64,000 nucleotides of DNA from Xanthomarina spongicola (lineage in GTDB: Bacteria; Bacteroidota; Bacteroidia; Flavobacteriales; Flavobacteriaceae), in contig NZ_QGGP01000001.1 in assembly GCF_003148645.1 (NCBI RefSeq), positions 186,001 to 250,000 of the forward strand, given 5' to 3'. Under the pieces are notes generated by a model. It had not been told where the DNA came from, ran no database searches, and saw nothing but the letters and a program-made list of their open reading frames with translations. This document shows positions 1-64,000 of this stretch, one piece after another. Each line of letters opens with the position of its first letter. Within the stretch, counting starts at the first letter, position 1. A program made the position numbers and the translations under genes.

Positions 1-20
1 ATCTAAAAAGATTGAATACC

Positions 21-46
21 GTCATTCTGAATTTATTTCAGAATCT
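21..46 (+). repeat. Palindromic element copy A (left type)
   Basis: An 8-bp perfect stem (24-31 ATTCTGAA with 37-44 TTCAGAAT) encloses the loop TTTAT, preceded by GTC and followed by CT. It matches the left-type copies at 27043, 28690 and 30502 in the core CTGAA/TTCAG and in the GTC...CT flanks. It pairs with the inverted copy at 72-99, 25 bp away. It lies downstream of nadD. Confidence 0.8.
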
Positions 47-71
47 TAACTTGATAATATTCAAGATTTAT

Positions 72-99
72 GAGAAACTGAAATAAGTTCAGTTTGACG
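72..99 (+). repeat. Palindromic element copy B (right type)
   Basis: The stem is 75-82 AAACTGAA with 88-95 TTCAGTTT, the loop is ATAAG, and GACG follows. The loop and flanks are those of the right-type copies at 27366 and 28789, that is, the reverse complement of the left type. Both stem arms differ from the other copies in a matched way, so pairing is kept. Confidence 0.8.
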
Positions 100-128
100 A
101 ATAATTTACTTTTTAGATAACTTCTTTT

Positions 129-707
129 TTATTTATAAAAATTCATTTCATCCAGATATTCCCAGACATGTTCTGGCAACATAGGTTTCACGTTTTTTTC
201 TTCTTTTATAGAATTCCTAATAAATGTTGAAGACAACTCCATGATTGGAGCATTTACATGATGTATTTTTTTATGTGCATCAAATTGAGTTTCTACTTTT
301 CCTTCAGACAAGCGTGGATAGACATAAATATCATGATTTTTTAAAATCAATTCATAGTTTTTCCACTTATGAAAACTCTTTAAATTGTCTTCTCCCATAA
401 TTAAACAAAACTCGTAATCTGGAAATTTTTCTTCTAAATAAACAAGCGTGTTTATGGTATAATTTGGTTGTGGTAAATTAAATTCAATATCGCTTGGACT
501 TAAAGTATCATAATCTTTAGTCGCTCTATAAACCATTTCTAAACGTTGGTAGTTATCAAGTAAAGAGCTTTTCTTTTTAAACGGATTATGAGGTGTTACA
601 ACAAACCAGACTTTATCTAAATCGCTATGTTCCACCATGTGATTAGCAATAACTAGATGCCCAATATGAATAGGATTAAAAGAGCCAAAATAAAGTCCTA
701 CTTTCAT
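129..707 (-). CDS. nadD: Nicotinate-nucleotide adenylyltransferase
   Basis: NadD transfers AMP from ATP to nicotinate mononucleotide, giving deamido-NAD in the cytoplasm, a late step of NAD synthesis. The 192 residues match the family length. The N-terminal nucleotidyltransferase signature GSFNPIHIGH (residues 8-17) carries the HxGH-type ATP-binding motif, and SSTFIRNSI near residue 160 is the second ATP-binding motif (SSTxIR). It is the last gene of a minus-strand run yicC-gmk-nadD, with only 3 bp between gmk's stop and nadD's start, so co-transcription is likely. Start chosen at MKVGLYFGSF, the usual N-terminus. Identification is firm from motifs, length and neighbours. Confidence 0.95.
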   Translation of the reverse strand: MKVGLYFGSFNPIHIGHLVIANHMVEHSDLDKVWFVVTPHNPFKKKSSLLDNYQRLEMVYRATKDYDTLSPSDIEFNLPQPNYTINTLVYLEEKFPDYEFCLIMGEDNLKSFHKWKNYELILKNHDIYVYPRLSEGKVETQFDAHKKIHHVNAPIMELSSTFIRNSIKEEKNVKPMLPEHVWEYLDEMNFYK

Positions 708-710
708 AAT

Positions 711-1304
711 TTATTGTTTCTCTTCAACAAAATTACCAACTAAAGATTCAGCTTCCGTAAGAGCTTTTTCTAGATTATCGTTTTCAATAATCACATCAAA
801 TAAAGGAGCTGTTGCAAGCTCAGCAGATGCTTTTGCAATACGCATATTAATTTTATCTGCACTTTCTGTTTTGCGTTTTTTTAATCTTATTTTAAGCTCG
901 TCGATACTTGGTGGTTTTACAAAAATTGCAAGTGTCTCTTTGGGGTATTTTCTTTTAATTCGCAAACCTCCAGATACATCAATATCAAAAATAACATGTT
1001 TGCCTTTTGCCCAAATACGTTCTACTTCTGTTTTTAAAGTACCATAAAAATTATCGCGATAAACTTCTTCCCATTCCAGAAATTCATCGTTTTTTATTTT
1101 GCTTTTAAATTCTGAAGCTGTTAAAAAATAATAGTCTTTAGCATCTATCTCCTCGCCTCGTTTTTCTCTAGAAGTTGCAGAAATTGAGAATTCTAAATTT
1201 AATTTTTCTTGTTTTAAAAGGTGTCTAACAATTGTTGTTTTTCCAGATCCTGAAGGAGCAGAAAATACAATAAGTTTGCCTTTGTTTAAATTGTTATTTG
1301 TCAC
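711..1304 (-). CDS. gmk: Guanylate kinase
   Basis: Gmk phosphorylates GMP to GDP with ATP and feeds GTP and dGTP synthesis. The P-loop SAPSGSGKTTIVRHLL lies at residues 15-30, the GMP-binding segment SATSREKRGEEIDAKDYYF follows at about 43-61, and the lid/base region with RLKKRKTES is near 140. At 197 residues it has normal length. It sits between yicC (42 bp upstream) and nadD (3 bp downstream) in one transcription unit, an arrangement often seen in this phylum. Nothing is odd in its sequence. Confidence 0.95.
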   Translation of the reverse strand: MTNNNLNKGKLIVFSAPSGSGKTTIVRHLLKQEKLNLEFSISATSREKRGEEIDAKDYYFLTASEFKSKIKNDEFLEWEEVYRDNFYGTLKTEVERIWAKGKHVIFDIDVSGGLRIKRKYPKETLAIFVKPPSIDELKIRLKKRKTESADKINMRIAKASAELATAPLFDVIIENDNLEKALTEAESLVGNFVEEKQ

Positions 1305-1346
1305 TAATATTTTTTTAATTTTGAATTAAGTGCTTTAAATTTTAAT

Positions 1347-2204
1347 CTAAAGTACATTCAATAATTGTTCCTTAATCTTTTCTAATTCGTCTTTCATTTG
1401 CACAACAAGCTTTTGCATTGGTGCATAATTACTTTTAGAGCCAATAGTATTTATTTCTCTACCCATTTCTTGTCCTATAAATCCTAATTTTTTTCCATTA
1501 GAATCATCAGAACTTAATGCAGCATTAAAATAATCTAAATGATTTTTTAGTCGTACTTTTTCTTCAGTGATATCGAATTTTTCAATGTAAAACATTAATT
1601 CTTGTTCAAATCTGTTTTCGTCAACCTTTTCCTTAAGCTCTTCAACTCCTTTACGTAAACGCTCTCTAACGCCTTCAATACGTTCTGGATCCATAGCAAT
1701 AACTTGTTCCAGTAAATCTTCAATATTTTTTAACCTGATTCTAAAATCTGCTTCTAATGCTTTTCCTTCGTCTAATCTATAGGTGTCAATGTTTTTCAAG
1801 GCCACTTTAACTTCATTTAAAATAGTATGCCATTCATCTTCATCAATATCATCACGTTCTGTATTTAATGCATCTGGAAAACGAACTGCCATTTTTAAAA
1901 GTTCTGTTTCGTCTCCATCTACAACCTCTTTTAGCTGTTTGATGTATTGTTTAACAACGCTTTTATTTAATTGTGTTGTGGTTTCTTCTCCAGTCATTTC
2001 AACATAAATTGAAAAATCTATTTTCCCACGTTCTAAACTGCTACCAATAAGTTTTCTTAAACTCAATTCCTTTTCTCTATAGATTGAAGGCATTCTGGCA
2101 TTTAAATCCAGATTCTTACTATTAAGAGATTTTATTTCAATCGTGATTTTTTTGGTTGGCAATTGTAAAACTGATTTGCCATAACCTGTCATGGAGTGTA
2201 TCAT
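1347..2204 (-). CDS. YicC/YloC family endoribonuclease
   Basis: The 285-residue protein opens with the family hallmark MIHSMTGYGKS and ends with the conserved C-terminal block GREINTIGSKSNYAPMQKLVVQ written here in part (GREINTIGSKSN, about residues 248-259). E. coli YicC is an endoribonuclease; that role is taken from the family and not shown here. It is the first gene of the yicC-gmk-nadD operon and has a good -7 promoter match at 2225-2232. The N-terminal YicC-like domain and the C-terminal DUF1732 part are both complete. Confidence 0.9.
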   Translation of the reverse strand: MIHSMTGYGKSVLQLPTKKITIEIKSLNSKNLDLNARMPSIYREKELSLRKLIGSSLERGKIDFSIYVEMTGEETTTQLNKSVVKQYIKQLKEVVDGDETELLKMAVRFPDALNTERDDIDEDEWHTILNEVKVALKNIDTYRLDEGKALEADFRIRLKNIEDLLEQVIAMDPERIEGVRERLRKGVEELKEKVDENRFEQELMFYIEKFDITEEKVRLKNHLDYFNAALSSDDSNGKKLGFIGQEMGREINTIGSKSNYAPMQKLVVQMKDELEKIKEQLLNVL

Positions 2205-2224
2205 AAACTTATTTTATAGTTGTA

Positions 2225-2232
2225 CAAAGGTA
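2225..2232 (-). promoter_or_regulatory. Promoter -7 element of yicC-gmk-nadD
   Basis: On the minus strand this reads TACCTTTG, a full match to the Bacteroidetes -7 form TAnnTTTG, ending 20 bp before the yicC start. No clear TTG is seen at -33. Confidence 0.6.
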
Positions 2233-2290
2233 GGTAAAACTAAGAGCTTAGAAAACACTAATTTTATTATTCATGCATAATAAGATTATG

Positions 2291-2298
2291 TAGTTTTG
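2291..2298 (+). promoter_or_regulatory. Promoter -7 element of the thioesterase gene
   Basis: TAGTTTTG matches TAnnTTTG. It ends 18 bp before the ATG at 2317 and overlaps the longer in-frame TTG start at 2296, which argues for the ATG. Confidence 0.55.
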
Positions 2299-2316
2299 TG
2301 CTATAAAAAAATAAAT

Positions 2317-2796
2317 ATGTACACAAAACAGTTTGAAATTAGATGGAGTGATGTGGATGCAAATAGACATTTAGCGAATAGTGCTTATACTAATTTTATG
2401 AGTCATACCAGAATGGCTTTCTTTATTGAAAAAGGGTTGGATATGAAAACCATAGAAGAGTACAATTTAAGTCCAGTGGTTTTTTACGAGCATATGTATT
2501 ATTTTAAAGAAGCTTTTTTAGGGCAACCAATAACCGTTAGTTTAGAAGCATCTGGCTTAAGTGAGGATGGCATGTTTTTTAAATTCGACCATAACTTTTA
2601 TAACCATAAAGGCGAAAACATAGCACATTGCGAAATGCTTGGAGCTTGGATAGACTTTACAACAAGAAAATTAACTGGATTACCAAAAAAACTATTTAAG
2701 CTTCAAGACAACTTTCCTAAAACAAACACTTTTAAAATACTTACAAAAGCAGATACCAGAGTTTTCGGAAAAAAACCTGTTCATTTAACTGCTTAA
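2317..2796 (+). CDS. Acyl-CoA thioesterase, 4HBT hotdog family
   Basis: The protein (159 residues from the ATG) resembles FadM/YbgC-like hotdog thioesterases, which hydrolyse acyl-CoA thioesters in the cytoplasm. The segment RWSDVDANRHLANSAYTNF near residues 9-27 is the typical active-site stretch: the Asp-x-x-x-His spacing (DANRH) is where the family carries its catalytic acid and partner. A hotdog core follows with CEMLGAWIDFTTRKLTGLP. An upstream TTG at 2296 would add seven residues but lies inside the promoter match, so the ATG at 2317 is used. It converges with the EamA transporter gene, overlapping by 12 bp. The substrate is not determinable. Confidence 0.8.
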   Translation: MYTKQFEIRWSDVDANRHLANSAYTNFMSHTRMAFFIEKGLDMKTIEEYNLSPVVFYEHMYYFKEAFLGQPITVSLEASGLSEDGMFFKFDHNFYNHKGENIAHCEMLGAWIDFTTRKLTGLPKKLFKLQDNFPKTNTFKILTKADTRVFGKKPVHLTA

Positions 2797-3681
2797 TTTT
2801 GGTCTTTTAGTTACTAAATAAACACCTGTAAAAATTAATGAAGCTGCAATTATCTTAATCATATTCATGGTGTCGCTTCCCATTAATAAAGCAAAAATAC
2901 TTGCAATTACAGGCTGAATATATAAAAATGTGCTTACTGTTGAAGCTTTTAAATGTCTTAAAGCAATTGGGTTTAATAGGTATGTAAAAAAAGTAGCTCC
3001 AACAACAACAAATATTACAGAAAACAGGATATAAGGTGTAAATGAAGACCATACAATTTGAGAAAACTCTCCATATCCAAAAGGTAAAACTATTATGAAT
3101 CCGAACAAAAACAGCCACTTAATAAAAGTAAAAGGATGGTATTTATTAGTTAGTTTTTTTATAATTATAAGATATATACTATAAGATACAGCATTAATAA
3201 AAACTAATAAATTTCCAAATGGAATATTGTCTGCAACATGTGAAGATTTACCATAAACAGATAAAACTATTGCTCCAGAAAAACCAAGAAGTATTCCAAT
3301 AATTTTTAAACCTGTAATTCTTTCTTTTAAGAAGAATGCTGAAAGAACAAGTACAACAATTGGCACAACAGTCATAATTACCGATGCATGTATAGGTGTT
3401 GTAAATTCTAAGCCTTTAAAGAAAGTAAGCATATTTAAGGCTATTCCAAAAATGGATGCTAAAAAAAATGTGATGTAATCTTTAGGATCAACTTTTTGCT
3501 TTGGAGTAAAAATACTTAGTATCCAGAATAAAATAGCTGCTCCTAGAACCCTTAGAAAGATAAACCCAAAAGGTCTTATAAACCCTTCATCTATTACATT
3601 GTTTGCAAACGTAAACGTAAAGCCATAAATAACTTGAACTAAAAACACGCCTATTAATGCAAAAATTCTGGTTTTATCCAT
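2785..3681 (-). CDS. EamA/DMT-family transporter
   Basis: This 298-residue protein is almost entirely hydrophobic, with about ten predicted membrane helices arranged as two EamA halves, the usual layout of drug/metabolite exporters. Conserved features include the end of the first half, LTFFKGLEFTTPIHASVIM, near residue 90, and the second-half helix STVSTFLYIQPVIASIFALL near 245. The start overlaps the stop region of the upstream ArsC-like gene by 8 bp, so the two are probably translated from one message. The exported substrate cannot be told from sequence. Confidence 0.85.
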   Translation of the reverse strand: MDKTRIFALIGVFLVQVIYGFTFTFANNVIDEGFIRPFGFIFLRVLGAAILFWILSIFTPKQKVDPKDYITFFLASIFGIALNMLTFFKGLEFTTPIHASVIMTVVPIVVLVLSAFFLKERITGLKIIGILLGFSGAIVLSVYGKSSHVADNIPFGNLLVFINAVSYSIYLIIIKKLTNKYHPFTFIKWLFLFGFIIVLPFGYGEFSQIVWSSFTPYILFSVIFVVVGATFFTYLLNPIALRHLKASTVSTFLYIQPVIASIFALLMGSDTMNMIKIIAASLIFTGVYLVTKRPKLSS

Positions 3682-4027
3682 GAATCACTTGTTTGGCTTG
3701 TTCTATTGTTTTTTTAGAATTTCCTATAAAAATATGATTGTTAAATAAAATTACTGGACGACTCAAAAAGGTATAATGTTCTAGAATATATTGTTTGTAA
3801 TCTGCTTTTTTAAGTATCTGGTTTTTTAAATCCATTTCTTTATAAAGCTTTGCTCGTTTACTAAAAAGAGCTTCAAAAGAACCTGAAAGTTTCTTCATTT
3901 CTTCTAGTTGCTTTACAGTAATTTCTTCAGTTTTAATGTCTTGTAAAATAAAGTCTGTTGGTAGGTTAAGCTCTTTTAAAATTCTTAAACAGGTACTACA
4001 CGTTTTTAAGTAATATACTTTTTTCAT
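3674..4027 (-). CDS. ArsC/Spx-like thioredoxin-fold protein
   Basis: The 117 residues begin KKVYYLKTCSTCLRILKEL, an ArsC-family start with a CxxC pair (Cys10, Cys13). LSRPVILFNNHIFIGNS near residue 90 is the conserved cis-Pro region (RPV) of ArsC/Spx proteins. The family includes glutaredoxin-linked arsenate reductases and Spx-type redox regulators; there is no arsenic-resistance context, so the role is open. It precedes and overlaps the EamA transporter gene by 8 bp. A CTCAC/GTGAG hairpin lies in its leader at 4034-4047. Confidence 0.75.
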   Translation of the reverse strand: MKKVYYLKTCSTCLRILKELNLPTDFILQDIKTEEITVKQLEEMKKLSGSFEALFSKRAKLYKEMDLKNQILKKADYKQYILEHYTFLSRPVILFNNHIFIGNSKKTIEQAKQVIHG

Positions 4028-4033
4028 CTAGCG

Positions 4034-4056
4034 CTCACCATCGTGAGTATTTTTTA
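4034..4056 (+). terminator. Small hairpin with T-run upstream of the ArsC-like gene
   Basis: CTCAC-CATC-GTGAG is followed on the plus strand by TATTTTTTAATT, a terminator-like shape. No plus-strand gene ends just before it, so it may instead be a leader structure of the minus-strand ArsC-like gene or have no function. Confidence 0.3.
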
Positions 4057-4133
4057 ATTAAAACTTAATTTCTTTATGCAAAGAAAACCCATTTTTATTG
4101 AAAAATAATTACTTTTAAATAAAAATTAGAATC

Positions 4134-4589
4134 ATGGATTGGGCTTTCGATATTACCACAAAAAACAGAGCAATATTTAAAACATTTTTAGAGACTTTTA
4201 CTTTAGAGGAACTAAATAAAGTGCCAAAAGGGTTCAATAACAATATTATTTGGAATGTTGCTCATACAATTGTAACACAACAATTATTGGTATATAATTT
4301 ATCTGGAATACCTATGCTTTTATCCGATGAAATGATTGAAATGTATAGAAAAGGAACAAAACCAGAACGTGATGTAACTTATGCTGAAGTAGATTTAATT
4401 AAAGGTTTGTTATTTTCTACTATTGAAAAAACTAAGGAAGATTACAACAATAAAGTGTTTCAAACGTATAACGAATATACTGTTACTACTAAAAGTACAT
4501 TAACTAATGTTGATGAAGCTATCGATTTTAATAACTTTCATGAAGGCATCCATTTAGGATATATTTTAGCCTTAAAAAAATCTTTATAA
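4134..4589 (+). CDS. DinB-like four-helix protein
   Basis: The 151-residue protein has the layout of the DinB/YfiT superfamily: a helical bundle with a potential metal-binding His triad, one His in NVAHTI (about residue 43) and two in NFHEGIHLGY (about 137-141). Such proteins often act as bacillithiol- or mycothiol-linked transferases, but no specific substrate can be given. Its end overlaps by 6 bp the end of the convergent lipoprotein gene. It should not be confused with DNA polymerase IV, which is also named DinB and is encoded at 33386. Confidence 0.75.
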   Translation: MDWAFDITTKNRAIFKTFLETFTLEELNKVPKGFNNNIIWNVAHTIVTQQLLVYNLSGIPMLLSDEMIEMYRKGTKPERDVTYAEVDLIKGLLFSTIEKTKEDYNNKVFQTYNEYTVTTKSTLTNVDEAIDFNNFHEGIHLGYILALKKSL

Positions 4590-5300
4590 AAAGTTTAAAG
4601 TACTCTGTAAGTCTTCCCAAGGAATGTTTATCTCTGTTATTCCAGAAGAATATGGAGCAATCTCGTAGGTATTGTAAAGGAGAATAACGCCTTCTTCATT
4701 AAATCCTATATTTTTGGGTAATTTAAAATTATCTGGTTCAAAATACAACTCTTTTTTATCGGCTATTTCTTCGTTAAAATAGTCTTTAGCTATTTCTGTA
4801 AAGCTAAGGTAGTCTTGAAATAAATCTTCGTTTTTTAATTGTTTTCCTGTATATACATCAAAATTTAAAAAGTTGATAATTAAATTCCCATGAGCTCCTC
4901 CAGTATTCATATAGGAAGTTATGGCTATTGAAACAACTTCATCAGACTGGTACATAATTTCACCATCTATCTGTGCATCCCATTCCATTACGCTCTCAGG
5001 AAAATCAGTTTTAAAAGCTACATACTCATTATTAAATAAGTCTATACTTTCAGTTACTGTCATTGTAGTTGACTTATTATCTGACTTTGGAATTAAAGAA
5101 GATACAATAATTTGATTTATTCTTTTATTAATTGCATTAGCAACCTCTTCATCGCCAATCGCTTCTGGAATATTAATTTCTACAACTTTATTTGCACTTG
5201 TTGTAACGTTAATTTCTTTAAATTCAAGAGTTTTTTCCTCTTTACAAGTTTGAGAAAATAAAGAAATAATCAATGTGTAAACTAAAAATTTAAATCGCAT
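4584..5300 (-). CDS. DUF3298/RsiV-like secreted or lipoprotein
   Basis: The N-terminus MRFKFLVYTLIISLFSQTC is a signal peptide with a cysteine placed as in a loose lipobox, suggesting envelope export. The rest (238 residues in all) resembles DUF4163/DUF3298 domains: ITSYMNTGGAHGNLIINF near residue 128 is the typical TGGAHG segment, followed by LNFDVYTGKQLKNEDLF. The domain pair is found in the extracellular part of RsiV, but there is no sigma factor next to it, so function is unknown. It is divergent from the trans-sulfuration gene at 5391. Confidence 0.7.
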   Translation of the reverse strand: MRFKFLVYTLIISLFSQTCKEEKTLEFKEINVTTSANKVVEINIPEAIGDEEVANAINKRINQIIVSSLIPKSDNKSTTMTVTESIDLFNNEYVAFKTDFPESVMEWDAQIDGEIMYQSDEVVSIAITSYMNTGGAHGNLIINFLNFDVYTGKQLKNEDLFQDYLSFTEIAKDYFNEEIADKKELYFEPDNFKLPKNIGFNEEGVILLYNTYEIAPYSSGITEINIPWEDLQSTLNFL

Positions 5301-5342
5301 GGAACAAATGAATTAAGTTCTTGTTAAAGATAATTATTGCAT

Positions 5343-5372
5343 TTGAATAGACCGAATTAAACTATAACTTTG
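5343..5372 (+). promoter_or_regulatory. Promoter of the trans-sulfuration gene (TTG-N19-TAACTTTG)
   Basis: TTG at 5343-5345 and TAACTTTG at 5365-5372 are 19 bp apart, a full match to the two-part Bacteroidetes promoter form. The -7 box overlaps an in-frame upstream TTG and supports the ATG at 5391, 18 bp further on. Confidence 0.65.
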
Positions 5373-5390
5373 TTAAAAGTTTTTAAGCAT

Positions 5391-6530
5391 ATGAAATTCA
5401 ACACTAAAACAATACATGGAGGACAAGAACACGATCCAGCTTATGGTTCTGTTATGCCTCCAATTTACCAAACATCAACTTATGCTCAATCTACTCCAGG
5501 AGGACATAAAGGTTATGAGTACTCAAGATCTCATAACCCAACTAGAAATGCCTTAGAAAATGCTTTTGCAAGCATAGAGAATGGCACTCATGGTTTAGCG
5601 TTTGGTTCTGGTTTAGCAGCAATTGATGCTGTTTTGAAATTATTACAATCAGGAGATGAAGTTATTTCAACTAACGATTTATATGGTGGATCTTATAGGT
5701 TATTCACTTCAATTTATAAGAAATTTGGCATCAAGTTTCATTTTATTGGCATGCAAGAAGCTACAAATATTGAAAACTATATTAATAAGAACACAAAACT
5801 TATTTGGGTTGAGACTCCAACAAACCCAATGTTGAATATTATTGATATTAAAGCGTGTGCTTCAATTACAAAAAAACATGATTTGCTTTTAGCCGTAGAT
5901 AACACATTTGCTACGCCATATCTACAAAGGCCTTTAAATTTAGGAGCAGATATTGTAATGCATTCTGCAACTAAATATCTTGGTGGACATAGTGATGTAG
6001 TAATGGGAGCACTAATTGTAAAAGATAAAGAACTAGCAGAGAAATTATATTTTATTCAAAATTCAAGTGGAGCAGTTTGTGGTCCTCAAGACAGTTTCTT
6101 GGTTTTAAGAGGGATTAAAACACTTCATATTAGAATGCAACGTCATTGTGAAAATGGGAAAGCAGTTGCAGAATATTTATCAAATCACCCAAAAGTAGAA
6201 AAAGTATTTTGGCCAGGATTGGAAAGTCATCCAAATCACAATGTCGCTAAAGAGCAAATGAAAGATTTTGGTGGTATGATTTCTTTTACAACAAAAGGAA
6301 ATAATTATGAAAAGGCTATTAAAATTGTTGAGGAATTGAAAATATTTACACTAGCTGAATCTTTAGGAGGTGTTGAGTCTTTAGCTGGTCATCCTGCAAG
6401 TATGACACATGCTAGTATTCCAAAAGAAGAACGTGAAAAAACAGGTGTTTTAGATTCACTAATAAGACTAAGTGTTGGAATAGAAGATGAAGATGATTTA
6501 ATTGCAGATTTAAAACAAGCAATCAATTAA
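5391..6530 (+). CDS. Cystathionine gamma-synthase/lyase family PLP enzyme
   Basis: From the ATG the protein has 379 residues, the usual length of Cys/Met metabolism PLP enzymes. The fold-type I markers are clear: YEYSRSHNPTRNALE near residue 45 (cofactor contact from the neighbouring subunit), VETPTNP near 148, and SATKYLGGHSDVVMG near 200, in which the Lys binds PLP. SLGGVESLAGHPASMTH near 330 is the C-terminal signature. It most likely makes or breaks cystathionine; MetB, MetC and CTH-type enzymes cannot be told apart safely here. It is a single-gene unit with its own promoter and a hairpin terminator at 6543-6568. Confidence 0.88.
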   Translation: MKFNTKTIHGGQEHDPAYGSVMPPIYQTSTYAQSTPGGHKGYEYSRSHNPTRNALENAFASIENGTHGLAFGSGLAAIDAVLKLLQSGDEVISTNDLYGGSYRLFTSIYKKFGIKFHFIGMQEATNIENYINKNTKLIWVETPTNPMLNIIDIKACASITKKHDLLLAVDNTFATPYLQRPLNLGADIVMHSATKYLGGHSDVVMGALIVKDKELAEKLYFIQNSSGAVCGPQDSFLVLRGIKTLHIRMQRHCENGKAVAEYLSNHPKVEKVFWPGLESHPNHNVAKEQMKDFGGMISFTTKGNNYEKAIKIVEELKIFTLAESLGGVESLAGHPASMTHASIPKEEREKTGVLDSLIRLSVGIEDEDDLIADLKQAIN

Positions 6531-6542
6531 AAATAATAAAAC

Positions 6543-6568
6543 CAAGAAATTTTCTTGATTTTTTTTTA
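6543..6568 (+). terminator. Terminator of the trans-sulfuration gene
   Basis: CAAGAA-ATT-TTCTTG is followed by A and a run of ten T, 13 bp after the stop codon. Confidence 0.65.
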
Positions 6569-6586
6569 TATATTTTGTTTTAGAGA

Positions 6587-7411
6587 TTAATCCAGATAAT
6601 ATATATATCCAAAATTTAACCATATTAACCAATCGTTATATTTATTGCTATCTAATTGGTGGTTAAAACCATCTATCCAATCGCTTCCAAAATATTGCCA
6701 TCTTAAATCAAGCATTAAATCAGAAAGTGGTGTCAATTTATATCTCACACCAACGCTAGTTACTAAAGACCATGTACTTCCTTTATCTAAATTTATTGGA
6801 TATTCTCTCTGTTCGCCAAGAGGGATTGCTGGTAAATAAGTTTCATTTGCATACCAATAAGAATAAATAGTATCTTCGTTTAAAACATCTCCTCTAGTCG
6901 AACTAGATTTTGGATTATAAGCTGTATAATGAATCCCTAAACTTATAAATGGTGCAAAACGATAGCTAAAGGCTTGAAATGATCGAATACTTAAAGGAAA
7001 GTATTCTAACTGCATACCAATATCAAAATTTTGAGCCTCACCACTATGAGCTCTTAATCTATCTGCATTTTCACTTGTTTTGTCAGGAGCAACCCATTGC
7101 CCAAAGTGATCTAACTTAGTTTTATTCCAAGAAATTTCACTTCGTAATTTAAAATGATCATTAAAATATGTATCTGTAGAATAACAGTTACAATCAGCTC
7201 TATAGGCAAAATTAATATAATGTATTAAGCCTATACCTACTCCTGTATTTCCTATATTAGTTTCTTCATTATTTCGAACACCATAATCAGAACGAAACTG
7301 TACTGGACCTACTATAGCGCCAATTTCATGCGAAAATCCAAGTTGGGAAAAACTCATTTGAGACCCAATAAGTAGGAATATAATTACGGATAATTGTTTC
7401 AAATTGAACAT
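6587..7411 (-). CDS. Flavobacterial outer-membrane beta-barrel-like protein
   Basis: The product starts with a signal peptide (MFNLKQLSVIIFLLIGSQ, cleavage after SFSQ) and is rich in alternating aromatic and polar strands, ending in the aromatic strand LIWLNFGYIYYLD as barrel proteins do. GFSHEIGAIVGPVQFRSDYG near residue 25 and the cysteine pair in ADCNC look like a family known mainly from flavobacteria (I recall the label THC0290_0291, not verified). A longer in-frame start at 7441 is rejected because a promoter match at 7446-7474 leaves no leader for it. Function is unknown; an envelope location is inferred. Confidence 0.65.
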   Translation of the reverse strand: MFNLKQLSVIIFLLIGSQMSFSQLGFSHEIGAIVGPVQFRSDYGVRNNEETNIGNTGVGIGLIHYINFAYRADCNCYSTDTYFNDHFKLRSEISWNKTKLDHFGQWVAPDKTSENADRLRAHSGEAQNFDIGMQLEYFPLSIRSFQAFSYRFAPFISLGIHYTAYNPKSSSTRGDVLNEDTIYSYWYANETYLPAIPLGEQREYPINLDKGSTWSLVTSVGVRYKLTPLSDLMLDLRWQYFGSDWIDGFNHQLDSNKYNDWLIWLNFGYIYYLD

Positions 7412-7445
7412 AGTAACTTTCGATAAATTAGAGGGTGTCATAAAA

Positions 7446-7475
7446 CAAATATAAAAAAACTCGACAAAACACCAA
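7446..7475 (-). promoter_or_regulatory. Promoter of the beta-barrel gene (TTG-N19-TATATTTG)
   Basis: On the minus strand TATATTTG lies at 7453-7446 and a TTG 19 bp upstream, both consensus elements. The spacing to ATG 7411 is about 34 bp. Confidence 0.6.
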
Positions 7476-7593
7476 AAAAATCAGATAAAACACAATTTAA
7501 TTGGAATGTTCGTTATTAAACGGTTAAATCTAATAATTATTCAATTAACATTGTGAAAAATAAAAAAATAATATATAATTTTTAAAGTTAATG

Positions 7594-7601
7594 TATATTT
7601 G
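7594..7601 (+). promoter_or_regulatory. Promoter -7 element of gdhA
   Basis: TATATTTG is a full -7 match, 46 bp before the gdhA start. No clear -33 TTG is seen. Confidence 0.5.
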
Positions 7602-7647
7602 TCATTGAAAAAATAAAATTAGCTCATCATAATTAAAAATTACTTAA

Positions 7648-8991
<1,344 letters not shown>

Positions 8992-9011
8992 TTTTTAATA
9001 GAATTTAAAAT

Positions 9012-9040
9012 AAAAGCTTCCTAAATGGGAGCTTTTTTTT
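9012..9040 (+). terminator. gdhA terminator
   Basis: A nine-pair stem (AAAGCTTCC with GGGAGCTTT, including one G-T pair) around the loop TAAAT is followed by a T-run. Confidence 0.8.
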
Positions 9041-9083
9041 GTTCAAATTATATGTTTTATTTATAAAACTCGTTATATATAGA

Positions 9084-9091
9084 TATATTTG
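9084..9091 (+). promoter_or_regulatory. Promoter -7 element of porZ
   Basis: TATATTTG lies 17 bp before the porZ ATG and matches TAnnTTTG fully. Confidence 0.5.
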
Positions 9092-9108
9092 AAAGTTTAA
9101 AAATTAGT

Positions 9109-11457
9109 ATGAATAAAAGAGTCTCTTTATTATTTATTTTATTTATTCCTTTAATTTCTATAGCCCAAGATTATTCTGCGCTTTGGGATGGTTATTTTTC
9201 TTATCTAAATGTAAAAGATGTCTCAAAAGGAAATGGCAAAATATATGTAGCTGCTGAAAACGCTATTTTTACTTATGATTTAGAAACATCTGAATTAGAG
9301 ACGCTTACTACCATAAATGGTTTGTCTGGTGAAGAAATTTCAAAAATTTACTATAGTGAAGCATATGAATTATTAATAATAGGCTATGTAAATGGGCTTA
9401 TTGAAATTGCTTTAGATAATAATGAAAATATTTTAACTGTTGTAGATATCTTAGATAAACCAACCATACCTCCTACAGATAAAAAAATAAATCATTTTGA
9501 AGAATATAATGAGTTTGTTTACATATCAACAGACTATGGCATCTCAGTTTATGACTTGTCAAGACTTGAATTTGGTGATACTTATTTTATAGGTAGTGGA
9601 GGTTCACAAATAATTGTTAGACAAACTGCAGTCTCTGGAGACTATATTTATGCAGCCTGCATTAATAGTGGTGGTCTTAAAAGAGCTCTAGTTAATAGTA
9701 CAAATTTAATAGATTTTCAAGAATGGGAAATAATCAGTGGAGGGAATGTTGCAGCAGTAGAATCTACAGATGAAGGTGATGTATACACTGTTAAAGTAAA
9801 TAGAAAAGTTTATAGAGTAGTAGACACTAATTTAGAATTTTTAGTTCAAATCCCAGATCAAACAATAGATTTTAGAAATGTAAATAACAATCTATTTTTA
9901 ACTACAAAAAACGAATCTTATTTTTTTAATGGTGAGTTTGAACAAATAGACCTTATTCCTATACCAGTAGAATACCCTACTAAATTTTCGGCAACTACAA
10001 TGGATGGTGACTATATGTATATTGGTACAGAAGATTTTGGCCTCTTAAAAATAGCTTATTTTAATCATAATGATATTACTGAAATCCATCCAGATGGCCC
10101 ATTATTGAACAGCCCTTTTGCTATTCAAACAATTCCAAATAATCTTTGGGTAACATTTGGTGATTATTCTTTAACGTATAATTCATATCCAGAAAAAGAA
10201 AGAGGATTCAGTCATTTAAATAATGAAACTTGGATTAATATCCCGTACGATAGTGTTTTAGGTGCCAGAAATTTAAATAAAATTTCTGTTAACCCCTTCA
10301 ATAATCAACAGGTATTTATTAGTTCTTTTGAAGATGGTTTAATTGAAGTAAATAACGATTCGCCAACTATATTATACGATGAATCTAATAGTGGTTTGCA
10401 TTCTGCAATTCATCCCACAAACCCTAATTTTCGAAGTGTTAGGGTAAGTGCTTCAACTTTCGATTCAAGTGGTGTATTATGGACTATGACAGGAAGAGTT
10501 GCAGAACCATTAACTTCTTATGATCCTAATTCAGGTCAATGGGATAGTTTTGATTTTACTGATTTAATACCTGATGCCTTTGATGGGGAATGGGGTTATA
10601 GTGATATAGAAGTGGATAATAATGGCACGAAATGGATTGGAGCTTATAATAACGGACTAATTGGTTTTAACAATAATAATGGCATTCAATTAAAAAGCAT
10701 AAACACTGAAGAGCAAAACATGCCAACAACATTTGTTTCCTCAGTAGCAATTGATAAAAGGAATCAAATCTGGATTGGAACCATTAGTGGCTTAAGAGTG
10801 TTATATAATACATCAGCATTTTTTACAGATTCAGCCATTGAAGCACAACAAATTATTATTTTGGATGATGGTGTTCCAAAAGAACTCCTGTTTCAAACGT
10901 ACGTTTCAGACATAGAAGTAGATGGATCAAACAACAAATGGATAGGAACAATTGGAGCTGGATTATTTTATTTCTCCTCAGATGGACAACAAACTATATA
11001 TCATTTCACAAAAGACAATTCTCCACTCCCTACAAATAATGTAGTTGATGTTGCCTTAGATGATGCTACTGGTGTTGTATATATTGCTACTGACAAGGGA
11101 TTAGTTTCATATAATGCAGGTGGTTCGCAAACAGAGGTAACTTTAGAAAACGCTTTTATTTTTCCAAACCCTGTTAGGCCATCTTACGATATAAATAATA
11201 AAAAGGTGAAAATAAGAGGTATTACAGATAGCATGAATATTAAGATTACAGATATTGAAGGAAATCTTGTTGCTGAAGCTCAATCTAACACAAATTTACG
11301 CTATCAAGGCTATAATTTGGAAATAGATGGAGGAACTGCCTATTGGAATGGTAAAAATCTAGGGAACAATACTGTAGCTTCAGGAGTATATATGGTAATG
11401 TTGAATGATTTAGAAACTTTCGAGACTAAAGTTATTAAATTAATGGTAGTGAGGTAA
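9109..11457 (+). CDS. porZ: Type IX secretion system protein PorZ
   Basis: The 782-residue protein has a signal peptide (cleavage after LISIAQ), then opens DYSALWDGYFSYLNVKDVS, followed by two-component-regulator-type beta-propeller repeats (for example NKWIGTIGAGLFYFSSDG near residue 625 and the similar TKWIGAYNNGLIGF near 512). It ends with a beta-sandwich domain resembling a T9SS sorting domain (IFPNPVRPSYD to the C-terminal KVIKLMVVR). That layout, propellers plus a CTD-like end at about 780 residues, is that of PorZ, a surface component of the T9SS attachment complex that processes and anchors cargo. recO overlaps its stop codon by one base, so both share a message. Confidence 0.82.
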   Translation: MNKRVSLLFILFIPLISIAQDYSALWDGYFSYLNVKDVSKGNGKIYVAAENAIFTYDLETSELETLTTINGLSGEEISKIYYSEAYELLIIGYVNGLIEIALDNNENILTVVDILDKPTIPPTDKKINHFEEYNEFVYISTDYGISVYDLSRLEFGDTYFIGSGGSQIIVRQTAVSGDYIYAACINSGGLKRALVNSTNLIDFQEWEIISGGNVAAVESTDEGDVYTVKVNRKVYRVVDTNLEFLVQIPDQTIDFRNVNNNLFLTTKNESYFFNGEFEQIDLIPIPVEYPTKFSATTMDGDYMYIGTEDFGLLKIAYFNHNDITEIHPDGPLLNSPFAIQTIPNNLWVTFGDYSLTYNSYPEKERGFSHLNNETWINIPYDSVLGARNLNKISVNPFNNQQVFISSFEDGLIEVNNDSPTILYDESNSGLHSAIHPTNPNFRSVRVSASTFDSSGVLWTMTGRVAEPLTSYDPNSGQWDSFDFTDLIPDAFDGEWGYSDIEVDNNGTKWIGAYNNGLIGFNNNNGIQLKSINTEEQNMPTTFVSSVAIDKRNQIWIGTISGLRVLYNTSAFFTDSAIEAQQIIILDDGVPKELLFQTYVSDIEVDGSNNKWIGTIGAGLFYFSSDGQQTIYHFTKDNSPLPTNNVVDVALDDATGVVYIATDKGLVSYNAGGSQTEVTLENAFIFPNPVRPSYDINNKKVKIRGITDSMNIKITDIEGNLVAEAQSNTNLRYQGYNLEIDGGTAYWNGKNLGNNTVASGVYMVMLNDLETFETKVIKLMVVR

Positions 11458-12179
11458 TGCTAACTAATACAAACGCCATTGTTTTATCGAAAATAAAATA
11501 CAGAGATAACGACTTAATAATTAAATGTTATACTCAAAAATTTGGTCTTGTTAGTTATATCTTAAGAAATGTTTCCAATTCAAAAAAAGGAAATTCAAAA
11601 TCTGCTTATTTTCAATTATTATCTCAATTACAACTAGTTACATTACATAAGAAAAACAGATCTTTACAAAATATCAAAGAGGTTAGAACTCAATATTTAT
11701 ACACCAGTTTACAAACACATGTTATTAAAAATTCTATTGTGTTTTTTTTAGCCGAAACATTAACAAGTGCGTTAAAAGAAGAAGAGCCAAACGAACAACT
11801 CTATACATACTTAGAAACAACTCTTCAGTGGCTTGATACACATGATGAATATTCTAACTTTCACTTGCTCTTTTTGTTAAAACTCACAAAACATCTAGGG
11901 TTTTATCCAGAAATGGCCAAAAGCAGTGAGTTATATTTTAATTTAAGTGAAGGGACATTTGAAAAAGTAAAAAATAATATTTATTCTGTTTCAGGTGAAA
12001 ATATAATCCTCTTAAAACAGCTTTTAGGCACAAATTTTGATGAGTTAAACTCAATAAAAATAAACTCAAAACAAAGGCAATCTTTTTTAAAAATGATGCT
12101 AACGTATTTTGAGTTGCATCTTGATGGGTTTAGAAAACCTCAATCTATGCAGATTTTTAATCAAATATTTAATACATAG
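11457..12179 (+). CDS. recO: DNA repair protein RecO
   Basis: RecO promotes strand annealing and RecA loading in the RecFOR pathway. The N-terminal OB-fold start LTNTNAIVLSKIKYRDNDLIIKCYT, cited here in part, and the segment TQKFGLVSYILRNV near residue 27 are characteristic. Length is 240, usual for the family. The zinc-binding cysteines found in some RecO proteins are absent, as is common in this phylum. The ATG overlaps the porZ TAA (TAATG), and the TonB receptor gene starts 18 bp downstream. Confidence 0.9.
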   Translation: MLTNTNAIVLSKIKYRDNDLIIKCYTQKFGLVSYILRNVSNSKKGNSKSAYFQLLSQLQLVTLHKKNRSLQNIKEVRTQYLYTSLQTHVIKNSIVFFLAETLTSALKEEEPNEQLYTYLETTLQWLDTHDEYSNFHLLFLLKLTKHLGFYPEMAKSSELYFNLSEGTFEKVKNNIYSVSGENIILLKQLLGTNFDELNSIKINSKQRQSFLKMMLTYFELHLDGFRKPQSMQIFNQIFNT

Positions 12180-12197
12180 TTATTTAACCAACTGAGA

Positions 12198-14615
12198 ATG
12201 AAATTTATTTTATCATTTTTTGTTTGGATTTTTTTTGTTGGAACTATTCAAGCTCAAGAAATTCAAATTTTAGAACAAGAATCAAAGGAGCCCATTGCAG
12301 GAATTTCTATATATAATGCTTCTAGAACCAAATCAACTATTTCTGATTTTGATGGTAAAGCCGTTTTAGATAATTTTTCTGATTTCGAAACTATTTATTT
12401 TGAAGATTTGCTTCATTTAAAAATAGAATCAAATAAATCAAAAATAATCGAGAATAACCATATCGTATTATTAGAAGCTAAAATCGAAGGCTTAGATGAA
12501 GTGGTTATTTCGGCTTCTAAATTCGAACAAAGCAAACGAGATATTCCCCAAAAAATTATTAGTATTGATGCTAAAAAAATTCAATTAATAAACCCGCAAA
12601 CAAGTGCTGATTTATTAGAAAGCAGTGGAAATGTATATATTCAGAAAAGTCAGTTAGGAGGAGGAAGCCCTATGATTAGAGGTTTTTCAACTAACAGATT
12701 ACTAATTACAGTAGATGGTGTTAGAATGAATAATGCCATTTTTAGAAGTGGGAATCTGCAAAATGTTATTTCAATAGATCCGTTTACCATACAAAATACC
12801 GAAATTACTTTAGGAGCTGGTTCTGTTGTATATGGAAGTGATGCTATTGGTGGTGTTATGAGTTTTTATACTAAAAAACCTCAGCTATCTTATTCTAATA
12901 AAACTTATTTTAAAGCCAATGCAATTGCCAGATATGCTTCAGCAAATGAAGAAAAAACAGGTCATTTAGATTTGAATTTTGGGTTAAAAAAATGGGCTTT
13001 CTTATCAAGTGTTTCTTATTCTAATTTCAACGATTTAAGAATGGGAAGCCATGGTCCTGAAGATTATTTAAGACCGGAATATGTTGTATCTAACAATGGC
13101 GTAGATGAAATAGTCGCAAATTCAAATCCTAAAATACAAGTGCCAACTGGATTCAGCCAAATAAACTTATTACAGAAAGTGCGCTTTGAGCCTCAAGAGA
13201 ATTTAAGTTTCGATTTAGGGCTTTATTATTCAACAACATCAGATTATTCTAGATACGATAGGCTTATAAGGTATCGTGGTGATGAATTGCGTTCAGCCGA
13301 ATGGTATTATGGTCCACAGGAATGGTTTATGGGAAATATACAAATGACAAAAATTCGTAGTAATTCTAACTTATACGATAAAATTCAAACGACACTAGCA
13401 TATCAAAATTTTAAAGAAAGTAGAAACGATAGAAGTTATCAATCAAACTTAAAAGATATTAGAGAAGAAGCCGTAGATGCATTCTCTTTTAATGCAGATT
13501 TCGAAAAATTACTGTCAGCTAAAACCGAATTATTTTATGGAGTAGAATATGTTTATAACAAAGTAAAATCTAGAGGCGAGATATTAAATATTGAAACAAA
13601 TGAAACTGAACCAACTGTATCAAGATATCCAAATGGTTCAAATTGGCAGTCTGTTGCAGCCTATACGAGTGTAAAGTTCAAGCCAAGCGAAAAATTCATT
13701 CTTCAATCTGGTTTACGCTATAATTATATTTTCATGCACGCAGATTTTTCAGAAAACAATCTTTATCTCAATTTGCCATACAACGAAACCAATTTAAACT
13801 TTGGAGCACTTACTGGATCGGCTGGAATTAGCTGGATACCGAATAACATTATACAATGGAAATTTAACCTCTCTACGGCGTTTAGAGCACCAAATATAGA
13901 CGACATTGGTAAAGTTTTCGATTCAGAACCTGGTTCGGTTGTAGTTCCAAATCCAGATTTAAAGGCCGAATATGCTTATGGAGGCGAGCTAGGTTTGACC
14001 TTAAATTTCAACAATATCTTAGTAGTAGATTTAGCAACTTATTACACCTATTTAGATCAAGCATTAGTGAGAAAAGATTACAGCTTAAATGGCGAAACCG
14101 AAATTATCTACGATGGCGAATTGAGCAATGTTCAAGCTATTCAAAATGCTTCTGATGCTAGAATTTATGGCTTTGAAGCTGGAATTCATTTAAATTTTTC
14201 CAAACAGTTTAAATTAACGTCTCAATATAACGTTACAGGAGGAAAAGAAGAATACGAAAATGGTTCAGAAATCCCAGTAAGACATGTTTCTCCAAATTTT
14301 GGAAACACACATTTTATCTGGCAAAAAAACAAGTTCTTAGTCGATGCTTTTGCAGAGTATAATAACGAGTTATCTTTTTATCAATTAGCTCCTTCAGAAC
14401 AAGACAAGGATTATATGTATGCCTTAGATGAAAACGGAAATCCATACGCACCTTCTTGGTACACCTTGAATTTAAGAACTCAATACCAAATAACAAAGTC
14501 TGCTACTATTACTGCGAGCCTAGAGAATATTACAGACCAACGTTATAAGACCTATTCCTCTGGAATTGCTTCACCAGGAAGAAACTTCATTGTCTCGTTA
14601 ATGTATAGTTTATAA
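12198..14615 (+). CDS. TonB-dependent outer-membrane receptor, heme-receptor-like
   Basis: This 805-residue protein has a signal peptide (FVGTIQAQ), a short carboxypeptidase-D-like N-terminal domain (about residues 20-95, LEQESKEPIAGISIYNASRT), a plug domain with GGSPMIRGFSTNRLLITVDG near residue 155 written here in part (MIRGFSTNRLLITVDG), and a beta-barrel ending in aromatic RNFIVSLMYSL. TonB-energised uptake across the outer membrane is the family role. The plug and barrel look closest to heme/hemoglobin-type receptors, but no heme gene is nearby, so the ligand is open. It probably follows porZ-recO in one transcript. Confidence 0.85.
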   Translation: MKFILSFFVWIFFVGTIQAQEIQILEQESKEPIAGISIYNASRTKSTISDFDGKAVLDNFSDFETIYFEDLLHLKIESNKSKIIENNHIVLLEAKIEGLDEVVISASKFEQSKRDIPQKIISIDAKKIQLINPQTSADLLESSGNVYIQKSQLGGGSPMIRGFSTNRLLITVDGVRMNNAIFRSGNLQNVISIDPFTIQNTEITLGAGSVVYGSDAIGGVMSFYTKKPQLSYSNKTYFKANAIARYASANEEKTGHLDLNFGLKKWAFLSSVSYSNFNDLRMGSHGPEDYLRPEYVVSNNGVDEIVANSNPKIQVPTGFSQINLLQKVRFEPQENLSFDLGLYYSTTSDYSRYDRLIRYRGDELRSAEWYYGPQEWFMGNIQMTKIRSNSNLYDKIQTTLAYQNFKESRNDRSYQSNLKDIREEAVDAFSFNADFEKLLSAKTELFYGVEYVYNKVKSRGEILNIETNETEPTVSRYPNGSNWQSVAAYTSVKFKPSEKFILQSGLRYNYIFMHADFSENNLYLNLPYNETNLNFGALTGSAGISWIPNNIIQWKFNLSTAFRAPNIDDIGKVFDSEPGSVVVPNPDLKAEYAYGGELGLTLNFNNILVVDLATYYTYLDQALVRKDYSLNGETEIIYDGELSNVQAIQNASDARIYGFEAGIHLNFSKQFKLTSQYNVTGGKEEYENGSEIPVRHVSPNFGNTHFIWQKNKFLVDAFAEYNNELSFYQLAPSEQDKDYMYALDENGNPYAPSWYTLNLRTQYQITKSATITASLENITDQRYKTYSSGIASPGRNFIVSLMYSL

Positions 14616-14633
14616 AGTCTATTTAAAACAAAA

Positions 14634-14670
14634 AAAACCACTACAAGATGTCTGTAGTGGCCTTTTTATT
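14634..14670. terminator. Shared terminator between convergent genes
   Basis: CCACTACA pairs with TGTAGTGG around the loop AGATGTC-like spacer, with A-rich sequence before and a T-rich run after. It can serve both the TonB receptor gene and the convergent large T9SS gene. Confidence 0.75.
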
Positions 14671-14681
14671 GGCTTAAATCC

Positions 14682-17600
14682 TTACTTTCTTTTCACTGCC
14701 TTTTTACTAATAACCTGTCCATTAGTCAAGGTTATTTTGGCAATATAAGTTGCTTGACTTAAGTTAGAAAGATTATACGTTTCAGAATTACTGTTTCCTT
14801 TTAAATTGTAAATAGTTCTTCCTAATAGGTCGATTATTTCAATCTTTTTTATCTCATATTGATTAGGTACTTTAAATTGTACCTCGTCATTTTGATGTTC
14901 TATGATAGTCACACTATTCGCTGAAATTTCTTCTTCATTTATAGAAAGGGAAGAATCTCTAAATATTATTTCAAAACGATTGTTAAAATTTCCAGCATCA
15001 GAAACAAAAGAATATGGCGCTTCAATTAAATTATGTATAAATCCTAATTCATTATCTTTTAGATAAATGATTTGATTATCTGTTTCAAATAAACCATCAA
15101 TAAAAGCAATAGCAAAATGATAATTCCCTTGCTCAACTATGTTTACACCTAATGGAATAGCATCCGTATCATTAAAAGGTAATGAACGTCCTTGAATAAT
15201 AAATGGTGTTTCATCTATTAATGAATATAAATATTGATTGCTTGATACAGAAGTTATAGCATCATACATTCTATCACGCTCCATAGTTGCTCCATCCACA
15301 TAACCAACTAAAATTCTATTAGTCCCTTGAGTTTCTGAAACTAAATCTAACCAAATTCTATGTCTTTCTGCTGCATTATAACTAGGCTCCGTTGTTCTAT
15401 AAAACTGAGAATTATCAAAAGCCTTATTTCTCATTGAATTATTGAATTCAATATTAGTTGAAGCTGAATCATCTGTAGAGTTAGTACCATTTAACATATT
15501 TACCATAAAACTCTGTCCGGCTGCAATCGATATATTACCTGGTCCATTACCTGCACCAACAGCATTATAAGCTATGTAATCTGTAGCAGTATAATTGGAT
15601 CCAAAATCGTAATAAAATGGATCTTGGGTATATATTGGGTCGTTGCCATGTGTCCAAAAATGCACAAAACCATCTAATGCATTTTTATTTGGAATGTGGT
15701 CTAAAAATAAAAATACATCAACAGCAGAAGGATATGGATTTCCTATTAAATTCCAGTTATCATCAATATTGTCTTTATCTATTCCTCTTGAAACAGTAAC
15801 AGTTGTTAAGCCATTAAATGGGACACCTAGGAAATCTACTGTAAAGTTTAAATCTCCTGGATTAACAGGAGCTGCTTGACTTCCAAATCCTCTAACAATA
15901 TAACCAACTCCTGAATCCATATTTCCACTAGCAGGAATCCAGTTTCCTTGGGTCCCATTTGTGTTATTAAAAGTTGGATTCCAATTGTAAATATATTGTG
16001 TTGTTGAAATATTATTTACATCAAAATTACTTACAGGAGAAGACCAATACACATAATCTAAATTATCAACCGATGCTTTACGTTCCATATTGATATTTCC
16101 TGTGTTTACTCCTGAGTCATCAATTTGTACTAAAGAGCCATTATTTTCTATCATAAATGTACCATTATTGGTAACGTCAAAATTCACATTTACATAATCA
16201 TCACTCCTTACTATTAAAGTATTATCTGGATTTATAATTAAACTACAAGCATCAAAACTAGTTTGGCCATTTGTACCATCTCCAGTGTCATAATCATCAT
16301 TTATTATAGCGATAGTATCGATATCTGGTGTCGTAGGTGTCCAAACTGTTCCGTTCCAAGTGGTTCTATTCAATTCTATTTTTATTGCTTCACTTGCAGT
16401 AGAACAGCTACTTCCTTCGCTCACATCACAATAGAATTGATAATTTGTTTTAGTAAAAATATTATTTATAGTTAAAGTACTTTGACTAGCTGAATTTACT
16501 ACAACATAATCACCTCCAGTACTTATTGGATTCCACATATCATTTATACCATCATAGTAATACCATTGAAAAGTTAAATCATAAGAATCTGCAGAAAAGA
16601 TCCCTGTATAACCTTCAGTAGCATCAGCAGTAATTTCAAAAGTGTTACATGTAGTAGTTGGTGTGTCTAATAATATTGTTGGTGTACCACCTTCAAAATT
16701 TGGAGCTTGACCTGCACCAACACAGTAAGGGGATGAAGGGTAAATATCTGTAAATGACCAATCAGCTGAATTGTATGTAGCAACAGGTTTAGCTACACTT
16801 AAATCTCTTAAATAATGATAACCTACAATATTTGCAGTATGTAACTGATCAATGGTAATATAGCTACCTGAACCGTTATCTTTTCGTAATTCAACACCAT
16901 CATTGGCATTGAAACCAATAAATTCAGTTTCATAAGGTGTAGCGTAATCACTACAATTACTTCCGTTTATCCAAATACGGTAAATCTCTCCTGGTGCTAA
17001 GGTACCTGAAAGCGAATGCCATAAAGAGTAAGGAAAACTTCCAGTATTAGAGTAATCAGTACTTCTATAAAGTCTATATTCACTTAAATCTTTAATTTCT
17101 AAAGTACCATTAAAAACAGTAATCATTCCACCATTTCCCCAAGCACCACCTGAGCCATCTATGTTTTGATCTTCATCAAACAATTCATAAATAAATAAAT
17201 CAGTAGGAGGAGGTGTTATATTTGTCTGACAACTTAATTCTTGATCTATTACATTAAAAGGAAAAGCAGAGTCACAAACAATAGAATTAGTTTTAATAAT
17301 GATGCTGCCATCTATTGCATTATGAGGGATTTGTATAACTATTTCGTTGGTGTTTTGTGATATAGGAGTAAGCGTTGTTGAGTTAAAACTTACTGTAGCC
17401 GTTCCTAATTGACTACCAGAAATAGTTACATATGTTCCAATGGGTCCAGAAGATAGGTCAATACTAGTTGTTGTAGTCGGAGGTGTACAAGGTGTACAAT
17501 ACACTTTTACATCATCAAGATACCAACTATTAAATGTAGAGTTAAACCTAAAACGAACATTAGCAAAAGAAGCTAAGTTTACACCTGAGACATCTGTTAA

Positions 17601-20495
17601 GTCTACTAATTCTGTTTTTCCAGCTTCAGTAACACTAAAACTATGTAATAGAGTCCAAGCTCCGGTTCCAATTCGATAATCAACCGTGGCAAAACTACCA
17701 CTTGCAGCAACAGATGCGTCCTGATAAAATTCTAATATCGTAGGATAATCGGCCTGTGAAGTAATAATAGCATCGTTTGTGCCAAATACTCTACATGGCT
17801 GTGAAGCTCCTGAATGTGCACCTGAAGTTTCATTTATAGTTCCACTATTAGTCCAACCAGTATCTGGAAAACTATTGAAATCTTCCTCAATACAAGGCGA
17901 ACCACTATGTACAAACAAAACAGCTTCATCAGATACCGTGTCTCCACATGAATTAGTTGCTACTATTCTATATAGATAACCATGCATACTAATACTTGCA
18001 CTTAAAACAGTAAGTGTATTTGAGTTTGTACCAGTATTGGTCCAGTTAGTCCCACCATCTATACTTACTTGCCATTGGTAACTTATAGCTCCAGTAACAG
18101 TAGCTGAAAAAATTGCATTGGCTCCATTTGCTACATTAATATTATCTGGTTGATCTGTAACATCTGGTAGATTACTTATTGTAACAGTATATGGGCCAAT
18201 AACTCCAGTAGACCAACATGATGTTACAGTATTATAGGCTCTTACATAAAAATCACCACTAATTGTAACATCTAATGCATTGGCAGCGTCATCAGTCATA
18301 TCTATACCTGAAGCATCTGTTTGCCAATAGTAAATAATATTTGAAGGTGGAGAACCTGAAAAAGCCAATTCTGCTGTTTCACAAAAGTCAGGAGCATCTA
18401 TACTTGATATAACACCTGAAGGATCAGCTGGAGGTGTACATGGAGTGCCACAGTATATCTTAATACTATTAATAAATTGTACACGATAGTCGTCTGAACG
18501 GTATAATCTCAATCTAATATTGGTACCATTAGAAACAGCAAATGGTAAATTTACAATAACTGTAGAATAAACAGTGGATGTAAAATAATCTTGCTGAACA
18601 TCAACCCAAATACTTCCATCAAAATACTGAAGAATCATACCATCTTGAGTACCTGAAGAGCTTGAACTTACTGCCGTTTCGTATTCAAAAGTTTGCGCAT
18701 TACTTATAGGAGGCAATTCTAACCAATCTCCAACATCATTTAATTGCACTCTATTGCTTCCAGCATAGCAGCCATTTGAATTCCAAGTACCATCACTAGT
18801 GGTTTCAGTCCAGTTTGAATAACTATGATTCCATCCTGTAAAATCTTCCTCTAAACAAGGTCCAGTTATAGTCGTTGAATTTCCTGTTAGTGGATTAATT
18901 GTATTATAAGCAGGTCCTCCAGAACAACTAGCATCATTTAATGCAAAAACAAAGAAATAATACTGTGTGGTTTGGGATAATCCTGTTGCTGTAAACATTG
19001 AAACATTTGAACTTTGAACTACTGTTCCTAAACCAATAGTATCACCTGCAGAATAAGTTGTTCCATTTATGGGATTAGCTCCAAGAGTAGCTGATGTACT
19101 TACAACAACCAAATACTCATCGGCAGTAGTAGCGGTAAAAGAACCGTCTATAGACGAACCTGTTATATTACTTAAAATTAAATTAGTTGGTTGTCCTGTA
19201 GGCGCAACACAAGGTGTTGGTGTGGTTATACAAATACCAAAATCGCCAGTGGTACCACCATTATATTCCCAAACTCTAATATATAACGTTGTCCCTGCTA
19301 ATGAAATATTATTAAAGTAAATAGATGACATATTAGCATTTAAGCTACCATCATCATCACATTCAATTAATGACAGACTTCCACAAGTTCCAGAATATAG
19401 AGCCATGCCACTATCAGTAAAGTCAATATTATTAGTGTCAATAGTAATTTCTCCTGTTGCAGGTACAACCACAGAAAACCAAACATCTTCCCCATTGTAA
19501 TTTGCACAACCCGGATTACCTTCTCCGCTATCTGTAGCATTTACATTGGTATAAGTTATATAAGTACACGTGGAAGTTGGCGATAAACTTATGGCTCCAC
19601 TGCATAAATCATTAGCAGGTGGTGGAGGTAACACTTCGCCACTAACGTTAATAGTTGGTGTTGTGCCTAAGCCAGGAGTTGAGTTAGAAATTGTAATAGT
19701 ACTACTATATGTGTTAACAGCTAACCCTGCAACTAAACGTGTATAAATGGTAGTAGTCCCATTTAAAGTTCCTGCAGGAACGCTTACAGAATTACCATAT
19801 CCACTACCTGAAGTTAAAGACACCTCGAAGTTTATGGATGAAGATGTAACAGTTGTACCAGCAACTAATAAAGTTCCTTCAATATCAAAACTTTGTTGAA
19901 CCGAAGGGCCAGCACCTAATATATAATCTAAACCTGCTAGGTTGGTTGGTGTTGCAGTGATGTTTGGACCAGTTGGTGTGTCCAATTTAAATAACACAAA
20001 TTTTCGTTGATTACTAGCATAACAAGCAAATCTTGGTGAGCTAGGGTTGTATTGCAAAATTCTTGTTGAAACAGCAACATTGGTAAAAATAAATGAACCT
20101 CCAGAGTATGTAACATCCCACCTTTGATTATTTGTAGTTACGTTGTCAACTATTTGAACATTGTTGCTAAATCCCGTGTAAGAAACATATTTTGAGATAT
20201 CTTCATTAAATATACTTCTTCCAGAACTGTTGGTTTCTATCTTCCATACAATTGTGACTGAGGGATCTGTAATTGTTGTACCTAAAGGAGAAATGACTGT
20301 TCTGTCTAAAAATGTGCCATTATGTGAGTTATTCATTGCAAAACCTTCTTCATCTTCTGCAACAACATAGTAACCATCCGTTAGATCTGTTAGTGAAGTA
20401 ATTTTTGTAAAAGTCCCAGTGCCTGAATATTGCCCAAAACCAGACAAAACAAAGCAAAAAATAGCTACTAATACAAGAGGGTATTTCTTAATCAT
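14682..20495 (-). CDS. Very large secreted multidomain protein with T9SS sorting domain
   Basis: From the ATG at 20495 the protein has about 1,937 residues. A signal peptide (MIKKYPLVLVAIFCF, cleavage after SGFGQ) is followed by an N-terminal module (FTKITSLTDLTDGYYVVAED), a pre-peptidase-like module (NDLCSGAISLSPTSTC), an Fn3-like stretch, several repeated beta-sandwich modules each starting near CTPP (for example CTPPADPSG, CTPPTTTTS), an IPT/TIG-like module (SSGPIGTYVTISGSQLG) and a lamin-tail-like module (FIYELFDEDQNIDGSGG). The last 85 residues form a type A sorting domain ending KKAVKRK. No catalytic domain is recognised, so an adhesin or matrix role is inferred. The ATG at 20561 is rejected because a promoter match lies at 20531-20538. 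Confidence 0.8.
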   Translation of the reverse strand: MIKKYPLVLVAIFCFVLSGFGQYSGTGTFTKITSLTDLTDGYYVVAEDEEGFAMNNSHNGTFLDRTVISPLGTTITDPSVTIVWKIETNSSGRSIFNEDISKYVSYTGFSNNVQIVDNVTTNNQRWDVTYSGGSFIFTNVAVSTRILQYNPSSPRFACYASNQRKFVLFKLDTPTGPNITATPTNLAGLDYILGAGPSVQQSFDIEGTLLVAGTTVTSSSINFEVSLTSGSGYGNSVSVPAGTLNGTTTIYTRLVAGLAVNTYSSTITISNSTPGLGTTPTINVSGEVLPPPPANDLCSGAISLSPTSTCTYITYTNVNATDSGEGNPGCANYNGEDVWFSVVVPATGEITIDTNNIDFTDSGMALYSGTCGSLSLIECDDDGSLNANMSSIYFNNISLAGTTLYIRVWEYNGGTTGDFGICITTPTPCVAPTGQPTNLILSNITGSSIDGSFTATTADEYLVVVSTSATLGANPINGTTYSAGDTIGLGTVVQSSNVSMFTATGLSQTTQYYFFVFALNDASCSGGPAYNTINPLTGNSTTITGPCLEEDFTGWNHSYSNWTETTSDGTWNSNGCYAGSNRVQLNDVGDWLELPPISNAQTFEYETAVSSSSSGTQDGMILQYFDGSIWVDVQQDYFTSTVYSTVIVNLPFAVSNGTNIRLRLYRSDDYRVQFINSIKIYCGTPCTPPADPSGVISSIDAPDFCETAELAFSGSPPSNIIYYWQTDASGIDMTDDAANALDVTISGDFYVRAYNTVTSCWSTGVIGPYTVTISNLPDVTDQPDNINVANGANAIFSATVTGAISYQWQVSIDGGTNWTNTGTNSNTLTVLSASISMHGYLYRIVATNSCGDTVSDEAVLFVHSGSPCIEEDFNSFPDTGWTNSGTINETSGAHSGASQPCRVFGTNDAIITSQADYPTILEFYQDASVAASGSFATVDYRIGTGAWTLLHSFSVTEAGKTELVDLTDVSGVNLASFANVRFRFNSTFNSWYLDDVKVYCTPCTPPTTTTSIDLSSGPIGTYVTISGSQLGTATVSFNSTTLTPISQNTNEIVIQIPHNAIDGSIIIKTNSIVCDSAFPFNVIDQELSCQTNITPPPTDLFIYELFDEDQNIDGSGGAWGNGGMITVFNGTLEIKDLSEYRLYRSTDYSNTGSFPYSLWHSLSGTLAPGEIYRIWINGSNCSDYATPYETEFIGFNANDGVELRKDNGSGSYITIDQLHTANIVGYHYLRDLSVAKPVATYNSADWSFTDIYPSSPYCVGAGQAPNFEGGTPTILLDTPTTTCNTFEITADATEGYTGIFSADSYDLTFQWYYYDGINDMWNPISTGGDYVVVNSASQSTLTINNIFTKTNYQFYCDVSEGSSCSTASEAIKIELNRTTWNGTVWTPTTPDIDTIAIINDDYDTGDGTNGQTSFDACSLIINPDNTLIVRSDDYVNVNFDVTNNGTFMIENNGSLVQIDDSGVNTGNINMERKASVDNLDYVYWSSPVSNFDVNNISTTQYIYNWNPTFNNTNGTQGNWIPASGNMDSGVGYIVRGFGSQAAPVNPGDLNFTVDFLGVPFNGLTTVTVSRGIDKDNIDDNWNLIGNPYPSAVDVFLFLDHIPNKNALDGFVHFWTHGNDPIYTQDPFYYDFGSNYTATDYIAYNAVGAGNGPGNISIAAGQSFMVNMLNGTNSTDDSASTNIEFNNSMRNKAFDNSQFYRTTEPSYNAAERHRIWLDLVSETQGTNRILVGYVDGATMERDRMYDAITSVSSNQYLYSLIDETPFIIQGRSLPFNDTDAIPLGVNIVEQGNYHFAIAFIDGLFETDNQIIYLKDNELGFIHNLIEAPYSFVSDAGNFNNRFEIIFRDSSLSINEEEISANSVTIIEHQNDEVQFKVPNQYEIKKIEIIDLLGRTIYNLKGNSNSETYNLSNLSQATYIAKITLTNGQVISKKAVKRK

Positions 20496-20530
20496 AGGGG
20501 AAATTTTTTTTATTTGCCAAGACAAACGTA

Positions 20531-20538
20531 CAAATATA
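20531..20538 (-). promoter_or_regulatory. Promoter -7 element of the large T9SS gene
   Basis: TATATTTG on the minus strand, 35 bp before the chosen ATG at 20495. Confidence 0.5.
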
Positions 20539-20608
20539 GTACAAATTATAGATAAATCCATGTCTTACAGAATGTTAGTTGTTAACAAAATGTTATTATC
20601 TTGCAGTT

Positions 20609-21082
20609 ATGAAAACGGTTAGAACCTACACCTTAGAACAGGCCAAACGAACCCTTGAAAACTACTGTGTCTACCAGGAACGTTGCCATAAAGAAGTAGT
20701 GCAAAAACTTCGAAATATGCGCATGATTCCAGAAGCTATAGATTTGGTTGTGGTTCACTTATTAGAACACAATTTTTTAAACGAAACCCGTTTTGCAAAA
20801 AGCTATGTTCGTGGCAAGTTTCGTGTTAAAAAATGGGGACGGAAACGTTTGGAGCTAGAATTAAAAAAACGAGAGATTAGTAAGTTTAATATTAAAGAAG
20901 CTTTTAAAGAAATTCCAGATACAGACTACTTAAACACTTTTCATGTTTTAGCCGAAAAAAAAGCTGCAAACATAAAAGAACCAAATGTGTATAAAAAACG
21001 AAAAAAACTGGCTGATTATTTACTTTATAGAGGCTGGGAAAGTCCTTTAGTTTATGGGAAAGTACATGAGTTAATTCAATAA
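20609..21082 (+). CDS. recX: Regulatory protein RecX
   Basis: RecX binds RecA filaments and limits their activity. The 157 residues show the three-helix repeats of the family: YCVYQERCHKEVVQKL near residue 20, HNFLNETRFAKSYVRGKFR near 50 (family block LxDxxFAxxYVRGK), and KKWGRKRLELELKKR near 70. The start MKTVRTYTLEQ is used; an earlier in-frame ATG at 20590 and TTG at 20579 would add residues lacking family resemblance. It is divergent from the large T9SS gene and ends in a strong hairpin. Confidence 0.9.
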   Translation: MKTVRTYTLEQAKRTLENYCVYQERCHKEVVQKLRNMRMIPEAIDLVVVHLLEHNFLNETRFAKSYVRGKFRVKKWGRKRLELELKKREISKFNIKEAFKEIPDTDYLNTFHVLAEKKAANIKEPNVYKKRKKLADYLLYRGWESPLVYGKVHELIQ

Positions 21083-21083
21083 A

Positions 21084-21120
21084 AAAAGCCTTTTATACGT
21101 ATTTATAAAAGGCTTTTTTT
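21084..21120. terminator. Strong bidirectional terminator after recX
   Basis: AAAAAGCCTTTTATA pairs with TATAAAAGGCTTTTT around a short loop, with T-runs in both directions. It can also end the convergent beta-barrel gene at 21139. Confidence 0.88.
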
Positions 21121-21138
21121 ATTCTGTGTTTTTGTAAA

Positions 21139-21669
21139 TTATAAATTAAATACAGCTCCTAAATTTACGGAAAACTGATTATTAAGTTCTTGTGCTGGTG
21201 TTAAGTTGTCTTTATATTTTGCTATAGGAAATTGAGCTTCAGTATACAATCCAAAACCAGTTGTAAAGAAATAACGAGCACCAAGGTGACCACCAAAATT
21301 CTTTAAACTAAAATTTAAGCCTGGATACAAATCAAAATTTTCATCAATGTTTATAACATTACCAATATTGGCATTAAAACGTGCTTTTAAATCAAAACGA
21401 TCATCGAATCCTGCTTTTTCTACAACTGTATTTCCAGATGGATCTTTTACACCATCTTGTAAATCTCCTGAAACACCTAAGGCATAGCTAGAACTTACAC
21501 CAATAGATATGTTTTCTCCTAATCCGTAGTCATAACTTACATTAAGACCTGTAGCATGCGATTGAAAATTAGCGCCTAATTGAAATTTTTGATCTCCTTT
21601 ACCACTAAAAGCTTGTCCGTTTACTAAGTATGCAGTAAGCATACAGGTAATTATTATTATTCTTTTCAT
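21139..21669 (-). CDS. Small outer-membrane beta-barrel-like protein
   Basis: The 176-residue protein has a signal peptide (MKRIIIITCMLTAYLVNGQ) and a repetitive amphipathic pattern (FQLGANFQSHATGLNVSYDY, ISIGVSSSYALGVSG), ending in the aromatic strand SVNLGAVFNL. This suggests an eight-stranded barrel in the outer membrane. Similar short proteins beginning AFSGKGDQKFQ are, from memory, a flavobacterial family of unknown function (DUF6646, not verified). It has a consensus -7 element at 21699-21706 and is transcribed alone. Confidence 0.6.
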   Translation of the reverse strand: MKRIIIITCMLTAYLVNGQAFSGKGDQKFQLGANFQSHATGLNVSYDYGLGENISIGVSSSYALGVSGDLQDGVKDPSGNTVVEKAGFDDRFDLKARFNANIGNVINIDENFDLYPGLNFSLKNFGGHLGARYFFTTGFGLYTEAQFPIAKYKDNLTPAQELNNQFSVNLGAVFNL

Positions 21670-21698
21670 AAATACTTTTTAACTTTTTAAAATTTGGG

Positions 21699-21706
21699 CA
21701 AATATA
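21699..21706 (-). promoter_or_regulatory. Promoter -7 element of the 21139 beta-barrel gene
   Basis: TATATTTG on the minus strand, about 30 bp before the ATG at 21669 and just after the stop of the cupin-like gene. Confidence 0.55.
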
Positions 21707-21709
21707 AGA

Positions 21710-22579
21710 TTAAGTATTTAAAGTAGCAGTGGTTTTTTTAACAGCTTGCTCATTTTTCCAGTCAATCCATTTTTGGCCTTTAAGTCGCCTCATTAAGTTA
21801 TCAAAATGTCTCATAACAAATACGTTATAAATAGCTTTACTTAAATGTTTTGGGTGTCTAGGAATTGCTCTTAAACTCATAGAGAATCCCGTTGTTTTAT
21901 ATTTCATATAATGCCAATATCCTTCTGGCATATATAAAACTTCACCGTGTTTTAAATTAGTTTTATAGCCATTTGCTTGTTTTAATGCTGGCCATTTTTC
22001 AAAATTTGGATTTGAAAAGTCAATGTCTTCACGAGTAATTAATGCATGTGGGATTTTATACAAATATTTGCTTTGATTCTGGTCGAATAAAATAATTTCT
22101 TTTTCGCCAGCAAAATGAAAGTGAAAAATATTAGCCAGATCAATGTCGTAATGCATAAACGTATGTGTCCCTTTTCCTCCAAAAAATAACATAGGAAGTT
22201 TTTTTAAAAGTTTTAGACCTAAATCTGGATAAGTAAAATCATTTTGAAGCTGAGGAACTTCTTTTAAAATATTCCATAAAAAAATGCGATATTTTGTTGA
22301 GCCGTTTTGAAGTAAATCGATATAATCGTTTAGTTTCATTTTAGCATGTGCCTCATTAAACCCATCGTCGCAGGAAACAGGTCTGTCGTCATAAAGAGAC
22401 ACGATTTTATCTCCAGCAATTTCTTTAAAATAGTCTAAATTCCATGTATTATATGCTGGCCAATCTTCTATAAATTCTTCAAGTACCACAGGTTTTTGTG
22501 GTTTATAATAGTGTTCCAAAAAATCTTTCTTAGAGATAGATTTAACACGTGGAATATCTTCGAGGTTCAATTTCAACAT
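21710..22579 (-). CDS. Cupin-like/JmjC-fold oxygenase-type protein
   Basis: The 289 residues resemble the Cupin_8 (JmjC-like) group of iron- and 2-oxoglutarate-dependent oxygenases. The opening FLEHYYKPQKPVVLEEFIED is typical. A metal-binding HxD is in THTFMHYDIDLANIFHFHF (about residues 144-162) and a later His in LYMPEGYWHYMKY (about 220) fits the third ligand. A hydroxylase acting on protein or small substrates is possible, but substrate and activity are not shown. It lies 36 bp after bioB on the same strand; co-transcription with bioB is likely, yet no link to biotin is known to me. Confidence 0.75.
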   Translation of the reverse strand: MLKLNLEDIPRVKSISKKDFLEHYYKPQKPVVLEEFIEDWPAYNTWNLDYFKEIAGDKIVSLYDDRPVSCDDGFNEAHAKMKLNDYIDLLQNGSTKYRIFLWNILKEVPQLQNDFTYPDLGLKLLKKLPMLFFGGKGTHTFMHYDIDLANIFHFHFAGEKEIILFDQNQSKYLYKIPHALITREDIDFSNPNFEKWPALKQANGYKTNLKHGEVLYMPEGYWHYMKYKTTGFSMSLRAIPRHPKHLSKAIYNVFVMRHFDNLMRRLKGQKWIDWKNEQAVKKTTATLNT

Positions 22580-22615
22580 CTTTTATTTAAGAGGTTAAAA
22601 ATATTCAAGCCTAAC

Positions 22616-23710
22616 CTATTTTAAAGTTTTAGCTTTTTCTTTGGCAGCTTCGTTACGTTCAATTTTATGTTCAGGTCTGGTCCATCTAGGTTTTTCACCT
22701 AAAGCCTGATATTCAGATTCTGTTGCTTCAACCGTTTGTGGTTGTACTTTTTTAGTGAATGGTTTTTGAGGATTCATTCCTAACAATTTAAACATTTTCA
22801 TGTCCTCATTTACATCTGGATTAGGTGTTGTCAATAACTTATCACCTGCAAATATAGAATTTGCTCCAGCAAAAAAGCACATGGCTTGCCCTTCGCGACT
22901 CATTTGTGTTCTTCCAGCACTTAAGCGTACTTGTGTTTCTGGCATCACAATTCTGGTAGTTGCCACCATACGAATCATGTCCCAAATTTCAACGGGTTTT
23001 TCATCCTCTAAAGGCGTTCCTTCAACAGCAACTAACGCATTAATTGGCGTCGATTCTGGTTGTGGATTTAAAGTTGATAAAGCCACCAACATACCTGCTC
23101 TGTCTGCCACATTTTCACCCATGCCAATAATTCCTCCAGAACAAACAGTAACATTGGTTTTACGTACATTGTCAATCGTGTCTAATCTGTCTTGATATCC
23201 ACGAGTTGAAATAACTTCTTTATAATATTCTTCTGAAGAATCTAAATTATGATTGTAGGCATAAAGTCCAGCTTCGGCTAAACGTTTTGCTTGATTTTCT
23301 GTAACCATTCCCAATGTGCAACACACTTCCATATCGAGTTTATTAATGGTTCTAACCATTTCTAAAACCTGATTGAATTCTTCGCCATCTTTAACATTTC
23401 TCCATGCAGCTCCCATACATACTCGAGAGCTTCCAGTTTCTTTAGCGCGTAATGCTTGTGCTTTTACTTGTTGTACACTCATTAAGTCATTGCCTTCAAT
23501 ATTGGTATGATAACGAGCAGCTTGAGGACAATAACCACAATCTTCTGAACATCCTCCGGTTTTTATTGAAAGTAATGTAGAGACCTGAACCACATTAGGA
23601 TCGTGATGCAATCTATGAATAGTTGCTGCTTCGTAAAGCAATTCCATCATAGGTTTGTTGTAAATATCTAAAATCTGTTCTTTAGTCCAGTTGTGTCTAA
23701 TCTCGTTCAT
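22616..23710 (-). CDS. bioB: Biotin synthase
   Basis: BioB inserts sulfur into dethiobiotin using S-adenosylmethionine radicals, the last step to biotin. The radical-SAM motif CSEDCGYCPQ (CxxxCxxC) lies near residue 55; SSRVCMGAAWR near 95 and NHNLDSSEEYY near 150 are family blocks, and the Arg of RLSAGRTQMS near 260 is a ligand of the [2Fe-2S] cluster. Length from MNEIRHNW is 364. An earlier in-frame start at 23746 would fall in a terminator hairpin (23737-23766), so 23710 is chosen. It is separated from the main biotin operon by the flotillin genes. Confidence 0.96.
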   Translation of the reverse strand: MNEIRHNWTKEQILDIYNKPMMELLYEAATIHRLHHDPNVVQVSTLLSIKTGGCSEDCGYCPQAARYHTNIEGNDLMSVQQVKAQALRAKETGSSRVCMGAAWRNVKDGEEFNQVLEMVRTINKLDMEVCCTLGMVTENQAKRLAEAGLYAYNHNLDSSEEYYKEVISTRGYQDRLDTIDNVRKTNVTVCSGGIIGMGENVADRAGMLVALSTLNPQPESTPINALVAVEGTPLEDEKPVEIWDMIRMVATTRIVMPETQVRLSAGRTQMSREGQAMCFFAGANSIFAGDKLLTTPNPDVNEDMKMFKLLGMNPQKPFTKKVQPQTVEATESEYQALGEKPRWTRPEHKIERNEAAKEKAKTLK

Positions 23711-23736
23711 AAAATCAATAATTTGGGTAAAAATAG

Positions 23737-23766
23737 AAAATTCCACCTTTGGGGTGGAATTTTATT
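23737..23766 (-). terminator. Terminator after the flotillin gene
   Basis: AAAATTCCACC pairs with GGGTGGAATTTT around TTTG; on the minus strand it follows the flotillin stop codon directly and precedes bioB, so bioB probably has its own promoter. Confidence 0.8.
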
Positions 23767-25194
23767 TTACTTTTTATCTTTAGAATTATCAACATCTTTT
23801 TTATCAGGATCAGATTTGTCTTCTAAATCTTTTCCTTTTAGATATTCTGGTAACTGCATTCCGGCCATATTAAACATCTCTTGTAAAGGAGGGACAGATT
23901 GATACATTCCAGATAGAAAATTTGCAGTTGACGATTTTCCATCCTTTCCACCACCATTTTCCCAAACAGTTACTTTATCAATTTTAATGTTTTTTATTGC
24001 CTCAGCTTGAGTCTTTACTAACTCAGGCAACTTATCAGCAATTAATAATAATACAGCATCTTTAGAGTTGTTGCCTGCTGCTTTTACTATTTGGTCCAAA
24101 CCTGCTGCTTGTTTAGTTAATACTTCAAACAATCCTTGTGCTTCGGCTTGAGCTTTAAACAAAATAGCATCAGCTTCACCTTTTGCTATTCTTCTTATAT
24201 TTTCAGCTCGTGCTTCTGCATCGATTTCAACTTTCTTTTTATCAATCTCAGCAGGTACAATAACATCTGCCATTTGAGAAGAACGTTCTCGTTCTGCTCT
24301 AGCTACTTCTGCTACCTGTTCTGCTGCATAAGATTCTTCTAATGCTTTTGCTGTTTGAACTTTTTCTGATGCGATTGCTACACGTTCTGCCTCTGCTTCT
24401 CTTTGACGACGTAATGAATCGGAATTTGCGACTGCAATTTTTGCCGTATTTTCACCTTCTACTGCTTGCGCATTTGCAGCAGCCACTTGCGTTCTTTCGT
24501 CTTGAACTGCATTTGCCTCACCAATAGAACCATCTCTATTTTTCTCTGCTACCGATTTACGAGCTGCATTAATTGCATGTGCTGCAGCTTCTTTTCCAAG
24601 TGCTTCAATATAACCAGACTCGTCAACAATATCAGTTATATTTACGTTTATAAGTTTTAATCCTACTTTTTTAAGCTCAGACTCAACACTTTCAGAAATA
24701 TTAGTTAAAAACTTATCTCTATCAGAATTTATTTCTTCAATATCCATGGATGCAACAACCAAACGTAACTGACCAAAAATAATCTCTTGTGCTAATTCCT
24801 GAATTTCATTTTGCCCTAAACCTAGTAGCCTTTCAGCTGCATTTTGCATAATTCCAGGCTCTGTTGAAACACCAATGGTGAATCTTGATGGAACATTTAC
24901 TCGAATATTTTGTTTTGAAAGGGCATTTACTAAATTAACTTCAATTGAGATAGGCGTTAAATCTAAAAACTGGTAATCTTGAATTACAGGTAAAATAAAA
25001 GCTGCTCCACCATGAATACATTTTGCAGATTGACCTCCACCAACTTTTCCATAAACAACTAAAATTCTATCTGAAGGACAGCGTTTATAACGTCTAACTA
25101 AAACAATAAAAAATAAGAAAATAAATAAAATGGCAGCAATAATTGCTATTGGAAAACCTAGACTAAAAGCGTCTTGAGTAGTAATTAAAATCAT
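23767..25194 (-). CDS. Flotillin-like SPFH-domain membrane protein
   Basis: The 475 residues comprise an N-terminal membrane helix (about 12-33, IAIIAAILFIFLFFIVLV), an SPFH/band-7 domain (about 35-215) and a long Ala/Glu-rich coiled coil (about 215-350, for example AKALEESYAAEQVAEVARAE). This is the flotillin/YuaG layout; flotillins organise membrane microdomains and scaffold membrane complexes. The upstream NfeD-like gene ends 3 bp before it, a partner pairing widely seen for flotillins. The C-terminal tail is charged and Lys/Asp-rich. A hairpin terminator follows. Confidence 0.88.
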   Translation of the reverse strand: MILITTQDAFSLGFPIAIIAAILFIFLFFIVLVRRYKRCPSDRILVVYGKVGGGQSAKCIHGGAAFILPVIQDYQFLDLTPISIEVNLVNALSKQNIRVNVPSRFTIGVSTEPGIMQNAAERLLGLGQNEIQELAQEIIFGQLRLVVASMDIEEINSDRDKFLTNISESVESELKKVGLKLINVNITDIVDESGYIEALGKEAAAHAINAARKSVAEKNRDGSIGEANAVQDERTQVAAANAQAVEGENTAKIAVANSDSLRRQREAEAERVAIASEKVQTAKALEESYAAEQVAEVARAERERSSQMADVIVPAEIDKKKVEIDAEARAENIRRIAKGEADAILFKAQAEAQGLFEVLTKQAAGLDQIVKAAGNNSKDAVLLLIADKLPELVKTQAEAIKNIKIDKVTVWENGGGKDGKSSTANFLSGMYQSVPPLQEMFNMAGMQLPEYLKGKDLEDKSDPDKKDVDNSKDKK

Positions 25195-25197
25195 ATA

Positions 25198-25770
25198 TTA
25201 TTTGTTTAGTTGTTCAACAATTAAAATTCCATTATCTGTAATATTCTTTACTTTTATTACTGAACCAGATTTTAAATCGGTTTCAGCATCTGTAAGTGCT
25301 TCTAATTCTCGTAAAGCACCTTGTATTTTAACATGAGCCTTACCAATTGAAGATCTGTTTGCTCCAATTGTTAAGTAAACTTCACCTACTGCACCAATAG
25401 CATTTTTAAAATCTAGAGTGCCACTATCATTTAGTTTTCGCATATAGAAAAACATGGCTGCCATAATGGCCATCATAATTAATCCGCAAATTAATGAGAC
25501 ACCAATTGTTATTGGTTTAGAAAAACCAGCATCTATACAAGCAATACCACTCCAACCAAATAAAGTAAAGAAACCTATTAAGTTTTTAAAAGTGATAAAT
25601 TGAAATCCCATTCCTGTATCTCCTTCAATTTCGGCATCTGTATCTAATTCACTTGTATCTCCTCCAACAAAAGTTAAAACCATTGTTATAGCAAAAATAA
25701 ATGACCCAATTAAAGCGATACTCCAATAAATTTTGGCAAATAATTCTAAATTTGAAAACCAATCCATCAT
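25198..25770 (-). CDS. NfeD-like membrane protein with OB-fold end
   Basis: The 190-residue protein has three or four membrane helices (about 12-33, 65-85, 88-112) and a soluble C-terminal part (about 118-190, GAVGEVYLTIGANRSSIGKA then KSGSVIKVKNITDNGILIVEQ) with the pattern of the NfeD OB-fold. It directly precedes the flotillin gene by 3 bp. Short NfeD proteins typically accompany flotillins, and a joint membrane scaffold role is inferred from that. The start is MMDWF or one codon later; the two cannot be separated. Confidence 0.8.
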   Translation of the reverse strand: MMDWFSNLELFAKIYWSIALIGSFIFAITMVLTFVGGDTSELDTDAEIEGDTGMGFQFITFKNLIGFFTLFGWSGIACIDAGFSKPITIGVSLICGLIMMAIMAAMFFYMRKLNDSGTLDFKNAIGAVGEVYLTIGANRSSIGKAHVKIQGALRELEALTDAETDLKSGSVIKVKNITDNGILIVEQLNK

Positions 25771-25827
25771 AGTATTAAGAATTAAAAATTAAAAACGAAA
25801 TATAAGACCTTTTGTTGGTCTTTCATA

Positions 25828-27036
25828 TTATTTCGAAAGAAGAATTGACACGGCATTTCCACCAAATCCAACTGCGTTAATTAAGATGTTTTTGATGCGT
25901 TTTGGTTTTACTTCGTCGATATAAGGAACAGAAACAAACTCATTGTATTTTAGCATTAAAATAGCCATTTCTATATTTAACATTCCTGAAGCACCAAGGC
26001 TATGACCAATCTTCCACTTATTAGTTGTCAATGAGGGAGTTTTGTTACAAAATATTTTTTTGATAGCATTAAATTCAGAAATATCTCCTTTTATAGTTCC
26101 TGGAGTATGAGTAACAATAACATCTATTTCGTCTGGATTTAAATCTCCTAAAGCCATCTTCATGGAGCGTTGAAAACAGAGAGCATTTGTTGATAACGAG
26201 GCGTTGTGTTCCAAGATTTCAGTGGCATAACCTATCCCTTTAATTGTTGCTAATGCATTCGGATTTTCACCTTTTTCTAAACAAGCCATAGAAGCAGCTT
26301 CGCTAAGAATCATTGTGTTTTTATTTTTATTTAGATCTAAGGCACGACATGGGTAAGATTCTGGAATGTCTGGTCGAGCGCAGTCGAGACCTATATCAAC
26401 CTCTCGACTGAGCTCTAGGTGACTTAAACTATTTGATTTCGCATAAATTTTAAGAGCTTGCATTTGCGAAATAGTGAATGCTGTTAAAGGCGCTTCGCTA
26501 CCACCAACCAAGAATTTCTTACACATCCCAGAATTAAGCCAAGCAATACCATTTAATAAAGCATGTAGCGCTGTGGAGCAGGTAATAGAATGTGAGATTT
26601 CTGGGCCTTGTGTTTGTAAATCATGAGCTACCCAAGATGAAATATTGCCTAACGTAGTTGTTGGAGAGCTTAATGGTTTTGTTTTGTCTTTTTTAAGAAA
26701 AAACTTATGATGATTTTCAAAAAGCTCTGTTGCTCCTCTTGAAGAACCAATATTAATTCCAAAATCATCGGAAGCTATCCAACCAGCTTGTTTTATGGCT
26801 TCTCTGGATGTATAAATAGCATATAAAACCGAATTGTCTAAAGCCTTATATTTAACGTCTGATGCTCTTAACTTTTTAATTTCAGCTTTTAATTCTGCAG
26901 GTAATTCGGCAACGTAATTATTATCTTTAATTGAAAAATAATGTTGTTTGTTTTTATAAGCTTGCCAAATCTCATCTGTTGTTTTACCAAGGGGAGAAAT
27001 AGTTGCTAAGCTAGTAATGGAAATGGGTTGAATCAT
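25828..27036 (-). CDS. Beta-ketoacyl synthase of the biotin operon
   Basis: The 402-residue protein has the thiolase fold with a Cys-His-His triad: SITCSTALHALLNG (Cys near residue 155), VTHTPGTIKGD (His near 308) and KIGHSLGASGMLNIE (His near 350). It resembles condensing enzymes of the FabF type but is diverged. Its position after bioA suggests a role in making the pimeloyl chain, which is inference. The start MIQPISITSLATISPLG is used because the longer reading MLKQVQHDN is the translation of palindromic element C. A 56-bp palindromic element (26368-26423) is read in frame near residues 205-223. Confidence 0.8.
   Translation of the reverse strand: MIQPISITSLATISPLGKTTDEIWQAYKNKQHYFSIKDNNYVAELPAELKAEIKKLRASDVKYKALDNSVLYAIYTSREAIKQAGWIASDDFGINIGSSRGATELFENHHKFFLKKDKTKPLSSPTTTLGNISSWVAHDLQTQGPEISHSITCSTALHALLNGIAWLNSGMCKKFLVGGSEAPLTAFTISQMQALKIYAKSNSLSHLELSREVDIGLDCARPDIPESYPCRALDLNKNKNTMILSEAASMACLEKGENPNALATIKGIGYATEILEHNASLSTNALCFQRSMKMALGDLNPDEIDVIVTHTPGTIKGDISEFNAIKKIFCNKTPSLTTNKWKIGHSLGASGMLNIEMAILMLKYNEFVSVPYIDEVKPKRIKNILINAVGFGGNAVSILLSK
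26368..26423. repeat. Palindromic element read in frame inside the ketoacyl synthase gene
   Basis: The two arms, 26368-26391 and 26398-26423, share the core GAGCnCAGTCGAGA in inverted orientation with a 6-bp loop. It encodes the stretch LELSREVDIGLDCARPDIP between KIYAKS and YPCRALDLNK. The GTCGAGCGCAGTCGAG core is of a kind often scattered in Bacteroidetes genomes (recalled, not searched). Confidence 0.7.
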
Positions 27037-27042
27037 TTTGTT

Positions 27043-27068
27043 GTCATGCTGAACTTGTTTCAGCATCT
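27043..27068 (+). repeat. Palindromic element copy C (left type), beside GIY-YIG gene
   Basis: Stem 27046-27053 ATGCTGAA with 27059-27066 TTCAGCAT, loop CTTGT, flanks GTC and CT. It ends 6 bp before the GIY-YIG stop codon and begins 7 bp upstream of the ketoacyl synthase ATG. Identical to copy E over 26 bp. Confidence 0.9.
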
Positions 27069-27074
27069 CATTTT

Positions 27075-27356
27075 TTATTGATAACTTAATGTTTTTAAAG
27101 TTGGATTAAACTTTCTAATTAAATTTAATTTCCACTCTTTATGCCAATTTTTCAATTGTTTTTCTCTTGCAATTGCTTGATTAATATCTGTGAATTCTTC
27201 ATAATAGATTAAATCTTTTATATTGTATTTCTTTGTATAGACTGAAGCAACTCCTTCATAATGCTCATATAATCTTTTCGATAAATTAGCAATAACACCT
27301 ATATAGAAAGTGGTTCTATATTTATTTGTTAATATGTAAGTGTAACTTAATTGCAT
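27075..27356 (-). CDS. Small GIY-YIG nuclease-domain protein
   Basis: The 93 residues are a single GIY-YIG domain: YTYILTNKYRTTFYIGVIAN carries the two signature strands (YIL and YIG, residues 7-9 and 18-20), RLYEHYEGVASVYTKKYN has the catalytic-type Arg and a conserved His/Tyr, and EREKQLKNWHKEWK-like AREKQLKNWHKEWK near residue 62 holds the metal-binding Glu. It belongs with the short UPF0213/YhbQ-like group. It lies between bioA and the ketoacyl synthase gene and is bracketed by inverted palindromes 6 bp beyond its stop and 9 bp before its start. It looks like an insertion in the biotin operon; nuclease activity is predicted only. Confidence 0.85.
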   Translation of the reverse strand: MQLSYTYILTNKYRTTFYIGVIANLSKRLYEHYEGVASVYTKKYNIKDLIYYEEFTDINQAIAREKQLKNWHKEWKLNLIRKFNPTLKTLSYQ

Positions 27357-27365
27357 AAATATTAT

Positions 27366-27393
27366 GTGACACTGAAACGAGTTCAGTGTGACG
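27366..27393 (+). repeat. Palindromic element copy D (right type), beside GIY-YIG gene
   Basis: Stem 27369-27376 ACACTGAA with 27382-27389 TTCAGTGT, loop ACGAG, then GACG. The sequence from the GIY-YIG start codon through this element (27354-27378) is repeated exactly at 28777-28801 except at the last loop position region. Confidence 0.9.
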
Positions 27394-27419
27394 TTTCATT
27401 TTATACTGACCTTACAAAT

Positions 27420-28685
27420 TTAAACTATTGACAAAGCTTCTTCAATGGTTTGATACACTTTTTCTAATTGCGAATCTGAAACAACATAAGGTGCTTGAAT
27501 GTAAATGGTATTGCCTAATGGACGAAGAAAAACGCCTTTGTCTAAAAAGAATGAAAAGAGCTTGTCTCTTAAATTTCCATATCGAGCCATTTCTGTATTC
27601 AAATCCAAAGCGAAAATAACACCTAATTGTCTGGTGGATTTTACTTTTGGATGATTTTTGATTCGTAAATTAAAGGCTTCATGTGATGCTTTAATTCTTA
27701 TAATATTATTCTGAATTTCTTCAGATTGTAGCAATTCAATTCCAGCCAAAGCTGCAGTACAAGCTAATGGATTTGCAGAATATGTGTGTCCATGAAATAA
27801 GCCTTTACCTATTTCATCGCTATAAAAAGCATCATAAATTTCTTGCGAACAAGACGTGATTGCCATTGGCATTAAGCCAGCTGTTAAAGCTTTACTCAAA
27901 CATATAATATCTGGTTTGGTTTCCATATAATCTGAAGCATAGTGTTTTCCAGTTTTTCCAAAACCAGTCATCACTTCATCAGCAACAGTAACAATATTGT
28001 TCTTTTCACAAAACTTTAAAATAAGCTCTAAGCCTTCTGCATCATGTATTTTCATAGCTGCTGCTCCTTGAACTAAAGGTTCGTAAACAAAACCTGCTAC
28101 TTGTTGTGTTTCAAGAAGCGATTGTAATGCATTTAAAATAGCTTCGTGATTGGTTCCATTAGGTGTTGGAATTCGCTTAACATCTAAAAAGAAATCTGCA
28201 AATGGTCCATTATAAACCGATAATCCAGACACACTCATAGCCCCAAATGTGTCGCCATGAAATCCATCTTCGAAAGCTATTAACGTGTTCCGTTTTTCAC
28301 CTTTATTAAAATGATATTGCAAAGCCATCTTAATGCCTATCTCAACAGAGGTAGAACCATTATCGCTAAAAAATAATTTATTCTGATTTTTAGGAAGAAT
28401 TTGGATTAAAGCTTCTGATAATTTTATAGCTGGTTCGTGAGTAAAACCCGTAAAAACAACTTGATCGAGTTGTTGCATCTGACTTGAAACTCGACTTGTA
28501 ATAAATTCGTTACAATGGCCATACATACAGGTGTACCAAGACGCAATGGCATCTATATATTCCTTGCCATCTTCGTCTGTTAACACACAACCTTTTGCTT
28601 TTGTTATCGCAATTGTTTCTGGATGCAATTTATGTTGCGTTAATGGATGCCAAAGATGTTTTTTATCTCTTTCTTTTAATGTCAT
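27420..28685 (-). CDS. bioA: Adenosylmethionine-8-amino-7-oxononanoate aminotransferase
   Basis: BioA transfers an amino group from S-adenosylmethionine to KAPA, giving DAPA in biotin synthesis. The 421-residue protein has the class III aminotransferase features: HLWHPLTQHKL at the N-terminus (BioA-specific WHPxTQ), ASWYTCMYGHCN near 47, the acidic VADEVMTGFGKTGK near 240 and the PLP lysine in CLSKALTAGLMPM near 273. A start three codons upstream (28694) overlaps palindromic element E, so MTLKERDKKH is preferred. It lies between bioD and the ketoacyl synthase, with repeat insertions on both sides. Confidence 0.95.
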   Translation of the reverse strand: MTLKERDKKHLWHPLTQHKLHPETIAITKAKGCVLTDEDGKEYIDAIASWYTCMYGHCNEFITSRVSSQMQQLDQVVFTGFTHEPAIKLSEALIQILPKNQNKLFFSDNGSTSVEIGIKMALQYHFNKGEKRNTLIAFEDGFHGDTFGAMSVSGLSVYNGPFADFFLDVKRIPTPNGTNHEAILNALQSLLETQQVAGFVYEPLVQGAAAMKIHDAEGLELILKFCEKNNIVTVADEVMTGFGKTGKHYASDYMETKPDIICLSKALTAGLMPMAITSCSQEIYDAFYSDEIGKGLFHGHTYSANPLACTAALAGIELLQSEEIQNNIIRIKASHEAFNLRIKNHPKVKSTRQLGVIFALDLNTEMARYGNLRDKLFSFFLDKGVFLRPLGNTIYIQAPYVVSDSQLEKVYQTIEEALSIV

Positions 28686-28689
28686 ATGC

Positions 28690-28715
28690 GTCATGCTGAA
28701 CTTGTTTCAGCATCT
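28690..28715 (+). repeat. Palindromic element copy E (left type)
   Basis: Stem 28693-28700 ATGCTGAA with 28706-28713 TTCAGCAT, loop CTTGT; identical to copy C. It sits at the very start of bioA and supplies the upstream in-frame ATG at 28694. Paired with inverted copy F, 73 bp away. Confidence 0.9.
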
Positions 28716-28749
28716 TATTGTTTTGATTTTATTCTTTTGAACTTTCTTT

Positions 28750-28776
28750 AAATTAGTAAAAATGTATTACTAATTT
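28750..28776 (-). repeat. Hairpin between bioD and bioA inside the E-F unit
   Basis: AAATTAGTAA (28750-28759) pairs with TTACTAATTT (28767-28776) around a seven-base loop. No T-run follows in the direction of transcription, so it is not an evident terminator. Confidence 0.6.
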
Positions 28777-28788
28777 CATAAATATTAT

Positions 28789-28816
28789 GTGACACTGAAA
28801 CAAGTTCAGTGCGACG
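28789..28816 (+). repeat. Palindromic element copy F (right type)
   Basis: Stem 28792-28799 ACACTGAA with 28805-28812 TTCAGTGC (one mismatch), loop ACAAG, then GACG. It ends 4 bp from the bioD stop codon. Its upstream flank repeats the one of copy D, including the CAT that is the GIY-YIG start codon there. Confidence 0.88.
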
Positions 28817-28820
28817 AAAA

Positions 28821-29429
28821 TTACAACTTGCTTCGAAATAGTTCTGCATACTCCAAAATCACATTTTTATCAAAATATGGCTCTTCATCTATTCGTCCAA
28901 TAATTGGGGCTTTCGTCATTTTTCTTATGATATCTTCAGTTGTTTTATGTTCTTTCCCACTAAAAATAATAGACACTTGAAAACCTTTTTCTTTCAACAG
29001 ATTTACCGTTAAAAGCGTGTGATTGATGCTTCCTAAATAATGTCTGGAAACCACAACAACATGATGTTCAGGCTTTATAATATCTAAAACCGTTTGCTTA
29101 CTATTAATTGGAACCAACAAACCTCCAGCGCCTTCAATGACCAAATGGTTCTTGGTTTTTGGTTCTATAATTCCTTTTATAGTTATAGCAATGGCATCGA
29201 TATCAGCAGCTGCATGAGGACTCATAGGTGTTTTTAAAGCATAACTATTTGGATGGAATTTTGACTTTTTATTAGACACTAATTTTTCTACTTTTTTAGT
29301 ATCGCAATTATCTAGTTCTCCAGCTTGAATGGGTTTCCAGTAATCTGCTTGAAGTGCTTCAACTATAATAGCAGAAGCTATGGTTTTTCCAACATCTGTA
29401 GAGATTCCTGTAACAAAATAGGTTTTCAT
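28821..29429 (-). CDS. bioD: Dethiobiotin synthetase
   Basis: BioD closes the ureido ring of DAPA with CO2 and ATP to give dethiobiotin. The P-loop-like TGISTDVGKTIASAI (residues 7-21) and the ATP-Mg segment VIEGAGGLLVPIN near 98 are family signatures; KPIQAGELDNCDTKK near 36 carries the substrate lysine. At 202 residues it is a little shorter than the E. coli enzyme (about 225). Its start overlaps the stop of the DUF2007 gene by 4 bp (ATGA type), so translation is coupled. Confidence 0.95.
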   Translation of the reverse strand: MKTYFVTGISTDVGKTIASAIIVEALQADYWKPIQAGELDNCDTKKVEKLVSNKKSKFHPNSYALKTPMSPHAAADIDAIAITIKGIIEPKTKNHLVIEGAGGLLVPINSKQTVLDIIKPEHHVVVVSRHYLGSINHTLLTVNLLKEKGFQVSIIFSGKEHKTTEDIIRKMTKAPIIGRIDEEPYFDKNVILEYAELFRSKL

Positions 29430-29839
29430 TTTAAATCGAATTCGGTTTGGCAGGCTTCACATCGATACTTATGTCTGGTATAAAATGGAAGCGATGAAAA
29501 TAAGACTCCAAAAATAAACCATATTAATGATTTGGCATCTTTAATTGTAGAAAAGAGTTCTATTTTTTCGCTTTTGCAGTTTGGACAATTTATAGAATTC
29601 CCTTCGTCGTCTATAGAATATTTTCTAATGGATTCTAAAATTTCTATAGCTTCGTCACTTTGTTCTAATAATACTTTTAATTTAACGCCTCCAATGGCAT
29701 TACTTACTAACGGATCTGTGTCGATTGTTAAATTATCGGAAAGGAAAACTTCAATCCCTTCGGCCTCAAGACGACCTTTAATAATTTGTGCCTCAGAAGA
29801 ATACTGAAATCTGGCAATGGTTTTAAATGTGTCTGTCAT
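29426..29839 (-). CDS. DUF2007-domain protein with C-terminal zinc ribbon
   Basis: The 137-residue protein has an N-terminal DUF2007-type domain (about 5-70: TIARFQYSSEAQIIKGRLEA, then the typical IGGVKLKVLLEQSDEAIEIL) linked to a zinc-ribbon-like part with CPNC near 85 and CEAC near 129, enclosing a hydrophobic segment (LIWFIFGVLFSSLPFY). DUF2007 proteins are called putative signal-transducing proteins; no activity is known. It overlaps bioD by 4 bp and bioF by 4 bp, so it is embedded in the biotin operon, but no biotin role can be claimed. Confidence 0.75.
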   Translation of the reverse strand: MTDTFKTIARFQYSSEAQIIKGRLEAEGIEVFLSDNLTIDTDPLVSNAIGGVKLKVLLEQSDEAIEILESIRKYSIDDEGNSINCPNCKSEKIELFSTIKDAKSLIWFIFGVLFSSLPFYTRHKYRCEACQTEFDLK

Positions 29840-30981
29840 ATCTTTAAAAGTGAGGCTAATAACTGTAAAATATCTTTTATTTCTTTTTCTGAATTAAAGC
29901 TATGTAAGCAAAAACGCAAGCGTTCTTCTCCTGCTGGAACTGTTGGCGAAAGAATAGGTTTAACATCGAATCCTTTTTTTAAGAGTTGGTTTGAAAGAGC
30001 TTTTACATTTTCGTTCCCAGAAACCAAACAACATTGAATTGCTGAATTGCTGTTTATAAAATGATGCTGAATCTTATTTTTAATAATCTCAGCTTTAAAA
30101 AAGGTAATGTTATTATGTAATTTCGATATTTCGTGTGTTTTGGGCAATTCCATATAAACAGACTTGATTGTCATTAACGTATGTGGAGGAAGTGCTGTGG
30201 TGTAAATAAACGAACGTGCAAAATTCACCAAGTATTCCGTAAGTTCTTTGCTTCCTAAGATAGCTGCTCCATGACTTCCAAGTGCTTTTCCAAAAGTTAT
30301 TAATCTAGCAAACACTTGGTTTTCTAATCCTAATTCTTGAATTAAGCCTACACCTTTTTCGCCAAAAACGCCTGTGGCATGTGCTTCATCTATTACAACA
30401 AAAGCTTTATACTTTTTACTAATATTTATTAAAGAAACTAAATTTGGAGAATCGCCATCCATGGAAAACACGGATTCTGTAACAATATATATTACAGATT
30501 CGTCATGCTGAACTCGTTTCAGCATCTCATCCAGATGATCTAAATTATTATGCTTAAACTTATATGATTTTGCATGACTCATGGTGATGCCATCTCTTAT
30601 GGATGCATGAATGTATTCGTCGTATAAAATAATATCACCACGTTGTGGAACCGATGAAAAGAATCCTAAATTAGCATTGTAACCAGAATTAAATATTAAA
30701 GAAGACTCGCAATTGTGAAACTCGCAAAGCATGGCTTCAACTTCATTATAAAACTCATAATTTCCTGACAATAAACGAGATCCAGTGGAACCATTTCTAT
30801 GCAAATTATGTGATTCTAAATAATGATGCGTCATGTCGAAAATTTCTTTAGAATTTGAAAATCCTAAATAATCGTTAGACGAAAAATCTATCAAATCATG
30901 TTCTGTGCCTAATTGACGTAACATGTTTTGTGCTTTACGTTGGTTGATTTTTTCTTGTAGTTTTTTAGGAAAGTTGTTCAT
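29836..30981 (-). CDS. bioF: 8-amino-7-oxononanoate synthase
   Basis: BioF condenses pimeloyl thioester with alanine to KAPA, using PLP. Family markers are DLIDFSSNDYLGFSNSKE near residue 30, HRNGSTGSRLLSGNYEFYNE near 57 (substrate and PLP contacts), ESVFSMDGDSP near 170, VIDEAHATGVFGEKG near 197 (PLP Asp and His) and the PLP lysine in ITFGKALGSHGAAIL near 230. Length 381 is normal. Unusually, palindromic element G (30502-30527) is part of the reading frame and encodes EMLKRVQHDE in the segment before the ESVFSMDG motif. It overlaps its upstream neighbour by 17 bp. Confidence 0.95.
   Translation of the reverse strand: MNNFPKKLQEKINQRKAQNMLRQLGTEHDLIDFSSNDYLGFSNSKEIFDMTHHYLESHNLHRNGSTGSRLLSGNYEFYNEVEAMLCEFHNCESSLIFNSGYNANLGFFSSVPQRGDIILYDEYIHASIRDGITMSHAKSYKFKHNNLDHLDEMLKRVQHDESVIYIVTESVFSMDGDSPNLVSLINISKKYKAFVVIDEAHATGVFGEKGVGLIQELGLENQVFARLITFGKALGSHGAAILGSKELTEYLVNFARSFIYTTALPPHTLMTIKSVYMELPKTHEISKLHNNITFFKAEIIKNKIQHHFINSNSAIQCCLVSGNENVKALSNQLLKKGFDVKPILSPTVPAGEERLRFCLHSFNSEKEIKDILQLLASLLKI
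30502..30527 (+). repeat. Palindromic element copy G (left type) inside bioF
   Basis: Stem 30505-30512 ATGCTGAA with 30518-30525 TTCAGCAT, loop CTCGT, flanks GTC and CT. It differs from copies C and E by one loop base and lies wholly inside the bioF reading frame. Confidence 0.9.
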
Positions 30982-31510
30982 TTATTTTGCTTTTCCATTC
31001 GTTTTTATCAATCCATTTGCTTTCATTTGGAACAGTTGCATCTAATAAATCTATATTCAGTTTTTCAGATATATTATAACCTATTTTAAATGCATCCATA
31101 TAATCATCCCTTTCATAAAGCTCTATATGTTTCACTCTTTCATACCAAAGGTTCACTTCAAATACAGTGCTGCCGTCTGATTTCGGTCTAAGAAATACAG
31201 AAACATATTCTGAGTTTTTTATTGGTTGCCATCTCCCAATTTTTATTGGGCCAACCTCATAAGATGCTTTTATTTTTAACTTTTTTAAATCTAAGTATAC
31301 TCTTTTTTGCGAGCAAAATGTTGTTCCTAATAAAAACAATATTAAAATTAATTCAATGTTTCCTGCTAATCTCTTGCCTTTATTCTCTAGGTCTATATTT
31401 TGAAATAACATGACAATAAAAGCTAAGCTCAAAGTGAACAATGCTGCCGCAATAATTAATTGCCAATAAGGTCTATTGCTTTCAGAAATAATAATGTTCT
31501 CATTATTCAT
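30965..31510 (-). CDS. Membrane protein of unknown function at the head of the biotin operon
   Basis: I do not recognise a family. The 181 residues have two hydrophobic helices near the N-terminus (about 17-37, LIIAAALFTLSLAFIVMLF, and about 49-65) and a soluble C-terminal half with a beta-rich pattern (GPIKIGRWQPIKNSEYVSVF) like a small PH-type domain, which is only a guess. Its 3' end overlaps the bioF start by 17 bp, so it is very likely translated from the same message. A promoter match lies only 4 bp upstream of the ATG, which leaves either the promoter or the start uncertain. Confidence 0.7.
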   Translation of the reverse strand: MNNENIIISESNRPYWQLIIAAALFTLSLAFIVMLFQNIDLENKGKRLAGNIELILILFLLGTTFCSQKRVYLDLKKLKIKASYEVGPIKIGRWQPIKNSEYVSVFLRPKSDGSTVFEVNLWYERVKHIELYERDDYMDAFKIGYNISEKLNIDLLDATVPNESKWIDKNEWKSKINEQLS

Positions 31511-31514
31511 ATAT

Positions 31515-31546
31515 CAAATATAACTAATGAGATTTGTTTTAATCAA
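31515..31546 (-). promoter_or_regulatory. Possible promoter of the biotin operon (TTG-N21-TATATTTG)
   Basis: On the minus strand TTG (31546-31544) and TATATTTG (31522-31515) are 21 bp apart. The box is only 4 bp from the ATG at 31510, so the transcript would be almost leaderless or this match is fortuitous. Confidence 0.4.
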
Positions 31547-31592
31547 CAATAAAACAGTAAAAGCAGTATATTAGAGCCTTAAATTTACTTCC

Positions 31593-33383
31593 ATGCAAAA
31601 ATTTCAATTACTCTTAATAATATTCCTTTTTTCAATTCTAGTGAATGCTCAAGTGTCTTCAAAATATGATATTTCATTTGAAAACGCTATACATCATGAA
31701 GCTAGTATTCAAGTAACATTTACTGATTTAAAATCAGATGAGGTAGAGTTTAGAATGAGTCGTTCGTCCCCTGGACGCTATGCCATACACGAGTTTGCAA
31801 AAAATGTCTATAACGTAAAAGTAACTGATGGCAAAGGAAACTTATTAAAAATAACTCGTCCAAATCCATATGCATGGTACGTTTCTGGACACGATGGAAC
31901 TATAAAAGTTAGTTATACTTTATTTGCAAATCATGGAGATGGAACCTATGCACAAATAGATGAAACTCATGCGCATTTAAACATGCCAGCTACGTTTATG
32001 TATGTTCCTGAGTTGTCTGAAAACGAAATGGAAATCACTTTTAATGTTCGAGAAGATTTAAATTGGAAAGTGGCAACACAATTAAAACATCTTGAAGACA
32101 ATACATACTATGCAAAAAACCTGCAATATTTTATGGATAGTCCTACAGAAATCACCAACTATAGAACGCGTTCTTTTCAAGTAGATAATCAAATTGTTAA
32201 ATTAATACTTCACGATGATGCAGCTACTAATGAAGATTTAGACACTTATTTCGACCATATTAAAAAAGTAGTGCTTCAACAAAAAGCTATTTATGGCGAA
32301 TTACCAGTTTTCGATTATGGTGAATACACTTTTCTAGCGTGTTATATGCCAAATGCTACTGGAGATGGCATGGAACATAGGAACTCCACTTATTTGGTAA
32401 GCACTAGAAGTTTAGCAAAAGGGGGAATAAATCAAAATATAGGGACTGCTTCTCATGAATTTTTTCACTGTTGGAATGTTGAACGTATTCGTCCTAAAAG
32501 CTTGGAGCCCTTTAATTTTGAAGAAGCTAATATGAGTGGTGAACTTTGGTTTGCTGAAGGTTTTACTAGCTATTACGACGATTTAACCTTGTGTCGTGCA
32601 GGAATTATTTCGCAACCAAATTACATAACTGGATTAACAGGCGCTTTTAATTATGTGTGGAATTCTCCAGGTCGAGATTTTTTTAATCCAATAGAAATGA
32701 GCTATCAAGCTCCTTTTGTTGATGCAGCCAAATCGGTTGATGAAACCAATCGAGAAAACACCTTTATTTCTTATTATTCTTATGGAAGTATGTTGGGTCT
32801 GGCTTTGGATTTATCTTTAAGGGAAAAAGGCTTGAGCCTTGACGATTATATGAAACTGGTTTGGCAAACCTATGGAAAAACTAAAACGTTTTATACAATT
32901 GCAAACTTAAACGAAACGCTAAATGCATATGCTGGTAAAGACTTCGGAAACCATTTCTTTAACAACTATATTTATAAAAGTGGGATGCCAGATTTTAAAC
33001 GTTTATTTGAAACCGTTGGTGTCAACTTGAGTAACGATAACTCAAAAGTAGATTTAGGTGTTTATGTAAGACATGGGAAATTAATGAATAACCCTAGGAT
33101 AAATTCATCTGCATATAATGCTGGACTTCAAAAAGGCGATAAACTAATAAAAGTTGGTGCTACTGAAATTAATGAAGATATAGATTTAAACGAACTTCTT
33201 ACATCCTATAAAGTGAACGACACTGTTGACATAGTTTTTGAACGATTTGGAGAAACAAAAACAAGCACGATAACACTTCAGGTTGATACGTCTTATACCA
33301 TTTCTTTAATGGAAAGTGATAAAAAACCTTTAGATAAAAATTTGAAAACTAATAGAGAAAATTGGTTGCAGGCTAAGGAATAA
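31593..33383 (+). CDS. M61-family glycyl aminopeptidase with PDZ domain
   Basis: The 596-residue protein has a signal peptide (LFSILVNAQ), an N-terminal M61 domain, the zinc-binding motif SHEFFHCWNVERIRP (HExxH, about residues 289-303), the downstream Glu in ELWFAEGFTSYYDDL near 315, and a C-terminal PDZ-like domain (about 490-560, SSAYNAGLQKGDKLIKVGAT). M61 peptidases cleave N-terminal glycine and acidic residues from peptides; a periplasmic site is inferred from the signal peptide. It is a single gene, ending 2 bp before the convergent polymerase IV gene. Confidence 0.88.
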   Translation: MQKFQLLLIIFLFSILVNAQVSSKYDISFENAIHHEASIQVTFTDLKSDEVEFRMSRSSPGRYAIHEFAKNVYNVKVTDGKGNLLKITRPNPYAWYVSGHDGTIKVSYTLFANHGDGTYAQIDETHAHLNMPATFMYVPELSENEMEITFNVREDLNWKVATQLKHLEDNTYYAKNLQYFMDSPTEITNYRTRSFQVDNQIVKLILHDDAATNEDLDTYFDHIKKVVLQQKAIYGELPVFDYGEYTFLACYMPNATGDGMEHRNSTYLVSTRSLAKGGINQNIGTASHEFFHCWNVERIRPKSLEPFNFEEANMSGELWFAEGFTSYYDDLTLCRAGIISQPNYITGLTGAFNYVWNSPGRDFFNPIEMSYQAPFVDAAKSVDETNRENTFISYYSYGSMLGLALDLSLREKGLSLDDYMKLVWQTYGKTKTFYTIANLNETLNAYAGKDFGNHFFNNYIYKSGMPDFKRLFETVGVNLSNDNSKVDLGVYVRHGKLMNNPRINSSAYNAGLQKGDKLIKVGATEINEDIDLNELLTSYKVNDTVDIVFERFGETKTSTITLQVDTSYTISLMESDKKPLDKNLKTNRENWLQAKE

Positions 33384-33385
33384 GC

Positions 33386-34495
33386 TTAAAAGTCAAATTT
33401 TAATTGCACGCTAACTTCCTTAGGTTTTACAATAATTGGTTTTTTAGATTTGTCTGTATTTAAGTTAGATAAAGAAATACCAAGCAGCCTAACAGAGTTA
33501 TTTAGCTTGTCTTGGTATAGTAAGTCTTTCGCTGTTTCAAGAATAATGTCTTTATTGTTTATAAAATAAGGCAATGTTTTACTTCTAGTTTGAAGTGTAA
33601 AATCGCTATACTTAATTTTTAAAGTCACTGTTTTTCCAGACACCTTACTTTTAGTCAAACGCTTGGAAACTTCTTGAGCTATATGATCTAATTTTTCAAG
33701 CATAAAGATTTCACTCGATAAATTTTCATGAAACGTACGCTCAGCAGCTAATGATTTTCTGGTTCTGTAAGGCTTCACTTCAGATGTATGAATCCCTCTA
33801 ACTATGTAATAATAGAATCTTCCAGATTTCCCAAAATTTGTATCTAAATAATCTAAGGTTTTAGATTTTAAATCTTTCCCAGTAAAGATTCCTAATTGAT
33901 ACATTTTTTCAGCAGTCACTTTACCAACACCATAAAATTTTCTAATGTCAAGAGCTTCTAAAAAACTTATAACTTCTTCTGGATTTACCGTTTTTTGTCC
34001 GTTAGGTTTGTTGTAATCGCTAGCCACTTTAGCTACAAACTTATTAATTGAAATTCCTGCTGAAGCTGTTAAGCCCACTTCCTTAAAAATACGCTCTCTA
34101 ATTTCCTTGGCAATTAAACTGGCACTTGGATTACCTTTTTTGTTCTCAGTAACATCTAAATAAGCTTCGTCTAAAGATAAAGGTTCTACCTTATCTGTGT
34201 AATCGTAAAATATCTTCTTAACCTGTTTGGATATTTCATGGTATCTGTCAAATCGAGGCTTTACAAAAATTAACTCTGGACAGTTTCGTCTAGCTTGTGC
34301 GCCACTTAAAGCACTTCTTACTCCAAATTTTCTAGCCTCGTAACTTGCAGCACTAACAACACCTCGCGTTCCTCCACCACCAACAGCAACAGGTTTACCT
34401 TTTAGTTCAGGATTATCCATTTGCTCAACAGACGCATAAAAGGCATCCATATCTACATGAATAATTTTTCGAATTGGTAAATTGTCTGGCATCAT
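33386..34495 (-). CDS. dinB: DNA polymerase IV
   Basis: A Y-family translesion polymerase of 369 residues. The catalytic motifs are HVDMDAFYASVEQMDN near residue 13 and SLDEAYLDVTENKKG near 103 (Asp and Glu metal ligands); GISINKFVAKVASDYNKPNG near 142 and the HhH region YGVGKVTAEKMYQLG near 190 follow, then the little-finger domain. The C-terminal VSVQLKFDF fits a beta-clamp-binding peptide (QLKFDF-like). Start is either of two adjacent Met codons. It is divergent from the NAD-binding protein gene at 34534. Confidence 0.94.
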   Translation of the reverse strand: MMPDNLPIRKIIHVDMDAFYASVEQMDNPELKGKPVAVGGGGTRGVVSAASYEARKFGVRSALSGAQARRNCPELIFVKPRFDRYHEISKQVKKIFYDYTDKVEPLSLDEAYLDVTENKKGNPSASLIAKEIRERIFKEVGLTASAGISINKFVAKVASDYNKPNGQKTVNPEEVISFLEALDIRKFYGVGKVTAEKMYQLGIFTGKDLKSKTLDYLDTNFGKSGRFYYYIVRGIHTSEVKPYRTRKSLAAERTFHENLSSEIFMLEKLDHIAQEVSKRLTKSKVSGKTVTLKIKYSDFTLQTRSKTLPYFINNKDIILETAKDLLYQDKLNNSVRLLGISLSNLNTDKSKKPIIVKPKEVSVQLKFDF

Positions 34496-34533
34496 GTAAA
34501 TTTATAATATCTTTATCAAAATTACATATCGAA

Positions 34534-35199
34534 ATGAGTAAAACAGCAATCATTTTAGGAGCAACTGGACTTACAGGAGGTTTGTTGTTAGAACAACTTC
34601 TTATAGATAGCAGATATAGTAAAATAATCCTCTTTTCAAGAACGTCATGTAATATAAAACATGTTAAGATTGAAGAACATATAGTTGATTTATTAGACTT
34701 AACATCTTATAAAGATATCTTCTTAGCAGACGAGGTGTTTTGCTGTATTGGTACTACAAAAGCCAAAACTCCAAACGAAGAACATTATCTACAAATAGAT
34801 TTTGGAATTCCAGTAATGGCTGCTCAACTTTGCAAAGAGAATGATATCAATACTTTTATAGTTGTTTCGTCTTTAGGTGCAGATAAACACAGTACCATTT
34901 TTTATAACCGAACCAAAGGCAGAATGGAAGAGGCTGTCTTATTGGAAAAAATACCTAGTACATATATCTTACAGCCTTCATTAATTGGTGGAGATAGAAA
35001 CGAAAAAAGAGTTGGAGAATTTATAGCAAAACTGTTTATGAAAATTTTAAATCCTTTATTATTCGGTTCGCTTTCAAAATACAAATCAATTCATCCTATA
35101 ACCATAGCAAAATCAATGGTTATTTTAGCAAATAGTTCCCATCCTTCTGGAAGAATTGTTTCTAATGATATAAAAAAATTAGTAAAAAATAATGATTGA
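34534..35199 (+). CDS. NAD(P)-binding Rossmann protein
   Basis: From MSKTAIILGATGLTGGLLLE (residues 1-20, with the GxxGxxG dinucleotide-binding loop GATGLTGG) this is a 221-residue atypical short-chain dehydrogenase, resembling HTATIP2/NmrA-like oxidoreductases. CCIGTTKAKTPNEEHY near 70 and FIVVSSLGADKHSTIFYNRTKG near 108 (shown in part: VVSSLGADKHS) match that group; YNRTKG supplies the YxxxK pair. Activity and substrate are unknown. A longer in-frame start at 34474 overlaps the polymerase IV start and is rejected. Its end overlaps the CYTH gene by 8 bp. Confidence 0.8.
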   Translation: MSKTAIILGATGLTGGLLLEQLLIDSRYSKIILFSRTSCNIKHVKIEEHIVDLLDLTSYKDIFLADEVFCCIGTTKAKTPNEEHYLQIDFGIPVMAAQLCKENDINTFIVVSSLGADKHSTIFYNRTKGRMEEAVLLEKIPSTYILQPSLIGGDRNEKRVGEFIAKLFMKILNPLLFGSLSKYKSIHPITIAKSMVILANSSHPSGRIVSNDIKKLVKNND

Positions 35200-35659
35200 A
35201 ATAGAACGTAAATTTTTAATAAAAAGTGATACTTATAAAGACGAGGCCTATAAAAAAATAAGCATTAAGCAAGGCTTTTTAAATTCAGATAAAGACAGAA
35301 CGGTTCGTGTTAGATTGACTAATAATCAAGGTCTCTTAACAGTGAAAGGTTTGTCTTCTAATGATGGTTTAACTAGGTTTGAATGGGAAAAAGAAATTTC
35401 TAAAACAGATGCTGAAGCGCTTTTTAAGCTATGTGAAAAAGGCATGATTGAAAAAACCAGATACCTTATAAAATCAGGAAATCACACCTTTGAAGTCGAT
35501 GAGTTTTTTGGTGACAACAAAGGACTTGTTATTGCTGAAATTGAATTAAATCATACCACTGAAATTTTCACTAAACCCACTTGGTTAGGAAAAGAAGTGA
35601 CTGGAGATATTAAATATTACAATTCGCAATTAAGTAAACATCCATTTAAAACCTGGTAA
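35192..35659 (+). CDS. CYTH-domain protein
   Basis: The 155-residue protein starts with the CYTH signature IEIERKFLIK (ExExK) and continues with the alternating basic and acidic strands of the tunnel fold: RTVRVRLTNNQGLLTVKG near 32, FEWEKEIS near 67, FEVDEFFGDNKGLVIAEIEL near 104. The superfamily covers inorganic tri-polyphosphatase, thiamine-triphosphatase and class IV adenylate cyclase; short bacterial forms like this one are most often triphosphatases, which is inference. It overlaps the upstream gene by 8 bp and is followed after 1 bp by a lipoprotein gene. Confidence 0.88.
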   Translation: MIEIERKFLIKSDTYKDEAYKKISIKQGFLNSDKDRTVRVRLTNNQGLLTVKGLSSNDGLTRFEWEKEISKTDAEALFKLCEKGMIEKTRYLIKSGNHTFEVDEFFGDNKGLVIAEIELNHTTEIFTKPTWLGKEVTGDIKYYNSQLSKHPFKTW

Positions 35660-35660
35660 C

Positions 35661-36188
35661 ATGAAAAATCTCTTTTTAATAATCTTATGTGTCATAGCAT
35701 TTATAGCTTGTAAACAAGAACATAAAGAAGGTGCAATAGAAAATTTTGAAATTGTAACAGATACAATCATTGAAGAAAATACTCCTGTAGATGTTGAAAA
35801 AACTATTAAAGAACTTAAAGAAGAATTAACAGCAAAAGGCTATCAAACCTTCGATTATGTAGATGCCAAAACACAAGACACCATTTTAATGCAACAATAT
35901 TTTATGGCCTTTTTAAAAAGTGGTCCTATTCGATCTCAAAACGAAGAAGAGGCTGCTTTACTTCAAGAAGCACATATGGCACATTTAGGAAGGATGTACG
36001 AAGAAGGTTTTGCCGATTTAATTGGTCCTTTTGGAGACGATAGTGAATTTCGTGGCATCACAGTTTATAATGTTCCAACACTTAAAATGGCAGATAGTTT
36101 GGCAAATTTAGATCCTATGGTAAAAGCTGGAAGATTGGTTATAGAAGTGCATCCTTGGTGGTGTGCCAAAGGTTATTCTCTACGTTAA
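35661..36188 (+). CDS. YciI-like lipoprotein
   Basis: MKNLFLIILCVIAFIACK is a lipoprotein signal with a lipobox ending in Cys17. The body (175 residues total) resembles the YciI fold: LMQQYFMAFLKSGPIR near 90, HMAHLGRMYEEGFADLIGPF near 113 and RGITVYNVPTLKMADSLANL near 135, then VKAGRLVIEVHPWW. YciI-like domains are small ferredoxin-like folds with a His/Asp pair; the conserved His in AHLGRM is present. Secreted lipoprotein versions appear in flavobacteria, but no function is known. It is last in the run from 34534 and ends at a hairpin (36211-36254). Confidence 0.72.
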   Translation: MKNLFLIILCVIAFIACKQEHKEGAIENFEIVTDTIIEENTPVDVEKTIKELKEELTAKGYQTFDYVDAKTQDTILMQQYFMAFLKSGPIRSQNEEEAALLQEAHMAHLGRMYEEGFADLIGPFGDDSEFRGITVYNVPTLKMADSLANLDPMVKAGRLVIEVHPWWCAKGYSLR

Positions 36189-36210
36189 TTAAAATCTCTT
36201 AAATAAATAT

Positions 36211-36254
36211 AAGCTCAGACTATAAGATTAAACTTAGGTCTGAGCTTCTTTTTA
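36211..36254. terminator. Terminator between convergent genes
   Basis: AAGCTCAGAC pairs with GTCTGAGCTT across a 17-base loop and is followed by CTTTTTAT. It lies between the YciI-like gene and the convergent subtilase gene and may serve both. Confidence 0.75.
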
Positions 36255-36273
36255 TGAAGTATATAAACTTAAT

Positions 36274-39200
36274 TTATTTCTTCATTATTTTAAATGCAGA
36301 TCTATTTTCTTTATGCTGATAAATGAAAAATAATATTCCTGAATTAAAATCTGAGACATCAACTTGAATGTTGGATGATTCATTTAATGAATAATCTTGA
36401 TTAAACAATATTCTTCCCGTTTGATCTAAAATCTGAAGGTTTGCAACGCCTGCATTTTCAGAAACTTTAAGATTAATAAAATCATTAGCTGGATTTGGAT
36501 AAAAACTAATTTGGCTCTCATTTTGTAGGTTATTAAATTGTGCTACTGTTGTTGATTCACTGGTAATTGAACGCAAAGACTCAGTACATGGATCTGCATT
36601 TGATCCATTAGCCGACTTAGAGGCATTGTTACAGCCTTGTGTTTTAACTTCCCATTGTAACCTACCACCATTGGTATAAATATTAAATGTATGAGTACCT
36701 GGCAAAAATAGTTCAGGAGGAGACCCAACAAATTGTGCATTACCTCTTAAAAGATTATTAGCTCCATTTGGAATATATATTGGCACCTCTAATCTGTTAG
36801 TATATTCAAATTGTAACAAACTAACTATATTTGGATTATCAGGTAAAGTTGCTGGGCTTTGGCAAATACCAGAAGCAGTAATACGATTGTTGCATCCAAC
36901 TAATGGATTTACAAACAACAATCCAGAAGTTTGTGTAATTGTGTAATTATCATAACCAGATATACTGGCTAAATCTGCGATCACATTATATGTTCCACTA
37001 TTTAAATTACCTGTTTGAACCACACCGTTTTGATCTGTAACAATAAAATTAGTTGCTGTAGGAGATGGATCATTACAAACAAGACCATTTGCTATAATAT
37101 TAAAATCAGTAGGGACTGTGTCTCCTTCAAAAATATAAAATGATCCAATCTCTATATTAAGTTCAGCATTCTCGATAGTTAAATTTCCAGATTCATACGT
37201 AATATTATAATTATATGCTGGTAGTGAATGACTTACTGTAATAACTGTTTCAGAAGTACAAGAATCGTCAGGAGTAAACGATAATTCCCCTAAAACCTCC
37301 TCAATTGTCTCGTTGTAAGGTAAAACTTCTTGACTTGTGCTTATACCAAATGAAGGTAAATTTGACTGTCCATATGTAATCGTTGCATCATCTACAGTAA
37401 TTGTTAAATCGAATGGATTAACGGTTAAAACACCTTGATCAACAAATGTAATATTATAATTTGGAGAACTATTGATTGCTGAAGCCTGAAAAGAATATGG
37501 ACTTTCTAAAACGCCACATTGTATACAGTCTACACTATAAACTATTCCGTCTGGGAAAACATTTTCTAATGTATCACTGTATTGCAATCCATCAATTATT
37601 CCAGTTGGAGTAATTTGCTCATCTCCATAAGTAACTATTGCATCTTCTGTTGTAACAGTTAAATTGGCTGGTAGTATTTCTAAAGAAGTTGGTTCATATC
37701 TAATTTCAAAATTTGTATCTAAAACTCCACCAGGAATAATATACTGAGTACCAGCATCAATTCCAGTTATAACATTAATAGGTTTAATATCGATAGGTGT
37801 TTCAGATGAAGCATCATCGCCATTTAATATTACAATAATATTCTCGAAAGCATTCAAAATAGAATTGCCTTCACTGTTTACTAACGGAGTACCATTGACA
37901 AGAGCTGTTCCATTGACCAAGGAAAGACCATTTACAAGTGATAAACCGTTAACTAATGAAACTCCATTAACCAAGGAAACACCGTTTACCAGAGAAACTC
38001 CATTTACAAGTGATAGACCATTTACAAGTGATAGACCATTTACTAAGGAGATTCCATTGGTTATGGTCGAAAATTCACCACTAGCAATAGCATTTTCAGA
38101 AAATATATCAGCTCCAAAATTTACTAATTTTTCACTACCATTACCATTTACAAGGGATAAACCATTCTGCTCAACAGTATCTGATTGATTTACTGTGCTC
38201 TGCGAAACAAAAAATGTTTTATTAACTAATGAAAGACCATTGATGGTTGGCTCGTTATTCACTAAAGAAATTCCATTTACCAAAGAAAGCCCATTTACTA
38301 AGGAAATTCCATTTACCAAAGAAAGTGCATTAACATGATTTGATGCAAAAGTATCTGCTACGTCTTCATCAACATCTAAATCTGTTTCATTTGGATTTCC
38401 AAAAGTATAGTCAAAACTAATTTCTGGCAAAGCATCGCCATAAGTTATAGCATCTAAATTCTGAGGCTTTATTGTAACTTGCATTGGTGTTATATTTAGG
38501 ACACCAGGTTCCAAAATAAAATTGTATAATTCTAATAAACCAACATTAATGTTCTCTAAACTCAATTCTATAGCATATATACCCACATTCGAATTATTAA
38601 TAGCAGAAGTTGATATTGAGACAGATGGTAATAAAATGTTTAACTCTTCTTGCAGAAGTGCGTTTTCTGTATCGCCTACCATAGTTGTGAAAGTAAACTG
38701 TGGATTTCCTTCACCATATCTTCGTGATGCATTATCAGGCTGCACTAATACATCAGTTACAATGGTGTCATTGAAAGTTAATGCTTCTGATTCTCCTCCA
38801 TCTTCTCCATTGGTTAATGGTCCTGGTTCTGTAAATACATAAATAGGTGGATTACCAAAAAATTCGGGTATTATTACAGACAGTGTATTTTCATCAATAA
38901 ACGTTGTTGGCAATTCTTCCCCACGAAATATTACTACAGATGATTCATGGAATGAATTACCCTCTAAAATAAGTTCGAAAGCCACATCGCCAGGAGTGTA
39001 GACAGACATATCTAAATTTTCTAAATTAAATCTGATAAGGTTTGGAGACGGATTCGAAAACGCACCAATAGCACTGTCTGCCGATAAGAAACCATGTCCT
39101 GATTTATTATCAAACCCAGAAGGTGCAATATCTATAGCATTATCAGTAAGCAAATTTCGTACACTTAAGCTCGAATCAGAATTTGAAACATCGACACCAA

Positions 39201-41454
39201 ATTTTGTTTTAGCTTCAATTATTAATGCTGCAACACCAGCAGCATGTGGTGCTGAAGCCGAAGTACCAAAAAAATTAGGTAATGAGTTTCCATCAAAATC
39301 AGGAGCGCCTAAGTTTACAGATGTATCTCCTCCAGTTGGCGCCATAATATCAGGTTTGTTTCTAAGTTGTCCGTTTGTTACTGTTCCACCTAGAGACGAT
39401 GATTGCTGAGCTGCAAATACTCCTCCATAATCTGGAGTATTATCATAACGAACAGCTCCAACTGTAATGGCTCCTTCTGAATTTGCATGACCAATAATTG
39501 TTGAGCTATTGGCTGCTGGAACAGCTTCAAAATTTCCGTTGTCTCCTGCTCTAAAAACAACATACTTGAAGAGTGGTGCAGCTCCAGTTCCAGAAGCTCT
39601 TTCAATAACAATATTAGTTGTGGTAGGGTTTACAACGGTAAACGGCATAATTTCTACAGGATCTGCACCCATATTGTTTCGATTAAATCCGTATTGGATA
39701 CTACCATCGTTCCCAGAGAGATAAATATCTAAGTCGTTGGTAGCTCCAGTATTAGATCCGAAAGAATAAAAATCGTCATCCCACTGTAAAACAACAATAT
39801 ATGATCCCACATCTAAAGTTAGATTTTGCATAGAATTATTCCCTCCAAAATCGTGACGCAATGGATTAGAAGAAGAAGCGGTAAATGTAGATTGATATGA
39901 TTTAGACCCAAAATTACCTGCTGAGGTAAAATAACTTACACCATTAGCTGTTGCTTCATTAATAGCATCTGAAACAATACCATCTCTAAAAAATGGTGCT
40001 CTCATGTAAGTAAGATCATCTACTATAACATTACAATCTAGCGCAACAAGTTCGGCAATTCCTGCTGCCATGTTTCCTTCTGAAATATATCCAGTTCTAA
40101 AGTACAATTCTGCACTAGGAGCAACATCGTGTAGAATTTGAAGCATTGCTCTCCCTTCGTCGCTTGCAATACCAAAAGGATAATCTTGAACAACAGTTAC
40201 AGGATTTTGATCTCCTGGAATATCTCCATTGGCAATGTCTGTTTGCAAAGCAGAACTCATCCCTGATATTACTCCAGATTTCCTGTCGTAACTATCGGAA
40301 AGCACTCCTATTTTAACACCATCACCACTTAAATTCCATCCTAATCTTGCAGTATTTGAATTTTGAGCAATATCTCCTTGACTATCAATAAGTCCGGAGT
40401 TTGGCATGGGAGGAGAAACCTCATATACTTGATTAATGATGTCTGATCTTGGGTTGAGATCCTCTAAATTTGCTATAGGAAAAAATGTAGTTATAACGCG
40501 TTCATCATCTTGTGGATCATAGACATCTGAAATATAATCACTCGTATTTACTCCAAAAGTGTTAAGAAAAGATGCTACAGCATTGAATTGACCATTAAAC
40601 GTGACTATTTCAATTAACACTTCTCCATTTTCATTAATAGTGTATATAAACTCATTTGTTGGTTCATTGGGATTATAGTTATTGAATAGCGATGTTAATG
40701 CAGACCCAATAATTTCGTTAACTTTAGAATTTGGTGGATAACCAGGAAGAATATCGCAATTTATAAGAGCACAAGCACACACTGCAGCCACTTCTTCTTC
40801 AGTACTTATAGATCCTGGAAGTCCGCTACCACTTTGGCTGTAAAAATAAATAACATTCGTATCCCAAGTACCAGAGTTGTTAATTGAACCATCTGCAGTC
40901 TTTACACTACCAAGACCAGACACAATTCCTCCATTTAAAAAATTACCACCTACAAGTTGGACACAAGCATTAGAAAATTGTAATTGGGAATCATTAATAA
41001 AGTTACCATATTTTAACATTAAGGCATTTGTTAGCTGAATAGTACCTTTATTTTTAAGAACTCCAGGACCAATAGAAATCTCCCCTTGATCCACAACCAA
41101 CAATCCTCCTTGGTTTATATTGAGATTACTTGCACTTGTAAATTTTGCATTATTAGAAATGTACAGTTCTGCATTGTTCCTCAATTTAATTGGGTTACTG
41201 GAATTATAAACCATATCATGATTTATGGTAATTGTAGAATTGCTTATTTCGTAATCTGGAAATGGGTTATTGTTACATGGACCACCAGAGCAATCCCATG
41301 CTATGGCATCTTCCCAATTACTTGATAAACCTGTAGTTGTATAATTCTGTCCATATACCCATACAGTAGTTAACAGAAAAAATAAACTTGATAAAATAAT
41401 TTTGTTGATTGCTTTTGTGGTAAAGAATATACCACTTGTTGTTGTTGATTTCAT
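36274..41454 (-). CDS. Subtilase-fold T9SS cargo protein with MBG domains and hexapeptide repeats
   Basis: The 1,726-residue protein has a signal peptide (cleavage after WVYGQ), an N-terminal beta-helix-like region (about 40-200), a subtilase domain (about 375-750) and MBG-type domains (from about 990 to 1,560), and ends in a type A T9SS sorting domain (from about 1,650, ISFYPNPANDFINL to KIMKK). Subtilase markers are Asp in IGVLSDSYD near 386, Asn in TSAGNFG near 511 and Ser in FGTSASAPHAAG near 731. The stretch where S8 enzymes carry HGT reads ASDEGRAMLQILHDVAPSA, so the usual His seems replaced by Glu. Sixteen hexapeptides of type GLSLVN lie at residues 1,043-1,193. Surface proteolysis is inferred. 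Confidence 0.85.
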   Translation of the reverse strand: MKSTTTSGIFFTTKAINKIILSSLFFLLTTVWVYGQNYTTTGLSSNWEDAIAWDCSGGPCNNNPFPDYEISNSTITINHDMVYNSSNPIKLRNNAELYISNNAKFTSASNLNINQGGLLVVDQGEISIGPGVLKNKGTIQLTNALMLKYGNFINDSQLQFSNACVQLVGGNFLNGGIVSGLGSVKTADGSINNSGTWDTNVIYFYSQSGSGLPGSISTEEEVAAVCACALINCDILPGYPPNSKVNEIIGSALTSLFNNYNPNEPTNEFIYTINENGEVLIEIVTFNGQFNAVASFLNTFGVNTSDYISDVYDPQDDERVITTFFPIANLEDLNPRSDIINQVYEVSPPMPNSGLIDSQGDIAQNSNTARLGWNLSGDGVKIGVLSDSYDRKSGVISGMSSALQTDIANGDIPGDQNPVTVVQDYPFGIASDEGRAMLQILHDVAPSAELYFRTGYISEGNMAAGIAELVALDCNVIVDDLTYMRAPFFRDGIVSDAINEATANGVSYFTSAGNFGSKSYQSTFTASSSNPLRHDFGGNNSMQNLTLDVGSYIVVLQWDDDFYSFGSNTGATNDLDIYLSGNDGSIQYGFNRNNMGADPVEIMPFTVVNPTTTNIVIERASGTGAAPLFKYVVFRAGDNGNFEAVPAANSSTIIGHANSEGAITVGAVRYDNTPDYGGVFAAQQSSSLGGTVTNGQLRNKPDIMAPTGGDTSVNLGAPDFDGNSLPNFFGTSASAPHAAGVAALIIEAKTKFGVDVSNSDSSLSVRNLLTDNAIDIAPSGFDNKSGHGFLSADSAIGAFSNPSPNLIRFNLENLDMSVYTPGDVAFELILEGNSFHESSVVIFRGEELPTTFIDENTLSVIIPEFFGNPPIYVFTEPGPLTNGEDGGESEALTFNDTIVTDVLVQPDNASRRYGEGNPQFTFTTMVGDTENALLQEELNILLPSVSISTSAINNSNVGIYAIELSLENINVGLLELYNFILEPGVLNITPMQVTIKPQNLDAITYGDALPEISFDYTFGNPNETDLDVDEDVADTFASNHVNALSLVNGISLVNGLSLVNGISLVNNEPTINGLSLVNKTFFVSQSTVNQSDTVEQNGLSLVNGNGSEKLVNFGADIFSENAIASGEFSTITNGISLVNGLSLVNGLSLVNGVSLVNGVSLVNGVSLVNGLSLVNGLSLVNGTALVNGTPLVNSEGNSILNAFENIIVILNGDDASSETPIDIKPINVITGIDAGTQYIIPGGVLDTNFEIRYEPTSLEILPANLTVTTEDAIVTYGDEQITPTGIIDGLQYSDTLENVFPDGIVYSVDCIQCGVLESPYSFQASAINSSPNYNITFVDQGVLTVNPFDLTITVDDATITYGQSNLPSFGISTSQEVLPYNETIEEVLGELSFTPDDSCTSETVITVSHSLPAYNYNITYESGNLTIENAELNIEIGSFYIFEGDTVPTDFNIIANGLVCNDPSPTATNFIVTDQNGVVQTGNLNSGTYNVIADLASISGYDNYTITQTSGLLFVNPLVGCNNRITASGICQSPATLPDNPNIVSLLQFEYTNRLEVPIYIPNGANNLLRGNAQFVGSPPELFLPGTHTFNIYTNGGRLQWEVKTQGCNNASKSANGSNADPCTESLRSITSESTTVAQFNNLQNESQISFYPNPANDFINLKVSENAGVANLQILDQTGRILFNQDYSLNESSNIQVDVSDFNSGILFFIYQHKENRSAFKIMKK
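37876..38055 (-). repeat. Ten tandem 18-bp units coding GxSLVN hexapeptides
   Basis: Exactly ten 18-bp units (180 bp) encode residues 1,134-1,193: GISLVN, GLSLVN twice, GVSLVN three times, GLSLVN twice, GTALVN and GTPLVN. Most units differ at synonymous sites, two neighbours are identical, so both old and recent duplications are present. Confidence 0.92.
38257..38328 (-). repeat. Four tandem 18-bp units coding xSLVN hexapeptides
   Basis: Four units (72 bp) encode ALSLVN, GISLVN, GLSLVN and GISLVN, residues 1,043-1,066. Single further units lie at 38221-38238 and 38146-38163 between the two blocks. Confidence 0.92.
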
Positions 41455-41721
41455 AGTGTTAGACTTATAATAACCATATAGGTTTATGCACCAACGATTC
41501 TCATTGGCTTATATAAGTCATTTATAGAAGAGGAGTAAGCTATAAATCATTCTTAGGAGCTTGTAATATACACATTATCAATTAAATAAAAAACCATTAC
41601 AGAAGTTATCTATTCGTTTTAACACATAATTAACAAGAAAGGAGTTCTTATCCTACAAATTAGCTTTGTCAAGCGTTCAGAAATAACTAATTCATTTAAA
41701 AAATGACTTGTTTAGTAGCAG

Positions 41722-42321
41722 TTAAAGACTAGACCTTTTTTGTTTTAATTCTTTTAATTTACTCAGCTTTAATTTCCGTCTATTTAATTTTGCATAAAGT
41801 GTATGGAATTTGTGATTTTCGAGAAACTTGATTTGTAAATCTAACCATTCTCTTTCTGTGCTAATAATTCCAAAATGCAAAAATTCTTGGTGTAGGTTTT
41901 CACTAAGTTCATCGTAATCAGTTCTTCCTAAGTAATCCAAATCGGCATCAGCAAGAATCTTATCGTAAAAAGTTTTTGGTTCTTGAGGTATCTTTGTTGC
42001 CCTTATCATACCGTTTACAATTTCTAATTCCTGTTTAGTAAGAATAGAATTGAGAATTGGTTCAATTAACAAAATGCTACGCTCTTCATGATCTATAGGT
42101 GAAACAGTGTAGCCAAAATCGTGGCAAATGGCAGCAATTCGGATTAGCTTAGCCATATTATCATCTATTCTATACAGCTTAATATATTTATCACATACAT
42201 TAGCAACATCAACGATATGCTTATAAGAATGATATCTTAAATGTGGTGCTAATTTCTGTTTCAATTCATTTAGAATTTGAAAACAAATATCTGGATATGT
42301 CTTTTTGTTATCAAGATCCAT
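41722..42321 (-). CDS. HD-domain phosphohydrolase-like protein
   Basis: The 199-residue protein has the HD metal-binding pattern: RYHSYKHIVDVANVCDKY near residue 29 (first His), IAAICHDFGYTVSP near 68 (His-Asp pair) and ILADADLDYLGRTDYDEL near 122 (later Asp). Such proteins are metal-dependent phosphohydrolases acting on nucleotides or cyclic nucleotides. It lies next to an adenylate cyclase gene on the same strand, 118 bp downstream of its stop; a phosphodiesterase partner role is possible but is inference only. The 267 bp upstream of the subtilase gene, between the two, shows no clear feature. Confidence 0.78.
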   Translation of the reverse strand: MDLDNKKTYPDICFQILNELKQKLAPHLRYHSYKHIVDVANVCDKYIKLYRIDDNMAKLIRIAAICHDFGYTVSPIDHEERSILLIEPILNSILTKQELEIVNGMIRATKIPQEPKTFYDKILADADLDYLGRTDYDELSENLHQEFLHFGIISTEREWLDLQIKFLENHKFHTLYAKLNRRKLKLSKLKELKQKRSSL

Positions 42322-42439
42322 GTACTTACAATTTTAAGAATGATTTTCTTTTTATTACCATTGTATATTTTTCGATCATCCCCAAAATCGATTAGAATTA
42401 ATACTAATTTATAAAATATTATTTTAAAATAATCATTTA

Positions 42440-44395
42440 TCAGGTTTTCTTACCAATATTCTCTTCTGCATAATACATGCTAAGCAACTGTTCATTCTTC
42501 GCTATTATCTTACCTCTGTAAGTGAAATTATATTTGTTTTTTAAGTGTTGGTAGGTATTTTCTGAAACATTAATTTTTCCTGGTTTAGAATTATTTTCCA
42601 TCCTCGCAGCTATATTAACTGTATTGCCCCAAATATCATATTGAAACTTCTTGATTCCAACAACACCAGCTACAACAGGACCTGTATTTATTCCAATACG
42701 AATCTCAAAAGGGTATATACCTTCTGGTGGATTATTTTGAGTTTCTCTAACAAATTCCATAATCTCTAAAGCAGCAGCAAAAGCATTTTCTACATGCGAA
42801 GTGTTTTCTGTAGGAAGCCCTCCTGCACACATATAGGCATCTCCAATGGTTTTTATTTTCTCAAGATTGTGTTTTTCTGTAATGTTGTCGAATTTCTTAA
42901 AAAAATAATCTAAACTTTGAACGAGGTCTTCTGCAGATATCTCTTCTGCTACTAAAGAAAATTGTTTGAAATCTGTAAAAAGAACTGTTACTTCCTTGAA
43001 ATATTTTGTCTTAATAAATCCTTGTTCTTTTAATTCTTCGGCTGTTTCTTTTGGAAGAATGTTTAATAGAATGCTATCACTTTTGTTTCGTTCTTTAGCT
43101 AGAGATGCATTAGATTTTTGAATAAATCGGTAACGTGAAAAAACACCTCCTACTGCTGCTAAAAGAAGTGCTGCTAGTGCATATAACAACCTTTTTGACG
43201 CTGTAGCACGTTCAATCTGGGCTTGTTTGAGTTCATTATCTATATTAAGAAGTTTTATTTCTTTTTCTTTATTTTCTAAATCGTACCTAAATCTCATATT
43301 GCCTATAGATTCATCATAGGATTCGTTTCGAATAGTATCGCTTATAGAAGTAAAAAGTTGCTGATAGCTATATGCATTTTTATAATCTTTCATTCCTGAG
43401 TAAGCCTTAGAAAGCCCTTCATATGCATTCTTTTTATCTCTATAGACACCTGTAGTTTTTGTTAAATCAAGCCCTTCTTTAAGATTTTTAATAGCTTCTG
43501 AATAGGCTTTTTGCTCTATTAAAACTTCTCCTAATGCTATAAGTGCCTTAGTTTTGTCTGATTTAGCCTCATTAAGATCTGCTGCATCTATAGCTTTTAG
43601 ATGATATTCTTTTGCTAAATCATATTTTTTTTGGTCTTTATAGACCTTGCCCATACTATTATATGTGTGTGAAAGACTACTTCCTGCTTTAGAATAAGCT
43701 TCCAAAGCATCATTCAGGTGAAGTAATGCATCTTGTGGATTGCCATTTTTTAAGTATAATTCTGCTATATTAATAGCAGCAGCTCCAACTCCTTCGTCGT
43801 ATCCTATTTTACTAAATATAATCTTGGATTTATTAAAGGATTTAAATGCATCTTCATAAGTTGTTTCTTCATTAGAATAAACAGCTCCAATATTCAGGTA
43901 AGCTGTCCCCATTCTTGAAGAATCTTGAATCTTTTCTGCAATCTTGACAGACTTTAGTAAATATTCTAAAGCTTTAGGGTCGTTTCCTTTCGTTTCGTAA
44001 ACAGCACCTAGATTAGCAAGTAAGTTACTAATTCCGTTTTGGTCATTAATTGTTTCAAAAATTTCTAATGATTTTTCCCAATGAATCAAGACATCCGAGA
44101 ATTCACCTTTAATATAATGGCCAAGCCCCATATTTTTATGTCCATAGGCTAGACCTCTCTTGAAATTAATTTGTGTAGCTAGATTAATGGCTTTTTGAGA
44201 ATAAACAAAAGATGAGTCTGGTTGAGATCGAAAAAGCTGTGAAGATATCTCTAATAAGGTATTAACTTTTGTGCTATCATCGGCTTGTTTAACAACAAGC
44301 TGCTTAAGATCTTCTATACTTTTGTCGTTTTGACCAAAAGAATTTAGCGTAATGCAAAACAAGATGATTGAATATAGAGTCGTACGATTCATCAA
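42440..44395 (-). CDS. Class III adenylate cyclase with TPR sensor region
   Basis: The 651-residue protein has a signal peptide (ITLNSFGQ), six or more TPR-type repeats (about 60-340, e.g. GLAYGHKNMGLGHYIKGE, SSRMGTAYLNIGAVYS), a coiled coil and one membrane helix (about 400-420, LLYALAALLLAAVGGVF), then a cyclase domain (about 440-640). Catalytic residues are visible: metal-binding Asp in TVLFTDFKQF and in KTIGDAYMCAGG, substrate-selecting Lys in EKIKTIGD and Asp in FQYDIWGNTVNIAARME, plus the transition-state Asn and Arg in that last motif. The Lys/Asp pair points to ATP, so to cAMP. The TPR part would face the periplasm. Confidence 0.88.
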   Translation of the reverse strand: MMNRTTLYSIILFCITLNSFGQNDKSIEDLKQLVVKQADDSTKVNTLLEISSQLFRSQPDSSFVYSQKAINLATQINFKRGLAYGHKNMGLGHYIKGEFSDVLIHWEKSLEIFETINDQNGISNLLANLGAVYETKGNDPKALEYLLKSVKIAEKIQDSSRMGTAYLNIGAVYSNEETTYEDAFKSFNKSKIIFSKIGYDEGVGAAAINIAELYLKNGNPQDALLHLNDALEAYSKAGSSLSHTYNSMGKVYKDQKKYDLAKEYHLKAIDAADLNEAKSDKTKALIALGEVLIEQKAYSEAIKNLKEGLDLTKTTGVYRDKKNAYEGLSKAYSGMKDYKNAYSYQQLFTSISDTIRNESYDESIGNMRFRYDLENKEKEIKLLNIDNELKQAQIERATASKRLLYALAALLLAAVGGVFSRYRFIQKSNASLAKERNKSDSILLNILPKETAEELKEQGFIKTKYFKEVTVLFTDFKQFSLVAEEISAEDLVQSLDYFFKKFDNITEKHNLEKIKTIGDAYMCAGGLPTENTSHVENAFAAALEIMEFVRETQNNPPEGIYPFEIRIGINTGPVVAGVVGIKKFQYDIWGNTVNIAARMENNSKPGKINVSENTYQHLKNKYNFTYRGKIIAKNEQLLSMYYAEENIGKKT

Positions 44396-44610
44396 AGTTG
44401 TGGGTCAAAATAAGTTTTAGGGAATAGTTAAATGTAGGAAATTATTCTATATAAACCAATTAATTAAGTCATTTTCAAATGGATAAACAAGAGCTTAGTA
44501 ATTTTTTAGTCTACAAGTTTTCATTATTAATACGAATATTCTAATTTCTCTAGTCTACGTAAAGCCTTATTAAAAATGATAAATAGTAACCTAAGTTGTG
44601 ATGGATTTCA

Positions 44611-44922
44611 TTACGATAAGTCAAAATCGTATTCACGTTCTACCTTACAAATTCTAACATGATACCAGTTGTACCATTGACTTCTTCCTTTTTGTTGTGC
44701 TAAAAGATGTTCGGAATTCTGTTTCCAGTTTTTTATTGCTTCAAGGCTTTCCCAGTAACTTACAGTAATTCCTACTTGATTCCTAGCTGATTCAATTCCT
44801 ATAAACCCTTTTTGTTGTTTGGCAAGAGTTTCCATTTTTTCAGCCATGTCTTGATAACCAGTTATATCTTCATTTTGAGTTGAAGTGAAAATAACTGCAT
44901 AATAAGGTGTTGTTTTAGTCAT
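44611..44922 (-). CDS. Antibiotic-biosynthesis-monooxygenase-like (ABM) protein
   Basis: From MTKTTPYYAVIFTSTQ the product has 103 residues with the ferredoxin-like dimeric alpha-beta barrel pattern of ABM proteins: GYQDMAEKMETLAKQQKGFIGIES, written in part, then ITVSYWESLEAIKNWKQNSEH near 58 and AQQKGRSQWYNWYHVRICKVE near 78. Members include heme-degrading and quinol monooxygenases; no specific reaction can be assigned. The start ATG overlaps the asparaginase stop by 8 bp. A longer in-frame start at 44955 lies deeper in the asparaginase gene and is not preferred. Confidence 0.75.
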   Translation of the reverse strand: MTKTTPYYAVIFTSTQNEDITGYQDMAEKMETLAKQQKGFIGIESARNQVGITVSYWESLEAIKNWKQNSEHLLAQQKGRSQWYNWYHVRICKVEREYDFDLS

Positions 44923-46012
44923 TATAAATGCCAATATTAAGTTCGCCTTTATCATTCATAGTAGCTCGAAACATGCCAGATGTATTAAATTCCATAACCA
45001 TATTTCCGTTTTTATCTACTGCAACAATACCTCCATCTCCACCAAGTTCAGGTACTTTTTTCTGAATAACTTCTTTGGCTGCTTCGGCTAATGTTAATCC
45101 TTTATATTCCATTAAAGCAGAAATATCGTGAGCTACCATAGCACGTATAAAATATTCTCCCCAACCAGTACTTGAAACAGCACATGTATTGTTGTTCGCA
45201 TAAGTTCCTGCTCCTATTATTGGTGCATCACCAACACGTCCCCAACGTTTGTTTGTCATGCCTCCTGTAGAAGTTCCTGCTGCAAGGTTTCCATCTTTAT
45301 CTAATGCTGCACAACCAACGGTTCCAAACTTGGAGTTTTTTATAGCAACATCATAAAATGCTGTTTTATTATCTGCTTTTTTCTGTTCTTCATATTCTTT
45401 AACACGTTCCAAAGAATTCATACTCTTTTCAGTATAAAAATAAGTTGTATCAACAATTTCGATACCTTGTTCTTTGGCAAAAACATCTGCTCCATGTCCA
45501 GTCAACATCACATGTGGTGAGTTTTCCATGACAGCTCTCGCTAAATCAATTGGATTTTTTACGGTTCGTGTTCCTGCAGAAGCTCCAGCATTTAGAGTTT
45601 TACCATCCATAATAGAAGCATCTAACTCATTCGTTTCTGCATTTGTAAAAACAGCTCCTTTTCCAGCATTAAACAAAGGCGAGTCCTCCATAATATTAAT
45701 GGTTTCTTGAACAGCATCTAGACTGCTTCCTCCATTTTTTAAAATGTTATATCCAACACGAATGGCTTCTTCCAATTTTAATTTATAAGCTGCTTCAGCT
45801 TCAGCAGACATATATTCACGTGAAATATTACCTGCTCCACCATGAATAACAATTGCAAATTGATTGGTTTTAATATCTAGATTGTCTTTTGAAACAACTA
45901 GTGAGTCTTTAGAGGCTTGTCTACCATTTGTTAAGGATTTGAGTTCTTCCTTATTTTTGCAACTAAATATTATAAAGCATAAACACAAAAAATAAATTCC
46001 TTTTTTCATCAT
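44915..46012 (-). CDS. Isoaspartyl peptidase/L-asparaginase, lipoprotein form
   Basis: This 365-residue N-terminal-nucleophile hydrolase matches plant-type asparaginase/isoaspartyl dipeptidase (IaaA/Asparaginase_2). FAIVIHGGAGNISREYMS near residue 52 is the family start and NSKFGTVGCAALDKDGNLAA near 215 contains the Thr (GTVGC) expected to become the nucleophile after self-cleavage; TSTGGMTNKRWGRVGD follows. The N-terminus MMKKGIYFLCLCFIIFSCK is a lipoprotein signal, so it is likely periplasmic and membrane-anchored. It precedes and overlaps the ABM gene by 8 bp. Confidence 0.92.
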   Translation of the reverse strand: MMKKGIYFLCLCFIIFSCKNKEELKSLTNGRQASKDSLVVSKDNLDIKTNQFAIVIHGGAGNISREYMSAEAEAAYKLKLEEAIRVGYNILKNGGSSLDAVQETINIMEDSPLFNAGKGAVFTNAETNELDASIMDGKTLNAGASAGTRTVKNPIDLARAVMENSPHVMLTGHGADVFAKEQGIEIVDTTYFYTEKSMNSLERVKEYEEQKKADNKTAFYDVAIKNSKFGTVGCAALDKDGNLAAGTSTGGMTNKRWGRVGDAPIIGAGTYANNNTCAVSSTGWGEYFIRAMVAHDISALMEYKGLTLAEAAKEVIQKKVPELGGDGGIVAVDKNGNMVMEFNTSGMFRATMNDKGELNIGIYND

Positions 46013-46087
46013 ATAACATATTAAAATGAGAGGTTTAAAGTTAGTTTTTTAGAAATAAAGCCTCAAGAAAAAACGACTTTTTATTCC

Positions 46088-46095
46088 TATCTTTG
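46088..46095 (+). promoter_or_regulatory. Promoter -7 element of the aldehyde dehydrogenase gene
   Basis: TATCTTTG, a full match to TAnnTTTG, 37 bp before the ATG. Confidence 0.55.
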
Positions 46096-46132
46096 CAACT
46101 AAATTTAATAATTAGTAAAAAAACAAACATAT

Positions 46133-47686
46133 ATGGAAGCCATAGCTACCGATTTCGGAATAGAAAAAGCATTAAAACAATTAGGAGTTAAAGATATAAA
46201 TGAAGGAACTTCTACAGGTTCAAATAGCTTTTCTAATGGAGACATTATAGAGAGTTATTCTCCAGTAGATGGGAAATTAATTGGAAAAGTAAAGACAACA
46301 ACAAGAGCAGATTACGACAAAGTAATGGATGCTGCAACATCAGCATTCTTATCTTGGAGAACCATGCCAGCACCTCAACGTGGAGAAATTGTACGTCAGT
46401 TTGGTAACAAATTAAGAGACTTAAAAGAACCTCTAGGAAAATTGGTTTCTTATGAAATGGGGAAATCTTTACAAGAAGGATATGGAGAAGTACAAGAAAT
46501 GATTGACATCTGTGATTTTGCAGTTGGATTATCTAGACAATTAAACGGACAAACAATTCCTTCTGAACGTCCAGGACATGTCATGAGAGAACAGTGGCAT
46601 CCAATAGGTGTTGTTGGAATTATTTCGGCATTCAACTTTCCTGTGGCTGTTTGGGCTTGGAACACAGCTTTAGCTTGGATTTGTGGTGATGTTTGTGTTT
46701 GGAAAGGTTCTGAAAAAGCACCTCTGTGCACTATTGCTTGTCAAAATATTATTGCAGAGATTCTAAAAGAAAACAATTTACCAGAAGGAATTTCTTGTAT
46801 CATTAATGGAGATTACAAAGTAGGTGAAATGATGACAACCGATTCAAGAGTTGCTTTAGTTTCTGCTACAGGATCTACAAGAATGGGACGTATTGTTGGG
46901 AAAACAGTTGCAGAACGTTTTGGTAAATCTTTATTAGAATTAGGTGGTAACAACGCCATTATTATTACACCAACTGCCGATTTAAAAGTGGTTGTTCCTG
47001 GTGCTGTATTTGGAGCTGTTGGAACTTGTGGACAACGTTGTACGTCTACAAGAAGATTGATTATTCACGAATCTGTTTATGATAAAGTAAGAGATGCTAT
47101 TGTTGGTGCTTATGGACAATTAACTATTGGAAATCCTTTAGATGAAAGAAATCATATTGGGCCATTAATCGATAAAGATTCTGTAAACACGTATTTAGCT
47201 GCCATTGAAAAAGCAAAAGCTGAAGGTGGAAACGTTTTAGTTGAAGGTGGTGTTTTAGAAGGTGAAGGATATGAAAGTGGATGCTACGTAAAACCAGCAA
47301 TTATTGAAGCTGAAAATCATTTTGAAATTGTACAACACGAAACATTTGCTCCAATTTTATATTTAATGAAATATTCTGGAGAAGTTGAAAATGCTATTGA
47401 AAAACAAAATGGTGTTGCTCAAGGATTATCTTCATCCATTATGACGAATGATTTGAAGGAAGCAGAAAAATTCTTATCATTTGCTGGTTCTGATTGTGGT
47501 ATAGCTAACGTAAATATTGGTACTTCTGGTGCTGAAATTGGTGGCGCATTTGGTGGTGAAAAAGAAACAGGTGGAGGGCGTGAGTCTGGATCTGATGCAT
47601 GGAAAGTTTATATGAGAAGACAAACAAATACTATAAATTATTCAGATGAGTTGCCTTTAGCGCAAGGAATTAAATTTGATCTTTAA
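46133..47686 (+). CDS. Aldehyde dehydrogenase, ALDH7 (aminoadipate-semialdehyde) type
   Basis: The 517 residues match the ALDH7/antiquitin subfamily, which oxidises 2-aminoadipate semialdehyde (piperideine-6-carboxylate) in lysine breakdown. HPIGVVGIISAFNFPVAVWA near residue 160, the catalytic Glu in LLELGGNNAIII near 264, the catalytic Cys in GTCGQRCTSTRRL near 302, and GGAFGGEKETGGGRESGSDA near 467 are all present; the GQRCTSTRR and ETGGGRESGSD blocks are typical of ALDH7. Lysine degradation is inferred from subfamily. It stands alone with its own promoter and terminator. Confidence 0.88.
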   Translation: MEAIATDFGIEKALKQLGVKDINEGTSTGSNSFSNGDIIESYSPVDGKLIGKVKTTTRADYDKVMDAATSAFLSWRTMPAPQRGEIVRQFGNKLRDLKEPLGKLVSYEMGKSLQEGYGEVQEMIDICDFAVGLSRQLNGQTIPSERPGHVMREQWHPIGVVGIISAFNFPVAVWAWNTALAWICGDVCVWKGSEKAPLCTIACQNIIAEILKENNLPEGISCIINGDYKVGEMMTTDSRVALVSATGSTRMGRIVGKTVAERFGKSLLELGGNNAIIITPTADLKVVVPGAVFGAVGTCGQRCTSTRRLIIHESVYDKVRDAIVGAYGQLTIGNPLDERNHIGPLIDKDSVNTYLAAIEKAKAEGGNVLVEGGVLEGEGYESGCYVKPAIIEAENHFEIVQHETFAPILYLMKYSGEVENAIEKQNGVAQGLSSSIMTNDLKEAEKFLSFAGSDCGIANVNIGTSGAEIGGAFGGEKETGGGRESGSDAWKVYMRRQTNTINYSDELPLAQGIKFDL

Positions 47687-47706
47687 TAGATAAATTATAA
47701 TCATTT

Positions 47707-47756
47707 AAAAAAATCCGTTTCTTCCAAATCGCTGGAATTGAAACGGATTTTTTATT
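47707..47756 (+). terminator. Terminator of the aldehyde dehydrogenase gene
   Basis: AAAAAATCCGTTTC pairs with GAAACGGATTTTTT, with an inner TTCCA/TGGAA stem. The T-run ends just before the ABC ATPase gene. Confidence 0.85.
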
Positions 47757-47770
47757 CTAATTTAACAGAT

Positions 47771-48691
47771 ATGCTTCAAGTAAAAAACATCGAATTTACT
47801 TATAAAAAAACTTCAGTCTTAAAAGACATTAGTTTTTCTGTTGAAGCTGGAGAACACCTATCTATAATTGGCGAAAGTGGTTCTGGTAAAAGCACCTTAC
47901 TAAAATTACTTTATGGTGAATTAGACGCAAACAAAGGTCAAATATTTTGGAAAAACTCTGAAATTCTTGGGCCTAAGTACAACCTAGTTGTTGGTTATGA
48001 TTTTATGAAATACGTGGCTCAAGAATTCGACTTAATGCCATTTATTTCTGTAGCCGAAAATATTGGAAAGCATCTCTCAAATTTCTTTCCTGAAGAGAAA
48101 CAAACTCGTATAAAAGAACTTTTGGAGGTTGTTGAACTCACTCCCTTTTCGAACACCAAAGTGAAGCTCTTAAGTGGTGGGCAAAAACAACGTGTAGCTT
48201 TGGCAAGAGCTTTGGCTAATGAACCAGAAATATTGTTGCTGGACGAACCTTTTAGTCATATTGATAATTTTAAAAAACAAAGTTTAAGGCGTAATTTATT
48301 CAATTACTTAAAAACCAAAAACATTACCTGTATTGTTGCTTCTCATGATAAGGAAGATGTTTTGCCTTATTCAGATAAGATGATAGTTTTACATAACCAT
48401 AAAATAGTAGCAAACAACACACCAGAATATTTATTCAACCATCCAAAAACACCTTTAATCGCTTCATTTTTTGGAGATTTTAATGTGATAAATGGAAAGA
48501 TTGTTTATGCTCATCAATTACAGATTGTAGAAGATTCCAATTTAAAAGCTACGGTTAAAAAATCTTACTTTAAAGGACATTATTATTTGGTTGAAGCCAA
48601 CTTAAATGGTGCTACAATTTTTATCGAAAACAAAATGTTTATTGAAAATAATAGAGAGATTTACTTATTTATAAAATCTCAATTATCTTAA
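47771..48691 (+). CDS. ABC transporter ATP-binding protein
   Basis: The 306-residue ATPase has Walker A GESGSGKSTLLK (about 38-49), the Q-loop region VAQEFDLMPF, the signature LSGGQKQRVALARALANE near 137, Walker B ILLLDEPFSHIDNF near 158 and the switch His in VASHDKED near 194. After about residue 215 there is a 90-residue extension with beta character, resembling a TOBE-type regulatory end. No permease gene is adjacent, so the substrate is unknown. The longer start at 47738 lies inside the terminator stem, so the ATG at 47771 is used. It overlaps the convergent Gre-like gene by 23 bp. Confidence 0.88.
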   Translation: MLQVKNIEFTYKKTSVLKDISFSVEAGEHLSIIGESGSGKSTLLKLLYGELDANKGQIFWKNSEILGPKYNLVVGYDFMKYVAQEFDLMPFISVAENIGKHLSNFFPEEKQTRIKELLEVVELTPFSNTKVKLLSGGQKQRVALARALANEPEILLLDEPFSHIDNFKKQSLRRNLFNYLKTKNITCIVASHDKEDVLPYSDKMIVLHNHKIVANNTPEYLFNHPKTPLIASFFGDFNVINGKIVYAHQLQIVEDSNLKATVKKSYFKGHYYLVEANLNGATIFIENKMFIENNREIYLFIKSQLS

Positions 48692-49118
48692 ATTCATTTT
48701 CTCTAAAAGTCATTACATCTCCAGCCTCCTTACCAATTAGCAATTTTCCAATAGCTGTGTTGGGCGAAATAGCAAAATATTTTTCCTTTTCTACAACTAT
48801 TTCTCCAGAGCTTATAGCTATAAAATAATTTGCTTGAGTTGTAAAAACAAGACTTCCTAAACAAACTGTTTTAGAGGTTTTGGAAACATCTATTTTAGAA
48901 AGCAATTCTTGTAGTTTTTCTGTCTCAGCTAATTGATTGCCTGCTTTTTCACGCTCTAATTGAAGCATGGCTCTTCCTGTTTCATGTTTATCTCCAGCAG
49001 AACTCTTAGTTTCAGATGTTAAAGATTCTTGAATTTCTTCAATAGATGTCCTTATTGTATCAAGTCTGTTATTACAAAACTGAACACATTGCATGTATAA
49101 TTTTTGCTTGAGTTCCAT
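48669..49118 (-). CDS. GreA/GreB-like transcription factor
   Basis: The 149-residue protein has a helical hairpin N-terminal region (about 1-75, with QESLTSETKSSAGDKHETG near 29) and a beta-rich C-terminal part (about 80-149, ISPNTAIGKLLIGKEAGDVM) that matches the Gre C-terminal domain, whose usual motif ends with SPxxxIGxALLGKxxGD. Gre factors act in the RNA polymerase secondary channel; here the acidic tip residues of classical GreA are not clearly in place, so it may be a Gre-related regulator with a different job. It is the downstream member of a close minus-strand set with mtgA (1 bp gap). Confidence 0.75.
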   Translation of the reverse strand: MELKQKLYMQCVQFCNNRLDTIRTSIEEIQESLTSETKSSAGDKHETGRAMLQLEREKAGNQLAETEKLQELLSKIDVSKTSKTVCLGSLVFTTQANYFIAISSGEIVVEKEKYFAISPNTAIGKLLIGKEAGDVMTFRENEFKIIEIL

Positions 49119-49119
49119 T

Positions 49120-49818
49120 TTACTTTTTATTTACTTTGTTATAATCCAACTTACCAAAATAACCCATTTGTTTAACAATCCAGATTTTTCTACGTTCAAT
49201 GTAATTTGAAGCAGGCTTTGCTTTAAATTTTAATGGATTTGGTAAAATGGCTGCAATAGAAGCTGCTTCATATTGTGATAATTTTGAAGCGGGCTTTTTA
49301 TACCAATAATAGGCTGCAGCTTCGGCTCCATAAATACCATTCCCCATTTCTATGCTATTTAAATAGACTTCCATGATGCGTTCTTTACTCCAAATTGTTT
49401 CTATCAAAAAGGTAAAATACACTTCCAACCCTTTTCGAAACCAACTGCGTTGTGGCCATAAAAACACGTTTTTTGCTGTTTGCTGACTAATGGTACTTGC
49501 GCCTTTTATGCCTTTTCCTTTTTTATTGTCTTGATAAGCTTTCTCTATAGCTTTAACATCGAACCCCTTGTGTATTAAAAAATTCTGGTCTTCACTACAA
49601 ATAACTGCTAATTGTAAATTTTTTGAAATCTTATCGATAGAAACCCAATCATGTCTCCAAATCATGGATTTATTGTCTTGAAAATTCTCTACACTTCTAA
49701 TTAGCATTAATGGCGTTGCAGGAACTGGAACCCATTTATACAAAAACACCATCGCTATGGAAAGGATAAATAATCCAACAATAAGTTTAAAAATAAATTT
49801 GAAGAATTTTTTAATCAT
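49120..49818 (-). CDS. mtgA: Monofunctional peptidoglycan glycosyltransferase
   Basis: MtgA polymerises lipid II into glycan strands. The 232 residues have one N-terminal membrane helix (about 8-28, FKLIVGLFILSIAMVFLYKW) and a GT51 domain: AVICSEDQNFLIHKGFDVKA near 70 with the catalytic Glu, GASTISQQTAKNVFLWPQRS near 104, KERIMEVYLNSIEMGNGIYG near 141 and YEAASIAAILPNP near 184. No transpeptidase domain follows, hence monofunctional. It lies 1 bp from the FAD oxidoreductase and 1 bp from the Gre-like gene, so all three are likely co-transcribed. Confidence 0.93.
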   Translation of the reverse strand: MIKKFFKFIFKLIVGLFILSIAMVFLYKWVPVPATPLMLIRSVENFQDNKSMIWRHDWVSIDKISKNLQLAVICSEDQNFLIHKGFDVKAIEKAYQDNKKGKGIKGASTISQQTAKNVFLWPQRSWFRKGLEVYFTFLIETIWSKERIMEVYLNSIEMGNGIYGAEAAAYYWYKKPASKLSQYEAASIAAILPNPLKFKAKPASNYIERRKIWIVKQMGYFGKLDYNKVNKK

Positions 49819-49819
49819 T

Positions 49820-50935
49820 TTACTCGATTAGGTCTACTATTTCTTTACCTACCAAACTTCCAATAGCAACTCCCATTCCTCCAAGTCTCACGCCACAATA
49901 TATATGATCTGACAATTGTTTTACAATGGGTTTTTTACTAGATCCAACTCCCATGATACCTGACCAACTATAATCAATTTCGAAATTAGTTTCTGGCAAA
50001 ATAACCGTTTTTAAAAGTTCTTTTAGTTTGTTTTGAATGAGTTCTGTTTGTTCTAATTGGGTAGTTTCTTCTGCTTTAAAATCTAAATTTCTACCTCCTC
50101 CAAACAAAATACGATTGTCAATATTCCTAAAATAATAATAGCCTTTATCTAAGTGAAACGTGCCTTTAATATGAAGGTTTTTAATGGGTTTCGTTATAAG
50201 AACCTGAGCTCTTGCAGGTTTTACTTTTTCAGAAATATGTTGGGATGCAAAACCATTGGTTGTAAAAATGAGATTTTGGGATTCAAACTCTACCTGATTG
50301 GTTTTTACATGCACACCTTTTGAAGTGTCCTCAAAACTTTCAACCGTTATATTATTTAAGATTTTTATACCTAGGAATTGTACTTTTTGAAGCAAGGTTT
50401 CCATCATTTTACCTGTGTCTATTTGTCCTTCAAACGGATTAAACACATAAGTATCTTGTATATTTTTAAAACCAAAACCATTCTTTTTTAACTGAAATAC
50501 ATCATCATTAAAAATTGGTTTTATAAGACTGTTTATAGCCTCTCTCTTTTCTAAACAAGCTTCAAAAAATTGAGTGTCTTCTTTCGTGAATAATTCGTAA
50601 CCTCCCAATTGTTGATAATAAATGGCTTGATCTGTTAAGGTTTGTCTTAAAAGTAACAACCCATCCAATCGTTTTTTGATTAAATTAACAACGTCTTCTT
50701 CTGAATGCGATTTTAAATCGTCTAGAATTTCGCTTAAACTTCCAAAACAGGCAAATCCTGCATTTTTAGTACTTGCGCCTTGTGGCAACATCCCTTTTTC
50801 TAAAATAAGTATGGTTGCTTTCGGAAATTTCTGTTTTAGTTGTAATGCACAATTAAGCCCTACAATACCACTGCCAACAATGGTATAGTCTATATTGGTT
50901 AGCCACGATTTTATTTCCCAATAAGATAAATTCAT
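49820..50935 (-). CDS. FAD-dependent amine/amino-acid oxidase (DAO fold)
   Basis: The 371 residues carry the FAD dinucleotide-binding motif YTIVGSGIVGLNCALQLKQK near 17 (GxGxxG) and the FAD-binding CTGASTKNAG-like QGASTKNAGFACFGSLSE near 52, followed by a DAO substrate domain. The C-terminal YSWSGIMGVGSSKKPIVKQ near 325 and GVRLGGMGVAIGSLVGKE near 350 complete the family pattern of D-amino-acid oxidase-type enzymes. Its substrate is not determinable. It is the first gene of the tight minus-strand group with mtgA and the Gre-like gene; the terminator of the upstream metalloprotease is at 50992-51024. Confidence 0.84.
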   Translation of the reverse strand: MNLSYWEIKSWLTNIDYTIVGSGIVGLNCALQLKQKFPKATILILEKGMLPQGASTKNAGFACFGSLSEILDDLKSHSEEDVVNLIKKRLDGLLLLRQTLTDQAIYYQQLGGYELFTKEDTQFFEACLEKREAINSLIKPIFNDDVFQLKKNGFGFKNIQDTYVFNPFEGQIDTGKMMETLLQKVQFLGIKILNNITVESFEDTSKGVHVKTNQVEFESQNLIFTTNGFASQHISEKVKPARAQVLITKPIKNLHIKGTFHLDKGYYYFRNIDNRILFGGGRNLDFKAEETTQLEQTELIQNKLKELLKTVILPETNFEIDYSWSGIMGVGSSKKPIVKQLSDHIYCGVRLGGMGVAIGSLVGKEIVDLIE

Positions 50936-50991
50936 AAATCTAAATTAATGCTTTTGTTTTAACTATAGATATATAATCACCCATTTTAAAT

Positions 50992-51024
50992 TAAAAAGGC
51001 TTCCTAAATAGGAAGCCTTTTTTT
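50992..51024 (-). terminator. Terminator of the metalloprotease gene
   Basis: AAAAAGGCTTCCT pairs with AGGAAGCCTTTTT around AAAT, with T-runs in both directions, 20 bp after the metalloprotease stop. Confidence 0.88.
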
Positions 51025-51044
51025 ATAATCAATATTTTAAATAG

Positions 51045-54023
51045 TTATTCTACAATAATCTTTTTGATTACCGTTTTAGAGCCATCATTTATATTTAATA
51101 AATACATACCAGCTTGAGCATTATTCATCTTTATGGTTTGATTAAACTCTCCAGTGTTCTTATAAGTTTTAGTTAAAATAGTACGTCCTCTAATATCAAA
51201 CACTTGAATGCTTATATTTTCACTATCGTTTGCGTTATATTTAATAGTAAATTCTCCTTGGTTAGGATTCGGGAAAACACTTAAGTTATCTAATGAATAT
51301 TCACCTACTCCAAGTTCTGCCAATACATTTAAAGTATAATCTTCTACTTCAGCATCATGGCCATTCTCACAAGATGTTGGAACACCATCATTTAAATATT
51401 TTGTAGTAACACGCATGGTTGTATTTCCTAAAGCAGCATCAACTGGAATAGTTATACTTAATGGTGAGTTTGCAGTTGGACCATTTGTAACATTAAAAGT
51501 AGTACCTAATTCGTATACTTCACCTGGATCATTAAAACTACAATTCTGATTCCAGTCTACCCATACAACAGTTGTACAAGTATAAGGCCCATCAGTATTT
51601 GTATTAATAGTTAGAGAATAATCTTCATTTCTATTTACATCTGTAACCATACTTGTATAATCACTATATCCAGATGGTTTTCCAGTGTTTGTATTACTTA
51701 AAACATCTGATGTTCCATCATTAATTATTACGCCTTCTGTGCTTGTATCCCAATCTGTATTGGCAACAGAAACACAAACACCATCTGTAATAGTCAAATT
51801 AACTGTAGTTGTTCTGTCAAATGAAGTTGCTGACCCAGTAACTGTTATAACATAATCTCCGGTTGCTGCAGCTAATAAATTGTCAACAGTCATTGTAAAA
51901 GTACCATCGTCGCTTAATTCAGTAGGTGTAAAAGTAACATTTGCACCTGCTGGATCTCCTGTTGCAGAAAAAGTAGTTGTTTCAGAAAAACCGTTAGAAG
52001 TAACATAATTAAATTCATACATCACTGAATTTATATTACATGCTGATTGATCTCCAGATGTATTACTAATACTAAAATCTGCACTACTATTTATACTAAA
52101 TGCATTAGAAACAGCATAAAAAATATTATCTGCAGCTTCCACCAAAATTTTTGCAGAAGTTGAATTTGCAATATTTGGAACTGTAATACTTGCTGAACCT
52201 GTATTTGGAACTCCTGAAGCTAGAGTGGTATCAAAATCAACTCCATTTGCTGCAAACAAGATATTTACGGTTTGGCAGTTAATTGGTACTACATTAGATT
52301 GACCAAGAGCCCAATTAACTGTTTGAGTTGTATTTTGTCCCCAAGTTGGAGGTGTAGAAACTGTAAAAGGTGTCACATCCATAACAGTAACAATTACATT
52401 ATCTGATGCTGAGTTTCCTCCTCCAGCATAATTATCTCTAACCGTTAATAAAAAATCCATAGTTCTCCCAACTGAGGGTACAACTTCCCAAGTAGAAGCT
52501 AAAGAACCTGAAAGCACTGTATTAAATGCAGGCATGTATCTGTCTGGCGAAGTAGTTGGCGTTAACGATCTAAAAGCTGGTCCAACAGTAGATGTTGAAA
52601 CTGGAGGCATAGTTGCAGGAGCTTCGTCGCTTTGTTCCCAGCAATATGTTAATACATCTGCTGGATTATTGTCTGTTGCAGTTCCTTTTAAAACAAAAGC
52701 AGTCGATTTTGGAATAGAATAATCTGGTCCTGCATCAGCTGTAGGAGCTATGTTTCCAGATGGTGTTGGAACATCGCAAGTACTACTGTTTCCAACTGAA
52801 ATGTTTAACCACATTTCTTTTATATTATCTCCGTTAAAATAAGCATCACTATTGTTTTGAACATTCGGCGCGCAAATTCCAGCATAACCCATAATAGTTG
52901 AAGCACTTCCAGGTTCTACTGAAACAGACGATCTATTACAACTATTATTTTGGGTATGGTTCCCTCCAAATTGGTGTCCCATTTCGTGTGCCACATAATC
53001 AATATCAAATGTATCTCCAACTGGTGATCCAGAACCTGTAACGCCTCCTGCTTTAAAAGTTGTACAAGGAGAGTTTAAGTATGCAACTCCTCCACCTCCA
53101 GTGCTAAATACATGACCAATATCGTAATTGGCTGAACCAATATTATTATCACATGTCGTTTGGTTTTCACCTAACATTGTTCCTCCACTATTATTAGTAT
53201 ATGGGTCTGAATTCACATCTGGTCCTAAGAAAATAATACTAGAATTAGGCACCATTACCATAGTAAGAGATAAATCTCTTTCGTAAACACCATTTACACG
53301 AGTCATACTTGCATTCATAGCTCCCATAACTCCAGATAATGTACCACCATGAAATAGTGCATACTCGACTGTACATGCCAATGCTAATCGGTAAGTTCTT
53401 AATTGTCCATCATCTGCATTTCTAAGGGTTTTAAATTCTTCATCAGAAATATTATATTCTTGTTTTATATATTCTGTTTCACATACAAAATCATCCCTCC
53501 GTGAATCAGATTCTGAATTTACAAATGAAATATATGTTTTTAAATCTGCAGAATAAGGTTCAATAAAAACCGTTTTCTTGTCTGAAAGAACCATACTGCT
53601 CAATCCTTTTTCAGGAGATATACTAAATCTTACAATAGATGTTGGATTGTCTATTCCTTGTCCTACATAAGACCTAATGTTTGGAAATTGTTCTTGCAAT
53701 TCTGGTGTCATAACTGAAGCCTCTTTAATTCTGAAAGATTCAAAGACACCTTCAGCATTAGGAAAACTAACAACAATATCAGATTGTCGGTTAAAGTTTT
53801 CTCTTTTTGGAGTGTTTATTAAAGCATTTGTTAAGCCTTCTAAATCTAAATTTAAAATAGTTGATTTTTGAGGTAATGATTTTACAAATACAACGTCTTT
53901 TTTCATTACTTTTTTAGAGTCATCTTGGCTCCAAAATGAACTTTTGTTTTGTGAAAATCCAACAGCTGAAATCAATAAAACTACGCACAAAATAAATGCG
54001 TTTTTAGAATAGTTTTTTTTCAT
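51045..54023 (-). CDS. Secreted reprolysin-like metalloprotease with T9SS sorting domain
   Basis: The 992-residue preproprotein has a signal peptide (LISAVGFSQ), a propeptide (about 25-205), and a reprolysin-type M12 domain whose mature start is probably near TYRLALACTVEYALFHGG (about 212). The zinc motif HEMGHQFGGNH (HExxHxxGxxH) lies at about 346 and TIMGYAGIC near 377 supplies the Met-turn. Beta-sandwich domains follow, including a GEVED-like domain (about 790-890, with DWNQNCSFNDPGEVYELG), then a type A T9SS sorting domain (from about 910, SVFPNPNQGEFTIKYN). A secreted, surface-released protease is the likely role. Confidence 0.9.
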   Translation of the reverse strand: MKKNYSKNAFILCVVLLISAVGFSQNKSSFWSQDDSKKVMKKDVVFVKSLPQKSTILNLDLEGLTNALINTPKRENFNRQSDIVVSFPNAEGVFESFRIKEASVMTPELQEQFPNIRSYVGQGIDNPTSIVRFSISPEKGLSSMVLSDKKTVFIEPYSADLKTYISFVNSESDSRRDDFVCETEYIKQEYNISDEEFKTLRNADDGQLRTYRLALACTVEYALFHGGTLSGVMGAMNASMTRVNGVYERDLSLTMVMVPNSSIIFLGPDVNSDPYTNNSGGTMLGENQTTCDNNIGSANYDIGHVFSTGGGGVAYLNSPCTTFKAGGVTGSGSPVGDTFDIDYVAHEMGHQFGGNHTQNNSCNRSSVSVEPGSASTIMGYAGICAPNVQNNSDAYFNGDNIKEMWLNISVGNSSTCDVPTPSGNIAPTADAGPDYSIPKSTAFVLKGTATDNNPADVLTYCWEQSDEAPATMPPVSTSTVGPAFRSLTPTTSPDRYMPAFNTVLSGSLASTWEVVPSVGRTMDFLLTVRDNYAGGGNSASDNVIVTVMDVTPFTVSTPPTWGQNTTQTVNWALGQSNVVPINCQTVNILFAANGVDFDTTLASGVPNTGSASITVPNIANSTSAKILVEAADNIFYAVSNAFSINSSADFSISNTSGDQSACNINSVMYEFNYVTSNGFSETTTFSATGDPAGANVTFTPTELSDDGTFTMTVDNLLAAATGDYVITVTGSATSFDRTTTVNLTITDGVCVSVANTDWDTSTEGVIINDGTSDVLSNTNTGKPSGYSDYTSMVTDVNRNEDYSLTINTNTDGPYTCTTVVWVDWNQNCSFNDPGEVYELGTTFNVTNGPTANSPLSITIPVDAALGNTTMRVTTKYLNDGVPTSCENGHDAEVEDYTLNVLAELGVGEYSLDNLSVFPNPNQGEFTIKYNANDSENISIQVFDIRGRTILTKTYKNTGEFNQTIKMNNAQAGMYLLNINDGSKTVIKKIIVE

Positions 54024-54107
54024 TAGGAAAGTTTTTAATTAATAACTCTAAAGTTATGACGATATATTTAATATTTACAACAATATGATAAATGATTTTA
54101 ATTATAA

Positions 54108-54115
54108 TACATTTG
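54108..54115 (+). promoter_or_regulatory. Promoter -7 element of the 54133 lipoprotein gene
   Basis: TACATTTG, a full TAnnTTTG match, 17 bp before the ATG at 54133, and downstream of the longer in-frame ATG at 54085, which is therefore not used. Confidence 0.55.
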
Positions 54116-54132
54116 TTTATAAACCATTTATT

Positions 54133-54651
54133 ATGAAGTATTTATTTGTAATTTTTGTCTCTTTAGTTGTTTTAGCTTGTCATTCAAATAAAACAGCATC
54201 ATCCAATATACAAGATAAAACTATTGCTTCTACAAATTGCCCTGAAGATGGCATTTGTACATTTAAAGTACTTCAAAATAAAGTTTTAACTATTAAAAAA
54301 GATGGTTTTGGTGAATTGTATCCTGAGCTTTCAGATGGAAAAAAAACGGTCATTAAGTTTGAATACAAACGAAATGAAATTCCTAATACAGCAGATAGTA
54401 GTTATTCTGAAATTATTTATGCTGAAATAGAATCTAACATAAATGAAATTATCCTGAAAGACGAAACCCTTAGTGAAGCTAAAGTGTTATTTGGTAGACT
54501 TTGTTTTTGTAGAGGTGCAACTGGTTATTATCTTGTAAAAGAAGGCTCACTTAAAATCTCAACTAATAATAAAGGCGCCAAAACATATAAGTTAAACTTT
54601 AAAGTAAATGAAATTCCACAGATAATAACTATGTTTCAAGAAACTCTATAA
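54133..54651 (+). CDS. Lipoprotein of unknown function
   Basis: I do not recognise a family. The 172-residue product begins MKYLFVIFVSLVVLACHSN, a signal with a lipobox ending in Cys16. The body is beta-rich, with the Cys-containing segments NCPEDGICTFKVLQNKVLTI (about 35-54) and LFGRLCFCRGATGYYLVKEG (about 123-142). A lipidated envelope protein with one small domain is the safe description. It is divergent from the metalloprotease gene and convergent with accC, sharing the hairpin at 54652-54680. Confidence 0.72.
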   Translation: MKYLFVIFVSLVVLACHSNKTASSNIQDKTIASTNCPEDGICTFKVLQNKVLTIKKDGFGELYPELSDGKKTVIKFEYKRNEIPNTADSSYSEIIYAEIESNINEIILKDETLSEAKVLFGRLCFCRGATGYYLVKEGSLKISTNNKGAKTYKLNFKVNEIPQIITMFQETL

Positions 54652-54680
54652 AAAACTCCGAAAACAATTTCGGAGTTTTA
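54652..54680. terminator. Bidirectional terminator between lipoprotein and accC
   Basis: AAAACTCCGAAA pairs with TTTCGGAGTTTT around ACAA; the A- and T-runs allow use from both sides. Confidence 0.85.
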
Positions 54681-54683
54681 AAT

Positions 54684-56036
54684 TTAATCTTCTGTTGGTT
54701 TTTGTATTACAAAATCTTCCATAAATTTCGTGGTATAGTTTCCAGCTAAATAATCTGGATGATCCATTAATTGTCTATGAAAAGGGATGGTTGTTTTAAT
54801 ACCTTCAATCACGAATTCATCTAATGCTCGTTTCATTTTATTGATAGCTTCTATACGAGTTTGAGCTGTGGTTATTAGCTTCGCTATCATAGAATCGTAA
54901 TTTGGTGGAATAGTATATCCTGCATACACATGTGTGTCTAAACGTACTCCATGTCCTCCAGGCGCATGAAGCGTTGTTATTTTTCCAGGAGATGGACGAA
55001 AATCGTTAAACGGATCTTCAGCATTAATTCGACACTCAATAGAATGTAAATTCGGTGTGTAATTTTTTCCAGAGATTGGTACTCCAGCAGCTACAAGAAT
55101 TTGTTCACGTATTAAATCGAAATCGATTACTTGTTCAGTAATTGGGTGCTCTACCTGAATACGTGTATTCATTTCCATAAAGTAGAAATTTCTGTGTTTA
55201 TCCACAAGAAATTCTACAGTTCCAGCACCTTCGTATTTAATAAATTCGGCTGCTTTTACTGCAGCGTCTCCCATTTTTTTACGCAAAGCAGTTGTCATGA
55301 ATGGAGATGGTACTTCTTCGGTTAATTTTTGGTGTCTTCTTTGAACAGAACAGTCTCTTTCTGAGAGATGACAAGCCTTTCCATTAGAATCACCTACAAT
55401 TTGAATTTCGATATGTCTAGGCTCTTCAATAAGTTTTTCCATATACATATCGTCGTTACCAAAAGCAGCCTTAGATTCTTGTCTAGCAGAATCCCAAGCA
55501 TCTTTTAGTTTTTCTGGTTTCCAAACAGCTCTCATTCCTTTTCCACCACCTCCTGCAGTTGCTTTAAGCATCACAGGATAACCGGTTTCTTTAGCTATTT
55601 TTTCGCATTCTTCAAAGCTTTCAATAATGCCCTCGCTTCCTGGAACACAAGGTACTCCAGCTGCTTTCATAGTCGCTTTAGCTGAAGCTTTATCTCCCAT
55701 TCGATTAATCATTTCGGCTGAAGCTCCAATGAATTTAATTTTATGTTCTTCGCAAATTTTTGAAAATTTAGCGTTTTCAGATAAGAATCCGTAACCTGGA
55801 TGAATGGCATCTGCATTTGTAATTTCGGCTGCTGCAATAACATTCGACATTTTCAAATAAGACAAGTTACTTGGTGGTGGTCCAATACAAACAGCTTCGT
55901 CTGCAAACTTAACATGTAAGCTTTCTGCATCTGCTGTTGAATAAATGGCTACCGTTTTTATGCCCATTTCTTTACAGGTTCTAATAACACGAAGTGCTAT
56001 TTCTCCTCTATTGGCAACTAGTATTTTTTTAAACAT
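54684..56036 (-). CDS. accC: Acetyl-CoA carboxylase, biotin carboxylase subunit
   Basis: AccC carboxylates the biotin on AccB with ATP and bicarbonate, the first half of malonyl-CoA synthesis. From [20 protein letters not shown] the protein has 450 residues, family length. Visible are the ATP-grasp glycine loop [15 protein letters not shown] near 160, [20 protein letters not shown] near 210, [15 protein letters not shown] near 289 and [17 protein letters not shown] near 338. A longer in-frame start at 56102 reads through the palindromic element at 56059-56135 and is rejected. It follows accB by 107 bp. Confidence 0.96.
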
Positions 56037-56058
56037 AACTTTAAGTTTTAAAAATTTC

Positions 56059-56135
56059 AAATTCCAAACTCCCTTTCTGCCAACTGGCAGGCAAATTTCC
56101 AAATATTGGAATTTGAGATTTGCGTATTGGAATTT
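56059..56135. repeat. Nested palindromic element between accB and accC
   Basis: Outer arms AAATTCCAA (56059-56067) and TTGGAATTT (56127-56135) enclose a CTGCCA/TGGCAG hairpin (56077-56090), a GCAAAT/ATTTGC pair (56091-56096 and 56118-56123) and inside it TTCCAA/TTGGAA (56097-56102 and 56106-56111). It fills most of the 107-bp gap. Confidence 0.75.
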
Positions 56136-56143
56136 TTAAATTG

Positions 56144-56623
56144 TTATGACGGATCAACTAAAAATAATGGTTGATCGAATTCTACAGGTGAAGAATCGTC
56201 AACTAAAACTTTTACTATTTTTCCAGAAACTTCAGATTCTATTTCGTTAAATAGTTTCATTGCTTCAATAATACATAATACATCTCCTTCTTTTATAGAT
56301 TGACCAACTTCAACAAAAACTGGCTTGTCTGGAGATGGCTTACGATATAATGTTCCTATAATTGGAGATTTTATTGTAATATACTTAGAATCTTCATCTG
56401 CACTTGCTGCTGCAGGCGCTTCGGCTACTGGCTGTGCTGTTTGGGCAGGAGCTTGAGTCATTGGTGCATTAACAGGAATTTGTTGCACATAAGTTGTAGT
56501 TTCTGGTTTATCTCCAGTTCCTGTTTTGATGGTGATTTTTACATCTTCTGTTTCTAATTTAACCTCACTTGCGCCAGATTTAGCAACAAATTTAATTAAG
56601 TTTTGAATGTCCTTTAAATCCAT
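56144..56623 (-). CDS. accB: Acetyl-CoA carboxylase biotin carboxyl carrier protein
   Basis: AccB carries the biotin that AccC carboxylates. The 159-residue protein has an N-terminal dimerisation-type region ([20 protein letters not shown]), an Ala/Pro/Gln-rich linker (about 48-75) and the C-terminal biotinyl domain (about 80-159), with the biotinylated lysine in [13 protein letters not shown] near residue 124. Normal length. It lies 34 bp after fabH on the same strand and upstream of accC. Confidence 0.96.
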
Positions 56624-56657
56624 AATTTTAGATATTAAAATTTTATTTAGTAGTTAG

Positions 56658-57653
56658 TTAGGAGTTATAAGCCCATTTTAAATAAATAGAGCCCCAAGTA
56701 AATCCACCTCCAAAAGCCGCAAAAATTAAATTATCGCCTTTTTTAAGTTTAGATTCGTAATCGCATAATAATAAAGGAAGTGTTGCTGATGTGGTATTTC
56801 CATATTTTTGAATATTCATCATTACTTTTTCTTCCTCTAATTCTATTCTATTCGCTGTTGCGTCAATAATTCGTTTGTTTGCTTGGTGAGCAACTAACCA
56901 AGAAACATCATTTACTGTTAGTTTGTTTCTTTCTAATATTTTTACTGCTACATCTGCCATGTTAAATACGGCATTTTTAAATACCGTTTTACCATCTTGA
57001 AACACTTGATGTTCATGATTTTTTATAGCTTCAGGTGTCGAAGGATAAGAAGATCCACCATATTTTGCTTGTAAAAAGTCTCTTCCTATACCATCACTTC
57101 TTAAAAACTCATCTTGTAGACCTAATCCTTCTTGGTTTGGTTCGAAAAGTACAGCTCCTCCTCCATCTCCAAATATGATACAAGTTGCTCTGTCTTCATA
57201 ATTAATCATTGACGAGTTTTTGTCAGCTCCAATTAACAGGACTTTCTTATACTTTCCTGATTCAATATATTTAGAAGCAACAGACATGCCATATAAAAAA
57301 CTTGAGCATGCAGCTTCTAAATCGAATGAAAAAGCATTTTTAGCTCCAATTTGTGTAGCTGTATAGGCAGATGTTGGTGCTGCCTTCATGTCTGGTGTAG
57401 CTGTAGCAACAATAACCAACTCAATTTCTAAAGGGTCGATACCACTTTTATCAATGAGGTTTTGAGCAGCTTTAATTGCTAAATAAGATGTGCCTTTGCC
57501 TTCTTCTTTAAGAATTCTTCTTTCTTTAATTCCTGTTCGTGTAGTAATCCATTCATCATTTGTATCAACCATGTCTTCTAACATTTTATTAGTTAATACA
57601 TATTCTGGCACATAACCACCTACAGCTGTAATTGCTGCTGAGATTTTACTCAT
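56658..57653 (-). CDS. fabH: 3-oxoacyl-ACP synthase III
   Basis: FabH condenses acetyl-CoA (or branched acyl-CoA) with malonyl-ACP to start fatty acid synthesis. The 331 residues have the Cys-His-Asn triad: LEAACSSFLYGMSVAS near 114 (Cys), WLVAHQANKRIIDATANR near 250 (His) and KYGNTTSATLPLLL near 283 (Asn). AITAVGGYVPEYVLTN starts the protein and FGGGFTWGSIYLKW ends it, as usual. It is upstream of accB by 34 bp. A terminator at 57789-57816 separates it from rpmF. Confidence 0.95.
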   Translation of the reverse strand: MSKISAAITAVGGYVPEYVLTNKMLEDMVDTNDEWITTRTGIKERRILKEEGKGTSYLAIKAAQNLIDKSGIDPLEIELVIVATATPDMKAAPTSAYTATQIGAKNAFSFDLEAACSSFLYGMSVASKYIESGKYKKVLLIGADKNSSMINYEDRATCIIFGDGGGAVLFEPNQEGLGLQDEFLRSDGIGRDFLQAKYGGSSYPSTPEAIKNHEHQVFQDGKTVFKNAVFNMADVAVKILERNKLTVNDVSWLVAHQANKRIIDATANRIELEEEKVMMNIQKYGNTTSATLPLLLCDYESKLKKGDNLIFAAFGGGFTWGSIYLKWAYNS

Positions 57654-57788
57654 AATCTATAAAGTTAATTTGACCTAAAAATATTGCAAATTCAATCAAA
57701 TAATCATGAAATGTATAAAAAACAATTCATTTTGGTCTAATTTAATGCAAATTAAGTCGTTTTTGACTTCTATAAAAATTTAAAACAA

Positions 57789-57816
57789 AAAAAACGCTCA
57801 CAAGTGAGCGTTTTAT
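57789..57816 (-). terminator. Terminator after rpmF
   Basis: AAAACGCTCA pairs with TGAGCGTTTT around CAAG; on the minus strand a long T-run follows. It divides the rpmF unit from fabH-accB-accC. Confidence 0.85.
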
Positions 57817-57834
57817 TATATGCATGCATAATAC

Positions 57835-58038
57835 TTATGCTAAGTTTTCTTCTACTTCTGAGTTATCTATAAGAACTTGTCCTCTATAATATAACTTACC
57901 TTCGTGCCAATGAGCTCTGTGGTATAAGTGTGCTTCTCCTGTTGTAGGACACGTAGCAATTTGTGGAGCTGTTGCTTTATAGTGTGTTCTTCTTTTGTCT
58001 CTTCTTTGTTTAGAGATTTTTCTTTTAGGATGTGCCAT
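57835..58038 (-). CDS. rpmF: 50S ribosomal protein L32
   Basis: The 67-residue protein begins [20 protein letters not shown], the basic L32 N-terminus, and continues [20 protein letters not shown]. The usual zinc-binding pairs are reduced: one Cys in [11 protein letters not shown] and His residues remain, as in other Bacteroidetes L32 forms. It lies 9 bp after the YceD-like gene, the classic pairing of the two. Confidence 0.95.
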
Positions 58039-58047
58039 TTTCTATTT

Positions 58048-58587
58048 TTATTTATCCGTTAATAGTTTCTTTAATGTATTCCAACGAGGATCTGTTTCCT
58101 CTTCAGTTTCTTTATTTTCTTTAAGCTTTGGGCTTAATTCTTCTAATTTTTTAAGTATGTCTGAATTTAATGTTCCGTCTTTTACTCCAGGATGAATTCT
58201 TTTTGTTGGGACAGCAAGAACAATTAATTCGTAAATATATTGTTGAATATTTATTTCATATTCTCCATGTGGAATAATTAATAAATCAATTTCTTCATCA
58301 TTAAATTCTTCACCAAAATTTACAACTAAATTAAATTGGTTTGAAATTTCCTGATTGTAAGCCTCATTTGTTAAGTCGCAATTGATATTTACTGTTCCAG
58401 AAATGTCGAAATCTAATTCAAGTAAAGTTGTCTTTTTATTTAATGAAAGACCCACATTAATCGAAGTATCATTAAACTCCTCATACTCAAAATGTTCAAA
58501 GAACGTTTTATCAATTTGATACTTAAAATGATGCTTTCCTAATTTTAGCCCTACAAATGGAATTGTAAACTCTTTCAAGTGCTTCAT
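58048..58587 (-). CDS. YceD/DUF177-family protein
   Basis: The product (179 residues from MKHLKEFTIPFVGLKLGKHH) matches YceD/DUF177: two Asn/Thr-rich strands with INCDLTNEAYNQEISNQFNL near 72 (family block CxRTLE-like in position), and an acidic middle and end. The function is unproven; it is nearly always next to rpmF and has been linked to 23S rRNA accumulation and L32. Longer starts at 58608 and 58590 exist; a promoter box at 58610-58617 leaves only the shorter ones plausible. Confidence 0.82.
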   Translation of the reverse strand: MKHLKEFTIPFVGLKLGKHHFKYQIDKTFFEHFEYEEFNDTSINVGLSLNKKTTLLELDFDISGTVNINCDLTNEAYNQEISNQFNLVVNFGEEFNDEEIDLLIIPHGEYEINIQQYIYELIVLAVPTKRIHPGVKDGTLNSDILKKLEELSPKLKENKETEEETDPRWNTLKKLLTDK

Positions 58588-58609
58588 CATCACATCTAAT
58601 TTGAGCATG

Positions 58610-58642
58610 CAAATATAGTAAAATATTATTTAGATAATACAA
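58610..58642 (-). promoter_or_regulatory. Promoter of the YceD-like/rpmF unit
   Basis: On the minus strand TATATTTG (58617-58610) with a TTG 22 bp upstream (58642-58640). It lies 22 bp from the chosen start. Confidence 0.55.
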
Positions 58643-58660
58643 CTTATAAACATTTTTTGT

Positions 58661-59707
58661 TTATATCTTTTTAGGTCTTGTTTTTAGTGGATTTTGATTC
58701 AGATTTTCATACTCATTTCTGTTTTTAAATATCTGAATAGCAGTGAACACGGCTTCCTTAAAAGAGCTTTCATCTGCTTCGCCTTTGCCAGCAATTTCAA
58801 AGGCTGTGCCATGATCTGGAGAGGTTCTAACTCTGTTTAATCCAGCCGTAAAATTAACACCTTTCCCAAAGGCAAGTGTTTTAAAAGGTATTAATCCTTG
58901 ATCATGATAAGCTGCAATAACAGCATCGAAATTTTTATAATTTTTAGAACCAAAAAAACTATCTGCTGCGTAAGGACCATATACTAATCTGCCTTTATCT
59001 CTAATCTCGCTTAATGTTGGTCTTAAAACTTCGTCGTCTTCTTTTCCAATAACACCATTATCTCCTGTATGAGGATTGATTCCTAAAACTGCCACTTTGG
59101 GCTTTCTTATTTTAAAATCTTTTTCAAGAGATTGGTAAATTATGTCTAATTTCTCTTTAATTAAATTATTGGTAATATGGCTTGAAATGTCTTTAACTGG
59201 AACATGATCCGTAAGTAAACCAATTCTTAAATCATCAGACACCATAAACATTAAACTTTTTCCTTCAAGCTCTTTTGCTAAATAATCTGTGTGTCCTGGA
59301 AAATTAAATGCTTCAGATTGTATGTTGTGTTTATTAATTGGAGCTGTTACCAATACATCAATATTATTTTCTTTCAAAGCTTTTGTTGCTGCTTGAAGTG
59401 ATTTAATAGCATATTCGCCAATTATTAGATCTTCTTTTCCAAATTCAATATTGAATTTGTCGTTCCAAACATTAAATACATTTATCTTACCATGTATAAG
59501 TTGATTGAAATTGTTTATTCCATTAAAATTCAAATTAAAATCAAAATGTTTATTTAAAAAACTTATGGTTTTAACAGATGCAAATATGACTGGCGTGCAA
59601 AATTCAAGCATTCTAATGTCCTCGAAAGTTTTTAAAACCACTTCTCCACCAATACCATTTAAGTCTCCTATAGATATTCCAACTATTATATTTTCTTCGT
59701 TCTTCAT
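58661..59707 (-). CDS. pdxA: 4-hydroxythreonine-4-phosphate dehydrogenase
   Basis: PdxA oxidises 4-phosphohydroxythreonine in pyridoxal phosphate synthesis by the DXP-dependent route. The 348 residues show ISIGDLNGIGGEVVLKTF near 12, VTAPINKHNIQSEAFNFPGH near 120 (metal His), AVLGINPHTGDNGVIGKED near 206, VIAAYHDQGLIPFKTLAFGK near 265 (metal His) and SPDHGTAFEIAGKGEAD near 294. Normal length. It is the last gene on its strand before a divergent riboflavin synthase gene. Confidence 0.95.
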   Translation of the reverse strand: MKNEENIIVGISIGDLNGIGGEVVLKTFEDIRMLEFCTPVIFASVKTISFLNKHFDFNLNFNGINNFNQLIHGKINVFNVWNDKFNIEFGKEDLIIGEYAIKSLQAATKALKENNIDVLVTAPINKHNIQSEAFNFPGHTDYLAKELEGKSLMFMVSDDLRIGLLTDHVPVKDISSHITNNLIKEKLDIIYQSLEKDFKIRKPKVAVLGINPHTGDNGVIGKEDDEVLRPTLSEIRDKGRLVYGPYAADSFFGSKNYKNFDAVIAAYHDQGLIPFKTLAFGKGVNFTAGLNRVRTSPDHGTAFEIAGKGEADESSFKEAVFTAIQIFKNRNEYENLNQNPLKTRPKKI

Positions 59708-59770
59708 TAAATAAGATAACTTTTGTTTGTAATTTTACACTTGCAAATTTAACCAAATATTCGACATAAT

Positions 59771-60358
59771 ATGTTTACAGGAATCATTGAAAGTGTTGGT
59801 GTAGTAAAAGATTTAAAAAAAGAACAAAATAACCTTCATATTACTATTGAAAGTAATTTTACAAATGAACTAAAAATTGACCAAAGCATTGCTCATAATG
59901 GTGTTTGTTTAACAGTTATAGATATTAAAGGAGATAAATATACTGTAACTGCAATTGAAGAAACCCTTGGTAAAACCAACCTAAGCCTTTTAAAAATAAA
60001 TGATTCAATAAATCTTGAACGAGCCATGAAGCTTGGAGATCGTTTAGATGGACATATTGTTCAAGGGCATGTCGATCAAACTGCTATATGCACAAACATT
60101 GTTAACGAACAGGGTAGTTGGAAATTTACTTTTCAATACGATTCAAGCTTAAATAATATAACCATTGAAAAAGGGTCTGTTACTGTTAATGGTGTTAGTT
60201 TAACAGTTGTAGATTCTAAAAAAGACCAATTTAGTGTAGCTATAATTCCTTATACCTACTTACATACTAACTTTAAAGACTTTAAAAAAGGAACTGAAGT
60301 AAACTTAGAATTTGATGTTATTGGAAAATATGTAACTCGCTTAATGAGTTTAAATTAA
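59771..60358 (+). CDS. ribE: Riboflavin synthase, alpha chain
   Basis: It dismutates two lumazine molecules to riboflavin. The 195 residues form two homologous lumazine-binding repeats: MFTGIIESVGVVKDLKKEQN starts the first, and GDRLDGHIVQGHVDQTA near 95 starts the second. HNGVCLTVIDIKGDKYTV near 43 and VNGVSLTVVDSKKDQF near 140 are the paired core strands. No FMN riboswitch is visible in the 60-bp leader. It overlaps the convergent small gene by 4 bp. Confidence 0.95.
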   Translation: MFTGIIESVGVVKDLKKEQNNLHITIESNFTNELKIDQSIAHNGVCLTVIDIKGDKYTVTAIEETLGKTNLSLLKINDSINLERAMKLGDRLDGHIVQGHVDQTAICTNIVNEQGSWKFTFQYDSSLNNITIEKGSVTVNGVSLTVVDSKKDQFSVAIIPYTYLHTNFKDFKKGTEVNLEFDVIGKYVTRLMSLN

Positions 60359-60543
60359 CGCTTTAATAATTTTTTTACACCTATAACAATACCAATAAAT
60401 ATCCCAGCAATTATTCCTCCATCAATTGGAAGTCCTGGTGGTGGTGGTGGCATCGGTGGTGGTGGTGTAGATTGAGCAACACATACAAAACTTATTAATA
60501 CTAATAAGACTGAGGCAACCATTTTTTTGTTTTGTATCTTCAT
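60355..60543 (-). CDS. Small secreted or membrane protein with proline stretch
   Basis: The 62-residue product has a signal peptide (MVASVLLVLISFVCVAQ region), a proline-rich tract (TPPPPMPPPPPGLPIDGG), a second hydrophobic helix (GIIAGIFIGIVIGVKK) and a short basic end. Many short flavobacterial proteins share a Pro-rich linker, an IDGG box and a C-terminal helix (recalled, not searched). Such a C-terminus could be an anchor. The start at residue 13 of the longer reading (ATG 60543) is used. Function is unknown. Confidence 0.65.
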   Translation of the reverse strand: MKIQNKKMVASVLLVLISFVCVAQSTPPPPMPPPPPGLPIDGGIIAGIFIGIVIGVKKLLKR

Positions 60544-60881
60544 TCGGCTGTAAATGTATAAAAAAAAGCGACTTATCAAAATAATTTAGACAAAAAATAT
60601 CCTTTAAGTGCAAAAAACATCGTTGAAATGCACAAAAGGATTGTGTTAACATAATTTTAATAATTCAAATATATACTTTTTTATAATAAATAAAACATTT
60701 TTGTTTTATTAAATTGTAACTTAATGTATTAGATTATATTGTAAACCCTCTGTAGTGGCCTTTTATCAATCAAATATGAAAAAAAAGCTTATTTAAGGCT
60801 CTAATAGAACGGTAAAGACACAACTATATATTTCTTGACATAAATAAAATTGTTCAACCTATGTTCGACCCAAACAAAATA
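60544..60881. other. Gene-free AT-rich spacer
   Basis: No convincing gene is seen. It contains an AATAAAAC/GTTTTATT hairpin (60689-60710) and an orphan TCTGTAGTGGCCTTTT (about 60749-60764) that repeats the 3' arm and T-run of the terminator at 14634-14670 without its other arm. Confidence 0.5.
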
Positions 60882-60909
60882 AAAAAGCCTTACGTCTCTG
60901 TAAGGCTTG
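60882..60909 (-). terminator. Terminator of the tRNA gene
   Basis: AAGCCTTAC pairs with GTAAGGCTT around GTCTCT, and on the minus strand it is followed by a T-run (complement of AAAAAA at 60880-60886). Confidence 0.82.
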
Positions 60910-60919
60910 ATTTTACTAG

Positions 60920-60993
60920 TGGTCCCACTTGGGCTCGAACCAAGGACCACCTGATTATGAGTCAGGTGCTCTAACCAACTGAGCTATGGGACC
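60920..60993 (-). tRNA. tRNA with CAU anticodon (Met or lysidine-type Ile2)
   Basis: The 74-nt minus-strand sequence folds as a full cloverleaf: acceptor GGTCCCA/TGGGACC, D-arm AGCTCAGTTGGTTAGAGCA, anticodon arm CCTGA-CTCATAA-TCAGG with CAU (60959-60957), T-arm CTTGG-TTCGAGC-CCAAG. CCA is not encoded. Paired acceptor positions C4-G69 and C5-G68 are both present, which in E. coli mark Ile2, while the overall body is Met-like, so the identity is left open. A full promoter lies just upstream at 61005-61035. Confidence 0.9.
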
Positions 60994-61004
60994 AAAATTG
61001 GGTG

Positions 61005-61035
61005 CAAAGCTAATATTATTTTTAAAACTCTACAA
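61005..61035 (-). promoter_or_regulatory. tRNA promoter (TTG-N20-TAGCTTTG)
   Basis: On the minus strand TAGCTTTG is at 61012-61005 and TTG at 61035-61033, 20 bp apart. It sits 11 bp before the tRNA 5' end. Confidence 0.65.
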
Positions 61036-61040
61036 GCATT

Positions 61041-61445
61041 TTATTCCTTTATCTCTTGGCATAATTCAATTAGAACGCCATTTGTAGATTTTGGATGCAA
61101 AAAAGCTACCAGTTTATTATCTGCTCCTTTTTTTGGTGTTTCGTTTAAAATAATAAACCCTTCATCTTTTAATCTGGTTATTTCTGCTTCAATATCTGTA
61201 ACATCAAATGCTATATGATGAATCCCTTCGCCTTTTTTCTCAATAAACTTTGCAATTGGACTATCTGGTTTTGTGGCTTCCAATAATTCAACTTTATTTT
61301 CTCCTACTTTAAAAAACGAGGTGTTTACACCTTCGCTATCTACTTCTTCTGTTTTATAGTGTGGTTTGCCAAATAACTTCGAAAACAATTTGTTAGATTC
61401 TTCAAGGTTTTTTACTGCAATTCCTATATGTTCTATTTTATTCAT
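61041..61445 (-). CDS. mce: Methylmalonyl-CoA epimerase
   Basis: This VOC-fold enzyme interconverts the (R) and (S) forms of methylmalonyl-CoA in propionate metabolism. The 134 residues start KIEHIGIAVKNLEESNKLF (metal His6) and include FFKVGENKVELLEATKPDSP near 45, GEGIHHIAFDVTDIEAEI near 75 (metal His) and GVLIELCQE near 122 (metal Glu). Normal length. It is divergent from rbfA with separate promoter boxes for each. Confidence 0.92.
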   Translation of the reverse strand: MNKIEHIGIAVKNLEESNKLFSKLFGKPHYKTEEVDSEGVNTSFFKVGENKVELLEATKPDSPIAKFIEKKGEGIHHIAFDVTDIEAEITRLKDEGFIILNETPKKGADNKLVAFLHPKSTNGVLIELCQEIKE

Positions 61446-61483
61446 TTATTAATTCTTTAATAGTAAGTTACGAATTTTGACAT

Positions 61484-61491
61484 CAAAAGTA
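61484..61491 (-). promoter_or_regulatory. Promoter -7 element of mce
   Basis: On the minus strand TACTTTTG, a full match to TAnnTTTG, 38 bp before the mce start. Confidence 0.5.
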
Positions 61492-61511
61492 ATATAATCT
61501 TTAAATATCGT

Positions 61512-61519
61512 TATTTTTG
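61512..61519 (+). promoter_or_regulatory. Promoter -7 element of rbfA
   Basis: TATTTTTG matches TAnnTTTG and lies 45 bp before the GTG start of rbfA. Confidence 0.45.
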
Positions 61520-61564
61520 CATCATGAAAACCCATAATGGTTTTTTATAATAAAAGTTAAGATC

Positions 61565-61963
61565 GTGGAAGAGGAAAGTCAAAGACAAAAAAAAATAGGT
61601 TCAGTTTTACAAAGAGATTTGGTTGAAGTGCTTCAAGGTGCTGCAACGCAAGGTGGTATGAAAGGTATTCTTATTTCGGTTTCTAAAGTAAAAGTAACTG
61701 TGGATCTGTCTGTTGCAAAGGTTTATTTGAGCATTTTCCCAAATGGTAAAGGAAAAGAACTTATTGAAGGTATCAAATCCAATGCGCCTTTAATTAAACA
61801 TGAATTGGCGCAACGCACCAAACATCAATTGAGACGTATGCCTGCACTTCAGTTTTTTATTGATGATTCTCTAGAATATATCGATAAAATTGACAAGTCT
61901 TTAAAAGGCGAAGACAATCCTATTAACGATCCAGATCTCTTAGGAAAACGTAAAAAATCGTAA
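61565..61963 (+). CDS. rbfA: Ribosome-binding factor A
   Basis: RbfA binds the 30S subunit during late maturation of 16S rRNA. The 132 residues show the family start SQRQKKIGSVLQRDLVEVL and the KH-type fold VSKVKVTVDLSVAKVYLSIF near 40, HELAQRTKHQLRRMPALQFF near 80 (family block IRxELGRRLRLRxxPxLxF) and IDKIDKSLKGEDNP near 108. The start codon is GTG; no ATG lies upstream in frame close by. A permease gene starts on the base after its stop. Confidence 0.93.
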   Translation: MEEESQRQKKIGSVLQRDLVEVLQGAATQGGMKGILISVSKVKVTVDLSVAKVYLSIFPNGKGKELIEGIKSNAPLIKHELAQRTKHQLRRMPALQFFIDDSLEYIDKIDKSLKGEDNPINDPDLLGKRKKS

Positions 61964-63169
61964 TTGAATTTTTCGCTCTACATAGCTAAACGTTATTTGC
62001 TTTCTAAAAGCTCTAACAACGCTATTAATTTTATTACCATTATTGCTGCAATTGGAGTTGTTTTAGGTTCAGCATCACTATTTATAGTGCTTTCAGGTTT
62101 TGCGGGTTTAAAAGATTTTACACTTCAATTTACTTCTATTATAGATCCAGATTTAAAAGCTGAAGCATCAGTGGGTAAATCTTTTTTAATTTCTGAAGAT
62201 GAGTTTTCTAAATTGAATAATTTGGAAACTGTCGCATTCTATTCTAAAATAATTGAAGAACGTGTCTTTATTACATTTGAAGACAAAAGCTATCCAAATG
62301 GCTATATTAAAGGTGTTGACGAGAATTTTGAAATTGTAAATGCTATAGATTCTGTAGTTGTTTTGGGAAGCTGGATTACTCAAAAAACAAACCAGATAGT
62401 TTCCGGATGGGGAATTGCAAATACGCTTTCTTTTGGTGTTTTAGATTATGGAAAGCGTGTAAATATTTATGTGCCTAAACCAGGAAAAGGGCAAATAACG
62501 TCAGTAAAACAAGCTTTCAACACTTTTGATGCTGTTAATGTTGGTGTTTTTGATGTGAATGAAAACTTAAACGATAAGTACATTTATGCTCCTTTTGATA
62601 TGGCAAGAGCACTTCTAAACTACAAAGAAAATGAAGTCTCTGCTATTGAATTTAAGCTGAAAGAAAACGCTACGGAAGAACAAGCCAGAAAAGAAATTAC
62701 GTCTGTTCTAGGAGAAAAAATAACTTTGAAAAATAGTGCTCAATTAAACGATGCACTTTACAAAATGCTCAACACAGAAAATTTAGCTGTCTATTTAATC
62801 TTTACACTTGTATTAATTATAGCTTTGTTTAATGTAATTGGCTCCATTATTATGATGATTCTGGATAAAAAAAATACCTTAAAAACGCTTTTCAACCTTG
62901 GAGCAACCATACAAAATATTCGGAAAATTTTCTTTCTTCAAGGGAGTTTAATGTCTATTGTTGGAGGGTTGATTGGTTTGGTTTTGGGTTGCCTAATCGT
63001 TTGGTTACAAAAAACGTTTTCTTTGATTATGATTACACAATCTCTACCATATCCTGTGACTTTAAAAGCCGAAAACCTAATAATTGTGTTTGTTACTATT
63101 TCTGTTTTAGGTATTATCGCTTCAAAAATAGCTTCGGTAAGGATTTCTAAAAATCTAGTAGAAAATTAA
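61964..63169 (+). CDS. LolC/LolE-type ABC transporter permease (FtsX fold)
   Basis: The 401-residue protein has an N-terminal membrane helix (about 23-45, ITIIAAIGVVLGSASLFIVL), a MacB-like periplasmic domain (about 50-265) and three C-terminal helices (from about 270: LIFTLVLIIALFNVIGSIIM, VGGLIGLVLGCLIVWL and VFVTISVLGIIASKI). This matches LolCE-type lipoprotein-releasing permeases. The start codon is TTG, directly after the rbfA stop with no gap, so translation is probably coupled. The partner ATPase is not in the window next to it. It overlaps dus by 4 bp at the end. Confidence 0.85.
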   Translation: MNFSLYIAKRYLLSKSSNNAINFITIIAAIGVVLGSASLFIVLSGFAGLKDFTLQFTSIIDPDLKAEASVGKSFLISEDEFSKLNNLETVAFYSKIIEERVFITFEDKSYPNGYIKGVDENFEIVNAIDSVVVLGSWITQKTNQIVSGWGIANTLSFGVLDYGKRVNIYVPKPGKGQITSVKQAFNTFDAVNVGVFDVNENLNDKYIYAPFDMARALLNYKENEVSAIEFKLKENATEEQARKEITSVLGEKITLKNSAQLNDALYKMLNTENLAVYLIFTLVLIIALFNVIGSIIMMILDKKNTLKTLFNLGATIQNIRKIFFLQGSLMSIVGGLIGLVLGCLIVWLQKTFSLIMITQSLPYPVTLKAENLIIVFVTISVLGIIASKIASVRISKNLVEN

Positions 63170-64000
63170 ACAAACTCATAATCTGAAAAAACATCTAAAA
63201 CCTCATCAAAGGCTGCAAATACATCTTTAGATTCGTCGCTTGTTACCATTTTCATTCTATATTCCTTAAAGTTTGGAATGCCTTTAAAATAATTTGTGTA
63301 ATGTCTTCTGGTTTCAAACACACCAAGGGTTTCCCCTTTCCAATCGATTGCCATTTGTAGATGACGTCTAGCAGCATCCACACGTTCTTCTAACGTTACA
63401 GGTTTTAAGTGTTCTCCTGTTTTAAAAAAGTGTTTTACTTGCTTAAAAAACCAAGGATTTCCAATAGTTGCACGACCAATCATACAGCCATCTAGACCAT
63501 ATACGTCTCTCATTTCCATAGCACGTTCTGGAGAATCTACGTCTCCATTTCCAAACACAGGAATATGCATTCTTGGGTTATTTTTTACTTCTGCAATAGG
63601 TTTCCAATCGGCTTCACCTTTATACATTTGTGCTCGAGTTCTCCCATGGATTGAAATTGCAGCACAACCAACATCTTGAAGTCTTTCGGCTACCTCAACA
63701 ATTCTAATAGAATCGTGATCCCAGCCTAAACGGGTTTTTACTGTAACTGGCAAATTGGTGCGTTTTACCATTTCTGCAGTTAGTTGCTCCATTAAGCAAA
63801 CATCTTTTAAAATACCTGCTCCTGCTCCTTTACTAACTACCTTTTTTACTGGACACCCAAAATTGATATCGATAATGTCTGGATTCGACTTTTCAACAAT
63901 ATCAATGGTTTGAAGCATGCTTTCTAAATTAGCTCCAAAAATTTGAATTCCAACTGGACGTTCTTTTTCATAGATATCCAGTTTCATGACGCTTTTTGCA
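63166..64000 (-). CDS. tRNA-dihydrouridine synthase, cut by the window edge
   Basis: Dus enzymes reduce uridines in tRNA with FMN and NADPH. The visible part holds DIIDINFGCPVKKVVSKGAG near the front (catalytic Cys in the FGCP motif), LPVTVKTRLGWDHDS, ISIHGRTRAQMYKGEADW and FGNGDVDSPERAME, then CMIGRATIGNPWFF, all DusB-type blocks. The first ATG seen (63987) is not the real start: the frame runs on to the edge as AKSVMKLDIYEKERP, the usual continuation of a longer N-terminus (about 330 residues in the family). So about 50 N-terminal residues lie outside. Confidence 0.93.
   Translation of the reverse strand, partial: AKSVMKLDIYEKERPVGIQIFGANLESMLQTIDIVEKSNPDIIDINFGCPVKKVVSKGAGAGILKDVCLMEQLTAEMVKRTNLPVTVKTRLGWDHDSIRIVEVAERLQDVGCAAISIHGRTRAQMYKGEADWKPIAEVKNNPRMHIPVFGNGDVDSPERAMEMRDVYGLDGCMIGRATIGNPWFFKQVKHFFKTGEHLKPVTLEERVDAARRHLQMAIDWKGETLGVFETRRHYTNYFKGIPNFKEYRMKMVTSDESKDVFAAFDEVLDVFSDYEFV

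Follow-up and report, generated by a model that had tools for sequence, protein, structure and literature searches.

The window analysed here is a stretch of 64,000 nucleotides from Xanthomarina spongicola (contig NZ_QGGP01000001.1, positions 186,001 to 250,000). Its positions 27042-27393 hold a compact cassette in which a gene for a GIY-YIG nuclease of 93 amino acids (27075-27356, minus strand; open reading frame call and Pfam match) lies between two inverted hairpins. The stop-side (left) hairpin (27042-27069, plus strand) is composed of the tag TGTC, an 8-bp stem (ATGCTGAA/TTCAGCAT), the loop CTTGT and the tail CTC. The start-side (right) hairpin (27366-27393, minus strand) has the tag CGTC, an 8-bp stem (ACACTGAA/TTCAGTGT), the loop CTCGT and the tail CAC, and the two tags both face outward ('HH' pair). 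The claim of a preliminary description of this DNA that inverted hairpins bracket the nuclease gene is thus borne out, its coordinates being off by 1-2 bases at most. The two hairpins differ from each other at two stem pairs, and these differences are compensating. Among 84 hairpins of the same type, Watson-Crick pairing is seen at these two positions in 76 and 78, respectively, versus 30.4 and 46.2 expected from column composition, counts that serve as a guide and not as a probability, since related hairpin copies enter several times.

One flank of the cassette is formed by bioA (27420-28694, minus strand; TIGR00508 with 537 bits at a cut-off of 405), the other by a ketoacyl-synthase-like gene (25828-27066, minus strand) that is fabF-like and scores under the curated cut-off. 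The first codons called for the latter consist of hairpin DNA, and judging from relatives without the hairpin its true start is probably located at about position 27035. The same gene and its relatives (L057, L058 and L060) contain apparent short internal palindromes of other types that vary between relatives.

The hairpin core TGAACTNGTTTCA is present seven times in the window when up to one mismatch is allowed, as compared to 0.80 copies expected, and is therefore not a product of chance. Exact copies number seven in the whole 3.16-Mb genome, versus one for the reversed control pattern, and five of these seven are concentrated at window positions 27050-30521, i.e. within 3.5 kb. A gene-less inverted hairpin pair, recognized from the sequence and the pattern count, lies upstream of bioA (28689-28816). 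In addition, a lone hairpin of the type found in the cassette (30501-30528, plus strand; pattern count) resides in frame within an open reading frame that we take to be bioF. The right end of the gene-less pair is identical to the cassette over CATAAATATTATGTGACACTGAAAC, the nuclease start codon included, and because of this shared stretch we read the pair as an internal-deletion derivative. The remaining two exact core copies are found elsewhere in the genome (L018, position 9467, and L017, position 9402, both on the minus strand); one of them seems to belong to an outward pair whose partner is degenerate, and the other is embedded in a mosaic of three hairpin types.

The only Pfam match of the 93-residue protein is to the GIY-YIG domain (PF01541, E=2e-13), which covers residues 4-78. 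All residues conserved in 195 relatives are kept, namely Y7 (in 192 of the relatives), Y18 (194), G20 (195), R28 (193), H32 (194) and E65 (194), and among these we take Y7, Y18, R28, H32 and E65 to be the positions with catalytic roles in GIY-YIG nucleases. The closest solved structures are those of the UPF0213 proteins 1zg2 (E=3.9e-8) and 1ywl (E=3.3e-6), small GIY-YIG proteins that are structural relatives and were deposited as hypothetical proteins. Relatives are annotated as 'GIY-YIG nuclease family protein'. No NCBIfam model matches the protein, no match to it was obtained in PHROGs, and no record of the phage collection matches it. PADLOC yielded no family at E<=0.01, and a role as a defence gene was rejected on account of this result. 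An Rfam search at E<=1 returned only two matches, far under the gathering scores, which were taken as chance.

The history of the insertion site can be followed within the genus. A BioA search of eight genomes gave five matches at E<=1e-80 including the own one, while three genomes had no match. In the comparison of relatives that the preliminary description had proposed, the gene is not fixed downstream of bioA, between it and the ketoacyl synthase gene: of the four other genomes with bioA, two (G003 and G004) possess a short gap that contains neither gene nor hairpin, one (G002) retains the same cassette in decayed form with a 43-aa frame left, and one (G005) has lost the gene and possesses an intact stop-side hairpin together with a trace of the other. 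Because of these site states we consider that the cassette entered the genus group and is now being lost in places. An operon partnership of the nuclease with bioA or the ketoacyl synthase was rejected, as the site is empty in relatives. The gene-less pair at 28689-28816 is decayed in G002 and cleanly absent in G005 and G003, and the matching gap in G004 contains, by reading, a pair of the TTCCTGCG type. The hairpin within bioF also occurs in G005, is changed in G002 and appears degenerate in G003 (by reading). The bioF-like reading frame of G004 (L249) carries a hairpin in reverse orientation with another stem, again by reading.

The cassette is one of several such arrangements in the genome, which has 11 GIY-YIG matches in all. 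By eye, four further small GIY-YIG genes and one pseudogene adjoin hairpins of other types. L001 and the pseudogene about 1 kb off are accompanied by TTCCTGCG hairpins on both sides, L002 by a CTCGATA/CTCGAACTGAC element on both sides and L004 by CATTGCGA types on both sides, and at L003 a hairpin is present on the upstream side only. The matches L007 and L008 sit in long frames (606 and 461 aa) and were left out of the hairpin reading. Two more GIY-YIG genes adjoin tRNA genes. The end of a small one (G000:C1:133758-133970; L013, about 9664-9980) lies inside the start of tRNA-Ala(GGC), with a copy of the tRNA 5' end (GGGGGATTAGCTCAGTTGGCTA) upstream, and a truncated one (G000:C3:227532-227687; L015, to about 9727) ends just ahead of tRNA-Arg(TCG). 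The two possibly represent a separate, tRNA-targeted kind.

Relatives of the window protein occur in all eight genomes of the genus (27 matches). When 26 of these loci were compared for their sites (L051, a long frame, was left out), 20 were found to have at least one flank in common with a locus of another genome. Many insertions are therefore old, or the sites are hot spots, and this count speaks against rampant movement. At some of these common sites different nuclease types are present; L038 (cluster 9) and L040 (cluster 4), for example, are alike on both flanks. L033 and L045, the latter being the same gene as that in L009, match this neighbourhood on one side, and the clusters represented there in different genomes are 9, 4 and 0, which suggests a hot spot with turnover. 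G003 and G004 contain four and eight hairpin copies, respectively, and have no match to the window protein above 45% identity.

For a broader view, relatives were collected from a family sample, in which 82 of 120 genomes have a match to the window protein, and from a scan of GTDB contigs, from which the best 80 of 571 confirmed candidates were taken, most of them from Bacteroidota and some from Proteobacteria and candidate phyla. Together with further stretches, the resulting set comprises 226 distinct genes, 201 of them complete, and 194 or 195 had enough flank depending on the test; as the nuclease genes are mutually related, p-values are to be read as guides. A side was scored as positive when it matched, with a score of 18, a flank belonging to a nuclease gene at some other site or, with a score of 14, the opposite side of its own gene. 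On this basis 150 of 195 nuclease genes have hairpins of the family on both sides, 32 on one and 13 on none, so that at least one side is positive in 182 of 195; the corresponding figures for 422 control genes are 22, 79 and 321. Most relatives thus carry the hairpins, in line with the mobile unit suggested in the preliminary description, which a general lack of them would have refuted. The cut-off of 18 is the strictest of four; at 15, 16 and 17 the both-side counts are 169 versus 129, 159 versus 52 and 153 versus 28 for nuclease and control genes, respectively. The contrast is weaker at loose cut-offs because chance matches enter, and the control counts stay above zero in part because the repeats are scattered in the same genomes. 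These score cut-offs, like the 62% identity used for clustering below, were our choice.

The same picture emerged when the two flanks of each gene were compared directly. The best inverted match between the 200-bp flanks has a median score of 13.5 in the 194 nuclease genes as compared to 9.0 in the 422 controls, and 58.8% and 42.3% of the nuclease genes (n=194) lie over the 95th and 99th percentile of the controls, respectively (Mann-Whitney p=5e-37). Within the best-80 locus set, 77 loci had enough flank for a comparison with far flanks, and a score of at least 16 was reached in 28 of 77 cases versus 0 of 68 far-flank controls. Pairs formed across loci were discarded as a control, spoiled by common hairpin types, and were replaced by control genes and different-site pairs. 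When hairpins were scored by stem strength alone, none of 194 nuclease genes and two of 422 controls had them on both sides, the controls having equal or stronger stems, which are perhaps terminators. It is the matched sequence and not the strength of the stem that marks the pairs, since stem strength did not separate the two sets. Coincidence with terminators was rejected on the grounds of clade-specific hairpin types and of the both-side matches as compared to controls.

Nuclease and hairpin types go together. Among gene pairs located at different sites, the proportion that have a flank palindrome in common (score at least 15) rises from 0.9% at less than 35% protein identity (n=2316) over 10.9% at 45-50% and 67.5% at 60-70% to 81.7% at 70-80% (n=317), and reaches 95.1% in pairs more than 80% identical (n=41); 389 gene pairs possibly located at one site were set aside from this comparison. 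Hairpin similarity and nuclease identity at different sites are correlated with a Mantel rho of 0.31, the maximum of 999 permutations being 0.06. When the nucleases were grouped at 62% identity, the clusters mostly had their own hairpin type (among up to nine members listed per cluster), for instance TTCCTGCGnnGGCAGGAATCT for cluster 0 (62 genes) and CGTCAnnCTGAACTYGTTTCAGnnTC for cluster 3 (11 genes, including that of the window).

Hairpins also occur at a distance from the gene. For each pattern, exact copies were counted in the 120 genomes of the family sample, disregarding those up to 600 bp from a nuclease gene whose locus had been fetched; reversed control patterns did not occur in any of the 120. 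The cluster 0 hairpin was present in 12 of 14 genomes with the nuclease (mean 9.8 copies) versus 30 of 106 others (mean 1.9), and that of cluster 3 in 11 of 11 (mean 11.3) versus 41 of 109 (mean 2.1). For cluster 7 the difference is weak (3 of 5, mean 1.4, versus 11 of 115, mean 0.2), and for cluster 9 the hairpins are nearly confined to the vicinity of the gene (0 of 4 versus 3 of 116). The association in trans is thus good for two hairpin types, weak for one and absent for one. In these counts a nuclease was scored as present only where its locus had been fetched, which applies to 53 of the 82 matching genomes, and the remainder is contained in the groups 'without'. The pattern P3, present in the 41 of 109 genomes without a fetched cluster 3 gene, also accompanies cluster 0 (14 of 14 genomes) and cluster 8 (5 of 5), and some genomes are therefore rich in several hairpin types. 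Many genomes contain hairpins and no detected cognate nuclease gene. One locus (L174, G093:C1:1186300-1194600) combines four nuclease matches in 8 kb with five of the six P0 hairpins of its genome.

The arrangement extends to distant bacteria. With a relative of the proteobacterial type as query, 33 records of a plasmid collection were obtained, several of them chromosome-sized, and 14 were read for spread of organisms. By reading, hairpins are present on both sides at 10 of the 14 loci, i.e. in Neisseria gonorrhoeae, Azospirillum lipoferum, Novosphingobium aromaticivorans, Sinorhizobium meliloti, Rhizobium CIAT894, Shinella, Sphingobium TomMM7A, A. caviae, Planktothrix and Spirosoma; in the first four of these the bracketing repeats are of the CGTC REP kind. 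An eleventh, in Sphingobium TomTYG73, likewise has them on both sides, with the gene matching in two pieces. The other three are without clear both-side hairpins: Photobacterium and Sinorhizobium K101 are one-sided or unclear, and R. tumorigenes has none. The hairpins of N. gonorrhoeae read ATTCCC..GGGAAT, presumably the dRS3 pattern. On the Planktothrix plasmid p1 (L255) the nuclease gene has drmA of a DISARM system on one side and, on the other, a gene with the annotation of an MmeI-type restriction enzyme. In total, units of GIY-YIG gene and hairpins were met in Bacteroidota, Alpha-, Beta- and Gammaproteobacteria, a cyanobacterium and candidate phyla.

With a probability that we put at just over two in three, the element at 27042-27393 is an autonomous mobile unit in which a stand-alone GIY-YIG nuclease acts on its own flanking hairpins of the CGTC type of repetitive extragenic palindromes (REPs). 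The nuclease would recognize hairpins of its own sequence type and cut or nick at or near the tag or the loop, and the two inverted hairpins would constitute the ends of the moved unit. Gene-less inverted pairs would be moved in trans by the cognate nuclease as long as its gene lasts. After loss of the gene, gene-less pairs and lone hairpins would remain, some of them possibly still mobilised in trans by a cognate nuclease encoded elsewhere, the pairs decaying to lone hairpins. For CGTC REPs the nuclease would thereby have the role of RAYT (TnpA-REP) in GTAG REPs, although it belongs to another enzyme class. Sequence comparisons give good support to the mobility of the unit and to its cognate pairing, and the nuclease itself would perform the movement. 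Comparison demonstrates the pairing and its specificity, gain and loss at given sites (with filled and unfilled sites also in Sphingobium and in the suf operon of Azospirillum, described below), a gene-less derivative and a conserved active-site pattern, and all support for movement of the cassette is of this comparative kind. On the other side of the balance, inspection by eye of the 28689-28816 pair and of the Azospirillum site revealed no clear target-site duplication or exact joint, the intergenic DNA being too diverged, and hairpins persist in genomes with no detected cognate nuclease. From there we infer the nuclease as the cutter, the position of the cut, the action on single- or double-stranded DNA and the rejoining of the unit. 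The proposal in the preliminary description of a minimal mobile system similar to a RAYT/REP pair gains support, since each enzyme type goes with its hairpin type and a pair that lacks the gene is situated nearby.

The main rival is a homing-like spread, in which the nuclease cleaves solo palindromes on chromosomes devoid of the gene and repair from a cassette copy inserts the gene, splitting the palindrome in two; the unit would then enter pre-existing hairpins and not new places. GIY-YIG is a classic homing-endonuclease domain, and many sites are common within the genus, which also speaks for it. A further point in its favour is a gap between fnrL and a response regulator gene in Sphingobium, which is filled by hairpin, gene and hairpin in TomMM7A and, in TomTYG64 and TomTYG74, by a single hairpin that carries a tag at each end; TomTYG72 has another repeat there. 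Similarly, Sinorhizobium K101 has one double-ended hairpin and part of another where S. meliloti Ak57 possesses the gene and a gene remnant. Such lone hairpins could be targets, but they could equally be deletion scars, and the more distant Sphingobium records did not polarise them, the gap of TomTYG65 containing a hairpin of another type and two other records no clear hairpin. The empty sites tell against this route. That of G003 and G004 is without a hairpin. A further case is the suf operon of Azospirillum, in which the unit separates sufB from sufC in A. lipoferum 4B. Both sides of this site find matches in 11 further Azospirillum records, with 81-82% of the query covered, and the four that were read all lack both the nuclease unit and a CGTC hairpin, B510 having a different inverted repeat instead. 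Finally, homing leaves gene-less pairs at new sites unexplained, and we regard it as unlikely.

Considerably less probable is a spread of the hairpins by another enzyme, RAYT-like or an IS transposase, with the nuclease as cargo or as a factor that trims or clears palindromes. Hairpins do occur without a detected nuclease, and matches to the Y1 transposase are present in four of the eight genomes of the genus, strong in G002, G004 and G007 and weak in G001. Yet the own genome has no match to PF01797 (Y1, the RAYT-type transposase), which weakens an explanation by RAYT, and it is difficult to see why hairpins should pair by sequence with particular nuclease clades if the gene were cargo. According to a 2013 survey, transposase genes are associated with CGTC repeats in only a few cases, and fortuitously (PMC3733652). 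That an ordinary host nuclease gene stands by coincidence next to terminators or mRNA-stabilising hairpins is hardly credible and was already disfavoured, for even though hairpins are common near gene ends and the two sets cannot be told apart by stem strength alone, the matched inverted sequence on both sides, the clade-specific types at different sites and the empty sites all contradict it.

With slightly better than even odds, the GIY-YIG nuclease would be the mobilising enzyme of CGTC REPs in general, constituting a new chemistry class of bacterial mobile element that leaves dRS3, RPE and related repeats behind and whose matched pairs diversify. CGTC palindromes occur in several phyla, their holders including Bacteroidetes, alphaproteobacteria, Neisseria (dRS3), Rickettsia (RPE-4, RPE-6) and Wolbachia, and the survey that defined them leaves the mode of their spread open, a dedicated transposase not having been found (PMC3733652). 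The nuclease is thus a possible missing enzyme partner of widespread orphan DNA repeats, and with a dedicated GIY-YIG partner the spread of CGTC REPs comes within reach of direct tests that use a 93-residue enzyme together with short oligonucleotides. The life style of REP and RAYT would have arisen with a second, unrelated enzyme, and a function would be suggested for a common protein so far annotated only as a member of the GIY-YIG nuclease family.

In the open-access full-text literature, a scope outside of which preprints and most subscription papers lie, no paper linking GIY-YIG nucleases to REP-like palindromes was found. The word 'GIY' is absent from PMC12306157, PMC3733652 and PMC6006769, and in the portion of PMC9465073 available GIY-YIG and RAYT merely appear as one gene each in a list of clade-specific genes.

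Among known repeats, the CGTC REPs, including dRS3 and RPE-4/RPE-6, are like the cassette hairpins in tag, stem length, loop and the predominance of outward pairs. As described in the accessible sections of the survey, they have the tag CGTC, often changed to TGTC or CCTC, a stem of 8-9 bp with complementary A/T at stem positions 1 and 2, a loop of 4-5 nucleotides and a short unpaired tail, mostly CCA, and form mainly outward pairs (PMC3733652). The tags found here agree with this description (CGTC at 27390-27393 on the minus strand, at 28689-28692 and at 30501-30504; TGTC at 27042-27045), as do the 8-bp stems and 5-nt loops. The rule for the first stem positions applies at position 1, which is A-T in 71 of 84 hairpins, and in part at position 2, which is T-A in 56, A-T in 5 and C-G in 17 of the 84, the start-side hairpin of the cassette being one with C-G. 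The cassette tails are CTC and CAC in contrast to the prevailing CCA, which is found at other loci (L099, L103 and L104; S. meliloti, Shinella and Rhizobium). Close pairs of pattern P0 (within 160 bp) are HH in ten cases, TT in three and HT in none, among 149 of 369 sites listed; this count takes in pattern P0 alone, as the rows for P3 were hand-picked. In the parts of the survey consulted, CGTC REPs are reported as apparently without a dedicated or associated transposase (PMC3733652), whereas here a GIY-YIG gene is located between the hairpins.

The cassette shares further traits with other systems. GIY-YIG homing endonucleases have the same catalytic domain and are likewise present or absent at given sites; for the cassette, however, no intron or conserved host gene was seen as a target, the element is flanked by its own hairpins, and Pfam detects a single domain in the 93 residues. 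The gene-less pair at 28689-28816 presumably resembles an internal-deletion derivative of the kind seen in prokaryotic MITEs, except that the parent element encodes a nuclease and not a known transposase. The closest parallel in working is the REP/RAYT (TnpA-REP) system with its REPINs, in which a gene likewise lies between tagged palindromes, enzyme and palindrome types are matched, and gene-less inverted pairs are scattered in the genome. When the cassette is compared to the definition of a RAYT or REPtron, a Y1 gene and GTAG tags are absent and flanking cognate palindromes are present, the latter constituting an analogy of working with RAYT and not membership. RAYT is a Y1 tyrosine transposase of the IS200/IS605 kind whose REPs are tagged GTAG, as stated in the available part of the survey (PMC3733652), whereas the cassette combines a GIY-YIG nuclease with CGTC and TGTC tags.
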